Shown: positions 1-64,000 of the stretch, piece after piece
Numbering within the stretch: position 1 is the stretch's first letter
How the letters are laid out: every line of letters starts with the position of its first letter
Assembly: GCF_029872155.1 (NCBI RefSeq)
Contig: NZ_JARXLA010000005.1
Coordinates: 372,001 to 436,000, forward strand
Length of the DNA stretch: 64,000 nucleotides
Direction of reading: 5' to 3'
DNA from: Hyphomicrobium sp. D-2
Lineage (GTDB): Bacteria; Pseudomonadota; Alphaproteobacteria; Rhizobiales; Hyphomicrobiaceae
The notes under the pieces: model-generated
Databases searched by the model: none
Seen by the model: the letters and a program-made list of their open reading frames with translations, nothing else
Told to the model about the DNA's origin: nothing
Made by a program: the position numbers and the translations under genes

Positions 1-1
1 G

Positions 2-211
2 GCGCTGATGCGTCTGGAGATGCAGCGGATTGAGATCATCACCAACGAAGAGATTGTAGCGGCCGATGCTGCATGGCTTTGCGGCCGGATTGGTCGCCGG
101 GGCCGGCTTACGGCGAGCGAAGCGGCGCTGGTGGCGTATCTCAGCCAGGAGAGCCGGAAAATCCATCCGGAATTGCAGGCGACGGTGCAGCGCCTGGCCG
201 AAGCTGCGTAA
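2..211 (+). CDS. C-terminal end of an unrecognised protein (cut by window edge)
   Basis: The reading frame is open from the window edge to TAA at 209-211, so this is probably the tail of a longer gene, although an ATG at 8 could start a 67-residue protein. The visible part is helical and charged, with a Trp-Leu-Cys-Gly stretch and an Ala/Glu-rich end. I do not recognise a family. It lies upstream of pccA in the same direction but is separated from it by a terminator-like hairpin, so it is unlikely to be in the same transcript. Confidence 0.55.
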   Translation, partial: ALMRLEMQRIEIITNEEIVAADAAWLCGRIGRRGRLTASEAALVAYLSQESRKIHPELQATVQRLAEAA

Positions 212-227
212 TCATTGAGATTTCAGG

Positions 228-259
228 AGGCCGTTCGGGTTCTGCCCGAGCGGCCTTTT
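228..259 (+). terminator. Intrinsic terminator after the first partial gene
   Basis: A 12-bp stem (228-239 with 245-256, one G-T pair) encloses a five-base loop and is followed by TTTT. It sits 17 bases after the stop codon of the upstream partial gene. Confidence 0.75.
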
Positions 260-558
260 GTCATGCTTTGCGTGCCGAGTTTTGAGGCATGGTGAGGAAA
301 TTCACACTCAAAACGGCAGGTGCCACAATTTTTTGCCAGTAATATCAACGGCAAAGGAGTCCGCGAGGCTTTAAGCCAAGGCGGGCGGCGGTTTTGGGAA
401 ACGGATCGCTGGCGGGTTTGTGAATAGAGTGGATTTCCGCCCGGGTTTTCGTGAATTCGCTAGTTTACGGCCCTCAAAGGGCCGTTTAGAACGACTGCTA
501 CGCAACCGGCTGGCGCCCCGATCCCGGGCCGCGCCTACCTAGTGGACCAGCGGGGAAA
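260..558 (+). other. Gene-free leader of pccA
   Basis: About 300 bases without a credible reading frame. I see no riboswitch or tRNA fold. It presumably holds the pccA promoter, but no -35/-10 pair is clear enough to place. A short GC-rich inverted element (ggccctc aaag ggccg) lies near 470-485. Confidence 0.4.
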
Positions 559-2562
559 ATGTTTAAAAAAATCCTGATCGCCAACCGTGGCGAGATCGCC
601 TGCCGCGTCATCAAAACCGCGCGTAAGATGGGTATCAAGACCGTCGCGGTCTATTCGGATGCCGACCGTGAGGCGCTCCATGTCGAGATGGCTGATGAAG
701 CCGTCCACCTGGGACCGCCACCCGCCGCGCAATCCTACCTGCTGATCGACAAGATCGTTGAGGCCTGCAAGAGCACCGGCGCCGAAGCGGTGCATCCGGG
801 CTACGGCTTCCTTTCCGAGCGCGAAGCATTCCCGATCGCGCTGCAGAAGGCCGGTATCGTGTTCATCGGTCCGAACCCCAAGGCCATCGCGGCCATGGGC
901 GACAAGATTGAGAGCAAGCGCGCCGCCGCTGCCGCGAAGGTTTCGACCGTTCCCGGTTACATGGGCGAGATCACCGACACCGCGCACGCGATCAAGATCG
1001 CCGAAGAGATCGGCTATCCGGTGATGATGAAGGCCTCGGCCGGCGGTGGCGGCAAGGGCATGCGCATTGCCAACAACCGCAGGGAAGTTGAAGAGGGCTA
1101 TTCGCTGGCCCAGTCGGAAGCCCGGGCGAGCTTCGGCGATGATCGCATGTTCATCGAGAAGTTCATCGTCAATCCGCGCCACATCGAAATTCAGCTCATC
1201 GGCGACAAGCACGGCAACGTGATTCATCTGGCTGAGCGCGAGTGTTCCATTCAGCGCCGTAACCAGAAGGTGATTGAGGAAGCCCCGTCACCGCTGCTCG
1301 ACGAAGCAACCCGTCAGGCGATGGGCGCACAGGCCGTCGCGCTGGCCAAGGCCGTTGGCTATGACTCGGCCGGTACGGTTGAGTTCGTCGCCGGTCAGGA
1401 CAAGAGCTTCTACTTCCTTGAGATGAACACCCGCTTGCAGGTGGAACATCCGGTGACGGAGCTTGTGACCGGCGTCGATCTCGTCGAACTGATGATCCGC
1501 TCCGCTGCCGGCGAGAAGCTGCCGTTCGGTCAGTCGGACGTGAAGATCAACGGCTGGGCGGTCGAAAGCCGCGTGTATGCCGAAGACCCGTTCCGGGGCT
1601 TCCTGCCTTCCATCGGCCGTCTGGTGAAGTATCGTCCGCCTGAGGAAGGTGTCAGCGATGGCATCACCGTCCGCAACGACACCGGCGTGTTCGAGGGCGG
1701 CGAAATTTCGATGTTCTACGATCCGATGATCGCCAAGCTGGTGACGCACGGACCGACGCGCATCGAGGCCATCGACGCACAGGCAAAGGCGCTGGACAGC
1801 TTCTACATCGACGGCATTCAGCACAACATTCCATTCGTATCCGCGCTGATGCACCATCCGCGCTGGCGCGAAGGCGCGCTCTCGACCGGCTTCATCGCCG
1901 AAGAGTTCCCTGACGGCTTCACGGCTCGCCAGCCGGAAGGCGATGCGCTCCAGGTTGTTGCTGCCGTGGCGGCAGTGATCGATCACGAGAACAACATCCG
2001 CCGTCGCGAGATCACGCATCAGATGTCGGGCCAGCCGGTGGCTTTCGCGCGCCGTCGCGTGGTCAAGGTTGCCGATCAGTTGCTGCCGGTGGAAGTTGAA
2101 GGTGGTTACGGCAACTATTCAGTTGCGTTCCCCGACACCGGTGCAGAGCTTGAACTGACATCGGAATGGCTGCCCGGCGAGCCGGTATGGTCGGGCACGA
2201 TCGACGACAAACAGGTTGCGGTGCAGGTGCGCCCGATCCTCAATGGCGTCAATCTTGCTTATGGCGGCATGCAGTCGCCGGTTTACGTCTACACCGAGCG
2301 TGAGGCGGAACTGGTGGCGCTGATGCCCATCAAGCAGGCCGCTGATACCTCGAAGTACCTGCTGTGCCCGATGCCCGGTCTGGTGAAGGCCATCAACGTC
2401 GAGGAAGGCGCTGAGGTGCAGGTGGGCGACGCTCTCGCCATCGTCGAGGCGATGAAGATGGAGAACATTCTCCGCGCCGAGCGCAACGCCAAGGTGAAGA
2501 AGATCAACGCCAAGCCGGGCGACAGCCTTGCGGTTGATGCCGTTATTCTGGAGTTCGAATGA
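559..2562 (+). CDS. pccA: Propionyl-CoA carboxylase, biotin-containing alpha subunit
   Basis: ATP-dependent carboxylation of biotin, the first half-reaction that turns propionyl-CoA into methylmalonyl-CoA. The 667 residues show the full domain order: biotin carboxylase N-terminal domain (starting MFKKILIANRGEIA), ATP-grasp with the Gly-rich loop AGGGGKGM at 161-168, biotin carboxylase C-terminal domain, a linker/BT region and a C-terminal biotinyl domain. Lys633 in EAMKMEN is the biotinylation site. The length and the single-chain BC+BCCP layout fit rhizobial PccA rather than the about 450-residue AccC of acetyl-CoA carboxylase. No pccB or methylmalonyl-CoA mutase gene is adjacent here; pccB would have to lie outside the window. 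The 3' end overlaps the next gene, implying translational coupling. A 3-methylcrotonyl- or geranyl-CoA carboxylase alpha subunit is the main alternative. Confidence 0.9.
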   Translation: MFKKILIANRGEIACRVIKTARKMGIKTVAVYSDADREALHVEMADEAVHLGPPPAAQSYLLIDKIVEACKSTGAEAVHPGYGFLSEREAFPIALQKAGIVFIGPNPKAIAAMGDKIESKRAAAAAKVSTVPGYMGEITDTAHAIKIAEEIGYPVMMKASAGGGGKGMRIANNRREVEEGYSLAQSEARASFGDDRMFIEKFIVNPRHIEIQLIGDKHGNVIHLAERECSIQRRNQKVIEEAPSPLLDEATRQAMGAQAVALAKAVGYDSAGTVEFVAGQDKSFYFLEMNTRLQVEHPVTELVTGVDLVELMIRSAAGEKLPFGQSDVKINGWAVESRVYAEDPFRGFLPSIGRLVKYRPPEEGVSDGITVRNDTGVFEGGEISMFYDPMIAKLVTHGPTRIEAIDAQAKALDSFYIDGIQHNIPFVSALMHHPRWREGALSTGFIAEEFPDGFTARQPEGDALQVVAAVAAVIDHENNIRRREITHQMSGQPVAFARRRVVKVADQLLPVEVEGGYGNYSVAFPDTGAELELTSEWLPGEPVWSGTIDDKQVAVQVRPILNGVNLAYGGMQSPVYVYTEREAELVALMPIKQAADTSKYLLCPMPGLVKAINVEEGAEVQVGDALAIVEAMKMENILRAERNAKVKKINAKPGDSLAVDAVILEFE

Positions 2563-2951
2563 TGGCTGGCCGCGAGCTTATTTCCTCCGGTTCGGAGTTC
2601 GAAAAGAAGATCGGCTATTCGCGCGCGGTCGCTGATGAGCGCTGGGTGTTCGTGTCGGGTACGACCGGCTTCGATTACGCCACGATGACCATCTCGTCCG
2701 ACGTGGTCGAGCAGACCGACCAGTGCTTCCGCAATATCGCGGCGGCATTGGAGAAGGCTGGCTCGTCGCTGGCGGACGTGGTGCGGGTGCATTACCTGCT
2801 GACGCGCCGCGAGGACTTCGAGCCGATCTGGCCGGTGCTGCAGAAGTATTTCGGCGACGTTCGGCCGGCGTGCACCGTTATGGTGACGGGGCTGGTCGAC
2901 GAAAAGATGCTGATCGAGATTGAAGTGACGGCGCTGAAGCCCGAAGCCTGA
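2559..2951 (+). CDS. RidA/YjgF-family protein
   Basis: A RidA-fold protein of 130 residues; the family hydrolyses reactive enamine/imine intermediates to ketoacids plus ammonia. The C-terminal signature is intact: Arg102 in VRPACT, then Glu120 in the final beta strand. Two ATGs overlap or abut the pccA stop (ATGATG at 2559-2564); GGAG at 2550-2553 is better spaced for the second. The overlap with pccA suggests co-expression. The Arg needed for deaminase activity is present, but this subgroup is not the canonical RidA of E. coli, so substrate is unknown. Confidence 0.85.
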   Translation: MMAGRELISSGSEFEKKIGYSRAVADERWVFVSGTTGFDYATMTISSDVVEQTDQCFRNIAAALEKAGSSLADVVRVHYLLTRREDFEPIWPVLQKYFGDVRPACTVMVTGLVDEKMLIEIEVTALKPEA

Positions 2952-2984
2952 TGGGCTTGAGGGCGCGGTCAATTTGCAAACATC

Positions 2985-3018
2985 AATGGCATCTCAGGTT
3001 CGCCTGAGGTGCCATTTT
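2985..3018 (+). terminator. Intrinsic terminator of the pccA-ridA unit
   Basis: A 14-bp stem (2985-2998 with 3003-3016, one G-T pair) closes a TTCG tetraloop and ends in a short T run. It lies 33 bases after the RidA-family stop codon. Confidence 0.9.
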
Positions 3019-3118
3019 ACTTTGGTGCGATCATCTGCGGCCATGGCCGAGGGCCAGCTGATTGAGGCACGACTGCACACACCGACACCGCCTTGGAATC
3101 GGCGCCGCGGCGCGCCGC

Positions 3119-3967
3119 TCAGGTGTGTTTCGACACGAACTGGCGCAGGCTGTCGAGAATGGGTTCGTAGGCTTCCTCGTTCCGAGTCTCCGGATAGACG
3201 GCATAAACCGGATAGGTGAATTTGCGAGCGCGCTTGGTGAGCCGCAGACGGCCCGCTGCGATGTGTGGCCGTATCAGCCGCGCCGGAAAATAGCCCGAGC
3301 ACGGGTTGGCCAGCATGTAGTCCAGCGCCATCGAGCCGAGGTCGAGGCTGATGGCGGGATTGGCGCGTTCGGGAAAAGCGGCGGCATGATCCTGCTGAAA
3401 ATCCGGGCCCCAATCGATGAACAGGTAATCGCCGGTGTGGCGCCGCTGCGGTGTCAGAACGCTCGTTACGAGCACAATTTCTTCGTCGAACAGATGTTCG
3501 ATCATCAGGCCGCGCGGTTGGCGCGGTCGGTAGAGGACCGCGAGATCGAGCGTGCCTTCCAGCAACCGTTGCATCAGGGCTGTGGATAAACCGGTGCTGG
3601 CCGACAGAGCGATTTCCGGCGCGTTGGCACGCAGAGAAGCGAACCAGTCGAGCAGCAGCGCATCCCAGAACATGCTCGGCGCACCGACTGCGAGGTGGTC
3701 AGAGTGCTGGTCGGAAATGCCGACCTCAAGCTGAGCACGCTGCCAGATGCGCACCAGCGCCAGCGCGTGCTTCTGGAACTGTTCGCCCGCTGCGGTCAGC
3801 TCCGCACCGGCTTTGGAGCGCGCAAACAGGGGCTTTCCGAGCTGATCCTCAAGCCCCTTGATGCGTGCCGACACGGTGGACTGGGTAAGGTTCATCTTGC
3901 GCGCGGCATGGATGAAGCTGCCGGTCTCCGTCACCATCAGAAAGGTGCGTGCGAGATTGACGTCCAT
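3119..3967 (-). CDS. LysR-family transcriptional regulator
   Basis: A DNA-binding regulator of 282 residues. Residues 1-60 form the LysR winged helix-turn-helix (NLARTFLMVTETGSF, then AARKMNLTQSTVSARIKGLE), followed by a linker helix and a periplasmic-binding-protein-like effector domain from about residue 90. GGAG lies about 10 bases before the ATG. Its start faces a dyad at 4005-4023 and a rightward run of small genes, the usual divergent geometry for self-regulation. The effector cannot be inferred. The gene is convergent with the pccA-ridA unit, so control of that unit is not implied. Confidence 0.9.
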   Translation of the reverse strand: MDVNLARTFLMVTETGSFIHAARKMNLTQSTVSARIKGLEDQLGKPLFARSKAGAELTAAGEQFQKHALALVRIWQRAQLEVGISDQHSDHLAVGAPSMFWDALLLDWFASLRANAPEIALSASTGLSTALMQRLLEGTLDLAVLYRPRQPRGLMIEHLFDEEIVLVTSVLTPQRRHTGDYLFIDWGPDFQQDHAAAFPERANPAISLDLGSMALDYMLANPCSGYFPARLIRPHIAAGRLRLTKRARKFTYPVYAVYPETRNEEAYEPILDSLRQFVSKHT

Positions 3968-4004
3968 GGCGTGGTGCTCCGAAGAGCGGACAACGGACCG
4001 CTAT

Positions 4005-4023
4005 CTATCGAAATTTCCGATAG
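4005..4023. promoter_or_regulatory. Dyad resembling a LysR-type operator
   Basis: Near-perfect dyad ctatcg-aaatttc-cgatag, 38 bases upstream of the LysR start. It contains the T-N11-A core typical of LysR-type boxes (ATC-N9-GAT at 4007-4021). The central gaaatttc is itself a palindrome. It would be an autoregulatory site that could also act on the rightward genes at 4142 and 4251. Confidence 0.55.
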
Positions 4024-4141
4024 TGTCCTTCGGAAAAATCCGTTTGTGAATAGGGTTGATTCTCCTCAGATTGATCTGTGTCCCGATCGAGGCAACTCAT
4101 GACGATCCTTGATGCGGGCAGGCAACTGAAGGACGACGAAC

Positions 4142-4234
4142 ATGGCTGCTGCTGCTAAGGCGAAGAAACCCGCTGAGAAGAAGCCTGCTGCGAAAAAGCC
4201 GGCTGCTAAGAAACCCGCTGCGAAGAAGAAGTAA
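4142..4234 (+). CDS. 30-residue Lys/Ala/Pro repeat microprotein, histone-H1-tail-like
   Basis: A short reading frame encoding 30 residues, almost only Ala, Lys and Pro, with one Glu. After an AAAAKAKK start it repeats the unit AAKKP or close variants of it and ends KKK, TAA at 4232-4234. AAGGA at about 4129-4133 gives a fair ribosome binding site 8 bases before the ATG. The composition matches the C-terminal tails of histone H1 and bacterial H1-like proteins (AlgP, HctB type), which bind DNA without a fold. It sits 16 bases before the next gene, probably in one transcript. Codons for repeated residues vary (gct/gcg, aag/aaa), which argues for selection on the peptide rather than a DNA repeat. 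Function is inferred from composition only. Confidence 0.6.
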   Translation: MAAAAKAKKPAEKKPAAKKPAAKKPAAKKK

Positions 4235-4250
4235 TCGGGTCTTTCGCGCG

Positions 4251-4619
4251 ATGAAGGGAGCTGCCGCGAGATTGGTTCTAGCCGTTGCGGCGTCTCTCGC
4301 CAGCGTTCTGGGCGTGCATGCGGATGCGCTCGCATCCTCGATCACCAACCGCGATGATACGGCCTACAAGATCAGTATCGTCGAGGAAAATGCGGTGGCG
4401 GAGCATAACCTTGCTCCGTCCGCGACGGTGACTGGCATCTGCGCCGGAGGCTGTGTGTTACACCTCAATCGCGATCCGGACCACGACGGGTACACCCTGC
4501 AAGGGACGGACGTCGTATCGATTGAGGACGGATATCTTTATTACGATGCGCCTCCGGCAGCCGCCGCGCCAGCGGTTGGCGACGATGCGGACCGGCCAGA
4601 GGTCCCCCGCAACGAATAG
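4251..4619 (+). CDS. Small exported protein of unknown function
   Basis: 122 residues with a signal peptide: basic start MKGAAARL, hydrophobic core, likely cleavage after an Ala-rich stretch near residue 28. The mature part holds two cysteines (ICAGGCVLHL) that could form a disulfide in the periplasm, an acidic DPDHDG stretch and a Pro/Ala-rich acidic tail. I do not recognise a named domain. It follows the Lys/Ala/Pro microprotein by 16 bases and ends just before a terminator, so the two form a small unit. Confidence 0.75.
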   Translation: MKGAAARLVLAVAASLASVLGVHADALASSITNRDDTAYKISIVEENAVAEHNLAPSATVTGICAGGCVLHLNRDPDHDGYTLQGTDVVSIEDGYLYYDAPPAAAAPAVGDDADRPEVPRNE

Positions 4620-4647
4620 AGTGAAATCCGGTCATGAGGACGGTTGG

Positions 4648-4680
4648 AAGCCCGGTCCTTCGGTGGCCGGGCTTTCAGTT
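4648..4680 (+). terminator. Intrinsic terminator after the small exported protein gene
   Basis: An 8-bp GC-rich stem (aagcccgg at 4648-4655 with ccgggctt at 4667-4674) is followed by a short T-rich stretch. The loop contains a nested TTCG turn. It lies 28 bases after the stop codon, between convergent genes. Confidence 0.75.
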
Positions 4681-4732
4681 TGTAGCGATCGCGGTCGCGC
4701 AATCGAACGGCCGTCACGCGCCGCGCGTGGTT

Positions 4733-5512
4733 TCAGCATTTTCCAAATGCATCGCTTTTGCCGATTGATGGCGCGGTGGCATCCTGCGTCGGACCGAAGC
4801 GCCGTTCGAATTGGCGGCGGAGTATGGCATCGACGTGGGGCATGTCGCGCGGTGCGCCCAGATCGGCGAGGCTGGTGACGCCGTGTTCGCTGATTCCGCA
4901 CGGCACGATGCCGTCGTAGTGGCTGAGGTCGGGATCGACGTTGAGGCTGATGCCATGCAGGCTGACCCATCGCGTCAGGCGCAGGCCGATTGCGGCGATC
5001 TTGTCTTCGGCGCTATGGCCGCGATCGGGTCTGGCAACCCAGACACCAACCCGGCCGGAGCGGGTTTCACCCCTGACGCCGAGGTCGGCGAGGCTGGCGA
5101 TGATCCAGTCCTCAAGCGCGGAGACGAACGCGCGCACGTCGCCGGTGCGGGCCTTTACGTTCAGCATCAGATAGCAGATGCGCTGGCCGGGCCCATGGTA
5201 GGTGAGCTGGCCGCCGCGTCCGGTTTCGAATACGGGGAAGCGCGCGGGCGCGGGCCGGTCTTCGGGGCGGGTGCTGTTGCCGGCGGTATAGAGCGGGGGA
5301 TGTTCCAGCAACCATACCAGCTCGGGCGCCTGGCCGGAGGCGATGGCTGCGGCGCGCTGCTGCATGAAGGCGACGGCTTCCGGGTAAGGGACCGGCGTGC
5401 TGCTGCTGGCCCAGTCGGTGGCGAGGGCGGGCATCCGGGGGCAGGGGCCGGATGACGGCGCACTGGGGGCGTCGGGATTGGACGGCTGCGGGACGGGTGC
5501 GCTGGGCGGCAT
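4733..5512 (-). CDS. lipB: Octanoyl-[acyl carrier protein]-protein N-octanoyltransferase
   Basis: Transfers octanoate from acyl carrier protein to the lipoyl domains of 2-oxoacid dehydrogenases and GcvH, the first step of lipoate assembly. The 259 residues contain the LipB signature [11 protein letters not shown], the conserved Lys171 in EDKIAAIG and the catalytic Cys205 in GIVPCGI. The first 26 residues are Pro/Ser-rich and not conserved in the family; Met27 may be the true start, and neither start has a clear ribosome binding site. It is monocistronic, downstream of tRNA-Leu on the same strand but separated from it by a terminator. Confidence 0.92.
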
Positions 5513-5569
5513 TGTGGCACTCTAGAGCACAATCGCTTCTATTCGAAGGGCGATGGAGACCGAGTCCAG

Positions 5570-5606
5570 AAAAGGCAACGCCCCCGAAGATGGCTTCGGA
5601 GGCGTT
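5570..5606 (-). terminator. Terminator of the tRNA-Leu gene
   Basis: On the minus strand a 13-bp stem (5606-5594 with 5589-5577, one G-T pair) encloses a four-base loop and is followed by GCCTTTT. It lies 24 bases after the tRNA 3' end. Confidence 0.85.
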
Positions 5607-5630
5607 AGGTAACTGCCTGAAACTGTTCAC

Positions 5631-5715
5631 TGGTGCGGACGAGAAGACTCGAACTTCCACGGGTTGCCCCGCTACCACCTCAAGGTAGTGCGTCTACCAA
5701 TTCCGCCACGACCGC
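5631..5715 (-). tRNA. tRNA-Leu (anticodon GAG)
   Basis: An 85-nt tRNA with encoded CCA. The anticodon stem CTACC/GGTAG encloses TTGAGGT, giving anticodon GAG, which reads CUC and CUU. The long variable arm (gggg caa cccg type) is diagnostic of class II tRNA-Leu. The T arm has loop TTCGAGT. The acceptor stem GCGGTCG/CGTCCGC carries a U5-U68 mismatch at its fifth pair; all other pairs are Watson-Crick. Confidence 0.95.
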
Positions 5716-5737
5716 GATCCGGCGAACAGGAAGCGCT

Positions 5738-5766
5738 CATATAACCAAGTTACGCGCCGGGAACAA
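5738..5766 (-). promoter_or_regulatory. Promoter of tRNA-Leu
   Basis: On the minus strand a -35 box TTGTTC and a -10 box TATATG are spaced by exactly 17 bases, placing the transcription start about 15 bases before the mature tRNA 5' end. This is close to the housekeeping sigma consensus of alphaproteobacteria. Confidence 0.65.
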
Positions 5767-6102
5767 GATCACCCGGACACTATTCCCAGCCTCAAATGCG
5801 AGAAATTTCGCCCCATCGGGCGGCAAATCGCCTCCCACTGCCCAAGCGGCCATCTGGCACTCGGTGCCACACGGCCCTGGACCATAATCTCGTCGGGTTT
5901 CTATCCTCCCGAAGCGTGAATCACCGCTCCCATCAAAAGGCTAAGCCTGCATCGCTTAAATCCAGCCATTGCCGATGCTGCGTCAGGAGCTTCCGTTCAT
6001 TTTGAGCGGGCCCGACGTTCGATCCCGCTGAGCACGAAAGGCTCTGCGGAACGCGCCGAATCGTCCGAGTATGATTTCGCTAAAATCGGCTAGGAGGATA
6101 GC
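5767..6102. other. Gene-free stretch upstream of the secreted protein gene
   Basis: No credible gene. The only clear signal is a strong ribosome binding site (taggagg at about 6091-6097) directly before the ATG at 6103. I see no structured RNA. Confidence 0.4.
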
Positions 6103-7068
6103 ATGCGCATCCTAGTTCTCGCGGTTGCGATCTGCCTGAGCGCCGTTGCTGCGCTGGCTGCCAAGAAAAATGTGCGGGGCTGGGAGATCGAGCCGCGCTT
6201 TGAGAACGGGCAGCTCCAATATTGCATGATGAGCGGCATCTACCAGCGCGGGCAGGTGTTCGGCGTGCTGCTGACGCGCGAATTCAACTGGAGCATCAGC
6301 ATCGCCGATCCGCGCTGGAAGCTGGTCAAGGACCGACCGGTGTCGGCCGTGGTTATGGTGGATGGTCAGCGTCTGACACTGCAGGCGGCGGAAGCGCTGA
6401 CAACGCAGACAGCAATGATCATGCTAGCGCACGATCAGGCGTTCCGTGCATTCCAGCGCGGTAATGGGATGACCATCAGCATAAATGGCATGCCGGTGCG
6501 GATGAGCCTTGCGGGCACCCACGCGGCGATGTCGGCACTGGTGGATTGCGTTGCCAGTAACAACCGCACCACGACCGCGAGCATCGAAACCGGCTCGCTG
6601 GGCGACAATGTTATGCTGTCGGAATCTGAAGCGCTGGTCATGGTTTCCAATCTGCTGTCACAGGCCGGAATATCCGGCTACAGCCTGCGTCCTCCTTCCA
6701 ACGGCGTCGTGAGCTGGACATTCGCCAACGGAAGTCGGGGCGTGTTCTATGGCTTCAAGCGCTTCGCAGGTTCGATCGACAAGCTGGCGTCGGACACCGT
6801 CGCGATCATTGGCGAAGAATGCGTCGGCGATTTTGCGTCCGCCAAGAAAGTGGGAATGGACAGCGACGGTACGCACAGCCGCAAGGTCTCGATGGCTTGC
6901 AGCAGCGGCGGCACAGTGCATGAATATTATGTGCATGTGCTTCAGCTTCAGAGCTTGGCCGCGGTATTCATGCACTCTGGACCATCGAACGGGACGGAGG
7001 ACGGACGCTCGCTGGAAGCCGCCAACGACAGCGTGGCATCGCAGGCGGTGATCACATATCCGCGTTAG
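6103..7068 (+). CDS. Exported protein of unknown function
   Basis: 321 residues starting with a clear signal peptide (MRILVLAVAICLSAVAALA, likely cut after residue 19 or 20). The rest is soluble, with scattered cysteines (in QYCMMSG, VDCVAS, EECVGD and MACSSG) that could pair in the periplasm. The ATG has a strong Shine-Dalgarno. A central region (about 85-150) resembles the style of invasion-associated-locus-B-like periplasmic proteins, but I cannot assign it to a family. It is monocistronic and convergent with the next gene, with 22 bases between stops. Confidence 0.7.
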   Translation: MRILVLAVAICLSAVAALAAKKNVRGWEIEPRFENGQLQYCMMSGIYQRGQVFGVLLTREFNWSISIADPRWKLVKDRPVSAVVMVDGQRLTLQAAEALTTQTAMIMLAHDQAFRAFQRGNGMTISINGMPVRMSLAGTHAAMSALVDCVASNNRTTTASIETGSLGDNVMLSESEALVMVSNLLSQAGISGYSLRPPSNGVVSWTFANGSRGVFYGFKRFAGSIDKLASDTVAIIGEECVGDFASAKKVGMDSDGTHSRKVSMACSSGGTVHEYYVHVLQLQSLAAVFMHSGPSNGTEDGRSLEAANDSVASQAVITYPR

Positions 7069-7090
7069 GCGGTAACGCCGGATGTGCCTG

Positions 7091-9049
7091 TTACCGGGTG
7101 CGGGTGAACAGGCGGATGATGCGCACGCCCAGCGGCTTTACGACGTAGAAGAACACGACCAGTGCAGCCAGCATCACCAGCACGAAGCCGGTGAACTGGA
7201 TCAGCAGGCTCGCGATGTAATTGATGTTCGCGATGTTGCCGAAGTTGATACCGAAGAACACCTTGCTGGTCTGCGGATCGTCGATGTGCTTCTCGAAATA
7301 GTCGAGGATCTGCAGCACGACCTGCAGAATGCTGAACGCACCGACACCGGCAACGAGGGTGGTGAGCTGGCGATCCTCGTTGGACCTGATGCGGCCTTCA
7401 AGGTCGCGGGTCTGTGCCTCCAGGTTGGTGACGATCTGCTCAAGATATTGATCTTTTCTGAGGCTGCCGCGCCGGCGCTCCACTTCCTTGAAAACATCCG
7501 CTTCTGTGTCATAGCGGAAAATATTGGCGTAACGGAATTTGCGATACTGCGTGTAAGTCTGGGTGCGGAAATTATAGAAGCGCCGCGCCGCATGGCTAAG
7601 CTGGCGTTTGGCATTGAGCCCGCCGATATCGCGCGTCAGCTCCTCGACCTGCTGTTCGTATTGGCGCACCAGAAACTCATTATGCAGAGCGATGGTGTGA
7701 ACGAGGAATGCGTAAGGGCAGGTGCCGATAAAATCGTTGCCGGTTTCGAGGCTGCGTGATGCGCGCACAAACTGGATCAATGCGCGCGGATTGGCGTAAC
7801 GGACAAAGAAGCTTTCTTCTTCCTGCTCGCTGGTTCTGGGATAAATCGGGTCGGTACTGTCGAGAATTTCCGACGCTTCCTGATTGATGAAATCGATGAT
7901 GTTCTGATTGAAACCGGCCAGAAACAGGTAGCGCAGCCGATCCGGCGTTTCCGAAGCCAGGTAGTCGAGAAACTCGTGCGAGATGACAACGACAGGTTTC
8001 GTTTTGTTGAGCGCAGACGCAAGCTTGGCCTCGCTGATCCGCTCCTGAATCCATTCCTTGAAACAGTCATAGTCGGCGTCGGTCACCAGCTCGCGCCGGG
8101 GCCGGGGCGCGCCATCCGCTGTTTTCGGCAGCAGATCCTGGAAGAAGGTGCGGTCCTGAAACAGAAACAGGAAACGCGCGCGCGGCATCGCCAGCCGGGG
8201 CACCTCGATGAAAGGGTCGTTGGCGATAAGCTGATCGAAGTATGAGTGTTGGCGGGGCGCGGCTGGCAGCAACGCTTCAACCTGGCGCTTCAGTTTATCG
8301 ACGAAACGTTCATCGCCGCGCGGAGCATGCAACGAAACGCGCATGTGCCGGAACAGGTGATCGGCATGCTGATCGAACGTTGTCCGGATGAAGTCCCAGA
8401 ATTTGAGCGGCGCGGGGCCTGAGCTTGGCGAACGCGCAGTCATGTTCTCAAGCGGAAACAGCTTCAGGTGTCGCTCGGTTGCGGTGAGAAATTCGCCCGT
8501 TGGCGGCGCGTCGAGCGTGAACTCTTTTGGCGCGACCACCTTCTGCAACATCGAGATGAAGTAAAAGTCGGCGGGCGTGTGCTGATACCGAAACGCGAAC
8601 GATATGTGATACGAGAGCGCGCCGTTGAGATGGACATACCAGAAGCGCCGGCAGCGGAGCGTGCGGGATATTGGCTCTCGGAACTGGGCCTGAAACGTCG
8701 TGCCTTCCGTGGACCAGGTGATCGTTTCGGGGACGGTTATGACGACGGGTTCGCCCTGACGCGGGCCGGGCACGTCGAGCAGAAAATCATCAACCTGTGA
8801 CAGCCGCTCGCGATCGGCGATGTCGTTGAACAGCGGCTCGATGGTGTCGCGCAGATCAATGGAGCCAAGATAGCTGGCCTGGACGCGCAGCTTGTTGGCG
8901 GGATGCAACCTCTCGCGCAGCGCAGCCGGAAGCTGATGGGGATCGATATAGAGCGAAAGGGTCCAGTAAAGAGTTTTGTCTTCGCACGTTTCCCAGCTGG
9001 AGCTGTCAGAAAATGAGCGCTCGCCGTGGTGCACTGTGTACTCGTTCAT
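7091..9049 (-). CDS. Large membrane-anchored protein with coiled coil, function unknown
   Basis: 652 residues. The first about 430 are soluble, mixed alpha/beta and rich in aromatic residues. A heptad-like region follows (about 455-560, EQQVEELTRDIGGL onward, then LEQIVTNLEAQTRDLEGR), and two transmembrane segments close the protein (about 564-585 and 613-637), with a short basic tail. This is a tail-anchored design with most of the mass probably in the cytoplasm. GGGGGAA lies just before the ATG, a good ribosome binding site. It is the second gene of a pair, 67 bases behind the GNAT-like gene. I recognise no family; the CorA-like look of coiled coil plus two C-terminal membrane helices is noted, but the CorA GMN motif is absent. 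Confidence 0.75.
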   Translation of the reverse strand: MNEYTVHHGERSFSDSSSWETCEDKTLYWTLSLYIDPHQLPAALRERLHPANKLRVQASYLGSIDLRDTIEPLFNDIADRERLSQVDDFLLDVPGPRQGEPVVITVPETITWSTEGTTFQAQFREPISRTLRCRRFWYVHLNGALSYHISFAFRYQHTPADFYFISMLQKVVAPKEFTLDAPPTGEFLTATERHLKLFPLENMTARSPSSGPAPLKFWDFIRTTFDQHADHLFRHMRVSLHAPRGDERFVDKLKRQVEALLPAAPRQHSYFDQLIANDPFIEVPRLAMPRARFLFLFQDRTFFQDLLPKTADGAPRPRRELVTDADYDCFKEWIQERISEAKLASALNKTKPVVVISHEFLDYLASETPDRLRYLFLAGFNQNIIDFINQEASEILDSTDPIYPRTSEQEEESFFVRYANPRALIQFVRASRSLETGNDFIGTCPYAFLVHTIALHNEFLVRQYEQQVEELTRDIGGLNAKRQLSHAARRFYNFRTQTYTQYRKFRYANIFRYDTEADVFKEVERRRGSLRKDQYLEQIVTNLEAQTRDLEGRIRSNEDRQLTTLVAGVGAFSILQVVLQILDYFEKHIDDPQTSKVFFGINFGNIANINYIASLLIQFTGFVLVMLAALVVFFYVVKPLGVRIIRLFTRTR

Positions 9050-9116
9050 TACTGTTCCCCCGAAATCAGCGTTGCATGACAGCGCTTCATTCGCACTCTT
9101 AGTATGCGTGATGCCC

Positions 9117-10214
9117 TCAAACTTCAGGGCGCAAAAATTCCCTCAACGAACCTATAGCAGCATTGTTTTTGGCATAGGCATGTTCTGCCTCGTCAAGCGC
9201 AGTCGAAGGATCGAGCAGTGCGAACGGGCGCTGGGCCTGACACGCAGCTTCGAGCAGCTGCACCTGCGATGCAGCTACCGGTTCCTGCATCAGATCACGC
9301 CCCTTGAGCACTGATATGGCGAAAAAGCGTTCCAGATGGTGGTGGAAGTCGCAAGGGTCGAGCCGTGGCGGCAATGCACCGTAGACCGACAACAGCAGGC
9401 TGTCGTCGGCGGATTGCTGCTCTGAAAGAGGCGGCTGAACATAGGGGAAATCGATGATGCGGGCACCGAGGGCGGTCCAGATGCGGATGCGATCAAACTG
9501 ACCGATACCGGAATGGGCCGTGTCCTTCTCGGCATCCGCGCGGCTGATGCGCAGCGGATCGTTCTGTTCGATGAACACCAGCGTGTCATGATGTGCTGGC
9601 GGCTGGTCCGATGTGGCATCGTTAAAAAGCCACGCGGATGCAATCTCGCTGACGGCTGTTGCCATGCGCCGCAAATGCCCCTGGCCACGGGCTTCCGGCG
9701 CGACAAACACATAATTGAGATTGATGGTTGCGCGCAGCGCCTGCGGACCTGTGCGCTCCCGCGCGGGGAAGGCAATCAGATTGGCGCCGGCAATGCAGCG
9801 GCCGCTTTCCGGGTCCAATGCGATCGCCACGATCTCGCGAAAAAGCCCGTACTGTCGTGCGAGGTCTTCGTAAGCGGCGCCATGGTTGAGGGCGAGGCAC
9901 TCGCGAAAGCCGGACAGTTCCTCTTTTTCGTTGGCGAGGACGAAGGCGCGGTCATAACCGGCATAGAACGTTTCCAGGATTGGGCTATCCGGGCTGTCGG
10001 TCGCATGGATATGCAATCCCGTGGCCGACTGGAACGCGATGTCCGAGCCGCTGTCCGGCCCGTGCGAGGCAGTCTGATATCGAGACGTGATCACTTGATG
10101 TGTGTCCCCGCGGATGGCGCTGCCGGGCACAGTCGTTTTGTTGGTGCGCCCGCCGCCCGATTGATCGCCCACGACCACGGGGGGTGTCCATGCAATTTTT
10201 CGCAGCGGGCCCAA
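9117..10214 (-). CDS. GNAT-like acyltransferase domain protein, unassigned
   Basis: Up to 365 residues from a TTG start at 10214; the real start is unclear. There is no ATG in the first 170 residues, and a GTG at 10094 preceded by CGGGGAC is plausible. Residues about 115-205 look like a GNAT core: strand ending IAGANLIAF, strand TINLNYVFV, then APEARGQGHLRRM, which fits the acetyl-CoA pyrophosphate loop (R/Q-x-x-G-x-G/A) of motif A, followed by a helix. The C-terminal third has no recognisable domain. It is upstream of and probably co-transcribed with the coiled-coil membrane protein gene. The acceptor substrate is unknown. Confidence 0.65.
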   Translation of the reverse strand: MGPLRKIAWTPPVVVGDQSGGGRTNKTTVPGSAIRGDTHQVITSRYQTASHGPDSGSDIAFQSATGLHIHATDSPDSPILETFYAGYDRAFVLANEKEELSGFRECLALNHGAAYEDLARQYGLFREIVAIALDPESGRCIAGANLIAFPARERTGPQALRATINLNYVFVAPEARGQGHLRRMATAVSEIASAWLFNDATSDQPPAHHDTLVFIEQNDPLRISRADAEKDTAHSGIGQFDRIRIWTALGARIIDFPYVQPPLSEQQSADDSLLLSVYGALPPRLDPCDFHHHLERFFAISVLKGRDLMQEPVAASQVQLLEAACQAQRPFALLDPSTALDEAEHAYAKNNAAIGSLREFLRPEV

Positions 10215-10252
10215 ACTGACCCGGCTTTCGTTTAAGCCCGCAGAAACAAATC

Positions 10253-10281
10253 AGGCGGGACCTGCGAAGACCCCGCCTTTT
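10253..10281. terminator. Hairpin between the chemoreceptor and GNAT-like genes
   Basis: A 7-bp stem aggcggg (10253-10259) with cccgcct (10272-10278). The T run is on the plus strand, while both flanking genes are on the minus strand; there the hairpin is followed by a weaker T-rich stretch. It may end the chemoreceptor transcript before the GNAT-like gene. Confidence 0.5.
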
Positions 10282-10325
10282 AAATCGCGTCAGTGCCGAA
10301 AACCGCTGCGTTGTTGCAGCCGGAT

Positions 10326-11834
10326 TCAGGCGGCCCGATTGCCTGGGCGTGACGCCGATCTGTGACCGGCGCTGCCGCCGAGATTGAACTGGTTCACAAG
10401 CTGCTCAAGGTGCTTGCTTTCGCCGGCCAGCGCCTGACTGGCGTTGGTGGCCTCCTGCGCCATGGCTGCATTCTGCTGGGTGGTCTGGTCCATCTGATTG
10501 ATGACTTCATTGACCTGCTTGAGGCCCATCGCCTGTTCCTGCGCGCCGGAGGCAATGTCGGCAACCATCGTGTTGATCTCGCCGACACGATCGACGATGC
10601 GGTGCAGTGCCTTGCCGGTTTCGGCCACCAGCTTGACGCCTTCCTCGACCTCGCCGGTGGACGTGGAGATGAGCTCCTTGATCTGCTTGGCGGCTTCGGC
10701 AGACCGTTGCGCCAGTGCGCGCACTTCCGATGCAACAACCGCGAAACCACGCCCGGCCTCACCGGCGCGCGCGGCTTCGACACCGGCGTTGAGAGCGAGA
10801 AGGTTGGTCTGGAATGCAATCTCGTCGATCAGGCCGATGATCTGGCTGATCTGATCGGATGATTGCTCGATGCGGCCCATCGCGTCGATAGCCTGCTGCA
10901 CGACCTTGCCGCCAAGTTCAGCGTCCGTTTTGGTTTGTGCAACCGCGAGGCGCGCGCTGGCGGCGCTTTCCGCCGTCTTGTTGACCGTTTGCGTCAGCTC
11001 TTCAAGGGTGGCAGCGGTTTCTTCCAGGTTTGCGGCCTGCTGTTCCGTCCGGCGGGACAGGGCATTGGCCGAAACCGCGATCTCCTGCGTACCGGCGGCG
11101 ATGCCATCGCTGCTTTCGCGCACGCTGCGCAATGCGCTTTGCAACTGCTCGACTGCGGCATTGAAATCGGACTGAAGTTGATTGTACGCCTGCGGCATCG
11201 CCTCGTTGATGCGATAATCGAGGCTTTTATCGGCGAGACGCGCCAGTGCTGCGCCAAATGATGAGGTGACGAGCGTGCGCTCCTTGGCCTGCGCTTCAGC
11301 TTCGGAAGCGATGCGCGCATCTTCGGCGGCGTCGGCATAGACCGATATTGCAAGATCCATATCCAGCAACACCGCTTTCAGCAGTGCACCGAGTGAAGCG
11401 CCGACATCATCGCCGGAATATTTCTGGCGACGTATCATCATGCCTTTCGGCCAGGTCTCGTTGACGACCGAGCGGACAAGGTGCTCAAGGATGATTGCAT
11501 AGCCGCCGATATACCAACGGGTGTCGAGGCCGATGCGCGCGTGGGTGAGCCCGATGGTGCGCACCTTCTGCACATATTGCTCATCGAACGCGCCGGCGCT
11601 GATTGTGCGCCAATGGTTCGCTTGCGCGCCCTTGGCACGGGCCATAGCGACATCGGAGGGGAAGAACTTTTTGACCTGCTGCGTCCGGATCAGGCGCTCG
11701 TAGAATTTTTCCAGCCCGTTGGGAAGTTCGCGATCGATAAGCGTCTTCAGTTCGCGGATCAGTGCGATGGAATCCGGTGTCAATTCCATGAATTCAAGGC
11801 GCTGGGCGAGATCGGCGTCGTATGTCTTCGACAT
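10326..11834 (-). CDS. Globin-coupled methyl-accepting chemotaxis protein (HemAT-like)
   Basis: A soluble oxygen/redox chemoreceptor. From the ATG at 11834 (502 residues) the first about 170 form a protoglobin domain, with the proximal haem ligand expected at His98 in IGLTHARIG. A coiled-coil connector follows and then a methyl-accepting signalling domain, whose conserved tip reads EIAFQTNLLALNAGVEAARA and continues GEAGRGFAVVA. There are no membrane segments, so it would act in the cytoplasm and signal through CheW/CheA encoded elsewhere. An in-frame ATG at 11873 would add 13 residues that are not globin-like; neither start has a strong ribosome binding site. Confidence 0.9.
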   Translation of the reverse strand: MSKTYDADLAQRLEFMELTPDSIALIRELKTLIDRELPNGLEKFYERLIRTQQVKKFFPSDVAMARAKGAQANHWRTISAGAFDEQYVQKVRTIGLTHARIGLDTRWYIGGYAIILEHLVRSVVNETWPKGMMIRRQKYSGDDVGASLGALLKAVLLDMDLAISVYADAAEDARIASEAEAQAKERTLVTSSFGAALARLADKSLDYRINEAMPQAYNQLQSDFNAAVEQLQSALRSVRESSDGIAAGTQEIAVSANALSRRTEQQAANLEETAATLEELTQTVNKTAESAASARLAVAQTKTDAELGGKVVQQAIDAMGRIEQSSDQISQIIGLIDEIAFQTNLLALNAGVEAARAGEAGRGFAVVASEVRALAQRSAEAAKQIKELISTSTGEVEEGVKLVAETGKALHRIVDRVGEINTMVADIASGAQEQAMGLKQVNEVINQMDQTTQQNAAMAQEATNASQALAGESKHLEQLVNQFNLGGSAGHRSASRPGNRAA

Positions 11835-12169
11835 AGGGATGGCTCTATGGTTGGTCCGGTGAGGGATGGTCAAAGCATCGACGAGAGGGAGTTTTCGCGC
11901 CCTTTAGTGATGTGCGTGCGCGCCGATGATCTGTATGCGTCTGGACGCTAGGGGGGATTCCTTGCGTGAAGCTTGTTGAAGTGAACGCTGTTCGATTGCT
12001 GGTTGGGGGAAAATAACCGCGAGCGGCGGACGGGATTTGGCCGGCTGTAGGAGAGCAAGAAGCTCTTGGCGACACGCGCGCATTGGCGGCCGCGCGTCGT
12101 TGTGCGCGGGCAGCGGCTGCCGGAGAGGAGCGGGCGGCGGGGCGAGGGCAATCGACGGTTCGTGGCGTC
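11835..12169. other. Gene-free stretch upstream of the chemoreceptor gene
   Basis: About 330 bases. Overlapping frames in this G+C-rich segment lack ribosome binding sites and recognisable domains. It presumably contains the chemoreceptor promoter on the minus strand. Confidence 0.4.
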
Positions 12170-12267
12170 AGAGCCTTTCGGCGTTTCGTTGAAACGCGGA
12201 ACGGCTCTGGATGTTTGTTTTATCGTGCTTCCTCCCGGAAAACCGGTTCCCACTTTTCCGGAAGCAC
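12170..12267. repeat. Two-part palindromic intergenic repeat of the type common in Hyphomicrobiales
   Basis: The first palindrome (12170-12208) has the perfect core gcgtttc-gtt-gaaacgc flanked by agagcc/ggctct. The second (12225-12267) has outer arms gtgcttcc/ggaagcac around an inner ggaaaa/ttttcc stem with ccggttcccactttt. From memory, both halves match very abundant intergenic repeats in rhizobial genomes (RIME-like mosaic elements). It lies between divergently placed transcription units, close to the stop codon of the DUF1622 gene. Confidence 0.65.
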
Positions 12268-12282
12268 TCTAGGCCAAACCGA

Positions 12283-12666
12283 TCAGGCGACGTCTTGCTG
12301 TTGCGGATAGGTGGGACTGTTTTCCTGGGCCAGCCGCGTGGACTGCCAGGGCCAGTGGCCGTTGATCTCAACATCAAGCGAGATCGACAGGAAGGTGCGG
12401 ATGGCGACGATGCCGCCGAGAACGATGATGCCTTCCACCGTGGGATCGACCACGACGGATTTCAGGATGTCGGCGGCGATCAGAATTTCCAGGCCGATAA
12501 GGATGCCGCGGCCGAGGTTGGCGCGGTACTCGCGGTAATTGGCCAGGAAGCCGGAGCGCACGACCTTGGTGAGGAACACAGCCGTTGAGACCGCGACCGC
12601 GAGCAGGATGACCACAAACGCTACAACATCGAGCGCCTCGCTCGTAACGCGGGCGATTTCGATCAT
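12283..12666 (-). CDS. DUF1622-family inner membrane protein
   Basis: 127 residues from the ATG at 12666. Three membrane segments are visible: one near the start (DVVAFVVILLAVAVSTAV), one in the middle (GRGILIGLEILIAADIL, a family hallmark) and one after it (EGIIVLGGIVAIRTFLS). Function of the family is unknown. Upstream in-frame ATGs at 12702 and 12732 would add residues that do not look conserved. It is divergent from the YdcF-type gene. Confidence 0.8.
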   Translation of the reverse strand: MIEIARVTSEALDVVAFVVILLAVAVSTAVFLTKVVRSGFLANYREYRANLGRGILIGLEILIAADILKSVVVDPTVEGIIVLGGIVAIRTFLSISLDVEINGHWPWQSTRLAQENSPTYPQQQDVA

Positions 12667-12853
12667 GGAAGCCCCGTAATTCACCGATGGTCCTGATTGC
12701 ATGTATCGACAGCGGCGGTTGCCGATAACCACACTGACCCGGCAGGGGTTTCAGAACCGGTAACGCGCCGGGTAAGAGATGCTAGGCGAGAAAACCGCAG
12801 CGCTCGGTTGCGGTGGCCAGAACCCGTGGCCCCGATCGAGGGAGAGCTCGGCT

Positions 12854-13672
12854 TTGTACTACATCTCGAAACTGTTCTGGGGCATGTCGCGGCCGGGGAT
12901 GTTGCTGGTGCTGCTGCTGACAGTCGGGCTGCTATTGCTGGCGACGCGCTTTCAACGCACGGCGAAAGGCCTGCTGATTGCAGCGCTGGCGTTGCTTGTT
13001 ATCGGCGGGATATCACCGCTGAGCACGTGGATGATCGTGCCGCTTGAGGAGCGCTTTCATCGGCCCGCGCTGGGCGACAGGCCGATCGATGGCATCATCG
13101 TTCTGGGCGGCGGCGAGGAAGCACGTATTGCGGCCGGCCGCGGCGTGCACGGCCTGAGTGGATCAGGGGAGCGCATAACGGAAGCGGTTGAACTGGCGCG
13201 CCGCTATCCGGCGGCGAAGGTTGTCTATGCGGGCGGGGTGACGGAAATTCTGCGCCAGCCTGTGAGCATTGCCGAAGCGGGTGGCGCGGTGCTGCGTGGC
13301 CTCGGCATAGGGGATGATCGCCTGATACTGGAAGGTGCCTCACGCAACACCTGGGAGAATGCTCGCTTTACGAGGGATCTGGTGCAGCCAAAACCCGGCG
13401 AGCGCTGGGTGGTTGTGACGTCAGCCTGGCATATGCCCCGTGCTATCGGCAATTTCCGCAAGGCTGGTTTTGACGTCGAGCCATGGCCGGTTGACTATCG
13501 CACACTTGGATGGGGTGACATGTGGTCCCCGATAGATAACCCCGTCCAGGGGCTGAACCTAGTTGATATTGCGGGCAAGGAGTGGATCGGTCTTGTGTTC
13601 AACTGGCTGAGCGGGCGCACCGACGCGTTGTTTCCTGCTCCGGCTGATCCAGCCGCCGCACACAACGAGTGA
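12854..13672 (+). CDS. YdcF/ElyC-type DUF218 membrane protein
   Basis: A cell-envelope protein of the DUF218 family (YdcF, SanA, ElyC), implicated in peptidoglycan or lipid-carrier metabolism. Two N-terminal membrane segments (LLVLLLTVGLLLLA and LLIAALALLVIGG) precede the DUF218 domain: DGIIVLGGG, GSGERITEAVELARRYP, ASRNTWENARF, and VVVTSAWHMPRA near the end. I prefer the TTG start at 12854: the product then begins YYISKLFWGMSRPG like relatives, and GGAG lies about 10 bases upstream. The frame also has an ATG at 12779, which would add 25 polar residues unlike family members. Confidence 0.85.
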   Translation: MYYISKLFWGMSRPGMLLVLLLTVGLLLLATRFQRTAKGLLIAALALLVIGGISPLSTWMIVPLEERFHRPALGDRPIDGIIVLGGGEEARIAAGRGVHGLSGSGERITEAVELARRYPAAKVVYAGGVTEILRQPVSIAEAGGAVLRGLGIGDDRLILEGASRNTWENARFTRDLVQPKPGERWVVVTSAWHMPRAIGNFRKAGFDVEPWPVDYRTLGWGDMWSPIDNPVQGLNLVDIAGKEWIGLVFNWLSGRTDALFPAPADPAAAHNE

Positions 13673-13693
13673 TGCTGCGCGCTGCCCTGCTGG

Positions 13694-14617
13694 TCAGTAC
13701 GCTGAAACGGCTGCAGCGGTCTGGGCCCCGACGTCCGTCGCCGCGAGAAAATGGCGGATGGTTTCGATTGTCGGTGTGTCCTTCAGCAACGGGGCATGGC
13801 CTTGCTGTTCAACCGTAGCTGTTGCCATGGCCGGGTGACGGCGGCGCATTTCATCAACCGTGGCGGCGGTCAGAATATCCGAGTTCTCGCCGCGCAGCAC
13901 CAGCAGCGGCACGCGCTTTAGAGCCTCAAACTGGGGCCACAGCGTTGGCATCGGACCATCGAGAATGGACAACGCCTTGCCGATGTTTGGATCGTAGCCA
14001 GCCGCGGGCTTGCGCGTTTTCTCGTTGTACCACTGGTGCGCCAGCTCGGCCCAGACATCATCGCCGAGGGCCGGGAACTGACGCCGGTTGAGATCGCGTG
14101 CCATGCGAGCTGCATCGTCCCACGATATAGGCAGCGGCATGCGCCCGACATAGCTGCTGATGCGCGTGAGCCCTTCGTGCTCGATAACGGGGCCGATATC
14201 GTTGAGCACCGCGACGCCGATAGCGGTGGGCTGAGCGGCGGCGATCAGCATGGTGATGAGCCCGCCGCGCGACGTGCCGATGAACGCGGCATTCGCCAGT
14301 CCGGTCATCGTGACGAAATCGAGCACATCGAGCATTTCAACCGGCAGGGAATAGTTGCGCCAGTCGGGGTCGAAGTCCGACTGGCCACGACCGCGATAGT
14401 CCAGCGTGTATACGGTGCGCGGTGATGTCTGATGGCGGCTCAGGGAAACGGCCAGATCGTGGAAATCGCGGCCGTTGCGCGTCAGCCCTGCAAGGCATAG
14501 CACCGGGCGCGCAGGTGGCGCTCCGGCTGGTGCTGCATACTTGCGCGCATGGAGCCGCAGCCCATCGCGCGACGTGTAGTAGATGTCGTCGTAGAGTTCG
14601 CCGGACGTCGACGTCAT
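13694..14617 (-). CDS. Alpha/beta hydrolase
   Basis: 307 residues with the full alpha/beta-hydrolase triad: nucleophile Ser116 in GTSRGG, acid Asp247 in GENSDIL and His274 in QGHAPLL. The oxyanion region is CLAGLTRNGRDF near residues 41-52, and YRGRGQSD marks strand 4. No signal peptide, so it is cytoplasmic. The substrate is not evident; the family includes esterases, C-C hydrolases and haloperoxidase-like enzymes. It is on the same strand as the downstream-lying transglycosylase gene at 14713 but 95 bases separate them. Confidence 0.88.
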   Translation of the reverse strand: MTSTSGELYDDIYYTSRDGLRLHARKYAAPAGAPPARPVLCLAGLTRNGRDFHDLAVSLSRHQTSPRTVYTLDYRGRGQSDFDPDWRNYSLPVEMLDVLDFVTMTGLANAAFIGTSRGGLITMLIAAAQPTAIGVAVLNDIGPVIEHEGLTRISSYVGRMPLPISWDDAARMARDLNRRQFPALGDDVWAELAHQWYNEKTRKPAAGYDPNIGKALSILDGPMPTLWPQFEALKRVPLLVLRGENSDILTAATVDEMRRRHPAMATATVEQQGHAPLLKDTPTIETIRHFLAATDVGAQTAAAVSAY

Positions 14618-14712
14618 TGGTTTACCTGGCTACCCGTCCCGATGGACATTGAAGACAATTGCAGTTGCAGCCGTGACGCGTCGAAGTGAGGCGAACGGCG
14701 GCAGTCGGATGA

Positions 14713-17139
14713 TCAGTCGCTGGTGGAATCGGCGGTGTCGGTGTTGCCGCCGGTTACTGGGCGGCGTGGTTTGTGGGCGGCGGCACGGTAAAGATCGTCC
14801 TCAATGCGCAACGGGGAATCGACGCCGAGACGTGCACGGTAAACCTGAATGTTGGACAGCACCTTCGCAACATAACTGCGCGTTTCTTCGATCGGGATAC
14901 GTTCAATCCAGTCGACCGGATCGATGCCGGCTTCGCGCGGATCGCCGAACTCGCGCACCCACTGGCGCGTGCGTCCCGGTCCGGCATTGTAACTGGGCAG
15001 GCCGAGGACGTACGATCCCTTCCAGTCGTCGAGCCGGTCGGCAACGTAAGCAGATGCGATCATCGTGTTATACGACGCATCGTTGAGCAGCCGCCCGTGG
15101 TTGCATTTGATTTTGTAGTCCTTGCAGACGTGATTGGCGGTGATCTTCATCACCTGCAGAATGCCCCGAGCGCCTGCGCCCGAAACCGTTGATGTGTTGA
15201 ATTCGGTTTCCTGCCGCGCAAGACCCAGCAGATATGCCGTTTCCGGTGGTGGCCGGAGCGGGTCGTACTTCGGCAGCGCGTGGATGGGATAGCTGTAATA
15301 GATGAGATTGAGACCGCGCGCGATGGCAGCCTTGCCGATGCGTACGCTGGTTTGTGTGTCATCGGTTACGCGTGCCAGATGCGCGGCCATCGCAGCCCAT
15401 GCTTCATCGTTTTCGATCCGTGCTCCGCTGAGCAGGAATACACGCGTTATGTGACGGCCCAGTTTCGCCCTGTCAGCAATCGCAGCAGCGCGCATGGCCG
15501 GATGGGAAGTGAAGCGCTTGGCGAGATCAGCCGACGGCATCGCGGGTGGATCGAAACGCAGCGCGCGTGAGCCGGGGTTCAGCTTCTGGAGCGCCAGCAG
15601 TCCGTGGAATGTATCGTTGAAGCTGGCGGCTTTCTCATAGCTGGCCCGCGCAGCTTTCTTGTCGCCCCTGACCTCGGCGGTGCGCCCCAGCCAGTAGTTG
15701 CCGCGGGCGCGTGACAGCGGGCCATCGGCGTTGGCGATGAGATCGGTGAAGTGCTTTTCCGCCGCCTTGGCATCGCGCAGATAACGCAGGGCCAGCCAGC
15801 CGGCCATGAAGGTCTGGTCGTTGAGCGCGTTCGCACCCAGCGGGCCGGCATCACGCACCAGCTCATAGGCGAGTTTCGGCTTGTTTTCCTTCAGCGCCAG
15901 ATAGGCAAGGTTGCGCCGCTCGGTCCACCATTCATCGAGGTTTGCGACCTGCTGCGGATCGCGCGGCGCGCTGCGCATCAGCTTGGCAGCTTCGTCGATT
16001 TCGCCGGCGCGGCGCAGCTTCTGGATCTTGTGGAATACGACGCCCCAGTCGGCATCCTTGCCGGGCTTCACGTCGCCAAGCTTGGTCTTGTCGTTATGCA
16101 GGAAAACGGCAAGCCGCTTGTCGGCGATCTTCTGTTCGCTGTCGGACAGATGTGGAATGACACGCTTTGCCAGTGCTGCGCGTTCCTCGCGGCTGGCCTT
16201 GTAACGCAGGTCGTCGATCAGCAGGCGATCGAGCCGCCATTTATGGTCGGCTTCCGTCAGCATTTTGCCGAAGCGCGCTAGGAAGCCTTTCTCCAGTTTC
16301 TCCGGCAGGTCTTCTTCGCGCCAGATCTTTGCCGCCAGCTCTTTCGCCTGAGCCTGTTCGCCGTATGCCAGATGCATTGAGGCAAGAACGGCCATGCCGG
16401 CGGCGCTCTGGGCGTTGCCATCTTTGAAGAAGGTGGAGAGGGTGTCGGTGTCACCGCCTTCGGTGAAGAGTTGCTCCTCCATGCGCCGGGTCAGCAATTC
16501 GCGGCTGGGCCAGTCCGGATTTTCGGAGAGGAACGCCATGTAGTCCTTGGCGGTGGCGCCCTTGCCGCGACGCAGGCGTTCCCATGTGATCAGGCGCTGC
16601 CCGGCCGGGTCGGTGACAGCCCGCTGCAGCTCGCTGGCGCGATCGACATCCCCAGCGGCCAGCGCTTTGAAGGCGGCCTGGATGTTGGCGATGTCGGCAT
16701 CGGAAATCTTGTAGTTGGAGAGCGGTGCAACGAGGCCGTCCAGCTTGCCCATGTACGCGTTCTCGCGTTTGACAGCGGCGGCGACCTTCTCGTTCACCGC
16801 TGCATTTTTGCTCGCGGTCGGGGTGGCGTCCCCGGCGGTGCCTTTGGACTTCGGCGCAGGCTGAGCCTTAGCTTGCGGCGTCGGGGGCTGCGCGCGCACA
16901 GCGGCCTTGGGGGCGGGCGCAACGGGTATGGCGGCCTGGGCGAGCACGATGCTGGATTGGGGCTGATTCGAATCAGCTTGCGACGTGGCAGCGCCAAGGG
17001 GCAGACAGAGCGCGGCGATGGACAGCGACATGCGTCGCCACCGTTGCGCAGACGCGGATTTCAAGGCGCGGTCAAACCGGTGGTTAGCCGGAATTTTCTG
17101 CAATCGGGGCTTGGGTTGGGGCAATGTCCGTCCTTCCAC
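14713..17139 (-). CDS. Soluble lytic murein transglycosylase
   Basis: A peptidoglycan-cleaving enzyme of the Slt70 type. The 808 residues comprise a signal peptide (hydrophobic core [13 protein letters not shown] preceded by a long basic stretch), a Pro/Ala/Lys-rich linker to about residue 110, a large helical superhelical domain and a C-terminal SLT catalytic domain. The catalytic Glu is at about 644 in ARQETEFN, followed by GARGILQVM and SYNAGPGR, which are family signatures. A second start at Met37 (17031) would give a more normal signal peptide. It is longer than E. coli Slt because of the linker. It is divergent from dapA. Confidence 0.9.
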
Positions 17140-17383
17140 AGGGACTGCGGGCCCGTCCGGGTTGCGGGGCCCATGGCAAGGCCCTAATGTCCCGCTCGAC
17201 AGGGCGCTGCGACTCCACCATCACCAACGCGCCATTAAAAATACCAACTCCCCCAACAAGGGACAAGGCGCTGAGCATGCTGTCCTGTTGGGCGATAGCA
17301 AGGCGTTAAGGTATTTTTTCCTCTCACATTCGGTTTTTAGACCGCGTAAGAATGGGCTTCTCAGCTCGCAAGGTATCGGGGAC

Positions 17384-18274
17384 ATGTTCAAGGGATCTTT
17401 CACCGCGCTGATCACACCGTTCAAGAACGGTCAGGTGGATGAGGCGGCGCTCGCCCGCTTCGTCGACTGGCAGATCAGCGAAGGCACGCACGGTTTGGTT
17501 CCGGTCGGCACAACGGGCGAGAGCCCGACGCTGTCGCACGATGAGCATAAACGGGTTGTCGAGGTGACGATCGCGGCGGCCAAAAAGCGTGTGCCGGTGA
17601 TGGCGGGCGCGGGCTCGAATGCGACCAGCGAGGCGGTCGATTTCGCCAAGCATGCCCAGCAGGCCGGTGCCGATGCGGTGCTGGTGGTGACGCCGTATTA
17701 TAACAAGCCGACGCAGGAAGGGCTTTATCAGCACTTCAAGGCGATCAACGACGCTATCGACATTCCGATCTTCATCTACAACATTCCAGGCCGTTCCGTC
17801 GTCGATATGAGCATCGAGACGATGGCCCGGTGCTATGAGCTGAAGAACGTTGTCGGCCTGAAGGATGCAACCGCCAATCTGGCCCGTCCGGCGCAGCAGC
17901 GGGTGGCGTTGGGCCGTGACTTCATCCAGCTTTCGGGTGAAGACGCGACGGCGCTGGGCTTCATCGCGCACGGCGGCGTTGGCTGCATCTCGGTGGCGTC
18001 CAACGTGGCGCCGCGTCTGTGCTCGGAACTGCAGAACGCGTGTCTTGCTGGCGACTTCAAGAAGGCGCTGGAGATTCAGGACCGCCTGATGCCGCTGTTC
18101 GACGCCATGTTCTGCGAAGCCAATCCGGGGCCGGTGAAGTATGCCGCTTACCGTCTTGGTCTTTGCGAGCCGGATACGCGGTTGCCGCTGGTGCCGATTT
18201 CGGAAGCTTCGAAGCGCACCGTCGATGCGGCGCTGGCGCAGGTCGGTCTTGTTCAGGCGCGCGCGGCTGAATAA
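17384..18274 (+). CDS. dapA: 4-hydroxy-tetrahydrodipicolinate synthase
   Basis: Condenses pyruvate with aspartate semialdehyde in the diaminopimelate/lysine pathway. 296 residues, normal for the family. Schiff-base Lys160 in VVGLKDATA, the GTTGES motif at 42-47, the catalytic tyrosines in VTPYYNKPT and IYNIPGRS are all present. The frame is open much further upstream (to 16985), but the family start is [13 protein letters not shown] at 17384, preceded by a G-rich stretch. The next gene, smpB, follows after 78 bases, a very common alphaproteobacterial pair. Confidence 0.95.
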
Positions 18275-18352
18275 CTGACAGAACAACAATATGCAGTGGG
18301 GCGGCTCGCATGATGTGCGGCCGGCCCCGTTCAATCGAAAAGGACAGCGGCC

Positions 18353-18829
18353 ATGGCGGCCAAGGAAAAGGACGGCCGCCTCATCGTTGCCGAAAACCGG
18401 CAGGCCCGTCACGAATTCTTCCTGAACGAAACGCTGGAAGCGGGCCTGCAATTGCTGGGCACCGAGGTTAAGTCGCTACGCAAGGGCCAGGCGAATATCG
18501 CCGAGAGCTATGCCTCGATTGAGGATGGCGGCGTGTGGCTGATCAACTCGTACATCCCCGAGTACAAGGGTGCGGGGCCGTTTTACCAGCACGAGCCGCG
18601 GCGCAAGCGCAAGCTGCTCATGCACGCCAAGGAAATCCATAAGCTGGCGATCGCGATTGAGCGGCGCGGCATGACGATGATCCCGCTGGAGCTCTATTTC
18701 AACGAGCGGGGCCGCGCCAAGCTGAAGATCGCGCTGGCGGAAGGCAAGAAGCTGCACGACAAGCGCGAGACGGCCAAGAAGCGCGACTGGGATCGTGAAA
18801 AGCAGCGGATCATGCGCGACAAGGGGTGA
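18353..18829 (+). CDS. smpB: SsrA (tmRNA)-binding protein
   Basis: Binds tmRNA and delivers it to stalled ribosomes in trans-translation. 158 residues with the conserved oligonucleotide-binding barrel ([31 protein letters not shown]) and a basic C-terminal tail ([16 protein letters not shown]) that enters the ribosomal A site. AAAAGGA lies 8-10 bases before the ATG. It is followed after three bases by the peroxiredoxin gene, so smpB and the two redox-fold genes are probably one transcript. The tmRNA gene itself is not in the window. Confidence 0.95.
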
Positions 18830-18832
18830 TCG

Positions 18833-19414
18833 ATGTCCGGCCCCGATGCGCACGCGTTGCAGAACGTTGATTGGTCACGCTTGCCGCGTCCGGAGGACGA
18901 TGGCGCGGCCGATCATCTTCGTGGCGCAGTCGTCGCGAACATCGCGCTGCCGGCAACCGATGGCTCAGTGGTTTCGCTGGCGACGCTGACTGGTCGGACA
19001 GTCGTCTACATCTATCCGATGACCGGAAAGCCTGGCATTGCACTGCCGGAGGGCTGGGATGATATTCCAGGCGCACGCGGGTGCACACCTCAGGCCTGCG
19101 CCTTCCGGGATCATCATGCGGAGCTACTGCACGCGGGCGCAGCGCATGTGTTCGGTCTTTCGACACAGACGCCGGACGATCAACGCGAAGCAGCCCAAAG
19201 GCTGCATCTGCCGTTTGCACTGCTGTCGGACGCGGCGCTCAGGTTCGCGACCGCTATGGGGCTGCCGACCATGAGCGTGGCCGATACGGTGCTGTTGCGC
19301 CGCATGACGTTGATCATCGCCGACGGGCGCATCGCGCACGTGTTTTATCCCGTCTGGCCGCCCGACCGGAATGCTGCTGAAGTGTTGGAATGGCTGAAAG
19401 TACATCGAACATGA
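18833..19414 (+). CDS. Atypical 2-Cys peroxiredoxin (PrxQ/BCP-like)
   Basis: A thiol peroxidase of 193 residues. The thioredoxin-fold core shows VVYIYPMTGKPG, then GWDDIPGARGCTPQACAFRD: peroxidatic Cys84 and a second Cys89 five residues later, the spacing seen in PrxQ/BCP enzymes. These are its only cysteines. The longer insertion between the strand and the Cys motif sets it apart from E. coli Bcp. It starts three bases after smpB and overlaps the next gene by four bases (ATGA), which is a cysteine-free paralogue. Likely reduced by thioredoxin, as is known for the family. Confidence 0.85.
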   Translation: MSGPDAHALQNVDWSRLPRPEDDGAADHLRGAVVANIALPATDGSVVSLATLTGRTVVYIYPMTGKPGIALPEGWDDIPGARGCTPQACAFRDHHAELLHAGAAHVFGLSTQTPDDQREAAQRLHLPFALLSDAALRFATAMGLPTMSVADTVLLRRMTLIIADGRIAHVFYPVWPPDRNAAEVLEWLKVHRT

Positions 19415-19983
19415 GTGATGCTGATAGCGGCACTGCGAATAGCGACGACGCGGCCGTGCGCCACCTGATTTCGGGTGTCGAGTTGCCGGACGTGACGCTG
19501 CTTTCCCATCGCGGTGAAGGCGTGAACCTGGCGACACGGCGCGGGGCTGCTGTCGTGTACGTGTACCCGTGGACGGGCCGTCCAGGCGTTTCCGATCCGC
19601 CGGGCTGGGATGACATTCCAGGCGCCCACGGCTCAACGCCGGAAACCGAAGGCTTCCGCGACCATTACCTGAAGTTCCGCAGCCAGAAAATCGAAGTGTT
19701 TGGCGTCAGCACGCAGTCGGATGAACACCAGCAGGAACTGGCTGCGCGTCTGGCGGTGCCGTTTCAGCTTTTGAGCGATGAAATGTTCGCGTTCCAGCGC
19801 GCACTGGCGCTGCCGACTTTTCAGGCTGGCAACGAGCTGTACCTGCGCCGGCTGACGCTGTTCATCCGCGACGGCATCATCGCGCACACGTTCCATCCGG
19901 TTGAGCGCCCCGGCGAGCATGCACGCGAAATTCTCGACTGGCTGGATGAAAAGCGCCGCGTTCTCAATAGCGGGCAAATTTAG
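19411..19983 (+). CDS. Cysteine-free peroxiredoxin-fold paralogue
   Basis: 190 residues, clearly a tandem paralogue of the gene before it: VVYVYPWTGRPG, GWDDIPGAHGSTPETEGFRD and the same C-terminal layout. The peroxidatic Cys is replaced by Ser75 and the second Cys position by Glu80; the protein has no cysteine at all, so it cannot be a thiol peroxidase. I prefer the ATG at 19411, which overlaps the upstream stop as ATGA; an in-frame ATG at 19390 lies inside the previous gene. The fold-forming residues are kept, so it is not decaying. A structural, binding or regulatory role with its active partner is an inference. Confidence 0.8.
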   Translation: MSDADSGTANSDDAAVRHLISGVELPDVTLLSHRGEGVNLATRRGAAVVYVYPWTGRPGVSDPPGWDDIPGAHGSTPETEGFRDHYLKFRSQKIEVFGVSTQSDEHQQELAARLAVPFQLLSDEMFAFQRALALPTFQAGNELYLRRLTLFIRDGIIAHTFHPVERPGEHAREILDWLDEKRRVLNSGQI

Positions 19984-20022
19984 AAGCGTTTTTCGCGCTG
20001 GCGGCAGCTATTGAGCAGGCCG

Positions 20023-20724
20023 TCACGCTGGCTTGCTGGCGCGCCGTTTTGGCGGGGCAGGAACGCCGTTATTCAGCTCATCGCGCACTGCTGCGAAAAC
20101 GGCGTGGAACATCTCGGGCGTCAGGCGCCGCGTGTTCGTATTGTAACGCGAGCAATGGAAGCTATCGAACAGCCGCACACCGGCTGCGATGTCGTGTTGC
20201 GCGCCGTGCGAGAATGGGAACAGCGCCTTGCGGCATGAGAATGCCGACAGCACGCTGTCATGGGCGATGCGGCCGAGGGCAACGATGGCGCGCAGGTTTG
20301 GCAGCGCGGCCATGCGGGCGCGCAGATAATCGCAACAGGTGGCGATTTCCTTCGGCGTCGGCTTGTTCTGCGGCGGCACGCAGCGCACCGCATTGGTGAT
20401 CATGCAGCCGACCAGCTTGAGGCCGTCATCGGGGCGGGCATCGAATTTGCCTTTGGCAAAGCCGAATTGCAGCAGGGTCGAATAGAGCAGCTCGCCGGCA
20501 TAATCGCCGGTGAAGGGACGCCCGGTGCGGTTGGCGCCCTGCACGCCCGGCGCGAGACCGACGATAAGCAAAGGGGCCGTTTCATCCCCGAAGGATGGAA
20601 CAGCCCCGTTATACCAGTCGGGTGCCTTGAGGCGATTTTCGTCGCGATAGGCGACGAGACGCGGGCACAGGCCGCACAGCTTCGGCGCCTCAGGCGCGAA
20701 TTGAGCCGCTCCCGCGTCCATCAT
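20023..20724 (-). CDS. Family 5 uracil-DNA glycosylase (UDGb type)
   Basis: Removes uracil and other deaminated bases from DNA. 233 residues with four iron-sulfur cysteines (Cys17, Cys20, Cys115 and Cys130 or 131), motif GLAPGVQGANRTGRPFTGD for the first active-site loop and FHCSRYNTNTRRLT near the end for the second. Motif 1 with Ala-Pro-Gly and no catalytic Asp/Asn at the family-4 position points to family 5. The C-terminus is basic. It is 12 bases downstream of the NYN gene in the same direction, so the two are probably co-transcribed. Confidence 0.88.
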   Translation of the reverse strand: MMDAGAAQFAPEAPKLCGLCPRLVAYRDENRLKAPDWYNGAVPSFGDETAPLLIVGLAPGVQGANRTGRPFTGDYAGELLYSTLLQFGFAKGKFDARPDDGLKLVGCMITNAVRCVPPQNKPTPKEIATCCDYLRARMAALPNLRAIVALGRIAHDSVLSAFSCRKALFPFSHGAQHDIAAGVRLFDSFHCSRYNTNTRRLTPEMFHAVFAAVRDELNNGVPAPPKRRASKPA

Positions 20725-20736
20725 ACCGGAAGCCTA

Positions 20737-21381
20737 TCAGACTTCTTCCGGCAGATCGTCGTTGTCTTCATAGGCCGCCTGATCGCGAGAGTACGACGGC
20801 GCACGACCGCCGAAGCCCGAGCGGCGGGTGTCTTCGCGACCCACGCGCGTGGACGGATCGCGGCAGATCTGCTGCTCCAGATCGGCCAGATCGACGAACT
20901 GATCGGCTTGACGGCGCAACTCATCGGCGACCATTGGCGGCTGCGTCTGCAGCGTCGACACAACGGACACGCGTTTGCCCATCTGCTGGAGGGCACCAAC
21001 AAGGCTGCGGAAGTCGCCATCGCCGGAGAAGATCACGATGTGATCCAGCGAAGCGGCAAGACGCATGGCATCGACCGTGAGCTCGATGTCCATGTTGCCC
21101 TTCACCTTGCGCCGACCGGCGGCGTCGGTGAATTCCTTGGTGGGCTTGGTCACCATCGTGAACCCGTTGTAATCGAGCCAGTCGATCAACGGACGGATCG
21201 ATGAATATTCCTGATCCTCGGCCAGTGCCGTGTAGTACAGGGCCCGAACGAGCTGACCCTTCTGTCGGAACAGACCTAGCAGGCGCTTGTAGTCGATATC
21301 GAACCCTAGCGACTTGGCTGTCGCGTAGAGATTGGCACCGTCGATAAACAGGGCGATGCGTTCGGATTGATAGAAATGCAT
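20737..21381 (-). CDS. NYN-domain protein (LabA/DUF88 family), putative RNase
   Basis: A PIN-like NYN domain fills residues about 8-160: RIALFIDGANLY with the first metal-binding Asp, then MDIELTVDAMRLA and IVIFSGDGDFRSLV with further acidic residues. The domain family includes RNA-processing nucleases. The tail (about 170-214) is polar, Arg/Ser/Asp-rich and probably disordered. 214 residues. It precedes the uracil-DNA glycosylase gene, a conserved arrangement in this order from memory. RNA target unknown. Confidence 0.88.
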   Translation of the reverse strand: MHFYQSERIALFIDGANLYATAKSLGFDIDYKRLLGLFRQKGQLVRALYYTALAEDQEYSSIRPLIDWLDYNGFTMVTKPTKEFTDAAGRRKVKGNMDIELTVDAMRLAASLDHIVIFSGDGDFRSLVGALQQMGKRVSVVSTLQTQPPMVADELRRQADQFVDLADLEQQICRDPSTRVGREDTRRSGFGGRAPSYSRDQAAYEDNDDLPEEV

Positions 21382-21810
21382 TCGTTCACCCTTAGGCCGC
21401 TAGTGCCGGCAAGCACATTCGCAGTAGATGTATTTGAAATGGAGGTGAGACTCTAAATAGGAGCCGCTCACCAATTGTCGGTTTCTTATCATCTTCGGTC
21501 GCTGGCAAAACATTATATTGTCTTCATATCTGGCGGCAATGTGAAGCACCAGAAATCTCAGGGACTTAGCAGCAGTAAATTGATATCGATCCGACCACGA
21601 CGTCATTCAATGGCATAGTTTAACTTGTCGCACATGGCGACCATATTAATGACATAGCAAGAGATTGAAGCATCACCAATGCTTCTTCGTAGCTTGCGTT
21701 GCAGCATATTTCATGCAACTAGAAGTGTCCAAAAGTGTGCGTTCCGGCTCCGGGTCGGAGTGAGTACGCTTTTGTACCGTCCCAGATAATCGCTATAAGG
21801 GGTGTCGCTG
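21382..21810. other. A+T-rich gene-free segment upstream of rpoZ
   Basis: Counting bases 21421-21720 gives 130 G or C of 300 (43%), far below the surrounding genes. A 68-residue frame on the minus strand (21400-21606) has no ribosome binding site or domain and is not credible. A small perfect hairpin, gaagcat-cacca-atgcttc, lies near 21668-21686. The segment separates the divergent NYN and rpoZ units and must hold both promoters. I cannot exclude a small RNA. Confidence 0.6.
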
Positions 21811-22245
21811 ATGGCGCGCGTTACCGTTGAAGATTGCGTCGATAAGGTCCCGAACCGCTTTGAGCTGGTTCTGCTGGCGGCCCATCGCGCACGCTCCATT
21901 GCGGAAGGCAGCGCGGTCACGGTTCCAGTCAACGCCGACAAGAACCCTGTTATTGCGCTCCGCGAGATCGCCGAGCGGACCATCCCGACTGAGGATATGC
22001 GCGAGTCGCTGATCCACTCGATCCAGAAGAACGTCGAGGTTGATGAGCCCGAGGCCGTCGCCGCGCCGCTTCTGCCGCCGGATCGCCGCAGCAGCCCCAT
22101 TCTTGGCCGGGACGACCAATCCAGCGACACGGTTGTCGACGTGATGACCGAAGAACAGCTTCTGCGCGGCCTTGAGAGCATGACGCCGACTGAGCCGTCA
22201 GCCAACACCGGCCCCACCGGTGCCCCGCGCGAACGCGGTCGCTGA
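21811..22245 (+). CDS. rpoZ: RNA polymerase omega subunit
   Basis: Assembly and ppGpp-response subunit of RNA polymerase. 144 residues; the first about 65 match the omega family exactly ([32 protein letters not shown], then [11 protein letters not shown]). The C-terminal half is Pro/Ser/Thr-rich, typical of alphaproteobacterial omega. AAGGGG 8 bases before the ATG at 21811 fixes the start over a GTG nine bases earlier. It is followed by rsh, so the ppGpp synthetase and the polymerase subunit that responds to ppGpp are neighbours. Confidence 0.95.
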
Positions 22246-22348
22246 GCATTCAAGCCCAGCCGTTGAACATTTAGAGCGGCGCCTGCAGCGGTTTTGATGT
22301 CCGCTGCGGGGGCAGGTTCTGGCAGCGGCTTCCAAGGAAACCGCGGCC

Positions 22349-24613
22349 ATGATGCGGCAGTACGAACTCGTTGAGCGGGTTCTCAGCTACGATCCGAAGG
22401 CGGACGAGGCGCTACTCAACCGCGCCTACGTTTACGCCATGAAGGCGCACGGCAACCAGAAGCGCGCATCGGGCGATCCCTATTTTTCGCACCCGCTGGA
22501 AGTTGCAGCAATCCTCACCGACCTGAAGCTTGACGATGCCACCATCGTCACGGCGCTGCTGCATGATGTCATCGAGGATACCCCGGTCACACGGGCGGAG
22601 ATCGACCAGTTGTTCGGTGCCGAAATTGGCCGTCTTGTCGACGGGCTGACCAAGATCCGTCGCCTCGATCTGGTGACCAAGAAGGCCGAGCAGGCGGAGA
22701 ACTTCCGCAAGCTGCTGGTCGCCATCTCCAGCGATATCCGGGTGCTGCTGGTGAAGCTGGCCGACCGTGTGCACAACATGCGCACGATGGAATACATGAA
22801 GCCGGAATCGCGCAAACGCATTTCGGAAGAAACGCTGGATATCTATGCTCCGCTGGCGGCCCGCATGGGCATGGAGCAGGTGCGCGAAGAGCTTGAAGAC
22901 CACGCGTTCCGCTGGCTGCATCCGGACGCCTATGCAGCGGTGACTGCCAAGCTTGTTGAGCTGCGCAAGACCAACCAGAACCTTGTCGAAGAGATCCGCG
23001 CTGCGCTGGCCGCGAAGCTGGCCGAGGTCGGGATCGATGCCGAGGTTTCAGGGCGCGAGAAGAAGCCCTATGCCATCTGGCGCAAGATGGCGAACAAGCA
23101 GATCAGTCTGGAGCAGCTCTCGGACATCTACGCCTTCCGTGTCATCACCAAGTCGATCGACGATTGCTACCGCGTGCTGGGCGTCGCCCACACCACCTGG
23201 CGCACGGTGCCGGGCCGCTTCAAGGACTACATCTCGACGCCGAAGCAGAACAACTATCAGTCGATCCACACAACGATCGTCGGCCCTCGCCATCAGCGCG
23301 TCGAGCTGCAGATCCGCAGCCGCATGATGCATGAGATCGCCGAATACGGTGTGGCGGCGCATGCGATCTACAAGGATGCGGCGCGGCTTAATGCGCAGAC
23401 CCAGTCGCAGGTTCAGTCGTCGGATGAATTCCAGCGCGACAGTGGCCCATATGTGTGGCTGCGCCGTCTGGTTGAAACGCTGCTGGAAGGCTCCAATTCG
23501 GAAGAATTCCTGGAGCACACCAAGCTTGAGCTGTTTCAGGATCAGGTGTTCTGCTTTTCGCCGAAGGGCCGGCTTATCGCGCTGCCGCGCGGGGCGACGC
23601 CGCTCGACTTCGCCTATGCGGTGCACACCGACGTTGGCAACGCGGCGGTGGGCGCGTTCGTCAATGGCCGCCGCGTGCCCATCGACAGCACGTTGCGCAA
23701 TGGCGACGAGGTCGAGATCGAAACGGCGAAGAATCATACGCCGCCGGTGGCCTGGGAAAATCTGGTTGTTACGGGGCGCGCCCGGTCGGCGATCCGCCGT
23801 GCTGCGCGTGACGCGGTGCGGCGCCAGTATTCCGAGCTTGGCCGTCGATTGATCGCGGCACAGTTCGATCGGCTGGGCGAGGAGCTGACCGACGAGGTGC
23901 TGAAAAAGGCGCTGCCGCGTCTGGGCTACAAATCGGCGGACGACGTGCTGGCTGCGGTTGGACGTGATGAACTCGATATCGAGAACGTGCTGAAGGCGGC
24001 CATCCCCGAAGCGCTGGAGCAGGCGGCCAACAAGCAGGAAGGCTACCGGCGCACCCGGCGCTTCGGTCGCGCGAGCGGCCAGGAGGGCTGGTTCAACATC
24101 GACCGGGTGATGAGCCTGAAATTCCGCGAAGGTGGCGACGAGAACGTCGAGAGTGTCGCCGGGGCCAGCAGTGGCCTAGCCATTCGCGGTGTGCGCGATG
24201 ATCTGCCGGTGACGTTCGAGCCGGGCGGCGCCGTGCCGGGCGACCGCATCGTCGGCGTGATGATTCCGGGCGAGGGCATCCGCATCTTCCAGATCCATTC
24301 GCCGCACCTGCGCGACTACGAGCATGAAGGCTGGATCGATGTGACCTGGGACGTCGATCCCGATACGCCGCAACGGTTTCCGGCCCGCATCAGCGTTACC
24401 GCATTGAACGAACCTGGAACTTTGGCGCAGATTTCCAAAGTAATAGGAGAGGCCGGCGGCAACATCGATAACGTGCGCATGGTGCGGCGCGCTTCCGACT
24501 TCACCGAGATGCGGATCGAACTTGAAGTGCTCGATCTGGTGCATTTGAACCACATCATCGCGGGGCTTCGCGAGAAAGCAGTGGTCAACAAGGTTGAACG
24601 GGTATTCGATTGA
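22349..24613 (+). CDS. rsh: Bifunctional (p)ppGpp synthetase/hydrolase RSH
   Basis: Makes and degrades (p)ppGpp in the stringent response. 754 residues, in order: HD hydrolase domain (TALLHDVIEDT, and KLADRVHNMRTM), synthetase domain (GREKKPYAIWRKM, DIYAFRVI, YQSIHTT), TGS domain (VFCFSPKGRLIALPRGATPL), helical/zinc-finger-like region and C-terminal ACT domain (LNEPGTLAQISKVI). Both catalytic halves look intact, as in the single long RSH of most alphaproteobacteria. Start is one of two adjacent ATGs at 22349 and 22352. It follows rpoZ by 103 bases. Confidence 0.95.
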   Translation: MMRQYELVERVLSYDPKADEALLNRAYVYAMKAHGNQKRASGDPYFSHPLEVAAILTDLKLDDATIVTALLHDVIEDTPVTRAEIDQLFGAEIGRLVDGLTKIRRLDLVTKKAEQAENFRKLLVAISSDIRVLLVKLADRVHNMRTMEYMKPESRKRISEETLDIYAPLAARMGMEQVREELEDHAFRWLHPDAYAAVTAKLVELRKTNQNLVEEIRAALAAKLAEVGIDAEVSGREKKPYAIWRKMANKQISLEQLSDIYAFRVITKSIDDCYRVLGVAHTTWRTVPGRFKDYISTPKQNNYQSIHTTIVGPRHQRVELQIRSRMMHEIAEYGVAAHAIYKDAARLNAQTQSQVQSSDEFQRDSGPYVWLRRLVETLLEGSNSEEFLEHTKLELFQDQVFCFSPKGRLIALPRGATPLDFAYAVHTDVGNAAVGAFVNGRRVPIDSTLRNGDEVEIETAKNHTPPVAWENLVVTGRARSAIRRAARDAVRRQYSELGRRLIAAQFDRLGEELTDEVLKKALPRLGYKSADDVLAAVGRDELDIENVLKAAIPEALEQAANKQEGYRRTRRFGRASGQEGWFNIDRVMSLKFREGGDENVESVAGASSGLAIRGVRDDLPVTFEPGGAVPGDRIVGVMIPGEGIRIFQIHSPHLRDYEHEGWIDVTWDVDPDTPQRFPARISVTALNEPGTLAQISKVIGEAGGNIDNVRMVRRASDFTEMRIELEVLDLVHLNHIIAGLREKAVVNKVERVFD

Positions 24614-24689
24614 TACCAGAATCTGGCAGGCGGATAGGGTTGAAGCCCGGCCGGACGTCCCAGCCGGGATTGGAGTAGCATTTTAAGGT

Positions 24690-25271
24690 ATGGACAAATC
24701 CCGCCCGCATAATCTGACGGAGCGCTCTGGCGCTCTGCTGGCGCCATTCAAGCAATGGGGCTGGTTGCAGGGTACGCGCGAGTCCATCAGCCGTATGCTG
24801 CAACAGCGTGCTACGGCCCACGAGATCGCGCTGGGATGTGCGCTGGGTGCCTTCGTTTCCATCACGCCGCTTCTGGGTGTCCAGACGCTGATGGCCATTG
24901 TGATGGCGTTTGTGCTGCGCGCCAGCGTGCCTGCTGCCATTGTGGGAACATTCATCGGCAATCCGCTGAGCTGGCCGTTTATCTGGGTTTCTACCTATCT
25001 GATGGGCCTGCAGATGGTTGGGCTGGAAGGCGCATTCGATGCCGCTGCGGTGCAACGCAACATCGAGTTGCTGGGCAATGCGCTGCTCGACCCTTCGCCG
25101 CAGCTGCTGGATGCTACCGCCGCGCTGTTCTGGCCGCTACTGTGGCCGATGCTGGCCGGCAGCCTGCCCATTGGCCTGCTGACGGCAGCGATCGTCTACT
25201 ATGTTTCGCGCAATTCGGTGCGCGCCTGGCGCTCCCGCCATATGGCTAGCGGCACTGCAGCGTCGGAATGA
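24690..25271 (+). CDS. DUF2062-family membrane protein
   Basis: 193 residues. The conserved DUF2062 region runs from about 45: ALGCALGAFVSITPLLGVQT, a membrane helix with many Ala/Val, then GNPLSWPFIW; a final membrane segment lies near 155-175. Function is unknown. It sits between rsh and pdxJ, the usual position in Hyphomicrobiales as I recall, and is 76 bases after rsh. Confidence 0.88.
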   Translation: MDKSRPHNLTERSGALLAPFKQWGWLQGTRESISRMLQQRATAHEIALGCALGAFVSITPLLGVQTLMAIVMAFVLRASVPAAIVGTFIGNPLSWPFIWVSTYLMGLQMVGLEGAFDAAAVQRNIELLGNALLDPSPQLLDATAALFWPLLWPMLAGSLPIGLLTAAIVYYVSRNSVRAWRSRHMASGTAASE

Positions 25272-25316
25272 TGCTCAGGAAAGCTGCTTCAAGTTCCTCA
25301 TCCCGGTTTGCATCAC

Positions 25317-26072
25317 ATGTCTAACTCTGCCCAACTGCGCCTTGGCGTGAATATCGATCACGTAGCGACGGTGCGGAACGCGCGCGGCGGCGCGCATCCA
25401 GATCCGGTGCGCGCAGCAAATCTTGCGATCGCTGCCGGCGCCGATGGCATCACCGCACATCTGCGCGAAGATCGGCGTCACATCCGCGATGGCGATATCG
25501 CGCGCCTGAAGGCCGAGCTGACCCGGCCGCTCAATCTGGAGATGGCGGCGACCGATGAGATGCTGGCCATTGCACTGCGGCACCGTCCGAACGCATGTTG
25601 CATCGTGCCGGAGCGGCGCGAGGAGCGCACGACCGAGGGCGGTCTTGATGTCGTCGGCGGTGGCGCGCGGCTGGAACGCCTGGTGGGCGAGCTGAAGCAG
25701 GCGGGCATCCGTGTTTCGCTTTTCATCGAGCCGGATGCTGCGGCCATCGAAGCCTCAAGCCGTTTGGGCGCCGATATCGTCGAGCTGCATACCGGGGCCT
25801 ACTGCGAGCGTGCACTGGAAGAAAATTCCGGCGCGGTTGCGCACGAATTGAAGCGCATCACCGATGCGGCCCGACTGGCCCATGCCGCAGGGCTTGAGGT
25901 GCATGCGGGGCACGGCCTGACCTACAATACGGTGGGGGCAGTGGCCGGGCTGCCGGAGATGGTTGAGTTGAATATCGGGCACTTCCTCATCGGCGAGGCG
26001 ATCTTTGATGGCCTGGCGACTTCGGTGACGCGCATGCGCGCGCTGATGGATGCTGCCCGGGCAGGAGACTGA
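25317..26072 (+). CDS. pdxJ: Pyridoxine 5'-phosphate synthase
   Basis: Closes the pyridoxine ring from 1-deoxyxylulose 5-phosphate and 3-amino-2-oxopropyl phosphate in the DXP-dependent vitamin B6 pathway. 251 residues from the ATG at 25317 with family signatures [38 protein letters not shown] and [10 protein letters not shown], then [12 protein letters not shown]. The frame opens at a TTG nine bases earlier; neither start has a strong ribosome binding site. The acpS-lepB-rnc-era genes that commonly follow pdxJ in the order are absent here. Confidence 0.95.
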
Positions 26073-26325
26073 GGTCACTGAATTAGCCCGATTGGCGAAG
26101 AGCGCGGTCCCTCCAAGGCGCGCGATTTTTTGCCGGAGCGCAATGTAACTGGCGCGGAGTGCCTGCTCCGGCGGCAAGCTAAAATATCGGCATTGTTTCG
26201 CTTGAATTTGAGCTAGGTCGGATGCTTGGCATTCGCGGGCCAGCAATGACTCGGGGCGCACGATGATTTCCTATCGGATGGCAGGCCAAGAGCTGGCTTG
26301 GCCCCAATCCCAACGGAGATCTCGC

Positions 26326-26760
26326 ATGGCAGACATCACACATTCGATTGTTCCGGAGCGAAGCACGTCCGCAAACCTGATCGTCATGCTGCTCGTGTCG
26401 GTGGTGGTGGGTGCGATTGTCGGTGCGATCCTCGGTGCTGCTTCGGCCGCGCCCACGTGGCTGGCGCTGATCGCAGGCCTGTGCGGGACACTGGCGGCGC
26501 TGTTTGCCCGCAATACGATCATCAACCGCATTGCGGGGATCGGCCTCAATGAATTCAATATTCCTTCGGTCGTGATCGTCTATGCGCTGATCGCATCCGT
26601 GGCTGGCAGCCTTGCCGCCAAGGAGGTGCTGGATAATGCGGCGACCTACGTTTCGAGTGGGGTGCTGGGCGCCATTGCGGCCCTGTTCTCGGCCATACTG
26701 ATGGCGATGCTGATGCTGACCTATTATCTCAACCCGCACTGTGAGCGGTTGAATCGTTGA
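26326..26760 (+). CDS. Small multi-spanning membrane protein, function unknown
   Basis: 144 residues from the ATG at 26326, which has GGAGATC eight bases upstream; an ATG at 26263 lacks this. Four hydrophobic segments fill most of the protein (LIVMLLVSVVVGAIVG, WLALIAGLCGTLAALFA, VVIVYALIASVAGSLAA, and GAIAALFSAILMAMLML), separated by short polar loops. No charged residues lie in the membrane segments, so it is not obviously a transporter. It is followed by a hairpin and a terminator. I do not recognise a family. Confidence 0.7.
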   Translation: MADITHSIVPERSTSANLIVMLLVSVVVGAIVGAILGAASAAPTWLALIAGLCGTLAALFARNTIINRIAGIGLNEFNIPSVVIVYALIASVAGSLAAKEVLDNAATYVSSGVLGAIAALFSAILMAMLMLTYYLNPHCERLNR

Positions 26761-26774
26761 GCAGTGGTGCCAAG

Positions 26775-26803
26775 CCGACGGCGGAACTGACGTCCGCCGT
26801 CGG
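26775..26803. repeat. Perfect 11-bp inverted repeat after the small membrane protein gene
   Basis: ccgacggcgga (26775-26785) and tccgccgtcgg (26793-26803) flank a seven-base loop. No T run follows. It could protect the 3' end of the upstream transcript or act with the terminator 35 bases on. Confidence 0.7.
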
Positions 26804-26837
26804 ATCGTAGCCGGATTGGAAAAGATATTTTTGTCAA

Positions 26838-26871
26838 AGGCGCCGCAGCGATCCGCCGCGGCGCTTTTTCG
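26838..26871 (+). terminator. Intrinsic terminator
   Basis: A 7-bp all-GC stem gcgccgc (26841-26847) with gcggcgc (26859-26865), followed directly by TTTTT. It ends the transcript of the small membrane protein gene. Confidence 0.85.
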
Positions 26872-27202
26872 TTTGCCAGCGCATGAGCGACAGGCGCGCC
26901 TAGATTCATTGAGCTGACGACCGGAGTTTTATGGCTGAAAAGCACCGGGTGCGCGGATGTGTACACCGGGATTTGACCTCAGTCGGGTTGACCGGAGATA
27001 CGTCGTTTGCTCCGCTGTGACTCTAAGGGTGCCGTTTGGCATCAGTGGTGCAAAAAATCGGCACTGCTGGGCCGGGAATCGATGGTAATCCAGAATCGCC
27101 ACGCAATATTCTGATCTGCGGATAACACCGCAGCGTGTGGTTGGTGCCGACTTGTCGTGTGCACGTGCGATTGGTCCCAGGGGAGAAGGTTTTCGCTGAA
27201 CG
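26872..27202 (+). other. Leader region of the pha antiporter operon
   Basis: About 330 bases without a credible gene. A purine-rich stretch (aggggagaagg, about 27179-27189) precedes the ATG at 27203 at a slightly long distance. I looked for a cation-responsive riboswitch and recognised none, although a leader this long ahead of an ion-transport operon could be structured. Confidence 0.4.
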
Positions 27203-30094
27203 ATGATATCGAACGAGTCGCTGCTTCTCGCCGCAATCGCGATTCCCTTCCTAGGCAGCCTCGTCGCTGCGCTGCTTCCGACCAATGCCCGTAACCTCGA
27301 AGCCTGGCTCGCCGGGAGTGTCGCGCTTGCGGAAATTGGCATCTTCAGCGTTCTCTATCCGGCAATAACCGACGGGCAGGTCGTTCGCAGCGAATGGGCA
27401 TGGATGCCCACTGCGGGGCTGAACTTCGTCCTGCGCATCGATGGTCTGTCGTGGATCTTCGCGCTGCTCATTGCCGGTATCGGCGGCCTCGTGTTCCTTT
27501 ACGCGCGCTATTACATGTCGCCGCAAGATCCGGTGCCGCGCTTCTTTTCGTTTCTGCTCGCCTTCATGGGCAGCATGCTGGGCATCGTATTTTCCGGCAA
27601 CCTGATCCAGCTCGTCTTCTTCTGGGAGCTGACGAGCGTTTTCTCATTCCTGCTCATCGCCTATTGGCATCACGATGCAAGTGCGCGGTCGGGTGCCCGT
27701 CTGGCGCTGACGATCACCGCGGCGGGCGGATTGTGCCTGTTTGGCGGCGTGCTGGTGCTCGGCGAGATCGTCGGCAGCTACGATCTGGATGAGGTGCTGG
27801 CGTCGGGCGTGCTGATCCGTTCGCACGATCTATATCTGCCGGCGCTGGTCCTGATCCTGCTCGGCGCCTTCACCAAGAGCGCGCAGTTCCCGTTTCACGT
27901 CTGGCTGCCGCGCGCGATGGCGGCGCCGACGCCGGTTTCGGCCTATCTGCATTCGGCAACGATGGTGAAGGCGGGCATCTTCCTGCTCATCCGCCTGTGG
28001 CCGGTGCTGTCGGGCACGGAAGCATGGCTGTGGCTGGTGGCAACGACCGGGCTCATCACCTTCGTGACCGGCGCGTATCTGGCGATGTTCCAGAACGACC
28101 TGAAGGGCGTGCTGGCCTATTCCACCATCAGCCATCTTGGGCTGACGACGCTGCTGCTGGGCATGGATGCGCCGCTGGCGACAGTGGCGGCTATTTTCCA
28201 CGTGATGAACCACGCGACCTTCAAGGCGTCGCTGTTCATGGCGGCAGGCGTCATCGACCACGAAACCGGCACGCGCGACATCCGCAAGCTCAGCGGGCTT
28301 TACCGATACATGCCGGTGACGACAGCGCTGGCTACGGTGGCGGCTGCGGCGATGGCGGGTGTGCCGCTGCTCAACGGCTTCCTGTCGAAGGAAATGTTCT
28401 TCGCCGAGACCATCGAAACCCACGATGGCTCGCTGATGGATACGCTGCTGCCATACTTCGCCACCGTGGCGGCGGCGTTCAGCGTGGCCTATTCGCTGCG
28501 GTTTATCCGCGATGTGTTCTTCGGTCCGCCGCCGACCAACCTGCCGCATGAGCCGCACGAACCACCACACTGGATGCGTTTCCCCATCGAGTTGCTGGTG
28601 GTTGTGTGTCTGCTGGTGGGCATGTTCCCCAACTACACGATCGGTCCGTTCCTCAATGTCGCGGTCGCCTCGGTGCTGGGTGCAACGGCGCCGAAGTTCA
28701 ACCTTGCCATCTGGCACGGCTTCACGCTGCCGTTTGTGATGAGTATCGTGGCGATGGCGGGCGGCATCGCGGTCTATGCGTTCCTGAAGCTCTACAACTT
28801 TGACAACCGCAGGATGCCGTGGCCGGCGGTGGGCGAACTGATCCCGACCGACTTTGTCGGCGCGACGGCGCGTTCGGCGATGCGGTGGATCGGCACGCGT
28901 TCGTTGCAGCCGCAGTTGCGCTCGGTGGTCTGCTTTGCCTTCGTGGCAGGGCTGGCGCCTCTGGTCGGCCGGACGCTGTTTCCTGAAACGCTGCAACTGA
29001 CGAAGATCGATGCGGCGTTCGCGCTGGTCTGGATCATCGGCGTCGTGTGCGCGCTGGCGACCGCCTATCAGGCGAAGTTCCACCGGCTGGCGGCGCTCAT
29101 TTTCATGAGCGGTGCCGGCATCGCCACCTTCCTCACCTTCATCTACCTGTCGGCACCGGATCTTGCGCTGACGCAGCTTCTCGTCGAGGTGGTGACGACT
29201 GTGCTGATTCTGCTGGGTCTGCGCTGGCTGCCAAAGCGCGATGAGCGTCTGCTGAAGACGGACTCGTCCATGCTGATGCGCCGTTATGTCGATCTGACCA
29301 TCGCGATGGTTGTCGGCACTGGCCTCGCCATGCTGGCGTTCGCGGTGATGACGCGTCCGGCGCCGCAGTACAATCTGGCCGAGTTCTTCCTGCATCGCTC
29401 CTATGCTGAAGGCGGCGGTCGAAACGTCGTCAACGTTATTCTGGTCGACTTCCGCGGCTTTGATACGCTGGGCGAAATCACGGTCCTGTGCATCGTGGCG
29501 CTGGTGGTGTTCGCATTGTTACGCCGCTTCCGGCCGTCGCCGGAAAGCATCGGGTCGCCGGAGCAGAAGCGTATTCAGGAGGCGTTCGACGTCGATCATC
29601 CTGACCGGCGGCCGGGCGAAACGATTGCCGACTACCTGCTGATCCCGTCGGTCATCATGCGGTTGCTGTTCCCGGTCATCGGCACGCTCGGAATTTATCT
29701 GTTCCTGCGCGGCCATGATCTGCCCGGCGGCGGCTTCGTGGCCGGACTGACGCTGGCGATCGCCATCATCCTGCAATACATGGGCGGCGGCGCGGCCTGG
29801 GTGGAAGACCGCATTCGCGTGTTCCCGCTGCGCTGGATGGCGGTTGGCTTTGCGTTCGCACTGGCCGGCGGCGGCATCGCGCTGGCGTTCGGCTATCCGT
29901 TCCTGACGGCCTTCGCCTACGATCTGCATCTGCCGGTCGTTGGGTCGCTGCATCTGTCGACGGTGCTGCTGTTCGATCTGGGCGTGCTGGCGATTGTGCT
30001 CGGCGCTACGGTGCTGATCATCATCGCGCTTGCTCACCAGTCGATCCGTACGCACCGCAAGCCTAAAGCCGCTGCTGCCGAGGAGGCCACCTGA
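27203..30094 (+). CDS. phaAB: Monovalent cation/H+ antiporter, fused A/B subunits (Pha/Mrp)
   Basis: Largest membrane subunit of a seven-function, multi-subunit cation/proton antiporter related to complex I. 963 residues: an N-terminal MrpA/NuoL-like part (about 1-760) with the proton-channel motifs FFWELTS, FTKSAQFPFHVWLP, YLHSATMVKAG and HVMNHATFKASLFMAAG, then an MrpB-like domain from about 805 (GIYLFLRGHDLPGGGFVAGL). The A-B fusion is typical of the Pha1 type described in Sinorhizobium meliloti for K+ efflux and pH adaptation; Na+/H+ exchange is the alternative. The stop overlaps the phaC start by one base. Confidence 0.92.
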   Translation: MISNESLLLAAIAIPFLGSLVAALLPTNARNLEAWLAGSVALAEIGIFSVLYPAITDGQVVRSEWAWMPTAGLNFVLRIDGLSWIFALLIAGIGGLVFLYARYYMSPQDPVPRFFSFLLAFMGSMLGIVFSGNLIQLVFFWELTSVFSFLLIAYWHHDASARSGARLALTITAAGGLCLFGGVLVLGEIVGSYDLDEVLASGVLIRSHDLYLPALVLILLGAFTKSAQFPFHVWLPRAMAAPTPVSAYLHSATMVKAGIFLLIRLWPVLSGTEAWLWLVATTGLITFVTGAYLAMFQNDLKGVLAYSTISHLGLTTLLLGMDAPLATVAAIFHVMNHATFKASLFMAAGVIDHETGTRDIRKLSGLYRYMPVTTALATVAAAAMAGVPLLNGFLSKEMFFAETIETHDGSLMDTLLPYFATVAAAFSVAYSLRFIRDVFFGPPPTNLPHEPHEPPHWMRFPIELLVVVCLLVGMFPNYTIGPFLNVAVASVLGATAPKFNLAIWHGFTLPFVMSIVAMAGGIAVYAFLKLYNFDNRRMPWPAVGELIPTDFVGATARSAMRWIGTRSLQPQLRSVVCFAFVAGLAPLVGRTLFPETLQLTKIDAAFALVWIIGVVCALATAYQAKFHRLAALIFMSGAGIATFLTFIYLSAPDLALTQLLVEVVTTVLILLGLRWLPKRDERLLKTDSSMLMRRYVDLTIAMVVGTGLAMLAFAVMTRPAPQYNLAEFFLHRSYAEGGGRNVVNVILVDFRGFDTLGEITVLCIVALVVFALLRRFRPSPESIGSPEQKRIQEAFDVDHPDRRPGETIADYLLIPSVIMRLLFPVIGTLGIYLFLRGHDLPGGGFVAGLTLAIAIILQYMGGGAAWVEDRIRVFPLRWMAVGFAFALAGGGIALAFGYPFLTAFAYDLHLPVVGSLHLSTVLLFDLGVLAIVLGATVLIIIALAHQSIRTHRKPKAAAAEEAT

Positions 30095-30432
30095 TGGAGA
30101 TCATTCTGGCTCTCAGTATCGGTGCGCTTGCCGGTTCCGGCATCTGGCTGATCCTGCGCTCGCGCACGTATCAGGTGCTGATCGGGCTTTCGCTGCTGTC
30201 CTATGCGGTCAACCTGTTTATCTTTTCGATGGGGCGGCTGCGCACCGATGCGCCGCCGATCCTGGAGAAGGGGGTGCCAAATACGCTGGCTCACTACACC
30301 GACCCGGTACCGCAGGCGCTGGTGCTGACGGCCATCGTCATCACCTTCGCGATGACCGCACTCTTTCTGGTTGTTCTGTTGGTTGCGCGCGGCCTGACGC
30401 GTAACGACCATGTCGATGGGCGAGAATCCTGA
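30094..30432 (+). CDS. phaC: Cation/H+ antiporter subunit C (NuoK-like)
   Basis: 112 residues with three membrane segments, homologous to NuoK: YQVLIGLSLLSYAVNLFIFS and DPVPQALVLTAIVITFAMTA are the conserved helices of MrpC/PhaC. AGGAGG lies 8 bases before the ATG, which shares one base with the phaAB stop (TGATG), so translation is coupled. Confidence 0.92.
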   Translation: MEIILALSIGALAGSGIWLILRSRTYQVLIGLSLLSYAVNLFIFSMGRLRTDAPPILEKGVPNTLAHYTDPVPQALVLTAIVITFAMTALFLVVLLVARGLTRNDHVDGRES

Positions 30433-30434
30433 CC

Positions 30435-32144
30435 GTGACGCTGAATATGAATAGTCTCGCCATCGCGCCGATCCTGTTGCCGCTCGCAACGGCGGCGATC
30501 ATGGTTGCGCTGGGGGAACGGCGCAGAAACATCAAGGCCGTGCTTGGCGTCGTTTCGACGATGATGACGCTCGGCATTGCCGTGTCGCTGCTGTTGTTCG
30601 CCGACAGCGCGCCTGCAGGCGAGCCCGCAGCGATCAGCGTTTATCTGGTTGGCAACTGGGCCGCGCCCTACGGCATCGTGCTGGTGGTCGATCGGCTTTC
30701 TTCGCTGATGCTGGTGCTGGCCAGTACGGTGGTGTTGGCGGGGCAGCTATATTCGATCGCCCGCTGGCACAGCGCCGGCATGTTCTTTCATGCCTTGGTG
30801 CAGCTGCTGCTGATGGGGCTCAACGGCGCCTTCCTCACCGGCGATCTGTTCAATCTGTTCGTGTTCTTCGAGGTCCTGCTGGCGGCGTCCTACGGTCTGG
30901 TGCTGCACGGATCGGGCGCGCCGCGTGTGAAGGCGGGCCTGCACTACATCGCGGTCAATCTCGCCGCGTCGTCGCTGTTCCTGATCGGCGCCAGCCTCAT
31001 CTATGGCGCTGCGGGCACGCTGAACATGGCTGATCTGGCGGCGCGGGTGCCAATCCTGCCGGATGATGAGCGCATGCTGATGGAGGCGGGCGCCGCCATT
31101 CTCGGCGTCGCGTTCCTGGTGAAGGCCGGCATGTGGCCGTTGTGCTTCTGGCTGCCATCGGCGTATGCGCTGGCGGTGCCACCGGTCGCGGCCATTTTCT
31201 CCATCATGACCAAGGTGGGCGTGTATGTGATCCTGCGTCTGTGGCCGATGGTGTTCGGCGTGGACGCGGGCGCTTCGGCCTTCTTCGGCAGCAACTGGCT
31301 GCTTGTCGGCGGCATCCTGACGGTGGCATTCGGCGTCATCGGCTTGCTAGCGTCTCAGGATCTGCCGCGCATGGCCGCCTACAACGTGATCATTTCGTCT
31401 GGCACACTGCTGGCGGCGATCGCTGCGGGCAGTTCGGGCGTGACCGCCGGCGCGCTGTTCTATCTCATCAGTTCGACGCTGGCCGTCAGTGCGTTCTTCC
31501 TGCTGATCGATCTTATTGAGCGCGGCCGTATTCCGGGCGCCGACGTGCTGGTTGTCACCTTCGAAGCCCTGAGCGAGGAAGACGAAGAGGAACCGGACGC
31601 TGCCGACCCGGTGGGCATCGCCATTCCCGCAACGATGGCCATTCTCGGCATTGGCTTTGCCGCGTGCGCGCTGCTGCTGGCGGGACTGCCGCCGCTGACC
31701 GGCTTCGTCGCCAAGTTCCTTATGCTGCACGCAATGTTTCTGCCCGATGGCGTTGCTGTCGGTGCCCATGAGGTCAACGGTACGACGCCGACGCTCGGGG
31801 CATTGAGCTGGACGCTGATGGCTATGCTGCTTATTTCCGGCTTCGCCGTCATGGTGGCGATGGCGCGCGCGGGTGTGCGCGTGTTCTGGGTGCCGATGGA
31901 AAGCACGGTGCCGAAGGTGCGCTTTCTGGAAATGGTGCCGATCGTCTCGTTGCTGCTGCTGTGTGCAACGCTGACGGTGCAAGCGGGGCCGGTGGCGCGC
32001 TTCATGGACGCGACGGCAAAGAGCATTCATGCGCCGGAAGGTTACGTGCGCGGTGTGCTGGATGTGCCGCGCAAACGCCCTGAGCAACCGGTGATCGACG
32101 GCCAGCCTGCCACGGCACCCGCCACGCAGGAGGTGAGCCCATGA
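30435..32144 (+). CDS. phaD: Cation/H+ antiporter subunit D (NuoM/N-like)
   Basis: 569 residues, a 14-helix antiporter-like membrane protein. Conserved features: FFEVLLAASYGLVLHG, then FLVKAGMWPLCFWLPSAY with the channel Lys, and AAYNVIISSGTLLAA. It is longer than many MrpD (about 500) because of an acidic loop (EALSEEDEEEPDAADP, about 377-392) and a polar Pro-rich tail. The start is a GTG at 30435, two bases after the phaC stop; an ATG at 30447 is possible. Confidence 0.92.
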   Translation: MTLNMNSLAIAPILLPLATAAIMVALGERRRNIKAVLGVVSTMMTLGIAVSLLLFADSAPAGEPAAISVYLVGNWAAPYGIVLVVDRLSSLMLVLASTVVLAGQLYSIARWHSAGMFFHALVQLLLMGLNGAFLTGDLFNLFVFFEVLLAASYGLVLHGSGAPRVKAGLHYIAVNLAASSLFLIGASLIYGAAGTLNMADLAARVPILPDDERMLMEAGAAILGVAFLVKAGMWPLCFWLPSAYALAVPPVAAIFSIMTKVGVYVILRLWPMVFGVDAGASAFFGSNWLLVGGILTVAFGVIGLLASQDLPRMAAYNVIISSGTLLAAIAAGSSGVTAGALFYLISSTLAVSAFFLLIDLIERGRIPGADVLVVTFEALSEEDEEEPDAADPVGIAIPATMAILGIGFAACALLLAGLPPLTGFVAKFLMLHAMFLPDGVAVGAHEVNGTTPTLGALSWTLMAMLLISGFAVMVAMARAGVRVFWVPMESTVPKVRFLEMVPIVSLLLLCATLTVQAGPVARFMDATAKSIHAPEGYVRGVLDVPRKRPEQPVIDGQPATAPATQEVSP

Positions 32145-32638
32145 GCGTGCTAACCCGCCGGGTGCTGCCTTATCCGCTGCTGTCGGCGTTTCTGCTGATC
32201 ATGTGGCTGCTGCTCAATCAGTCTCTTTCGGCCGGACATCTGATCCTTGGCTCGATCATCGGCGTTGCCGGTGGTCTTGCGATTTCATCGCTGCAGATTC
32301 CCTCCGGTCAGGTGCGCAACCTGCACCTGCTGGTGCAGTTCGCATTCATCGTCCTGTACGACATCATCCGTTCCAACATTGCGGTGACGCGCATCGTGCT
32401 GACGCCGGGGCGGGTTGCGAAGTCGGGCTTTCTCTACGTCAAGCTGGATATTCGCAACGAATACGCGCTGGCGATTCTGGCGTGCGTGGTGACTTCCACG
32501 CCGGGCACTGTCTGGGTCAATTTCGACAGCGCCAAGGGCGAACTGCTGCTGCACGTGCTGGACCTTGTTGACGAGGATGAATGGACTGACCTGATCAAGA
32601 ACCGCTACGAGCGACTGCTGAAGGAGATCTTCGAATGA
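32141..32638 (+). CDS. phaE: Cation/H+ antiporter subunit E
   Basis: 165 residues of the MrpE family: two N-terminal membrane helices (YPLLSAFLLIMWLLLNQS, LILGSIIGVAGGL), then a cytoplasmic domain with VVTSTPGTVWVNFD and LHVLDLVDEDEW, which are family signatures. It overlaps phaD by four bases (ATGA). Confidence 0.92.
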   Translation: MSVLTRRVLPYPLLSAFLLIMWLLLNQSLSAGHLILGSIIGVAGGLAISSLQIPSGQVRNLHLLVQFAFIVLYDIIRSNIAVTRIVLTPGRVAKSGFLYVKLDIRNEYALAILACVVTSTPGTVWVNFDSAKGELLLHVLDLVDEDEWTDLIKNRYERLLKEIFE

Positions 32639-32919
32639 CGGCACATTCGATTCTTATATGGTCGGTCGCGGCCGCTGAAATGATGATCGTGCTGGCCATG
32701 GCGTGCGCGGCTTATCGCATGCTGAAGGGACCGCGGGCGCAGGATCGCGTGCTGGCGCTCGATGCGTTCTATGTGTGCGGCATGATCCTCATTCTCACGT
32801 TCGGCATCGAGACATCGGACATCTTCTATTTTGAGGCGGTGTTGGTGATTGCGCTGGTGGGCTTTGTTGCCACGGCCGCGCTCGCCAAGTTCCTTATGCG
32901 CGGGGAGCCAATCGAATGA
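32635..32919 (+). CDS. phaF: Cation/H+ antiporter subunit F
   Basis: 94 residues, three membrane helices. The family signature YRMLKGPRAQDRVLALDAFY is present, followed by LILTFGIETSDIFYFEAVL. It overlaps phaE and phaG by four bases each. Confidence 0.92.
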   Translation: MTAHSILIWSVAAAEMMIVLAMACAAYRMLKGPRAQDRVLALDAFYVCGMILILTFGIETSDIFYFEAVLVIALVGFVATAALAKFLMRGEPIE

Positions 32920-33323
32920 TGGAGGTTTCTCCCACTCTGCCCGCCTGGGTGGCGATCGTTACGTCCATTCTTGTGCTGCTGGGCGCAGCATTGACGCTGA
33001 TCGGAACCATCGGTCTGGTGCGGCTGAACAACTTCTATTCGCGCGTGCATCCGCCGACGCTGGGAACCACCCTGGGCATCGGCTGCGTGCTGCTGGCGTC
33101 GATGCTGTATTTTTCCGTGGTGAAGCAGCGGCTGGTGGTGCACGAGGTGCTGATTGCCATCTTCGTCACCATAACGACGCCGGTTACGCTGATGCTGCTC
33201 GTCAGCGCTGCTTTGCGGCGCGACTGGGCTATCGGTGATCCGAGTGTGCCGGTTCCTCCCGGTCTGCCGGAGGAGGCCGAACGGCCGGAGCCATTGCCCG
33301 AGTCGGATCAGCCGACGTCATAG
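32916..33323 (+). CDS. phaG: Cation/H+ antiporter subunit G
   Basis: 135 residues: three membrane helices with the MrpG signature GTIGLVRLNNFYSRVHPPTL and TLGIGCVLLAS, then a Pro/Glu-rich cytoplasmic tail. Last gene of the tightly overlapping six-gene operon. No classical T-run terminator follows; two strong hairpins lie between it and tex. Confidence 0.92.
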   Translation: MMEVSPTLPAWVAIVTSILVLLGAALTLIGTIGLVRLNNFYSRVHPPTLGTTLGIGCVLLASMLYFSVVKQRLVVHEVLIAIFVTITTPVTLMLLVSAALRRDWAIGDPSVPVPPGLPEEAERPEPLPESDQPTS

Positions 33324-33480
33324 CCGGCGGCTACGGCAACTTCTGCTTTGCCTTACAGCGGGGCGGGCAGGGCATCGCCCCTGCGGCCCGCCCGGCATCA
33401 TGACTGCTGCATTTCCGTTGGCGACATTTTCGGCAGCATCGTAGTGCGATGTATGCAATTCGCATTGCGACGGCATCGGT

Positions 33481-33527
33481 GTGGTAAAGCGTGATCGCGT
33501 TTTCAGGTGCGATCACGCTCCAACCAC
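33481..33527. repeat. Long bipartite palindrome downstream of phaG
   Basis: Inner perfect 11-bp arms agcgtgatcgc (33488-33498) and gcgatcacgct (33509-33519), outer arms gtggt (33481-33485) and accac (33523-33527). The style matches intergenic palindromes dispersed in Hyphomicrobiales genomes. No T run follows on either strand. Confidence 0.65.
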
Positions 33528-33543
33528 GTGCTGAGACCGATGG

Positions 33544-33576
33544 TGACGCTTCGGATTGACAGCGCCCGAAGCGTCA
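33544..33576. repeat. Second 11-bp perfect inverted repeat between phaG and tex
   Basis: tgacgcttcgg (33544-33554) and ccgaagcgtca (33566-33576) with an 11-base loop, 12 bases past the end of tex. It could act as a hairpin 3' end for the convergent tex and pha transcripts; it lacks a T run. Confidence 0.65.
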
Positions 33577-33587
33577 ATGGCTTAGGC

Positions 33588-35912
<2,325 letters not shown>

Positions 35913-36112
35913 GCTGCGCTCCTTCGGAACGGGCCTCATGCAATGCTTGGGGCAGGGTGGTCAAGTGCGCGCAAATGGTATGTGGATTGCGGCGCCGGCA
36001 AGCGACTTTTCGCTCAATAGTGGCATTTATAGGGGGAGGTTGAACCCCATAGGCCAGAGAATCGTAACTGATAGGCAGTTGCGCCCGGCCTGTCATTCTC
36101 CGATACAGCGCC

Positions 36113-38596
36113 ATGGAATTCGCTGCAGCCCTGCCCATCGATACGGTTTTAGGAGAATTGCGCGCTGCGCTGGTGGCGCGCAACGCCGCCGTGCTGATCG
36201 CGCCGCCGGGTGCGGGCAAGACCACGCGCGTGCCGCTGGCGCTGATGGACGAGGCCTGGCTTGCGGGGCGCAAAATTCTCGTGCTGGAGCCACGCCGCAT
36301 CGCCGCGCGTGGAGCCGCCGAACGCATGGCGCACACGTTGGGTGAAGCGGTGGGGCAGCGCGTTGGTCTGCGCACGCGCCTGATGACCAAGGTTAGCGCG
36401 CAGACGCGCATAGAGGTTGTCACCGAAGGCATCTTCACGCGCATGATTCTCGACGATCCGGAATTGCATGGCGTTGGCGCGGTGCTGTTCGACGAGTTTC
36501 ACGAACGCTCGCTGGATGCCGATCTGGGGTTAGCGCTGGCGCTCGATTGTCAGAGCGCGCTGCGCGAGGATCTGCGCATCGTGCCGATGTCGGCGACGCT
36601 GGATGGCGGCCGTGTGGCGCAGATGCTGGGCGATGCTCCGGCAATCGTCAGCGAGGGCCGCGCCTATCCCGTTGAGACGCGCTATGTCGGGCGTGATGCC
36701 AACGTGCGCATTGAAGATCGCATGACTGATGCGGTGTTGCGCGCATTGCGCGAGGAGCACGGATCGATACTGGCTTTTCTGCCGGGGCAGGGCGAGATCC
36801 GCCGCGTTGACGAGCGATTGCGCGAACGGATCACCGACCCGTCGATTGTGCTTGCGCCGCTCTATGGTGCGATGGACGTGCGGGCGCAGGATCTGGCGCT
36901 TGAACCGGCCACGAACGGAACGCGCAAGGTGGTGCTGGCGACATCGATTGCGGAAACGTCGATCACCATCGAAGGGGTGCGCATCGTTATTGACAGCGGA
37001 CTGGCGCGCGTACCGCGTTTTGAACCCGACGTTGGCGTGACGCGGCTTGAAACCGTGCGCACGTCACGCGCGTCGGCGGATCAGCGGCGCGGGCGTGCCG
37101 GGCGCACCGAACCGGGCGTCTGCTATCGCCTTTGGGATGAGGCGCAGACCCAGAGCCTGCCCGCATTTGCGGAGCCTGAAATCCGTTCGGCGGATCTGGC
37201 TTCGCTGCTGCTGGATTGCGCCGAGTGGGGCGCGCATGATCCGCGCGCGCTGCGGTGGCTGGATGCACCTTCGCAAGCGGCAGTCGATGCCGCGCGCGAA
37301 GAGCTGCAGGCGTTGGCCGCGCTTGATGCGGAGGGGCGGATAACGCCGGGCGGGCGCGCATTGCGATCGCTGCCGCTGCCACCACGACTGGCGCGGATGA
37401 TCATTGCTGCGGCGGAGCATGGCTGTGCGCAGGACGCGGCCGACATCGCTGCCGTTATGGTTGAGCGCGGCCTTGGCGGTAATGACGTCGATCTCGACAT
37501 CCGGCTGGAGAACTTTCGTCGCGATCGTGGACGGCGCGCAACCGACATGCGCAAGCTCGCGGCGGGTTGGGCGCGCGCGGCGGAAAAGCGTGTCGGATCG
37601 CAGGACGGCGAAAATTCAACTGAGAACCTGTCAACCGCGCGGCTGCTGGCGCTGGCGTATCCGGACCGCCTCGGCAAGGCGCGCGGGGCACGTGGGCAGT
37701 TTCTGCTCGCCAATGGCAGAGGTGCGGTGATGGATGCGCTGCATCCGCTGGCGCGTTCCAGCTTCATCGTGGCGGCCGAGCTTTCCGGTGCCGCCGCAGC
37801 GACGCGTATTTTGCTTTGTGCCGGTGCGAATGAAGCGGACGTTCTGGCGTCGGCTGAAGGGCGTGTGCATGAAGCTGTGGAAGTCGATTTTGATCCTGCG
37901 TCGTCGGCATTGCGTGCGCGCCATGTGCGTCGGCTCGATGCGATCGTGCTGGCCAGCGAACCGCGCGCGATTGAGCACGGCGCAGATACTGCACGGATTT
38001 TCGCTGAGGCGCTTGGCAGATACGGTGTCGAGCGTTTGCCGTGGAGCAAACCGCAGCAGCAACTGCGCGAGCGGCTGGCATTTTTGCGTTCAACCGGCGA
38101 TGAAAGCTGGCCCGATCTGAGCGACGACACACTTGCGGCAAGCGTTGCCGATTGGCTGGCGCCGTTTCTCAATGGCAAGTCGCGGCTGGCGGATATCGGC
38201 GCTGATGATCTCGGCGCGGCGCTCGATGCGTTGCTGCCGTGGAACGTGCGGCGCCGGATCGACGACGAAGCGCCGACGCATTTCGAGGCGCCCACCGGCA
38301 ATCGGCATGCCATCGACTATGGAGCTGCGGGTGGACCTGCGCTGCACATCCGGGTGCAGGAACTGTTCGGGTTGAAGCAACATCCGGCGCTGGCGAACGG
38401 CAAGCTGCCGCTGACGCTGCATCTTCTTTCGCCCGCACACCGCCCCATTCAGATCACGCGCGACCTGCCGGGCTTCTGGCGGGGTTCGTGGGCCGCGGTG
38501 AAAGCTGAAATGAAAGGGCGTTACCCGCGCCACCCCTGGCCGGACGATCCGGCCTCGGCGCTGCCAACGGCGCGGGCCAAGCCGCGCGGCACTTAG
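36113..38596 (+). CDS. hrpB: ATP-dependent helicase HrpB
   Basis: DExH-box helicase of 827 residues. Walker A PPGAGKTTR at 31-39, Walker B variant DEFH at 127-130 (the HrpB hallmark in place of DEAH), SAT in MSATLDGG, and helicase motif VI QRRGRAGR. The C-terminal half is the HrpB-specific region. Homologues are putative RNA helicases of unclear role. It is divergent from tex, with about 200 bases between them. Confidence 0.93.
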   Translation: MEFAAALPIDTVLGELRAALVARNAAVLIAPPGAGKTTRVPLALMDEAWLAGRKILVLEPRRIAARGAAERMAHTLGEAVGQRVGLRTRLMTKVSAQTRIEVVTEGIFTRMILDDPELHGVGAVLFDEFHERSLDADLGLALALDCQSALREDLRIVPMSATLDGGRVAQMLGDAPAIVSEGRAYPVETRYVGRDANVRIEDRMTDAVLRALREEHGSILAFLPGQGEIRRVDERLRERITDPSIVLAPLYGAMDVRAQDLALEPATNGTRKVVLATSIAETSITIEGVRIVIDSGLARVPRFEPDVGVTRLETVRTSRASADQRRGRAGRTEPGVCYRLWDEAQTQSLPAFAEPEIRSADLASLLLDCAEWGAHDPRALRWLDAPSQAAVDAAREELQALAALDAEGRITPGGRALRSLPLPPRLARMIIAAAEHGCAQDAADIAAVMVERGLGGNDVDLDIRLENFRRDRGRRATDMRKLAAGWARAAEKRVGSQDGENSTENLSTARLLALAYPDRLGKARGARGQFLLANGRGAVMDALHPLARSSFIVAAELSGAAAATRILLCAGANEADVLASAEGRVHEAVEVDFDPASSALRARHVRRLDAIVLASEPRAIEHGADTARIFAEALGRYGVERLPWSKPQQQLRERLAFLRSTGDESWPDLSDDTLAASVADWLAPFLNGKSRLADIGADDLGAALDALLPWNVRRRIDDEAPTHFEAPTGNRHAIDYGAAGGPALHIRVQELFGLKQHPALANGKLPLTLHLLSPAHRPIQITRDLPGFWRGSWAAVKAEMKGRYPRHPWPDDPASALPTARAKPRGT

Positions 38597-38982
38597 CAAC
38601 CTGCGCAGTGCAGTGCGTCTAGCGTCGGCATGGCTCCGAGACGGCGCGCGCGGTCGGCAGTCTGCGGGTCGATGGCTGGCGTTGCCTCGAAATGCTCCAG
38701 CAACCCGATGTCGCCGGGCAGATTGCCACCACTTCTTAAGCCTTCGGAGCGATTCTGTTTGGTGGTCCGTGGCTGCCTCCCGGCGGCGCGGCTGGGCAGG
38801 CGTTTGATGTATCCGGTGCCTTTGCATCGGCAACAAAGCGCGCTTCGGCACGCGATTTGAAAAAGCGGCCATAGTGGGGCGCAAGCGTCTGGTCTGGGGC
38901 GAAAAATCCGGTGCTTGCAACCGGGTTCTCGCCACTTTCTGAGACCATGAAGGGGCTCCGGGCGGAGCGGGTAGGGGTAGTG
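38597..38982. other. Gene-free stretch between hrpB and the SH3-domain protein gene
   Basis: About 385 bases. The frame of the next gene is open back to 38911, but the product would lose its signal peptide position. Antisense frames here are shadows of the next gene. No terminator or RNA fold recognised. Confidence 0.4.
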
Positions 38983-40164
38983 ATGTTGCGTTTGGTTACT
39001 GTTGTCGGTTTGCTGGCAGGTGTGAGCGCCGCGATGGCTGCTCCGGTGCGCATGTCCGGCGAAGAGATCAAGCGAGCCATGCCCGGCGCGCTGCTGGAAA
39101 TTGACACGCCTTTGCGCATGACCATTCCGGTCAAGGTCGGCACCAACGGCCTGATGTCTGCTGAAGCGGGCGCGCTGGGCTTGACGCTCGGTGCCACCAA
39201 GGATCGCGGTCGCTGGTGGACCGAAGGCGACAAGCTTTGCATGAAATGGTTCCGCTGGTTCGACGCCAAGCCGCGCTGCATGGTTCTGCGCCGTGAAGGC
39301 AATCGCGTGCACTGGTCGGAAGCCAGCGGCGAGAGCGGCACCGCAACGATTACTGAAGCCAAGCCTGTGGTTGCCGCCGTGACGGCAAAGCCAAAGCAGG
39401 CACCCGCACGTCCGGTCGCTCCGGTGGCGGAAAAGAAGTCGATTGCACCACCGCAGCAGACCGCTGCCGCATCGGTGCTGCAACCTGAACCGAAGCAGCC
39501 GGAGCCGAAGGCTGTTGCGGTTGGCGATGCGGACAGACAGGAAACGATCGTCGTCGCGTCGGCAGATCTTCCGGCAGCGCGCAACGGTTATGAACCGGTG
39601 GAGCCGGTCGTGCCGCCACGCTTCACCACCGCAGCGCTGGGCGAATGGCTGAAGTCGGCTTTGACGCCGAAGGAGCCCGAGCCCTATCGCCTCGGCATGA
39701 ATGCTGAAGCAAGTGCGTCAGATGCCATTGAAGGATCGCCGGAGATGCCGCAGATCCTCAACTCTGAGGCTGCACAGCAGAACGCCGCCCGGCAAAGGGT
39801 TGCGTCGGCGGCCAATGTCACAAGGCCCTATGACGACATCGCCGATATGGAACCTGAACCGGCCACCGCACCGGAATCGCGCAGGCATCAACCGCCGGCA
39901 GATACGCGTCCGGCCAACAGCCGCCGTCTGGCGTCGTTCCGCGTTTCCAATGTCCAGATTGGCGATCGCCTGAATGTGCGCACGGGGCCTTCCGAATATC
40001 ATCCGCGCATTGGCGCCATCGGCCCGGATGGCCGCGGCGTCCGCATCGTGGGCGCGTGCCGCAACCTGTGGTGTCCGGTGCAATACGGCCGCCTGAAGGG
40101 CTGGGTTAACCGCTATTACCTCGCCGAGGAGCGGCCGACACAGGGCGCCTGGAACACTCCCTGA
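38983..40164 (+). CDS. Exported protein with C-terminal bacterial SH3 domain
   Basis: 393 residues from the ATG at 38983 (GGGGT upstream). A signal peptide MLRLVTVVGLLAGVSAAMA is followed by a small domain (about 20-120) with two Cys (KLCMKWFRWFDAKPRC) and WWTEGDKLC, a long Pro/Glu/Ala-rich linker (about 125-310), and an SH3b domain (about 320-385: SNVQIGDRLNVRTGPSEYHP, then GWVNRYYL) with two more Cys. The upstream Met at 38947 would bury the signal peptide. SH3b domains usually bind peptidoglycan stems, so a periplasmic wall-associated role is likely. No enzymatic domain is visible. Confidence 0.8.
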   Translation: MLRLVTVVGLLAGVSAAMAAPVRMSGEEIKRAMPGALLEIDTPLRMTIPVKVGTNGLMSAEAGALGLTLGATKDRGRWWTEGDKLCMKWFRWFDAKPRCMVLRREGNRVHWSEASGESGTATITEAKPVVAAVTAKPKQAPARPVAPVAEKKSIAPPQQTAAASVLQPEPKQPEPKAVAVGDADRQETIVVASADLPAARNGYEPVEPVVPPRFTTAALGEWLKSALTPKEPEPYRLGMNAEASASDAIEGSPEMPQILNSEAAQQNAARQRVASAANVTRPYDDIADMEPEPATAPESRRHQPPADTRPANSRRLASFRVSNVQIGDRLNVRTGPSEYHPRIGAIGPDGRGVRIVGACRNLWCPVQYGRLKGWVNRYYLAEERPTQGAWNTP

Positions 40165-40647
40165 TCGGGACGCCCAATTCAATTTTGAAACACAGCGTTG
40201 CTGGATGGGCAGGCGCCGCGAACTTTGCGCGTGCGCCCGCATACTATCGCGCCACGATATAATGCCGCATCTGAGCTGAAGGGCTGCGGCGTCGACGCCG
40301 CAGTTGGGAAATGTTCCTGCGGAAAACCGCTGGCCGAATTTACGGTTCCCTAACGGTGCTTTCACAATCCGTTCCATTTGAGCCAAACGGGCCGTTTGGT
40401 CTCAATTACTCTAGGGACTGACTATTATCTGAATTATCGTTATAAATCAGCGATTTGCTGGCGCATTCGCGCCAATCCGTCCGACAGAAACGGTTAACGG
40501 ACGTATTCAAATTATCAACACTCTGGGCGCAACGTCCGGCCCTCGAGAGGGGCCGCTTTGTCTGGGTCGCGCTGACCGACGGTTGGTCCGGGCTATGCAA
40601 GGCTTGGCGCGGGACTGCTGTCGCAGTCCGCGTGCAGAGGTAGCTGA
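40165..40647 (+). other. Promoter region of the carrier-protein cluster
   Basis: About 480 bases without a gene. A palindrome ccaaacgg-g-ccgtttgg lies at 40383-40399, followed by an A+T-rich stretch (about 40400-40460, ttatctgaattatcgttataaatc) that is the likeliest promoter for the five genes that start at 40648. The palindrome could be an operator. No structured RNA recognised. Confidence 0.5.
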
Positions 40648-41763
40648 GTGAGTTACACATCAGGCAAACAGGAAGCCATCCGGCCGTGCCGTCGCGACGA
40701 TGTCGACGCATTGGCGGGACTGTTTGCGCGCTCGTTCCGTGACGGCAAGGGCGGCGGCAGCACGGAGTTGCGCCGCTATTTCGAAGATGTGGTCTTCACG
40801 GGCGTGGGCGCCGGCGAAGAACCCCGTTCGCGCGTGTTCACCGATAGCACAGGCGAGGTTCGCGGCTTCATTGGCATCTGGCCGCGACAGATGCAACTCA
40901 ATGGACGATCCATCAGCGCAGCGGTGGCGGGTTCAATGATGGTCGATCAGCCAGAGTTGCACCCGACCGCTGGCGCACGCCTGTTGCGCAGTTTTCTATC
41001 CGGTCCGCAGGATCTTTCGTTCAGCGAAACCGCCAACGGCATCTCGCAGCGCATGTGGCAGAAGGTTGGCGGCTCGCAGCTGTCCGCCGGTAGCCTAGAC
41101 TGGTTGCGCGTCGTGCGCCCGGCGGGGACTGCGGTTGCGGCGGCACAGCATGCGTTCCGACCGGCTGGCCTCATGCGGCCGCTGGCATCGGGCTTTGATA
41201 TGTTGCTGCAGCGGCTGGATCGTAATCCGCTTGCATTGCCCGCCGCGCAGGATGGCGTGCACGATGTCGAAGCAACGGCGGCGGACATTGAAAGCCTGAT
41301 CCCGGAGCTGAGCCGCACCTATACGCTCTATCCCGACTGGCACACGCCGTCGCTGTCGATGTTGTTGACCCACGCAGAGGCGAAAGAACGCTACGGCGTG
41401 CTGCAGCGTCGTATCGTTCTCGACCGCAACAGCAAGCCCGTGGGTTGCTACCTGTTTTATGCGCGCCGCGGGCAGATCGCGCGCGTGCTGCAGGTGCTGG
41501 CACTGCCCGAACACGTCGGCACGACGCTTGATGCGCTGTTCCGCCGTGCGCAGGAACTGGGCTGCGTCGCCATTCGTGGCCGTGCGGACGATGTTCTGCT
41601 TGATGCGCTGGTTGCGCGTCGCTGCGTTTTGTTCCATGGCGCGTCGACATTGGTGCATGCCCGCGACAAGGAACTGCTGCGGGAGGTGTGTCATGGAACG
41701 GCGCTGCTGACGGGGCTCGCGGGCGAGTCCTGGACACGTTTTGTCGGCGGCGAGTTTGCGTAG
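40648..41763 (+). CDS. GNAT-like N-acyltransferase, first gene of the carrier-protein cluster
   Basis: 371 residues from a GTG at 40648 with AGAGG seven bases upstream. The N-terminal part resembles a GNAT domain (IRPCRRDDVDALAGLFARSF, then VRGFIGIWPRQM); the C-terminal part has a second GNAT-like region (LDRNSKPVGCYLFYARRG, then VLQVLALPEHVGTTLDALFRRA). The layout is like FemAB/GNAT fusion acyltransferases that act on carrier-bound or cell-wall substrates. It is 27 bases ahead of the AsnB-like gene, so it belongs to the cluster. It would supply or cap an acyl group; acceptor unknown. Confidence 0.7.
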   Translation: MSYTSGKQEAIRPCRRDDVDALAGLFARSFRDGKGGGSTELRRYFEDVVFTGVGAGEEPRSRVFTDSTGEVRGFIGIWPRQMQLNGRSISAAVAGSMMVDQPELHPTAGARLLRSFLSGPQDLSFSETANGISQRMWQKVGGSQLSAGSLDWLRVVRPAGTAVAAAQHAFRPAGLMRPLASGFDMLLQRLDRNPLALPAAQDGVHDVEATAADIESLIPELSRTYTLYPDWHTPSLSMLLTHAEAKERYGVLQRRIVLDRNSKPVGCYLFYARRGQIARVLQVLALPEHVGTTLDALFRRAQELGCVAIRGRADDVLLDALVARRCVLFHGASTLVHARDKELLREVCHGTALLTGLAGESWTRFVGGEFA

Positions 41764-41790
41764 ACGCTTCAGGCGTCCGGGAGAGTAACG

Positions 41791-43806
41791 ATGTGCGGCA
41801 TTGCCGGCTTTTATCGTCTGCCGATTGCGCCTGACCGCAAACGCGGTCAGCTACAGCGCATGATCCGCACGCTCGCCCATCGCGGGCCGGACGGTGACGG
41901 CGTGTACGTTGACGGCGATGCCGGGCTTGCCCATGCGCGCCTCAGCATCGTCGATGTCGACGGTGGCCGTCAGCCGATGAGCAACGAAGACGGCACGGTT
42001 TGGGTTTCGTTCAACGGCGAAATTTTCAACTATGTCGAACTGCGCGAGGGTCTGATTGCGCGCGGACACGTTTTCAAAACAACCTCCGACACTGAAGTAA
42101 TCGTGCATCTGTACGAAGAGCGCGGGCCGGACTGTGTTGAGATGTTCAACGGCGACTTTGCATTCGCCATCTGGGACAGCAATCGTCAACACATGGTGCT
42201 GGCCCGCGATCGCGCAGGCGTGCGGCCGCTCTATTATACGCAAAGCGCTGGTGGCATCGCGTTCGCGTCCGAGGTCAAGGCGCTGTTGACGCTGCCCGGC
42301 GTCAAAGCGGAGCTTGATCCTATCGCGCTCGACCAGATGTTTACGTTCTGGTTTCCGCTCGCGCCGCGCACCCCATTCAAGAACATTAGCGAGCTGCCGC
42401 CGGGACACGTGATGATCGTCAATCGCGATGGCGCGCGGACACATCAATACTGGCGCTTCGACTATCCCGATGCGGCGGACGATCGACCGGTTTCGGCAAA
42501 AGAAGAAGCGCGTCTGACGGAAGAAGTACGCGCGCTGTTGCTGGATGCTGTGCGTATTCGGTTGCGGGCCGATGTTCCGGTCGGTGCCTATCTCAGCGGC
42601 GGGCTGGATTCATCGATCACGACTGCTGCGATACGCACGTTCACGCCCGACACGTTGCGATCGTTCTCGGTTGCGTTTGCCAATGCGGAGTTCGACGAGA
42701 GCGCCTTTCAGCAGGAGATGGTTGCGGCGCTCGATCTGAACCACGCGGTGACGGTGTGCGAGGAGAACGATATTGCGACGGTGATGGGTGATGTCATCCG
42801 CCATGCCGAGCGCCCGCTGATGCGAACCGCACCAGCGCCGATGTACATGCTGTCGCGACTGGTGCACGACAACGGCATCAAGGTTGTGATGACTGGCGAG
42901 GGCGCTGACGAAGTGTTCGCCGGTTATGACGTGTTCAAGGAAGCCAAGGTGCGCCGCTTCTGTGCCGCGCAGCCCGGTTCGCGTTTGCGGCCGCTGCTTC
43001 TACGTCGCCTTTACCCCTATATGCCGCGCATGAATGCGCAGTCGCAGCGCTATCTGGAAGCGTTTTTTGGCAACCATCGGGACAGCATCAGCGATCCGCT
43101 CTATTCGCATCTGCCGCGCTTCCGCTCCAGCCAGGGTGCGAAGGCATTCTTCTCGGCGGAACTGCGCGATGAAATCGGCGAGTACGACGCGTTGGATGAT
43201 CTGCGCGAGCGACTGCCGCCTGAGTTCCAGCGCTGGCATCCGCTATCGCAGGCGCAGTATCTGGAAAGCGCTTATCTGCTACCGGGATATATTCTGTCAT
43301 CGCAGGGTGATCGGGTTGCGATGGCGAACGCGGTTGAAGGACGCTTTCCGTTCCTCGATCATCGCCTGATGGAATTTGCAGCGCGCATCCCGCCGCGACT
43401 GAAGCTGAAGGGACTGCGTGAAAAGCACATCCTGCGTGAAAGCGTTGCGGACCTTCTGCCGACGGATATCGCACGACGTCCGAAGCAGCCCTATCGGGCG
43501 CCGGAAAGTCGCGCGTTCGTCGGCACGGCGGCCGGAGCTGAGATGTTGACGCGCATGAGCCGCTCCAGCATTGCGGACGCGGGGTATTTCGACGGCGCGC
43601 TCGTTGATCGTCTGGTCAACAAGTGCACGCGATTTGCATCGACCGGTTTCCGGGACAACCTGGCTTTTGTTGGAGTGCTGTCGACGCAGGTTTGGCACGA
43701 GACTTTTGTGCAGCAGTCATCTGTGGGCATTGGCACGCCGCTTGCTTCGTCCCAGCCAGTTAACTCTGATGGCAATGGCCGCGCGCGTGTTGCCGTCAAT
43801 TCGTAA
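41791..43806 (+). CDS. AsnB-like glutamine-dependent amidotransferase
   Basis: 671 residues. Catalytic Cys2 in MCGIAGFY begins a class II glutamine amidotransferase domain (RGPDGDG, LSIVD, FNGEIFNY, TSDTEVI), which releases ammonia. An asparagine-synthetase ATP-pyrophosphatase domain follows with PP-loop SGGLDSS at 269-275 and TGEGADEVFAGYD. The ammonia would be joined to an adenylated carboxylate. The setting beside a carrier protein and an AMP-forming ligase argues for a pathway-specific amidotransferase rather than ordinary asparagine synthetase. The C-terminal about 30 residues are a Ser/Val-rich extension. GGGAG lies about 8 bases upstream. Confidence 0.9.
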   Translation: MCGIAGFYRLPIAPDRKRGQLQRMIRTLAHRGPDGDGVYVDGDAGLAHARLSIVDVDGGRQPMSNEDGTVWVSFNGEIFNYVELREGLIARGHVFKTTSDTEVIVHLYEERGPDCVEMFNGDFAFAIWDSNRQHMVLARDRAGVRPLYYTQSAGGIAFASEVKALLTLPGVKAELDPIALDQMFTFWFPLAPRTPFKNISELPPGHVMIVNRDGARTHQYWRFDYPDAADDRPVSAKEEARLTEEVRALLLDAVRIRLRADVPVGAYLSGGLDSSITTAAIRTFTPDTLRSFSVAFANAEFDESAFQQEMVAALDLNHAVTVCEENDIATVMGDVIRHAERPLMRTAPAPMYMLSRLVHDNGIKVVMTGEGADEVFAGYDVFKEAKVRRFCAAQPGSRLRPLLLRRLYPYMPRMNAQSQRYLEAFFGNHRDSISDPLYSHLPRFRSSQGAKAFFSAELRDEIGEYDALDDLRERLPPEFQRWHPLSQAQYLESAYLLPGYILSSQGDRVAMANAVEGRFPFLDHRLMEFAARIPPRLKLKGLREKHILRESVADLLPTDIARRPKQPYRAPESRAFVGTAAGAEMLTRMSRSSIADAGYFDGALVDRLVNKCTRFASTGFRDNLAFVGVLSTQVWHETFVQQSSVGIGTPLASSQPVNSDGNGRARVAVNS

Positions 43807-43828
43807 TGTACGGGTGAGTATCAAGACC

Positions 43829-44104
43829 ATGTCAAACGCACTTAAAACGTCGATCCGCGAATTCGTAGAAGCGAGCTTTCTTTTTCGCGAAGGTCGCAAC
43901 GGTCTGACCAACGATGAATCGCTGTTGGCCGCCGGTCTTATCGATTCAACGGGCATCCTGGAGCTCGTGGAGCATCTCGAAACCAACTTCGGCATCACCG
44001 TCGAGGATGACGAGATCGTTCCGGAAAACCTCGATTCTATCGATCTGATTGCTGCCTATGTGGCCCGCAAGCAGGGCGCCAAGATTACCGGCATTGCGGT
44101 TTAA
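43829..44104 (+). CDS. Acyl/peptidyl carrier protein
   Basis: 91 residues, acidic and helical. The phosphopantetheine Ser40 lies in GLIDSTGILELVEHLE, with Thr after the Ser where Leu is usual (DSL to DST). The rest fits a discrete carrier protein: FGITVEDDEIVPENLDSIDLI. Housekeeping acpP is about 78 residues with DSLD, so this is a dedicated carrier. The ATG is 23 bases after the amidotransferase stop; a GTG at 43814 is in frame, and the frame opens far upstream inside the previous gene, which is not meaningful. Confidence 0.88.
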   Translation: MSNALKTSIREFVEASFLFREGRNGLTNDESLLAAGLIDSTGILELVEHLETNFGITVEDDEIVPENLDSIDLIAAYVARKQGAKITGIAV

Positions 44105-44158
44105 AGCCGAAGCAAACGCTCGTTCTGAAATACGGTCAACTGGTGGTGGGGTACGGCG

Positions 44159-45721
44159 ATGCGCTTTGAATCGTTTCTGCGTGCAAGTGCGATGCGCTTT
44201 CCCGATAAGACGGCACTCGTTGCCGGCAATCGGCGCCTGACCTACAGCCAGCTCGACGATATTTCTGATGAACTGGCGCAGGGGCTGATCCATCGCGGGA
44301 TCGAAACGGGCGATCGTGTTGTCCTGTTTCTGGACAACAGCGTTGAAGCGGTTGTTTCAATTTTTGCCGTGCTGAAGGCTGGCGCTGTCTTCAGTCCCGT
44401 TAATCCTTCGACCAAGACAGACAAGCTCAGCTACATCCTGAATAACTGCCGCGCCAAGGCAATCATCGCGCAACAGAAGACGGCGTCAGTTGCGGCGGAA
44501 GCTATTGCATCGGCGCCATCGGTTGCGGTGAGCGTGATTGCCGATGGTGAAGCCGTGCCGGCCGGGTTTGGCGCGTTGCATTGGAATGATGTGCTCGCAG
44601 CACCAGAGTTTTCGCTGCTGCAGAACGCGCCCGGCATCAATGTTGATCTGGCGATGTTGATCTATACGTCGGGCTCGACGGGGTTCCCGAAGGGCGTGAT
44701 GATGACACATCAGAATGTCGTCGCAGCCGCCACATCCATCACGACGTACCTTGAGAACACGGCCGACGACATCATTCTCAACGTGCTCCCGGTTGCGTTC
44801 GATTATGGTTTGTACCAGGTGCTGATGGCCATCAAGGTCGGTGCCACGCTGGTGCTTGAGAAGTCATTTGCGTTCCCGCAAGTCATTCTGAAGCGCTGTG
44901 AAGAGGAGCGCGTGACGGGCCTGCCGCTCGTTCCGACGATGGCTGCAATTCTTGTTGGACAGCGCAACCTTGCACCGGGTGCGTTGCCGCATCTGCGCTA
45001 CATCACGAACACTGCTGCGGCGCTGCCGCCGACGCACATCGAAAAGCTGCAAGCGCTGTTTCCGCACGCGGCGCTGTATTCGATGTATGGCCTGACGGAA
45101 TGCAAACGCTGTACGTGGCTGCCGCCGAACGAGCTTAAGAACCGCATTTCGTCCGTTGGTGTCGCCATTCCCGGCACGGAAGCTTATGTCGTCGATGACG
45201 AGGGCCAGCGCGTCGGGCCCGATGTTGTCGGCGAGCTGGTGATCCGCGGCGCACACGTGATGAAGGGATACTGGGAAAATCCGGAAGCAACCGCCAACGC
45301 GCTGCGTCCGGGGCCATATCCGTGGGAGCAGGTTCTTTACACCGGCGATCTGTTCCGCACAGACAGCGAAGGCTTCCTCTATTTTGTCGGTCGCAAGGAC
45401 GACATCATCAAATCGCGCGGCGAGAAAGTTCCGCCGAAGGAAGTTGAGAACGTCATTTATGCGCTGCCGGGCGTCGCCGAAGTTGCCGTGATCGGTGTGC
45501 CGGATGCAGTGCTGGGCAGCGCTATCAAGGCGGTTGTTGCGCTGGAGTCGGATACGGACATCGGCGCGCAGGACATCATCCGCCACTGCGCGCGCTTCCT
45601 TGAAGATTACATGGTTCCCAAGCTTGTAGAATTCCGGCCGTCGCTGCCAAAGACGGATTCCGGAAAGATCAGTCGTCGCCTCGTTAGTGAGGCCGAGAGA
45701 GGGCAGAATGCAGCGCTCTGA
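44159..45721 (+). CDS. AMP-forming acyl ligase (ANL superfamily)
   Basis: 520 residues. The adenylation core shows the P-loop YTSGSTGFPKG at 169-179, MYGLTECKR as the A5-like motif, YTGDLFRTDSEGFLYFVGRKDD and IKSRGEKVPPKEVEN for the hinge, and Lys503 in KTDSGKISRR as the A10 catalytic Lys. It should activate a carboxylic acid as acyl-AMP and load it on the carrier protein encoded just upstream. It resembles acyl-CoA ligases found with exosortase/exopolysaccharide gene sets, as I recall. The substrate cannot be read from the sequence. Confidence 0.88.
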   Translation: MRFESFLRASAMRFPDKTALVAGNRRLTYSQLDDISDELAQGLIHRGIETGDRVVLFLDNSVEAVVSIFAVLKAGAVFSPVNPSTKTDKLSYILNNCRAKAIIAQQKTASVAAEAIASAPSVAVSVIADGEAVPAGFGALHWNDVLAAPEFSLLQNAPGINVDLAMLIYTSGSTGFPKGVMMTHQNVVAAATSITTYLENTADDIILNVLPVAFDYGLYQVLMAIKVGATLVLEKSFAFPQVILKRCEEERVTGLPLVPTMAAILVGQRNLAPGALPHLRYITNTAAALPPTHIEKLQALFPHAALYSMYGLTECKRCTWLPPNELKNRISSVGVAIPGTEAYVVDDEGQRVGPDVVGELVIRGAHVMKGYWENPEATANALRPGPYPWEQVLYTGDLFRTDSEGFLYFVGRKDDIIKSRGEKVPPKEVENVIYALPGVAEVAVIGVPDAVLGSAIKAVVALESDTDIGAQDIIRHCARFLEDYMVPKLVEFRPSLPKTDSGKISRRLVSEAERGQNAAL

Positions 45722-46739
45722 TATTTCGTCTGTGGCCGATAGTGAGTTCTCGCGTGAGACGTTGCAGCTTGATGCTGCGGTGGCTGTGCGCGCGATCACG
45801 CAGGGCATTTCCAACCAGGTGCTGCGTCGCTTGCGCCGTCGCGGCGCTGTGATTGGTCTTTCTGGTGGCATCGATTCAAGTGTGACGGCGGCGCTGTGTG
45901 CTGCTGCGCTTGGGCCTCAGAATGTGATGGCCGTGCTGATGCCGGAGAAGGATTCCGATCCCGACAGCCTGCGTCTCGGCCGTCTGGTTGCGGAGACCTA
46001 TGGCATCGGCCATGTGGTCGAAGATATCGCGCCGACGCTTTCGGCTGCGGGATGCTATCTGCGCCGAGATGGTGCCATTCGTGAGCTGTTTCCGGATTTC
46101 GGTCCGGATTGGAGCTGCAAGGTTGTTCTGTCGAACGTGCTGCATGGCAACCGTTATAGCCTGACCAAGCTTGTGGTTGAAACGCCTGCCGGTGAGCGTC
46201 GCGAGGCGCGGATGCCGATCGGCGTCTATCAGGCGGTGGTGGCAGCGACCAACATGAAGCAGCGCATCCGCAAGCAGCTTGAATATTACCACGCTGACCG
46301 GTTGAACTATGCCGTGGCCGGCACGCCGAACCGGCTGGAGTACGATCAGGGCTTCTTCGTGAAGAACGGCGATGGCGCTGCCGACTTCAAACCCATCGCG
46401 CATCTCTACAAGTCGCAGGTTTATCAGCTCGCTGAAGAACTTGGCATCCCGGCTGAAATCCGCCAGCGTCCGCCGACGACTGACACTTGGTCGATGGCGC
46501 AGACGCAGGAGGAATTCTACTTTGCGCTGCCCTACGAGCAGATGGACCTGTGCCTTTATGGGCTGGAGCACGCGCTAACTGCTGAAGCCGTCGCGCAGGC
46601 AACGGGTTTGACGGAGGAGCAGGTTACGCTGGTGTGGCAGGACATCGAGGCGAAGCGCAAGGCAACGCGCTATCTGCACGAGCCGCCGCTGCTGATTGAT
46701 GAGGATGAAGCCGATCGCAGTTTCGGGCAGGTGGCCTGA
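45708..46739 (+). CDS. NadE-like ATP-dependent amide ligase
   Basis: 343 residues from the ATG at 45708 (GAGAGAGGGC upstream), overlapping the ligase gene by 14 bases. PP-loop SGGIDSS at 52-58, then AVLMPEKDSDPDS and the NAD-synthase-like YAVAGTPNRLEYDQGFFVKNGDG and DFKPIAHLYKSQVYQLAEELG. There is no glutaminase domain, so it would use free ammonia or another amine. Rhizobial housekeeping NAD synthetases are usually long glutamine-dependent enzymes; this one is embedded in a carrier-protein operon, so a second amide-forming step on a pathway intermediate is likely. Ordinary NAD synthase activity remains possible. Confidence 0.85.
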   Translation: MQRSDISSVADSEFSRETLQLDAAVAVRAITQGISNQVLRRLRRRGAVIGLSGGIDSSVTAALCAAALGPQNVMAVLMPEKDSDPDSLRLGRLVAETYGIGHVVEDIAPTLSAAGCYLRRDGAIRELFPDFGPDWSCKVVLSNVLHGNRYSLTKLVVETPAGERREARMPIGVYQAVVAATNMKQRIRKQLEYYHADRLNYAVAGTPNRLEYDQGFFVKNGDGAADFKPIAHLYKSQVYQLAEELGIPAEIRQRPPTTDTWSMAQTQEEFYFALPYEQMDLCLYGLEHALTAEAVAQATGLTEEQVTLVWQDIEAKRKATRYLHEPPLLIDEDEADRSFGQVA

Positions 46740-46814
46740 GCTGAATAAGGCGCGTTGTCGCTGCCGCGGCTAGGTTGATCGGCAGACGATATAATCAATC
46801 GCTTTGAATACATG

Positions 46815-46850
46815 AATGCCGCGCGGCTCCGGTTGCGCGGCATTTTCTTT
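46815..46850 (+). terminator. Strong terminator of the carrier-protein cluster
   Basis: A perfect 10-bp GC-rich stem aatgccgcgc (46815-46824) with gcgcggcatt (46835-46844) and a T-rich tail TTCTTTT. It lies 75 bases past the last gene of the cluster and ends at the stop of the convergent glk gene. Confidence 0.9.
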
Positions 46851-47824
46851 TATAATCCGTTGCGGGGGCTGCGTATCAGGGCGGCAGCACCGATCAGCGC
46901 GGCGTCATGGCGTGTGATGACATAGGTTGGAATTGCCGCCAGATAATCGCTGAAGCGACCCTTCGTTTCAAAGCGCTTGCGAAACGGCGACGCTGCGAAG
47001 CAATTACCCAGCCGGGGGACAATTCCGCCCGCGATATAGATGCCGCCGCGGCAGCCCAGTGTCAGCGCGACATCGCCCGCAACAGTGCCCAACATCGCGC
47101 AGAACATGGCGACCGCTTCGTCGGCGCGCGCGTCCGTGTCGGCAAGCGCTGCCTCGCAGATGGCGGCAGGTGTCAGTTGGATCTCATCCAGCCCATCGCT
47201 GATGCACAGCGATGCATAGATGTTGGTGATGCCCGGTCCCGAAAGCAGCCGTTCGGCGGAGACGTGTCCGAAACGTGCGCGCAGAATATCCAGCACGGCA
47301 GCTTCGCGACTGTCACTTGCGGCCATGGTCACGTGGCCGCCTTCTCCCGGCAGCGCGATGTAGCGCTCGCCCGACCACACGCACGCGCTGACACCGAGGC
47401 CGGAGCCGGGACCGAGCACGGCCATTGGGGCATGCGTTACCGGATTGCCGCCGCCGATTTGCAAGACATCTTCATTTTGCAGATAGGGTAGCGCCAGCGC
47501 GTTGGCGTGAAAGTCGTTGATGACGTGCAAGTCGCCGATGCCGATACGCTGCGTCAGATCAGTTATTGAAAACGACCAGGGGTTATTGGTGAAACAAACC
47601 TGATCGCCGTCGGGTGTTGTCGCCACTGCCAGCACGGCGCGTGGCGGCGTCGGTGCGCGAACGTCGGTGAGATAAGCTGCAATCGCCGCATCGAGGTTAC
47701 AGTGATTGCTGCACAGGAAGCTGGCGAAATGCGACAGGTTCCCATCGGCGTCAGCTAACGCAAAACGCGCGTTCGTGGCGCCGATGTCGCCGACCAGATG
47801 TCGTCCGCTCAGGTGCGATGTCAT
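46850..47824 (-). CDS. glk: Glucokinase
   Basis: Phosphorylates glucose with ATP. 324 residues from the ATG at 47824 (a TTG nine bases earlier is in frame). Signatures of the Glk (non-ROK) family: GDIGATNARFAL at the start, INDFHANALALPYL, LGPGSGLGVSACV with the phosphate-binding Gly-rich loop, LPGEGGHVTMA and GGIYIAGGIVPRL. Length is normal for the family. It is monocistronic and convergent with the preceding cluster. Confidence 0.93.
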   Translation of the reverse strand: MTSHLSGRHLVGDIGATNARFALADADGNLSHFASFLCSNHCNLDAAIAAYLTDVRAPTPPRAVLAVATTPDGDQVCFTNNPWSFSITDLTQRIGIGDLHVINDFHANALALPYLQNEDVLQIGGGNPVTHAPMAVLGPGSGLGVSACVWSGERYIALPGEGGHVTMAASDSREAAVLDILRARFGHVSAERLLSGPGITNIYASLCISDGLDEIQLTPAAICEAALADTDARADEAVAMFCAMLGTVAGDVALTLGCRGGIYIAGGIVPRLGNCFAASPFRKRFETKGRFSDYLAAIPTYVITRHDAALIGAAALIRSPRNGL

Positions 47825-47920
47825 GCTGAGCAATGTGGGCGATCAAAGCGCTGACGGCAACTTTCTCCGCAAAAATGCGCCGATGACATAACCACCTTGC
47901 AATGGAGCGGCAGTGGAGTT

Positions 47921-48856
47921 CTAGATTGGCGTGCCGCAGCGGAAGACACCATTGGCGACAGTGTCGTCATACGGTGTCAAATCTTCCAGCATCGACCCAG
48001 CTGGGCAGAGGCAATTGGGTGCGCCAGACAACACGATGGCATGCGATGAGCCATCTACAGAGCAATAGCTGGGACCGGCGGGAGCAGGTGTCGATTGTGC
48101 TTTCACGATCTTCGGGAACACCGGCAGGTATGCTTCCGGATCATCCTGACGGTTGCGATCAATCAGCGACTTGTTGTTGTCGCCGCTGAGATAGATCTTG
48201 AGGCCGCCTGTGATGCTTGCATAGTCGCTGCGGCCGAAGTCACTGCGTGCAAACAGCGAAACCGGCACATCGGTTCCCGATAGAAGATATTCAGCGCCCG
48301 CCGATCCAAGGCTCATCTCGCTGACATAGCGATAGCCTGCCGACACCTTGAAATTGTCGGTGATGTAATAGGCTGCATCGAGGTGGCCGAAGAAGCTCGA
48401 GTCATCCTTGTTGAGTACGGCCAGACCATCGGAAAGCCGCGGAAAATCGATGTATTCGTAACCGGCAAGACCGGACAGCGTGAAGCGCTGGAGATACAAT
48501 TCGGCTTCGCCAGCCACGCGCCAGATGCCGATCGAATCCCAAGTGTGATAGCTGCCGAACACGCCAAGCAGATAGCTGGATGGATCGCGCGTGAAGAGGT
48601 GAAGTCCGCCGCCGCCCATGATCTGACCGTCGATGGAGCCTACCGCGCCGTCTGCCTGCAGACCGAACGTGTGACCGAGCGGTAATGAGAGACTGCCGGT
48701 CGCGATACCGGCGCCACTGTCATCGTATGTGCCGCCTTCAACGCTGACTTTTCCGTTCGGTCCAGACACCGCGGAAAAATCATTTGCGGATGCTGAAACT
48801 ACAGTTGAAGCGCTCACAAGGAGGGCCAACAGGACAGGCTTCGCCATTGCCAGCAT
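47921..48856 (-). CDS. Outer-membrane-type protein, paralogue A
   Basis: 311 residues with a signal peptide (MAKPVLLALLVSASTVVSASA). The mature protein has alternating amphipathic strands rich in Gly, Tyr, Ser and Asp (VSVEGGTYDDSGAG, YLLGVFGSYHTWDSIG, NFKVSAGYRYVSEMSLG) as in beta-barrel proteins, to about residue 230, then a polar tail with four Cys (YCSVDG, CLCPAG and FRCGTPI). A paralogue lies immediately upstream in the same orientation (49019-49940). Function unknown; the Cys-rich tail is not typical of porins. GGGAATAAG precedes the ATG. Confidence 0.75.
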   Translation of the reverse strand: MLAMAKPVLLALLVSASTVVSASANDFSAVSGPNGKVSVEGGTYDDSGAGIATGSLSLPLGHTFGLQADGAVGSIDGQIMGGGGLHLFTRDPSSYLLGVFGSYHTWDSIGIWRVAGEAELYLQRFTLSGLAGYEYIDFPRLSDGLAVLNKDDSSFFGHLDAAYYITDNFKVSAGYRYVSEMSLGSAGAEYLLSGTDVPVSLFARSDFGRSDYASITGGLKIYLSGDNNKSLIDRNRQDDPEAYLPVFPKIVKAQSTPAPAGPSYCSVDGSSHAIVLSGAPNCLCPAGSMLEDLTPYDDTVANGVFRCGTPI

Positions 48857-49018
48857 GGTCTTATTCCCGTTCTATTTCTTGACGGGAATTCGACACCAGC
48901 GCCCGCGACATTCCATCAACAGTTAAATGTTAATGGAGTGAATCGCGTTTAGATCGCAACAGTTTTTACATAGTCGGATTAAGCGGCAAAACGTACGTCG
49001 ACTGAATATGCCGCCAGA

Positions 49019-49940
49019 TTAAACCGGATTTCCGCACGTATAGAAGCCACCCAGTGCGGGAATGAATTGCGGCTTCTGTCCGGAGAGGGGCGTGCTGGAT
49101 GGGCAGGTGCAATCAAAATTCGACGAAACCTTATAATCTGGGCTTGGACCGACAACGCATTGGTTAGATCCTTGCTGTGTTGCTGTTCTCAGCTTCGGAA
49201 ACACCGGCATGTAAATTTCAGGATCGTCGCGGCGATTGCGGTCGATCAGCGATTTGTTGCGGTCGTCGCTGAGATAGATCTTCACACCGCCGGTGATGCT
49301 GTTGAAGTCGCTGTTGCCAAAATCTCCGCGCGCGAACAGTGACATGGGCACGCCGTGATCGCGCAGCAGGTATTCAGCGCCCGCTGCACCGAGGCTGGTC
49401 TCGGCAACGTAGCGATAGCCGCCGTAGATCTTGAAATCATCGTTGATGTAGTAGGCGACGTCACCGATGCCGAAGAAACTTTTTTCATCCTGCGTCAGCA
49501 CCGGCAAACCGCTCGCCAGCGAAGGTACGTCGATGTTCTCATATCCGGCGAGCGCGGAAACCGTGAACCGCCCTAGGTAAAGTTCGGCTTCGGCAGCGAT
49601 GCGCCAGATGTCGATGGAATCCCAGGTGTGATAGCTGCCGTACACACCGAGCAGATAGCTGGACGGATCGCGCGTGAACAGATGCACGCCGCCGCCACCC
49701 AAAACGTCGCCATCGACGTTGCCGACCGCGCCATCGAACTGCACACCGAGATCTGTGACCGAGCGGCAGCGAAAAGCTGCCGAGCGCCAAGCCTGCGGCT
49801 TCATCATCGAATGTTCCACCTTCCACACTGAGCTTGCCGTTTGGACCGGAAACAGCCGGTAACTCGCCCGCTGCCGTCACCCCAGGAAACAGCAGAGCAC
49901 ACAGCAGAATACTTGCTAAAACCGTTGGCTTTAACAGCAT
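49019..49940 (-). pseudogene. Outer-membrane-type protein, paralogue B, interrupted by a one-base frameshift
   Basis: Close tandem paralogue of the downstream gene. It starts at 49940 with a signal peptide (MLLKPTVLASILLCALLFPG, cleavage after VTAAG) and reads in frame to FSLPLGH at about 49757; there the frame shifts and the homology continues in another frame (DLGVQFDGAVGN ... YTCGNPV) to the stop at 49019. Comparing with paralogue A (LGHTFGLQADGAVG) shows one extra base, an A in CACAGATC at 49755 or its neighbour, restores equal length if removed. The downstream reading frame has no other defect and the C-terminal Cys are kept. Either a recent pseudogene, a phase-variable or programmed shift, or a sequencing error. 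Confidence 0.75.
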
Positions 49941-50179
49941 GAAAGATCTCCGCGTGTTGGCGGGTTCAAATGTTAGATGTCAAAAAACGAAACGTAAGCG
50001 CAGGGAAACTGCCTAGAGACGCGAAGTCCACTTTAACAATACCGATTGAGTGGTGATAATCAGACGTCGGTATTCATAATCGTTAATTCTAGGGATCTGC
50101 GTTGTCGCGCAATTGGCATCACGTAACAGGCGCGCGCGCCCTCGTGAGCGATGACGGTTTTGTCGGTGGGTGTGGCCAC
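49941..50179. other. Gene-free stretch between paralogue B and the molybdoenzyme gene
   Basis: About 240 bases, relatively A+T-rich near 49980-50100. Presumably holds the promoter for paralogue B. A short run gcgcgcgcgcc lies near 50131. Nothing else recognised. Confidence 0.4.
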
Positions 50180-50210
50180 AAAAAATTGGGGCGGCAGATG
50201 CCGCACCCCT
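50180..50210 (-). terminator. Terminator of the molybdoenzyme gene
   Basis: On the minus strand ggggtgcggc-atct-gccgcccc (one bulged base) is followed by AATTTTTT. It is 31 bases after the stop codon. Confidence 0.85.
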
Positions 50211-50240
50211 TAGTGGGACCAGTCGCGAGAAGACAGAACC

Positions 50241-52388
50241 TCAATTGACGCGTGTGACCTCGACGAGATTGTCGGAATAGGTCGGCGCGCGGCCAATGCC
50301 CGACCATGCGTCGGACGATATCGAATTGACTGAACCGTCGGAGCGATTGCGCGAGCGCCAATAACCCAGCGTGGCGACAACGATGCCAGGGTTCACGTCG
50401 TCGGTTACGCGGGCAACGCCTTCGAAATTGCCGCGCGCATTGGCAACGCGTACCGGATCGCCCTCGCGGATGTTGCGCGCGTTCGCATCGAGCGGCGAAA
50501 TCAGCACATACTGCTCGCCCTGGATGCGCACCTTGTGCGGTTCGTTCGCATAACAGGAGTTGAGGAACGCGTGGCTCTTGGGCGAGATGATGTTGAGCGG
50601 ATATTGCCGCGCCAGATCAGGGCAGGTTTGTGGTGATCTGCGGTTGGGAACATAGCCGGGCAGCGGGTCCAGCAGGTCGCCGTCCTGTTCACCCTCGTAC
50701 ATGGCGCGGAACGGCGGAGCGACAAAATTGCGGGCGTCGTTCAGCAGCATCTCGACTTTGCCGGATGGCGTCGGGAAGTTGCCTGCAGCGTGGGGCACGC
50801 GGTTGTCGGCGGTGCCGACGTTGACGCGAAAATAGCCGTGGGTGCGGAAGTGCTCCATGTCGATGCCGCCCATGCGCGGATCGTCCCACAGCAGATAGGC
50901 TTCGCACAGCTCACTGTCGGTCATCTGGAAGATGGGATCGTCAAACTCCATCTCCTTTGCCAGCAGGCGCCACATATCGCTGGTGGGTTTGCACTCGCCC
51001 GGTGGCTCAACGGCCTTCTGGTTATAGGTGAGATAGAAGTGCCCCCACGACCACATCATGTCTTCCGCTTCGGCCGCCATGGCCGCTGGCAGGATGATGT
51101 CGGCGTATTTGGCCGTGTCGGTGATGAAGTGCTCGGCGACGATGGTGAAAAGATCTTCGCGCTGTAATCCGGCGCAGATCTTGTTTGTCTCCGGCGCCTG
51201 ACTGACCGGATTGGTGCAGAACACGAACAGGCTTTTGATTGGCGGATCGAGTTGCATCTCGCCGGTTAGCGCCTGGCCTAGCCGCAGGTTATTGACGACG
51301 CGTGTGCCGGGCTTGATCCAGTCCGGCCGTGCGGCCTTGGCCCAGTCGACCGGGAACTCCCACAGTGGCAATTGCAGGACGCCGCCGCCGACATGGCGCC
51401 ACGCACCGGCTAGGGCAGGCAGGCAGTAGATGGCGCGCGAAGCCTGGGCACCGCCGGCGGAGCGCTCTATGGCGACGCCAATGCGGATTGCGGCCGGTTG
51501 CGAGGTGGCGTATTCGCGCGCGAACTTCATCACATCGGCGGCCTTCACACCGGTGATTGCCTGCACGTATTCCGGCGTGAATTCCTTGGCGCGTTCTTTC
51601 AGCTCCGGAAAACCCACCGTGTAATTGTCGACGTACTCCTGATCGACGAGACCCTGCGCGATCATGGAATTGATGATGCCCATCGCCAGCGCGCCATCGG
51701 TGCCCGGACGCGGACAGATATGCCAGTCGGCGCCCTTGGCCGTGCGTGAGCGGAACGCATCGATGACGACAACCTTCGCGCCGCGTTTGCGCGCTTCGAG
51801 CACGAACGGCCAGTGATGCAGGTTGGTGGAAATGGTGTTGCACGCCCAGATGACGATATACTTCGCGTGCACGAAGCTTTCCGGGTCGACGCCGCCGGTA
51901 GGGCCAATCGTCAGCAGCCATGCCGATGATGAGCCCGATGTGCAGAAGGTCTTTTCGTTGACGGTCGAGCCGAGGCGATTGAAGAACGGATCGCCGGAGT
52001 TGATGCCCTGCACCAGCCCCATGTTGCCCAGATAGCTGTAGGGCATGATGGCTTCGGCGCCGTGCTCATCGATGATGGCGCGCCAGCGCTGGCCGATCTC
52101 TGAAATCGCTTCGTCCCAGGTGATGCGCTCAAAATTGTTGCCGCCGTTAGGGCCCGATCCCTTCGAGCCGACGCGGCGCAGCGGATACATCAGCCGTTCC
52201 GGGTTGGCGTGGTGGTCGTGAAAGTCTTTCAGCTTCACGCACAGGGTGCCGCGCGTGATGGGGTGATCCTTGTTGCCGCGCACGTTGACGAGTTTGCCGT
52301 CCTCAACCTCGTAGTGCATCGAGCAGGTATCGGGGCAGTCGTGGGGGCAGGCACCAAAATAGGTTTCCTGCTTTACCTGATCGTCCAT
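50241..52388 (-). CDS. Molybdopterin-dependent oxidoreductase (DMSO reductase family), orphan catalytic subunit
   Basis: 715 residues from the ATG at 52388, which has GGGAGG upstream; an ATG at 52424 is less likely. An N-terminal 4Fe-4S site is formed by Cys14, Cys18, Cys22 and Cys50 (CPHDCPDTCSM and TLCVK). The rest is the molybdopterin-binding domains (WACNTISTNLHHWPF, RPGTDGALAMG, and a final dinucleotide-binding domain, SPLDANARNIREGDPVRV). There is no signal peptide, so it is cytoplasmic. No partner electron-transfer or membrane subunit is adjacent, so electron partner and substrate are unknown. Family members include formate dehydrogenase-like and thiosulfate/polysulfide reductase-like enzymes. 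Confidence 0.88.
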   Translation of the reverse strand: MDDQVKQETYFGACPHDCPDTCSMHYEVEDGKLVNVRGNKDHPITRGTLCVKLKDFHDHHANPERLMYPLRRVGSKGSGPNGGNNFERITWDEAISEIGQRWRAIIDEHGAEAIMPYSYLGNMGLVQGINSGDPFFNRLGSTVNEKTFCTSGSSSAWLLTIGPTGGVDPESFVHAKYIVIWACNTISTNLHHWPFVLEARKRGAKVVVIDAFRSRTAKGADWHICPRPGTDGALAMGIINSMIAQGLVDQEYVDNYTVGFPELKERAKEFTPEYVQAITGVKAADVMKFAREYATSQPAAIRIGVAIERSAGGAQASRAIYCLPALAGAWRHVGGGVLQLPLWEFPVDWAKAARPDWIKPGTRVVNNLRLGQALTGEMQLDPPIKSLFVFCTNPVSQAPETNKICAGLQREDLFTIVAEHFITDTAKYADIILPAAMAAEAEDMMWSWGHFYLTYNQKAVEPPGECKPTSDMWRLLAKEMEFDDPIFQMTDSELCEAYLLWDDPRMGGIDMEHFRTHGYFRVNVGTADNRVPHAAGNFPTPSGKVEMLLNDARNFVAPPFRAMYEGEQDGDLLDPLPGYVPNRRSPQTCPDLARQYPLNIISPKSHAFLNSCYANEPHKVRIQGEQYVLISPLDANARNIREGDPVRVANARGNFEGVARVTDDVNPGIVVATLGYWRSRNRSDGSVNSISSDAWSGIGRAPTYSDNLVEVTRVN

Positions 52389-52625
52389 TGCGCGCCTCCC
52401 CAGCGACGTCTTTTGTTGTTGCACTCAGTGGCGGCAATAGGATGGCTCTATCGCGCCATAGAGAGCGTCGTGCGGCACTTTGGCATCGATGCTGATGTCG
52501 ATCAAGCGGAGGAACGGGCAGCGCCAGGCAGATGCGCATGCGATGCGAGGTGTCCATAGCACCACGACATTCGCTGGCCTGCAGGCTTGGATTGAGAAAC
52601 GGGCGCCGCTTTATTGGCTATCGCC

Positions 52626-53684
52626 TCAGCGTACGCTGTTGCCTGGATAGGTATGCGTTTCGCCGCGACTGTCGCTGACGCACAGGCTGTCGCCGTCGCG
52701 ATGAACGTAGTTCGGGCCGATCGGAACCTTGCCGTGTGCGCCGGGAATATCCAGCACATAGGTCGGCATCGCGAGCCCGGAAATCCGGGAGCGGAGCGCC
52801 TGCATCAGCGCCTGCCCCTCTTCGATGGACGTGCGCAAATGCGCGGTGCCGGGCGCAAGGTCGCCGTGGTGCAGGTAATAAGGCTTGATGCGATTTTCGA
52901 CGAAGGCGCGCATCAGCGTTGCCAGCGTTTCGACGTTATCGTTCACGCCGCGCAACAGCACCGTCTGGCTGACCATGGCGACGCCGCTGTCGATCATGCG
53001 TGAGCATGCGTTGCGGGCCGCATCGGTCAACTCGCGCGGGTGATTGGCGTGCAGCGCGACGTATACCGTTTTACGCGGCGCCTTCAGCGCTTTGACCATC
53101 GCGTCGGTCACGCGTTCGGGTGCAACGACGGGCACGCGTGAATGCCAGCGAATGATTTTGACATGGTCGATGGCGTCGAGCGCGGCGGTCACTTCGGCAA
53201 TGCGGCGCGGCGACATAATGAGCGGATCGCCGCCGGTGAGAATGACCTCCCAGATTTCCGGTGTCGCGCGGATGTAATCAAGTGCCGCCTGCAGTTCCTG
53301 TTCGCCGAGCGCGTTGCTTTTGCCGGGGCCGACCATCTCGCGCCGGAAGCAGAAGCGGCAATAAACCGGACACACATGCACCAGCTTCAGCAGCACGCGA
53401 TCGGGGTAACGGTGAACGATGCCGGGCACGGGGCTTTTTAGTGTGTCACCGATCGGGTCGGCATTCTCTTCGGGCAGGATGTCTAATTCGCGCGGATCGG
53501 GAATGAACTGACGCGCGATCGGATCGTCAGGGTTCGAAGTATCTATCAACGCCGCCATCGCAGGCGTAACGGCAACCGCATACCGGCTGCCGACCGGCGC
53601 CAGTTCGTCAGCACGCCGCGCCGGGATCAGGCCGGCATCGGCCAGATCGTCGGTGGAGGTTAGCGTTCTGCGAAATGCCGTCAT
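52626..53684 (-). CDS. epmB: EF-P beta-lysylation protein (lysine 2,3-aminomutase family)
   Basis: Radical SAM, PLP-dependent isomerisation of L-alpha-lysine to beta-lysine for EF-P modification. 352 residues from the ATG at 53684; the open frame extends to 53894, but the extra 70 residues are not family-like. Radical SAM cluster Cys105, Cys109 and Cys112 in CPVYCRFC, the PLP Lys319 in GAHGKVP and the SAM-binding GGDPL are visible. Near efp and epmA, so EpmB rather than a catabolic KamA, although it is separated from them by three genes. A catabolic lysine 2,3-aminomutase is the alternative. Confidence 0.88.
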   Translation of the reverse strand: MTAFRRTLTSTDDLADAGLIPARRADELAPVGSRYAVAVTPAMAALIDTSNPDDPIARQFIPDPRELDILPEENADPIGDTLKSPVPGIVHRYPDRVLLKLVHVCPVYCRFCFRREMVGPGKSNALGEQELQAALDYIRATPEIWEVILTGGDPLIMSPRRIAEVTAALDAIDHVKIIRWHSRVPVVAPERVTDAMVKALKAPRKTVYVALHANHPRELTDAARNACSRMIDSGVAMVSQTVLLRGVNDNVETLATLMRAFVENRIKPYYLHHGDLAPGTAHLRTSIEEGQALMQALRSRISGLAMPTYVLDIPGAHGKVPIGPNYVHRDGDSLCVSDSRGETHTYPGNSVR

Positions 53685-53922
53685 GCCTTGCCTGTGCCTG
53701 CAACGGAAAACGCTGCGGTTGCCGCTTCCGAAAATGGCCCCGGACGGCCCGCGTGATGAATGCGCCACGGCGCAAAAAGTTTGCTGCGGCCGTTGTTGAT
53801 AGCTGGGAAACGCCTGAACAACCACACTACAGGACGCCGCTTTTCGCGTACGGATGAGGCCAACCAGTGCATGCGTCCCGTCAGTTGAAGTCACTCCGTA
53901 GTGGGTTGTTGAGGAGGCGTTT

Positions 53923-54681
53923 ATGCGTCGTCATTTGTTTGCCGCGTGCGTTGCGTTTGCAGGAATTTTCGGTGTCGCCGAACAGGCTCAGGCCGGCGGA
54001 ACACCGGGGGGCTTCGACTATTATCCGCCCGATCCCAAATCCTGGGCTGGATTGTACTTCGGCGCCCACATCGGCGGAACCTGGGGCAGTTCAACTGCCC
54101 GCGACGTCGGCGGAGCCACCATCCTTTACGACTCCTTGAGCTTTTCGCCTAGCGGCGTCGTGGCCGGCGCAACGCTGGGCTACAACTGGCAGACCGGGCC
54201 GGTGGTGTTCGGCGTTGAAGGCGATATCGGCTATCTCGGGCTCGCAGGCACGGGCGGATACTATCTGCCGTTTGCCTATGACGCTTCGACCACAACTGAT
54301 TCCGACTTCTACATCAGCTTGCGCGGCCGCCTTGGCGTCGTCGCGAACGGCTGGCTCTGGTACGTGACCGGCGGCTACCTCGGCGCCGATACGCAGGTGT
54401 CGGTGCTCGAAGCCTGCACGCTCTTCTGCGCGTCGCCGGTCGTCAGTGCCTCATCGACGGGCTTCCGCAACGGCTGGACGCTGGGCGGCGGTCTGGAAAC
54501 GATGCTGCAGGGCGGTTGGACGGCGAAGGTCGAATATCTCTATTACGACTTGGGCACTGTCTCGCTGACCACGCCTTCGGGTGGCGGCATCGGTGCCAAT
54601 ACATGGCATGTCGAGACCGACGGAAACATCGTGCGCTTCGGCCTGAACTATCGCTTCAACTCGATCCAGTTCGGCTACTAA
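53923..54681 (+). CDS. Omp25/Omp31-type outer membrane beta-barrel protein
   Basis: 252 residues. Signal peptide to AQA near residue 24, then a barrel of eight or so amphipathic strands: WAGLYFGAHIGGTWG, VVAGATLGYNWQTG, FGVEGDIGYLG, FYISLRGRLGVV, then YVTGGYLGA and a C-terminal RFGLNYRFNSIQFGY ending in an aromatic residue, the usual signal for outer membrane insertion. GAGGAGG lies seven bases before the ATG, a strong ribosome binding site. It sits between epmB and an SDR gene, unrelated to the EF-P set. Confidence 0.88.
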   Translation: MRRHLFAACVAFAGIFGVAEQAQAGGTPGGFDYYPPDPKSWAGLYFGAHIGGTWGSSTARDVGGATILYDSLSFSPSGVVAGATLGYNWQTGPVVFGVEGDIGYLGLAGTGGYYLPFAYDASTTTDSDFYISLRGRLGVVANGWLWYVTGGYLGADTQVSVLEACTLFCASPVVSASSTGFRNGWTLGGGLETMLQGGWTAKVEYLYYDLGTVSLTTPSGGGIGANTWHVETDGNIVRFGLNYRFNSIQFGY

Positions 54682-54731
54682 GCGCGCCACCCATCGGATC
54701 AAAACTTTCGCGCTTGCGGCAATGCTTCTGG

Positions 54732-54766
54732 AGCAACCGGCGAACCAACGCCGGTTGCTTTAGTTT
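54732..54766 (+). terminator. Intrinsic terminator of the barrel protein gene
   Basis: An 11-bp stem agcaaccggcg (54732-54742) with cgccggttgct (54749-54759), six-base loop, followed by TTAGTTT. It is 51 bases past the stop codon and 13 bases before the end of the convergent SDR gene. Confidence 0.85.
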
Positions 54767-54778
54767 CGCGCTATATTC

Positions 54779-55528
54779 TTATGAATGGCCGCCCGATGCG
54801 GTGATGATTTCGCCGGTGATCCAGCCTGCGTCGTCGGAGGCGAGGAAGGCCGCAACCTTTGCGATGTCGGCCGGCAGGCCAACCCGGCGCAAAGGCGTTT
54901 CCGCTATCACCTGCTGCTCAAACGGCGAACCGATTACGCCCAATGACTGCGATCCTTCCGTCGAAATAAGACCGGGATTGAGCGACACCACGCGGATGTT
55001 GCGCGGGCCGAGTTCCTGCGCGTAGGTGCGGGTGAGAGTGTCGAGCGCGCCCTTCGTCGCCGAATAGACGGACGAATTCGGCACGGGGCTGAACGCAACC
55101 ACCGAACTCACGTTGATGATGACGCCGCCGCTGCTGGGAAAGTGCTTCACTGCCGCTTGCGTCGTCAGGATCGGCCCGAGCACGTTGATGCGGAAATGGC
55201 GCTCGAAGTGGGCTTCCGTGATTTCCTCAAGGGGCTTGAAGTCAAAGACGCCGGCGTTGTTGATCAGGATGTCGACGCGGCCAAACGTCTGCTTCGCGGC
55301 ATCGAACAATGCGGTGACGTCATCGCTCTTGGAGACGTCTCCGCCCATCGCGATGGCTTTGCCGCCTGCCGCAGTTATGTCCGCCACGACGCGATCTGCG
55401 CCCTCCCGGCTGGATGCATAATTGACGACAACCGAGGCGCCCTCAGCCGCCAGCGTCCGCCCAATCTCCGCGCCGATGCCTTTGGAAGCGCCGGTCACGA
55501 CTGCTACTTTTCCGTCCAGTTTACCCAC
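54779..55528 (-). CDS. Short-chain dehydrogenase/reductase
   Basis: 249 residues, a classical SDR with all motifs: cofactor-binding TGASKGIG at 12-19, NNAGV at 90-94, catalytic Ser142, Tyr155 and Lys159 (YSATK). Asn-Tyr-Ala-Ser-Ser after the second strand (VVVNYASSREGAD) favours NADP(H). The conserved ending (DDAGWITGEIITASGGHS) is similar to 3-oxoacyl reductases and glucose dehydrogenases, but the substrate is unknown. It lies 170 bases downstream of an ArsR regulator gene on the same strand, which may control it. Confidence 0.88.
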   Translation of the reverse strand: MGKLDGKVAVVTGASKGIGAEIGRTLAAEGASVVVNYASSREGADRVVADITAAGGKAIAMGGDVSKSDDVTALFDAAKQTFGRVDILINNAGVFDFKPLEEITEAHFERHFRINVLGPILTTQAAVKHFPSSGGVIINVSSVVAFSPVPNSSVYSATKGALDTLTRTYAQELGPRNIRVVSLNPGLISTEGSQSLGVIGSPFEQQVIAETPLRRVGLPADIAKVAAFLASDDAGWITGEIITASGGHS

Positions 55529-55698
55529 GATTGGCTCCAGTTCGAGAGTCTGATGATGTCATTTCGACAATCATCTAAGTATCGAAGTGTGCCGATCAAG
55601 GGGGATGGTTTGATTTTCATGCTCGGGGTGCCGGGGTCGCATCGCGTGTCGAGCCGCGCTGCTGCGACGGCGGTTTGCGCGGAGCGACCGCAACGGCG

Positions 55699-56010
55699 TC
55701 AGATGTTGGCGAGCTTGGCCAAATACGCGCGCAGGACGGCTCGGTTTACCGTCATGCTCATGGCCTTGCCGACGCGCGTGACGTCGATGAGGCCAGCGGT
55801 TTCCAGCTCTTTCAGATGATGGGAGATGGTGGCCGCACTGATGTCGTGCTTTTGCGCCAGCGCGAGGCAGGGCAGGCCGTCCGTAGCTGCGCCGATCTGC
55901 TCCAGAATTTGATGGCGACGCGGCTCGGCCAGGGCGCGGGCGATCAGCGCAACCTGCTTGTCGGTGAGTTCCACTTCGGGTTCGGTAGTCATGAGTGGAA
56001 TATGGCGCAT
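55699..56010 (-). CDS. ArsR-family helix-turn-helix regulator
   Basis: 103 residues. The winged helix-turn-helix runs from about 20 to 85: LAEPRRHQILEQIG, then LAQKHDISAATISHHLKELETAGLI. It contains only one cysteine (LPCLAL), so it lacks the usual Cys pair of metal-sensing ArsR proteins and is likely to respond to something else or act with a thiol switch. It is upstream of the SDR gene on the same strand. An in-frame ATG at 55992 is an alternative start. Confidence 0.85.
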   Translation of the reverse strand: MRHIPLMTTEPEVELTDKQVALIARALAEPRRHQILEQIGAATDGLPCLALAQKHDISAATISHHLKELETAGLIDVTRVGKAMSMTVNRAVLRAYLAKLANI

Positions 56011-56041
56011 TGCCTGCGCTTCTCCAACTTTTAGGGCGCGA

Positions 56042-57088
56042 TCAGTGTTCGGGCGGCTGCGGCGTCCATAGGATCTGATCGATACGCGTTGCGCCGGTTG
56101 CCAGCATCACCACACGGTCGAAACCCATCGCGCATCCAGATGCAGCAGGCATATGGGCCAGCGCGGCGATGAAGTCATCGTCCACCGGATATCGCTCGCC
56201 GTAGCGCTCCTGCTTGCGATCCATTTCCGCCGTCAGCAGCTCGCGCTGGGCTTGCGGGTCGGTCAGTTCGCCGAAGCCGTTAGCCAGCTCGACGCCGCAG
56301 CAATACATCTCGAACCGCTCGGCCAGGCGCGCATCGTCTTCGCTGGCCCGGGCGAGTGGCGCTTCCGATGCCGGATAGTGCGAGAGCAGCGTCGCGCGCC
56401 CCAGTCCAAGCTTGGGCTCGACGAGCGCGGTCAGCACCTTGGCGAAGATGTCGGCCCAATCGTCATCGGGGCGCGGCGCGATACCGGCTGAAGTCGCAGC
56501 AGCGGCCAGCGCCTCGCGGTCGTTGCCGGTTGGGGCAATCGTCGCCATCAGGTCTATGCCGGCATAACGGCTGAATGCTTCAGCTACCGACAGCTGCTCG
56601 GGGGCGGCGCGAGCGTCGGCAGTGTGGCCGCGCCAGGAGACCAGCGAAGCACCGGCAGTCTTTACGGCCAGCTTCAGCAGCTCGCCGCAGTCATCCATCA
56701 CGGCTGAATATGGCTCATAGGCGCGATACCATTCCAGCATGGTGAATTCGGGCGCGTGCAGGGGGCCGCGCTCGCGGTTGCGGAACACTGGCGCGAAGGT
56801 AAAAATTTTCTTCTCGCCAGCGGCCAGCAGCTTCTTGCAGGCAAATTCGGGCGAGGTGTGCAGATAGAGGGCGCGCCGCTCCAGATCGGTGCCGATCTGT
56901 TCCGTACGGTAGGCATGCAGATGCGCCTCATTGCCGGGGGAGGTCTGGAGAATGGCGGTGTCCACCTCCACGAAGCCGCGTTCTTCGAACCAGGCGCGCA
57001 TGGCGCTCTTGATGCGCCCGCGGGCCAGCAGGGCCGGGCGGCGGTCGGCGTGGACGTCGGCGTTCCACCAGGGTCTGTCAGTGCTCAT
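56042..57088 (-). CDS. epmA: EF-P--(R)-beta-lysine ligase
   Basis: Attaches beta-lysine to the conserved Lys of elongation factor P, using ATP. 348 residues from the ATG at 57088 (MSTDRPWWNADVHADRRP). It is a class II lysyl-tRNA synthetase-like core without an anticodon domain: RGFVEVDTAILQ, motif 2 (FAPVFRNRERGPLHAPEFTMLEW), GVELANGFGELTD and motif 3 (GCAMGFDRVVML). An ATG at 57106 would add six residues. It faces the efp gene head to head, 193 bases apart. Confidence 0.92.
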   Translation of the reverse strand: MSTDRPWWNADVHADRRPALLARGRIKSAMRAWFEERGFVEVDTAILQTSPGNEAHLHAYRTEQIGTDLERRALYLHTSPEFACKKLLAAGEKKIFTFAPVFRNRERGPLHAPEFTMLEWYRAYEPYSAVMDDCGELLKLAVKTAGASLVSWRGHTADARAAPEQLSVAEAFSRYAGIDLMATIAPTGNDREALAAAATSAGIAPRPDDDWADIFAKVLTALVEPKLGLGRATLLSHYPASEAPLARASEDDARLAERFEMYCCGVELANGFGELTDPQAQRELLTAEMDRKQERYGERYPVDDDFIAALAHMPAASGCAMGFDRVVMLATGATRIDQILWTPQPPEH

Positions 57089-57281
57089 GGTGCCTGCATA
57101 ATCCATTGCGGCGCCCCGGAGCAGGGGGCCATGGTGCGGTAATGTCGGCGCCCGGCTCCGGGGGCGCCTTGGCGTTTGGCCCTGGAAAGGGTATGAGAGC
57201 GCCGAAACTTACCGCTATTGGCCGCAGGAAGCGCACCCCCGAGCGTCGGTCCGGCCCCCTTTTGAATTAATGGAGAACTCT

Positions 57282-57851
57282 GTGGCTAAGGTCATCGCCT
57301 CTTCGGTGCGCAAGGGCAACGTGCTCGATCTCGAAGGCAAGCTCGCCGTCGTCATCCATGCCGAGAACATTCATCCCGGCAAGGGCACGCCGGTCACCCA
57401 TCTTGAAATGCGCCGCATTGCCGATGGCGTGAAGGTGACGGAGCGTTATCGCACCACCGATCAGGTCGAACGCGCCTACCTTGAGGAAAAGGATTACAAC
57501 TACCTCTACGAAGACGAGATCGGTTTCACGTTCATGCACCCTGAAACCTACGACCAGATCACCGTCTCGCGCGACGTGATGGGCGATCAGGCCCAGTGGC
57601 TGCAGGAAGGCATGACCTGCACGCTGTCGCTGCATGAAGGCGTGCCGATCGCGATCGAGCTGCCGCAGCGCGTGACGTTCGAAATCGTTGAAGCTGATCC
57701 GGTGGTGAAGGGTCAGACCGCTTCATCGTCCTATAAGCCGGCCAAGCTTGCCAATGGCGCGCGCGTGATGGTGCCGCCGCATATCGGAGCGGGCACGCGC
57801 GTTGTCGTCATGACGGCCGACGGCTCGTACGTCGAGCGCGCGAAGGACTGA
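57282..57851 (+). CDS. efp: Elongation factor P
   Basis: Relieves ribosome stalling at polyproline motifs. From a GTG at 57282 the protein has 189 residues and the modified Lys falls at position 34 (IHPGKGTP), exactly as in other bacteria. The GGAG at 57272-57275 is well spaced for this GTG; an ATG at 57270 would give 193 residues but has no ribosome binding site. All three barrel domains are present, ending [19 protein letters not shown]. Its Lys34 plus nearby epmA and epmB indicate beta-lysylated EF-P. Confidence 0.95.
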
Positions 57852-57859
57852 CGCCTTCG

Positions 57860-58339
57860 CTACTCTTTACCCTCAGCCATACCGCGCCATGACTGGATGA
57901 GAATGGCGCGGTTGGCGGTGTGGTCGCGCTCGCACTGAGCGCCCAGTATCTGCACGATCGTTCCGCCATTGTAGAATTGATACGGCACGCGGCAGTCAGC
58001 CTCGCGCGCCGTCAGCCAGATGCGCTGCGCCTTGCGCACATCGTTGGCAGTCTCGGCGCCGACGAGCGCCAGCAGGCGCTTGTACTCTTCATTCAGAAGC
58101 TTATCCCAGACTTCGGTTTCGCGCATCGTGCAAGCGACCGTGCCCGGCGTCGACTGGCCCTCGGGCGTCTCGCTGCACGGATCGGACACGCGGCCGATGC
58201 AGGCGTGCGCGTCCTTCTGGGACTGCTCCATCTCACGCAAGCAGGTTGTGATTGTCGAGGCGTCTTCTGAGGCGGCGCTCGCGACCGGCGAGAAAAGAAC
58301 GATGCCACCTACAACGCAAAGCGCTTTGATCCATGACAT
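57860..58339 (-). CDS. LprI/DUF1311-family exported protein
   Basis: 159 residues: signal peptide MSWIKALCVVGGIVLFSPVASA, then a helical domain with four or more paired Cys (TTCLREME, HACIGRVSDPC, VACTMRE, READCRVPYQFY, GAQCERDHTANR). The C-terminal block AQRIWLTAREADC is the DUF1311 hallmark; LprI of Mycobacterium tuberculosis in this family inhibits lysozyme, so a periplasmic inhibitor or adaptor role is a guess. It is convergent with efp with eight bases between stops. Confidence 0.85.
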   Translation of the reverse strand: MSWIKALCVVGGIVLFSPVASAASEDASTITTCLREMEQSQKDAHACIGRVSDPCSETPEGQSTPGTVACTMRETEVWDKLLNEEYKRLLALVGAETANDVRKAQRIWLTAREADCRVPYQFYNGGTIVQILGAQCERDHTANRAILIQSWRGMAEGKE

Positions 58340-58468
58340 GCCGGTTCAATTCTCCGCTGTACACGCCGCCAGGCTGCCAGCGGCTGATTGAAAGCTGTTC
58401 TACGAATCATCTAGCAAGGGAAGATAAATACATAGTGGCGTCCGCTCTCAACATTTGCGGAGATACCA

Positions 58469-60226
58469 ATGACATCGCTGAGCCGGGCACGTCTGCATAT
58501 GGCAGCCTGCCTTCTAGCTTGCGCGCTACCGGGCACGGCGATGGCAGACGGGATGGCGGTTGCCTCCGATGCCGGAGCAGAGGTCCCGTTCGCCTGGAGC
58601 GGCCTTTATATCGGTGCGCACCTTGGCGGCGGCGCAATCCTGAGCGACGTTTCCGATTCAGCCGGTCCCTCGACGTTCGGTAATCCGCTGATCAGCCCGG
58701 CGCCGCTTGCCGGCGTGCAGATCGGCTACAGCTTTCAATCCGGCAACATGGTCTATGGGCTTGAAGCAGACGTAAGCTTCCCCGACGATGCTGGCACCGG
58801 CACCTGCTCGGCGCTCTCGGGCTCCTTCATGAACTCCACCTGCCGCGTGGAAACCGATGCCTTCGGAACGCTGACCGGCAAGCTTGGTGTGACGGTGGGC
58901 GAGGCGGGCCGTGGCCTGATTTACGGTAAGGCAGGCGCCGCCTGGATGAGCGGCGAACTGCACACGGCGATCAATGACGCCACATTGGGCGCCGCCGGAA
59001 ACCCTATCGGTTCGCGCACGGAAAGCCTGCAGCGCTGGGGCTGGACGTTGGGCGCGGGAACCGAATACGCGCTGACCGGCAACTGGTCGCTCGCCGCCGA
59101 ATATGACTACCTGAACTTCGGCACCAGTTCCGTTACCCTGATGCCAAGCGCGTTCGTGGATAATGCTGGCGCGATAACCGCCACTGTTCCGGCGCGGCAG
59201 GGCAGCGTTTCGCAGGAAATGCACCTGTTCAAGATCGGCCTCAACTATCGCTTTGGCAACGGCGTGCTGGCCGACAGCGTTGCGGAAGCACCAGTCCGCC
59301 AGTCGACGATGGCGCTGAATGGCTTCACCTTCGATCTGGGCGGCCGCTACTGGTACAGCTGGGGGCGGCACAAGTACGACCTCGGTCTGTTCAAGGGCAC
59401 AGCGGATCCGACAACCTCGATCTCGCGCCTGACCTACGGCGGCATTGAAGCCAGCACCGGTGAAGCGTTCGGCCGTGTTTCGGCGCCATGGAATCTGTTC
59501 GCCAAGGGCTTCATTGGCGGCGGCGGCATCCACGGCGGCAAGATGAACGACGAGGACTTCGGCATTCCGGGCCCCGGCAATGTCGGCGTGGTGCCTTATA
59601 CAAACACGCTCAGCTCAGCATCCGGCGACGTGCCGCTCTACGGTACGATCGACGTCGGCTATGACTTCTGGCGCACGGCGAATTATCGGTTCGGCGCGTT
59701 TGTTGGATACAACTTCTACAAAGAAGAGATCAGTGCTTACGGCTGCCGGCAGACCGCCAACGCAATTGGCCCTTGCTCGGCGGCTGAGGGCGGACCGGTT
59801 GCGGGAACCGGACACGCGATCATCGATCAGGAGGCACGCTGGCAGTCGATGCGCCTGGGCGCTGCAGGCGAGTTTTATCTCGTGCCCGGCCTGAAGGTCA
59901 GCGCCGAAGCTGCCTATCTGCCGTATGTGCATGTGACGGGCCGCGATCACCATTACTTCGGCAACACGCCCGCAATCGCCAGCATCAATCCTTTGACCGG
60001 CTACGGTACCGGCGCTCAGATCGAGGCGATGCTGTCCTACGATGTGACCGAGAATATCAGCCTGGGTGTTGGTGCCCGCTACTGGGGCATGTTCACGAAG
60101 GCAGGCAGCTTCCGCAGAACCTATGACTCGCCGAACCCTGTTCCGGCTCCGCAGCGTCATCAGAATGCGAAGCTCGATTCAGAGCGGATCGGTATTCTCG
60201 GCGAACTGACTTACCGCTTCGACTGA
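58469..60226 (+). CDS. Double beta-barrel outer membrane protein
   Basis: 585 residues with a signal peptide (to AMADG, about residue 26). The first barrel (about 40-262) is Omp25/31-like: WSGLYIGAHLGGG, LAGVQIGYSFQSG, YGLEADVSF, LTGKLGVTV, and it ends FKIGLNYRFG, which normally closes the protein. A second barrel-like domain follows (about 285-585): NGFTFDLGGRYWYSWGRH, PLYGTIDVGYDFWRTANYRF, FVGYNFYKEEI, and ends ERIGILGELTYRFD. This is a tandem fusion of two barrels. GGAGATACC precedes the ATG. It ends before a bidirectional terminator. Confidence 0.85.
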   Translation: MTSLSRARLHMAACLLACALPGTAMADGMAVASDAGAEVPFAWSGLYIGAHLGGGAILSDVSDSAGPSTFGNPLISPAPLAGVQIGYSFQSGNMVYGLEADVSFPDDAGTGTCSALSGSFMNSTCRVETDAFGTLTGKLGVTVGEAGRGLIYGKAGAAWMSGELHTAINDATLGAAGNPIGSRTESLQRWGWTLGAGTEYALTGNWSLAAEYDYLNFGTSSVTLMPSAFVDNAGAITATVPARQGSVSQEMHLFKIGLNYRFGNGVLADSVAEAPVRQSTMALNGFTFDLGGRYWYSWGRHKYDLGLFKGTADPTTSISRLTYGGIEASTGEAFGRVSAPWNLFAKGFIGGGGIHGGKMNDEDFGIPGPGNVGVVPYTNTLSSASGDVPLYGTIDVGYDFWRTANYRFGAFVGYNFYKEEISAYGCRQTANAIGPCSAAEGGPVAGTGHAIIDQEARWQSMRLGAAGEFYLVPGLKVSAEAAYLPYVHVTGRDHHYFGNTPAIASINPLTGYGTGAQIEAMLSYDVTENISLGVGARYWGMFTKAGSFRRTYDSPNPVPAPQRHQNAKLDSERIGILGELTYRFD

Positions 60227-60257
60227 CATAAGTCGTGTGCGGGCAATCCGCTGCTAA

Positions 60258-60291
60258 AGAAAACGGCGCCGTCCTGGACGGCGCCGTTTTT
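60258..60291. terminator. Bidirectional terminator between convergent genes
   Basis: A near-perfect palindrome: 15-bp arms (60260-60274 and 60276-60290) around a central T, with A run on the left and T run on the right, so it works on both strands. It separates the double-barrel gene from the convergent gene at 60316. Confidence 0.92.
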
Positions 60292-60315
60292 CGTATGCGA
60301 TCATAGCAACAAGCT

Positions 60316-60810
60316 TCAGGCGTAGTCGTGCTTTCGCCCGACCTCGAACACTTCCATGATGCGCGCACCGCGATGGGGGCCGTCGACGACGAACGTCCAC
60401 CGGCCTTCGGTGTAGGTGTCGCACATCTTCACACCCTTCACGAGAATCCAGTGCCCTTCCTTGCCCTTGTGAACGGCCAGGATGTAGTGCTTCCAGACGT
60501 TGCGCGGCTTCTGCATCCACGTCCAAAGTGTCGGACGCTCCTTGCGCGGCTTCGTCATGTACGTCTCTTTCACCGTCATGCCGTAGCCGAAGTGCGCGAG
60601 TGCGGCCGCGACATCCTCCGAGCCGGTGCCTTTCACGGGCGTGCCGTCCGGGTGCAGCCGGTGCGTGCGGATGATGTCCTCGATTTTCGAGATCGGGTAA
60701 CCGGTAATCGCCGAAAGAACATAAGGGCCGCAGAACGCTGTGCGGCCGGTATCGTTCTTCGCTTCGGAAAGCCCCGTCGGCGTCCGGTCAAAGACTGCCA
60801 GCGTATCCAT
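60316..60810 (-). CDS. Putative C39/papain-fold cysteine protease-like protein, unrecognised
   Basis: 164 residues. The segment DTGRTAFCGPYVLSAITGYP has the helix-start cysteine (Cys27) pattern of papain-like and C39 peptidases, and HYILAVHKGKEGHWILVKG (His120) the usual catalytic His strand. Other residues fit a compact alpha/beta domain (SEDVAAALAHFGYG) and the tail is polar. No signal peptide or membrane segment, so cytoplasmic or phage-like. I do not recognise a named family. It is convergent with the double-barrel gene, and a divergent monooxygenase gene follows. Confidence 0.6.
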   Translation of the reverse strand: MDTLAVFDRTPTGLSEAKNDTGRTAFCGPYVLSAITGYPISKIEDIIRTHRLHPDGTPVKGTGSEDVAAALAHFGYGMTVKETYMTKPRKERPTLWTWMQKPRNVWKHYILAVHKGKEGHWILVKGVKMCDTYTEGRWTFVVDGPHRGARIMEVFEVGRKHDYA

Positions 60811-60898
60811 GTATTCCTCTTGAGGTTGGTTAACGAAATGTCATGCTAAGAGGTTTACGAATGGTTAACGGGTGTCCGAACTTCAGGAGGGGTACCGG

Positions 60899-61201
60899 AT
60901 GTTTGTCGTCGTCGTTTTCCTAGAGGCCCATCTCGGGCGGCAGGCAGAGTTGCGCGATGCCTTGCGTCGCCATGGCAAGCTGAGCATTGAGCGTGAGGAG
61001 GGATGCCGACGCTACGATGTCAGCGTCGATCCGATCGAGGGCAACGCGTTTCTGCTCTATCAGGTCTACGAGGACGAGGCGGCCTACCGCGCCCATCGGG
61101 AATTGCCCCACTATGCCGACTTCCGGCTGCTCAGCGACCCGTGGGTGAAATCGCGCCGCGTGCTGACCTATGAAAGTGTCGCAATTCTGGGCGGCACTTG
61201 A
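60899..61201 (+). CDS. ABM-domain (antibiotic biosynthesis monooxygenase-type) protein
   Basis: 100 residues from the ATG at 60899; AGGAGGGG lies eight bases upstream and decides the start over a GTG at 60872. The dimeric ferredoxin-like ABM fold is visible: MFVVVVFLEAHLGRQAELRDAL, EEGCRRYDVSVDP, FLLYQVYEDEAAYRAH and a C-terminal PHYADFRLL. Members are quinol monooxygenases (YgiN-like) or stress proteins; the substrate is unknown. It is 120 bases upstream of the malonyl-CoA decarboxylase gene on the same strand. Confidence 0.85.
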   Translation: MFVVVVFLEAHLGRQAELRDALRRHGKLSIEREEGCRRYDVSVDPIEGNAFLLYQVYEDEAAYRAHRELPHYADFRLLSDPWVKSRRVLTYESVAILGGT

Positions 61202-61321
61202 AGCCGGTCGTGTAGCAACCCATTCCATTTCCAAACCGTTGTGATGACGGCATACGATTGCCGTATGCATCATTGGCGTCTCGAAGTTCGCCGAGCACGC
61301 ATGACCGAGGAAGGACCTCCC

Positions 61322-62767
61322 TTGAACGTCACGTTTCTGCAGGAGCTGTTTGGGTCAATCGCCGAGCAGGGGCGTAGTTTGCTGCCAAAATCGCTGTTCG
61401 GTGTCGAAGGCGATACCGACATCAATGGATTGGCGCGCGCGCTGACCTCAGGGCGCGGCGAAGCTTCCGGCGTTGCGGTGGCCCGGGCGTTGCTCGACCG
61501 CTATGCCGAACTCGATGCCGACGGACGCATCCGCTTCTTCAAGTTTTTGGCATCCGACATGCAACCGGACCCGGCGCGTGTTTCCGAGGCCGCGAGGGCC
61601 TATCTCGACGCGCCGTCGCCACTGGAGCTGTCGCGCCTGCAGAAAGCACTGGAGAGCCCGCGCACGGAGTTTTTCCGCCGGTTGCATCTGGCGCCGGGTG
61701 CAACGCCGGAAATCGTCGCCATGCGCCACGACCTGCTGCGCGTTCTGCCTACAGATCCAGAGCTGATGGGCGTCGATGCCGATCTGCGGCGCCTGTTTTA
61801 TGTCTGGTTTAATCGCGGCTTTCTGGTTCTGCGTCGGATCGACTGGAATACGCCTGCTGTGATTCTGGAGAAGATCATCCGCTACGAGGCGGTGCACGAG
61901 ATTCAGGGTTGGGACGACCTGCGCCGACGCCTCGACCCGGCAGATCGCCGCTGCTTCGCGTTCTTCCATCCCTCGCTGGTCGATGAGCCGCTGGTGTTCG
62001 TCGAGGTGGCGCTGATGCGCGATGTGCCCGATGCCATCGAGCAGGTGCTGGAAGAGCCGCATGCGGAACCGGATTCAAAAGCGCCGACGGCGGCGATTTT
62101 CTATTCAATCTCCAACTGCCAGGAGGGGCTGAAGGGCATCACCTTTGGCAGCTTCCTGCTGAAGCAGGTGGTTGAGGAACTGATGCGCGAGCAGCCGAGC
62201 CTGAAAAATTTCGTCACGCTGTCTCCTGCGCCGAAGTTTGCGTCGTGGCTGCGTGCGACCGCGCGCTCCGCCGAGCAGGGCGACAACGAAGAACGGGACG
62301 TTGCTGCCGAGGCACGCGCGCTTCTGGCTGCGGTTGGCGCATCTGACTGGGCTGCGGCCGCCAGTGGTGACACCGAGGCAGCCGAGGCGATAGAGGCATC
62401 GATGCTGTCGCTGGCCGCGCAGTATTATCTCAACGCGAAGGGAGCCGATGGGCGGCCGGTGGACCCGGTGGCGCGTTTCCATCTCGGCAACGGCGCGCGG
62501 CTGGATCGCATCAACTATCTGGCCGATACCTCCGACAAGGGGCTGCGCGATGCCTTCGGGATCATGGTCAACTATCGCTACGATCCCAAGGAGATCGAAC
62601 GCAATCATGAGGACTATGCCAACGGCGGTGTGATTGCGGCCTCGCGGGCGGTGCGTGCCATGCTGAAGCTGAAGCCAAAGGTTCCGCTCGGTCACGCCGA
62701 GGGCGCCGGAGGGCAGCCCGCACTGCCGGCTCCGGATGCGGTCGGGTCGGCACCGGCAACGTCTTGA
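61322..62767 (+). CDS. Malonyl-CoA decarboxylase
   Basis: Converts malonyl-CoA to acetyl-CoA and CO2. About 481 residues from a TTG at 61322, which has GAGGAAGGA upstream and gives the family-like start NVTFLQELFGSI; ATGs at 61241 and 61301 are in frame. The N-terminal helical domain and C-terminal GNAT-like catalytic domain are present, with FYSISNCQEGLKGITFGSFL (catalytic Ser) and FHLGNGARLDRINYLAD (catalytic His). The tail is Pro/Ala-rich. The malonate uptake and malonyl-CoA synthetase genes (matB, matC) often found beside it are not here. Confidence 0.9.
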   Translation: MNVTFLQELFGSIAEQGRSLLPKSLFGVEGDTDINGLARALTSGRGEASGVAVARALLDRYAELDADGRIRFFKFLASDMQPDPARVSEAARAYLDAPSPLELSRLQKALESPRTEFFRRLHLAPGATPEIVAMRHDLLRVLPTDPELMGVDADLRRLFYVWFNRGFLVLRRIDWNTPAVILEKIIRYEAVHEIQGWDDLRRRLDPADRRCFAFFHPSLVDEPLVFVEVALMRDVPDAIEQVLEEPHAEPDSKAPTAAIFYSISNCQEGLKGITFGSFLLKQVVEELMREQPSLKNFVTLSPAPKFASWLRATARSAEQGDNEERDVAAEARALLAAVGASDWAAAASGDTEAAEAIEASMLSLAAQYYLNAKGADGRPVDPVARFHLGNGARLDRINYLADTSDKGLRDAFGIMVNYRYDPKEIERNHEDYANGGVIAASRAVRAMLKLKPKVPLGHAEGAGGQPALPAPDAVGSAPATS

Positions 62768-63024
62768 GAAGATCGTTTGATGAGAAAGCCGGTGCGTCGG
62801 GATTTAGCCAAATCTAGATGCGGCGGCAGAACCAGTGTGCGGATGTGGCGGTGCCATGGAGGCATTCTTAAGACCGGCCAATGCAACCTGCCTGCGGATG
62901 GCGGCGGCCGTAATTCTGCTGGTACTTGTCACCGCTCTGCCCCAGCGGGCACAATGGACCGGCGCGATGCCGAGAGGCTGCAGCAACTGACGCCAGAGAT
63001 ATTTGCAATTGGCTGGAGAAGACG

Positions 63025-64000
63025 ATGCGCTACGGAGACGACGATCGCGAAAGCCGGAACGTTGAAGACCGGCGCGGCGAGCGCGGGGGCTTTCGTTTCC
63101 CTGGCGGCTTTCCCGGCGGCTCGGGAGGCAATCGCATCCGCATCCCGATGGGCGGCGGAAAGGGCGGCGGCAGCATCTGGACCATTCTGATCATCGGCGG
63201 CATCCTGATGCTGCTCGGCGTCAATCCGTTAGACCTTCTCACCGGCGGCGGCGGGCAGTTCCCGCAGGTACCGCAGATGCCGGAATCCAGCCGCCAGGTT
63301 CCCACGCGCGAAGCCGATCGCGGGCCGAATATTCCGGGTCTGCCCGGTGGCACACAGGTCAGCGGCCAGGACGACATGAAGCGTTTCGTGTCGCAGGTTC
63401 TGGCGGACACTGAGGATGTGTGGAAGCAGGTGTTCTCCAGCTTCGGCCGCAACTACTCCGAGCCGCAGATGGTGCTGTTCTCCGGCGCCACGCGCACGGC
63501 GTGCGGCACGGGCATGGCTCAGATGGGGCCGTTCTACTGTCCGCTGGATCGCAAGATCTACATCGATCTATCGTTCTACGACATGATGAAAAAGCGCTTC
63601 AACGCACCCGGTGACTTTGCGCAGGCCTACGTGATTGCGCACGAGGTCGGTCACCACGTGCAGAAGCTTCTCGGCATCGCGGACAAGGTGCAGGAGATGA
63701 AGATGTCGATGAGCGAGCGCGAGGCCAACGCTGTGCAGGTACGCATGGAGTTGCAGGCCGATTGCCTCGCTGGCGTGTGGGCCAATCTCAACGATCAGGT
63801 GAAGAACCGGTTGCAGCCGGGTGACGTGGAAGAGGGCCTCAACGCGGCGAGCCAGATCGGCGACGACATGATCCAGAGGCGCACACAGGGCACAGTGGTT
63901 CCCGATGCCTTTACGCACGGCAGTTCGGAGCAGCGCGTGCGCTGGTTCAAGCGCGGTCTCGATGCTGGCGATATCAGCCAGTGCGATACCTTCAATACCA
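63025..64000 (+). CDS. YpfJ-type neutral zinc metallopeptidase (3' end outside window)
   Basis: 325 codons to the window edge, with no stop. GGAGAAG precedes the ATG. After a Gly/Arg-rich start there is one membrane segment (about 50-70, IWTILIIGGILMLLGV), a Pro/Gln-rich linker, and a metallopeptidase domain with the zinc motif HEVGHHV at about 206-212 and Glu in MELQADCLAGVW as third ligand region. Conserved SGATRTACGTGMAQMGPFYCP with two Cys is a family feature. It is likely an inner-membrane-anchored periplasmic protein; substrate unknown. Upstream 62768-63024 is gene-free. Confidence 0.88.
   Translation, partial: MRYGDDDRESRNVEDRRGERGGFRFPGGFPGGSGGNRIRIPMGGGKGGGSIWTILIIGGILMLLGVNPLDLLTGGGGQFPQVPQMPESSRQVPTREADRGPNIPGLPGGTQVSGQDDMKRFVSQVLADTEDVWKQVFSSFGRNYSEPQMVLFSGATRTACGTGMAQMGPFYCPLDRKIYIDLSFYDMMKKRFNAPGDFAQAYVIAHEVGHHVQKLLGIADKVQEMKMSMSEREANAVQVRMELQADCLAGVWANLNDQVKNRLQPGDVEEGLNAASQIGDDMIQRRTQGTVVPDAFTHGSSEQRVRWFKRGLDAGDISQCDTFNT

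Follow-up and report, generated by a model that had tools for sequence, protein, structure and literature searches.

Organization of the locus

Five genes, which we call A to E, lie on the forward strand between positions 40648 and 46739 of the window (the whole 64,000-nucleotide stretch that was analysed). Gene A (40648–41763) starts with GTG and encodes a putative tandem-GNAT-like transferase of 371 amino acids. It is followed by B (41791–43806), encoding a 671-amino-acid AsnB-type glutamine-dependent amidotransferase with GATase_7 and Asn_synthase domains; C (43829–44104), a discrete carrier protein of 91 amino acids with a PP-binding domain and a DST attachment site; D (44159–45721), an AMP-forming ligase of 520 amino acids with an AMP-binding and a C-terminal domain; and E (45708–46739), a NadE-like PP-loop enzyme of 343 amino acids from the NF002048 (PRK00876) branch, for which an NAD_synthase domain and no glutaminase domain was listed. 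Re-measurement returned the spacings that an earlier note on this DNA had given: 27, 22 and 54 bases between consecutive genes and a single 14-base overlap, of D with E. E starts with ATG, and an in-frame GTG lies at 45687.

The A+T-rich, palindrome-containing leader and the terminator described in that note were also recovered. On the forward strand, the leader (40165–40647) has a G+C content of 56%, compared with 61% for the window, with 45% in the sub-stretch 40340–40470, and it holds three perfect short palindromes (40284–40303, 40383–40399 and 40612–40629). A promoter scan found no sigma-70-like promoter on the forward strand of 40165–46900. Downstream, between E and a convergent glucokinase gene, an intrinsic-terminator-like stem on the forward strand (46814–46845) comprises 14 pairs (G–T allowed), 8 of them G–C, and runs into a T-rich tail. 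It is the longest of nine terminator-like sites in the region, a number that is not above that in shuffled sequences (mean 8.1).

The five genes form a conserved module

We sampled 17 other genomes with a NadE-like gene above the family cut-off, picked regardless of genomic context. Both C and D were found near E in all 17 and B in 16, and A was present in 7 and not found in 10 within the stretch examined around the NadE-like gene. By contrast, among 40 control loci around the canonical NAD synthetase, C was found in none, A in 1, B in 2 and D in 4. In the 80 best loci, C and D were each present in 79, B in 65 and A, at 8 kb or less from the NadE-like gene, in 65; B, C, D and E occurred together in 64 and all five genes in 50. 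The set is therefore one real module, linked beyond chance, as the earlier note had proposed: far from being rarely adjacent elsewhere, the genes travel together in the blind sample and in the 80 loci, against the control. The four-gene core B–C–D–E is spread across Rhizobiales, Azospirillum, a betaproteobacterial metagenome-assembled genome (MAG) and further MAGs that are assigned to other phyla. Thirteen of the 80 loci retain C, D, E and A but lack B, so a neighbouring pair of amide-forming enzymes is not required in every case. No published description of the gene set was found in the literature searched.

Features of the encoded proteins

C exceeds the cut-off of the carrier-protein family (PF00550; 22.1 bits, cut-off 20.8), and the replacement of DSL by DST that the earlier note had pointed out is kept in all 88 rows of an alignment of relatives, each of which has the attachment residue Ser40. 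The nearest named carrier families by profile score are OlsHI of the ornithine-lipid pathway (OlsH and OlsI; PMC12493201) and AmcB of cispentacin synthesis, and C falls far under both cut-offs (55.7 bits, cut-off 130; 44.2 bits, cut-off 80). With distant carrier matches only, neither pathway is supported. In the ligase D, Tyr216, Met309, Arg317 and Lys503 are invariant (88/88 rows). Position 215, which we take to be a position of the NRPS code, aligns with an Asp of the amino-acid-activating domains of linear gramicidin synthase, an alignment that raised the idea of a strictly amino-acid-specific ligase. We dropped this idea because the residue is Asp in just 56 of the 88 rows and Gly, Thr or Asn in the other 32.

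A scored 14.5 bits against the Pfam GNAT family PF13527, below the threshold of 25. An AlphaFold2 model (pLDDT 92.8) displays twice what is presumably the GNAT order of strands and helices, so that A looks like a tandem-GNAT-like protein. In Azospirillum and two Pirellulales loci, a GNAT-domain protein of 347–368 amino acids follows E; these proteins do not align with A over the full length.

The glutaminase Cys2 of B, previously noted as intact, is present in 73/73 rows, and the PP-loop is likewise conserved. B scores well above the cut-off of the asparagine synthetase model TIGR01536 (530 bits, cut-off 267.1), a model that does not discriminate here because it also takes in two further AsnB-like proteins encoded elsewhere in this genome. 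A segment that is nearly invariant in the 73 rows reads KQPYRAP in B and KEQFSDG in Escherichia coli AsnB, which offers only a hint on the product; B also departs from the E. coli enzyme before PMY. Scores against the nearest named subfamily, the XrtA-associated amidotransferase TIGR03108 (455.9 bits, cut-off 816.9), and against the N-acetylglutaminylglutamine amidotransferase model TIGR03104 (361.4 bits, cut-off 570.1) stay under the respective cut-offs.

E lies well above the cut-off of NF002048 (506.1 bits, cut-off 313), a model whose name is NAD(+) synthase. Methanosarcina acetivorans likewise has a match above the cut-off of the family. Like the solved NH3-dependent NAD synthetases (2e18 and others) and the PRK00876 branch, it retains the P-loop and the core motif GTPNR-E----GFFVKNGDGAAD--P. 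Unlike a plain NAD synthetase, E is an additional copy tied to B, C and D. Its acceptor-side segment, PTTDTWSMAQTQEE, differs from the matching segments of the five solved enzymes compared, and a stretch of about 60 residues, some of them invariant, is inserted in the protein. The same genome encodes a full-length NAD synthetase (an NF010588 protein at C2:800149–801792, 809.7 bits), and such a glutamine-dependent enzyme stands alongside E in all six genomes of the order sample that carry E, the present one among them. The NadE-like gene is thus not the sole NAD synthetase, a point on which the earlier note had made its reading depend, and on the ground of this coexistence we reject E as the housekeeping NAD synthetase. 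Although routinely called an NAD-making enzyme, E is probably not one; because much of the NadE core is kept, a dinucleotide could nevertheless be its substrate.

Relation to exosortase loci and exopolysaccharide clusters

The best exosortase-linked scores for D and B come from TIGR03098 and TIGR03108, families of XrtA/PEP-CTERM (exosortase A) loci. D reached 477.2 bits against TIGR03098, the XrtA-associated acyl-CoA ligase, short of the cut-off of 592.35. A decarboxylase is said to accompany TIGR03098. We found 21 TIGR03098 loci in 299 genomes and examined 20 of them. All 20 ligases carry the equivalents of Met309 and Arg317 of D and an Asp at the equivalent of position 215; E and A were found in none of these loci, a weak match to B in three and a weak match to C in one. 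Exosortase itself (PF09721) had no match at E ≤ 0.01 across the whole genome of the window. Membership of the exosortase-A set was accordingly rejected: D and B are under the cut-offs, no exosortase was found in the genome, and the 20 TIGR03098 loci examined lack E and A. The earlier note had set the locus apart from exosortase-associated loci, and the lack of an exosortase stands; the contrast is nevertheless less sharp than it had suggested, because the module has an exopolysaccharide context in several lineages and adjoins an exosortase-associated DUF3485 gene in one. XrtA loci and the module are alike found in exopolysaccharide settings.

The module lies within exopolysaccharide clusters in Azospirillum, Shinella, the betaproteobacterial MAG and one further genome (G359), and in Sinorhizobium meliloti a homologue of A is located near GumC; strain 1021 has the module on pSymB. 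A comparison of polysaccharide neighbours gave 19 of 80 for module loci and 0 of 40 for canonical NAD synthetase loci; it is partly circular because the queries were taken from module loci; three housekeeping neighbours chosen in the same way gave 12–13 of 80 and 0 of 40. None of the seven polysaccharide families was nearby in 56 of the 80 loci. Within the window, too, the module stands alone, with no polysaccharide family nearby. Elsewhere in the genome, a locus on C1 holds a polysaccharide tyrosine autokinase (above the TIGR01007 cut-off) and two Wzy_C matches. We considered this locus as a partner exopolysaccharide cluster, but none of the seven polysaccharide queries, which came from different genomes, matched it. 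One glycosyltransferase query weakly matched another stretch of the genome, and for both reasons we name no partner cluster.

In the available parts of two papers (PMC9012009 and PMC4784049), AsnB-like genes are described in floc-forming exopolysaccharide clusters of Zoogloea, Aquincola and Thauera, the Thauera gene near a polysaccharide deacetylase. This placement of an AsnB-family gene within an exopolysaccharide cluster resembles that of B in several lineages; those parts of the two papers mention no NadE-like gene for these clusters, and a search of both texts for 'NAD' gave no matches.

A candidate amide-forming pathway and its alternatives

We infer from these features that the five genes could specify one biosynthetic module, a reading to which we give a little under an even chance. 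D would adenylate a carboxylic acid, probably one whose additional group is met by the invariant Arg317, and load this acid onto the phosphopantetheine arm of C. B, using ammonia from glutamine, and E, as a recruited NAD-synthetase paralogue using free ammonia, would each adenylate carboxylates and form amide bonds; these carboxylates may lie on the intermediate or on its acceptor. The finished group would then be moved by A to an amino or hydroxyl acceptor, which in several lineages is probably an exopolysaccharide building block.

The acceptor is where the first alternative departs: the module might instead yield a free small amide, such as a compatible solute or signal, akin to the synthesis of N-acetylglutaminylglutamine amide with its GNAT and AsnB-like amidotransferase, the polysaccharide neighbours being incidental. 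The isolation of the module in the window and in the 56 loci without polysaccharide families agrees with this, as does the 361-bit match of B to the amidotransferase model, yet that match falls short of the cut-off of 570, and Azospirillum, Shinella, G359 and the betaproteobacterial MAG hold the module inside polysaccharide clusters. To our knowledge, a carrier protein and an AMP ligase are not part of the N-acetylglutaminylglutamine amide pathway, which also counts against a free amide, and we judge it rather unlikely.

Less likely still is a pathway of D, C and A only, in which B is an ordinary asparagine synthetase, D loads asparagine or a similar amino acid amide on C, and E does something else. 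The TIGR01536 score of B (530 against 267 bits) and the Asp at position 215 in 56 rows of D are in its favour, but TIGR01536 fails to separate B from the two other AsnB-like proteins, the KQPYRAP segment and the residues before PMY set B apart from E. coli AsnB, and 32 rows of D have Gly, Thr or Asn instead of Asp. We regard it as very unlikely that E just duplicates the NAD synthetase function as an ordinary NH3-dependent enzyme, with a place beside B, C and D that reflects history and not pathway chemistry. Its retained P-loop and core motif and its NF002048 name fit such a role, but the full-length enzyme in six of six carriers, the adjacency of C and D in 17 of 17 sampled genomes, the divergent acceptor-side segment and the conserved insertion all argue against it.

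Returning to the carrier-bound amide pathway, we propose more tentatively a general form of it, which we consider possible but on the doubtful side. An NAD synthetase paralogue of the PRK00876 branch (Pseudomonadota) would have been co-opted to form amides in a carrier pathway, and B, C, D and E together with a GNAT-type transferase would constitute a widespread, undescribed route in which an acyl group with an amide is built on a DST carrier protein and then attached to extracellular polysaccharide. If so, the routine name NAD(+) synthase would be wrong for the PRK00876 branch. Viewing the genes as one pathway would correct this family-wide name, offer directly testable enzymology and provide a candidate for unexplained amide chemistry in the exopolysaccharides of rhizobia, Azospirillum and others. 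The annotated records examined name the parts singly: asparagine synthase, acyl carrier protein, acyl-CoA ligase or AMP-binding protein, and NAD(+) synthase.

Conservation of the gene set

The window's five genes lie at 40648–46739 on the + strand by ORF reading, coordinates that confirm the gaps and overlap given in the earlier note. Family models identify an AsnB-type amidotransferase (B, 671 aa), a carrier protein (C, 91 aa) and an AMP-forming ligase (D, 520 aa); these are preceded by a GNAT-like protein (A, 371 aa) and followed by a NadE-like protein (E, ATG at 45708, 343 aa) for which an NAD_synthase domain is listed and a glutaminase domain is not. A strong terminator-like stem follows at 46814–46845. 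The leader, described in that note as A+T-rich and palindrome-bearing, is moderately A+T-rich with perfect short palindromes; a promoter search of the module region found no sigma-70-like promoter on the + strand.

Searching named genomes with E (tblastn, E ≤ 1e-3) returned at least 575 stretches encoding a relative, possibly including canonical enzymes, and the best 80 of these were retained. When these best loci were searched by tblastn with each of the window's proteins, C and D were each found in 79/80, B in 65/80 and A, at most 8 kb away, in 65/80; 64 loci had B–C–D–E together and 50 had the complete set of five. At least two of the incomplete loci (L015 and L057) are short contigs. Because these loci are the closest to the query, we drew a second, context-blind sample from the order (150 genomes) and from the phylum (299 genomes), in which 6 and 13 genomes, respectively (the window's genome in both counts), passed the cut-off of NF002048, the PRK00876 branch model matched by E. 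In 16–20-kb stretches fetched from 17 genomes besides the window's, C and D were present in all 17, B in 16 and A in 7. By contrast, the same queries in 40 canonical NAD synthetase loci, which we hand-picked from 147 matched genomes, found C in none, A in one, B in two and D in four; E matched 38 of the 40, because the canonical enzyme is its homologue. These counts establish B–C–D–E as a real unit and A as its frequent partner. Among control genomes, only 1 of 14 (Methanosarcina acetivorans) exceeded the NF002048 cut-off. One NadE-like match in a fragmented assembly (G087:C997:10757–11722, locus L206) has one in-frame TAA.

Variants lack B or A. Thirteen of the 80 loci, from Rhizobium, Neorhizobium and related names, have C–D–E and A with no adjoining AsnB-like gene (tblastn; L017–L020, L026, L032, L034, L051, L053, L056, L064, L073 and L083), and other genes fill its place in all three inspected. 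The order E–B–D–C, with a PrmC-like or class I methyltransferase gene after it, is seen in L112, L210, L214 and L216, where A was not found, and also in L094; L085, grouped with them, has a differing order. In Azospirillum and two Pirellulales loci, E is followed by a 347–368-aa protein with a GNAT-domain match, exceeding a Pfam cut-off in two of the three scanned. In profile comparison, about 90 N-terminal columns of the Azospirillum protein, and no more, align with A, and the other two gave no meaningful match; a GNAT-type transferase, as predicted from these domains, thus recurs even in loci without A.

Predicted chemistry of the module

We aligned D across 88 rows (the window, genome loci and plasmid loci, with S. 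meliloti twice), with pocket positions that we assume to follow the NRPS code. All rows share Tyr216, Met309, Arg317 and Lys503. Position 215 corresponds in alignment to the Asp found in amino-acid-activating domains and is occupied by Asp in 56 rows, by Gly in 24, by Thr in 7 and by Asn in 1; Gly replaces Asp in 13/13 ligases of the B-less loci. Exosortase-associated ligases (n = 20) carry Asp, Met and Arg at the equivalents of 215, 309 and 317. An invariant Arg beside a variable position 215 suggests that the substrate probably has a group meeting Arg317 and that branches probably differ in reading an amino group. The DST motif of C, previously thought unusual, is conserved in 88/88 rows and, on this alignment, is a mark of the family. 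A gave only a sub-threshold match, to GNAT models; its AlphaFold2 model, built from 41 sequences (mean pLDDT 92.8), contains strands and helices arranged, twice in succession, in what we take to be GNAT order.

We tentatively propose, at a little under even likelihood, that D would load an acid onto C (acid + ATP + holo-C → acyl-C), that B and E would form amides, and that A would then perform a transfer step. The presence of two such enzymes points to a pair of carboxylates or of acceptors. B has Cys2 in 73/73 rows and a conserved PP-loop. A plain asparagine supplier is an improbable role for it: its almost invariant KQPYRAP segment stands in the place of KEQFSDG of E. coli AsnB, and, as the window's genome encodes two further AsnB-family proteins over the TIGR01536 cut-off (C8:489658–490812 and C5:158630–159709, in L160 and L161), asparagine supply may not depend on B.

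The P-loop and most core motifs of NadE are retained in E, which among solved chains best resembles 2e18, an NH3-dependent enzyme; it departs from the NadE enzymes compared in segment PTTDTWSMAQTQEE, and an insertion of about 60 residues contains invariant positions. That E is the only NAD synthetase, an outcome the earlier note had flagged as damaging, is rejected by a full-length glutamine-dependent enzyme elsewhere in the genome (C2:800149–801792, 809.7 bits); the other 5/5 order genomes with E over the cut-off also have one. E may still bind a dinucleotide; we consider it very unlikely to be simply a second NAD synthetase of the ordinary kind. A PrmC-like methyltransferase lies nearby in 21/80 loci (tblastn) and 6/17 context-blind stretches (16–20 kb), with [ND]PP[YFW], presumably typical of amide or amine N-methylation, in 15/15 family members. 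Such neighbours would fit an amide product; that the module releases it as a free small amide seems rather unlikely.

Relation to exosortase and exopolysaccharide loci

A search of the whole genome found no exosortase, bearing out the absence noted earlier. Among 21 loci matching TIGR03098 (exosortase-associated ligases) in 299 genomes, the 20 fetched contained neither E nor A, with weak matches to B in three and to C in one. D and B of the window fall under the cut-offs of the exosortase-A ligase (TIGR03098) and amidotransferase (TIGR03108) families, respectively. Membership of the module in such loci is rejected on these results; it may function like a relative of them. Its individual parts are already known; no description of the set was found in the literature searched, most subscription papers lying outside that search's reach.

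The module lies inside exopolysaccharide clusters in Shinella zoogloeoides XJ20, Azospirillum ramasamyi and A. thermophilum; in Azospirillum, genes for an O-antigen ligase, glycosyltransferases and a polysaccharide deacetylase come before C, D, B, E and a GNAT gene, in that order. It is also in such clusters in a betaproteobacterial MAG, where its neighbours encode DUF3485, a GDP-mannose dehydratase, a flippase-type protein and glycosyltransferases, and in another genome (G359), with a weak GNVR match, Wzy_C, a deacetylase and glycosyltransferases. In S. meliloti, the A homologue, about 10 kb from B–E, adjoins genes for a methyltransferase and a lipopolysaccharide-type protein; GumC lies farther along. 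Some records, such as Shinella HZN7 and Rhizobium ACO-34A, have no exopolysaccharide-type neighbours. At least two of seven polysaccharide families occur in 19/80 module loci versus 0/40 controls, a partly circular comparison because the queries were drawn from recurring module neighbours; three housekeeping neighbours selected likewise gave 12–13/80 versus 0/40, and 56/80 loci have none of the seven. Floc-forming exopolysaccharide clusters also carry AsnB-like genes: the cluster conserved between Zoogloea resiniphila and Aquincola has two genes for asparagine synthetase (PMC9012009), and a Thauera cluster map shows one (PMC4784049). The consulted portions of these papers mention no NadE-like gene.

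Among five proteins scanned on the flanks of the window's module, none belongs to sugar-polymer synthesis; they are an SH3-domain protein, a glucokinase, an outer-membrane-barrel protein, a molybdopterin oxidoreductase and an aminomutase-like protein. Two adjacent look-alike barrel-type proteins on the − strand (47921–48856, with a weak OMP_b-brl match, and 49019–49828) appear by eye to be a tandem duplication. A lysine-2,3-aminomutase-like radical SAM protein exceeding the TIGR03822 cut-off (52626–53894, − strand) adjoins the molybdopterin oxidoreductase at 50241–52424.
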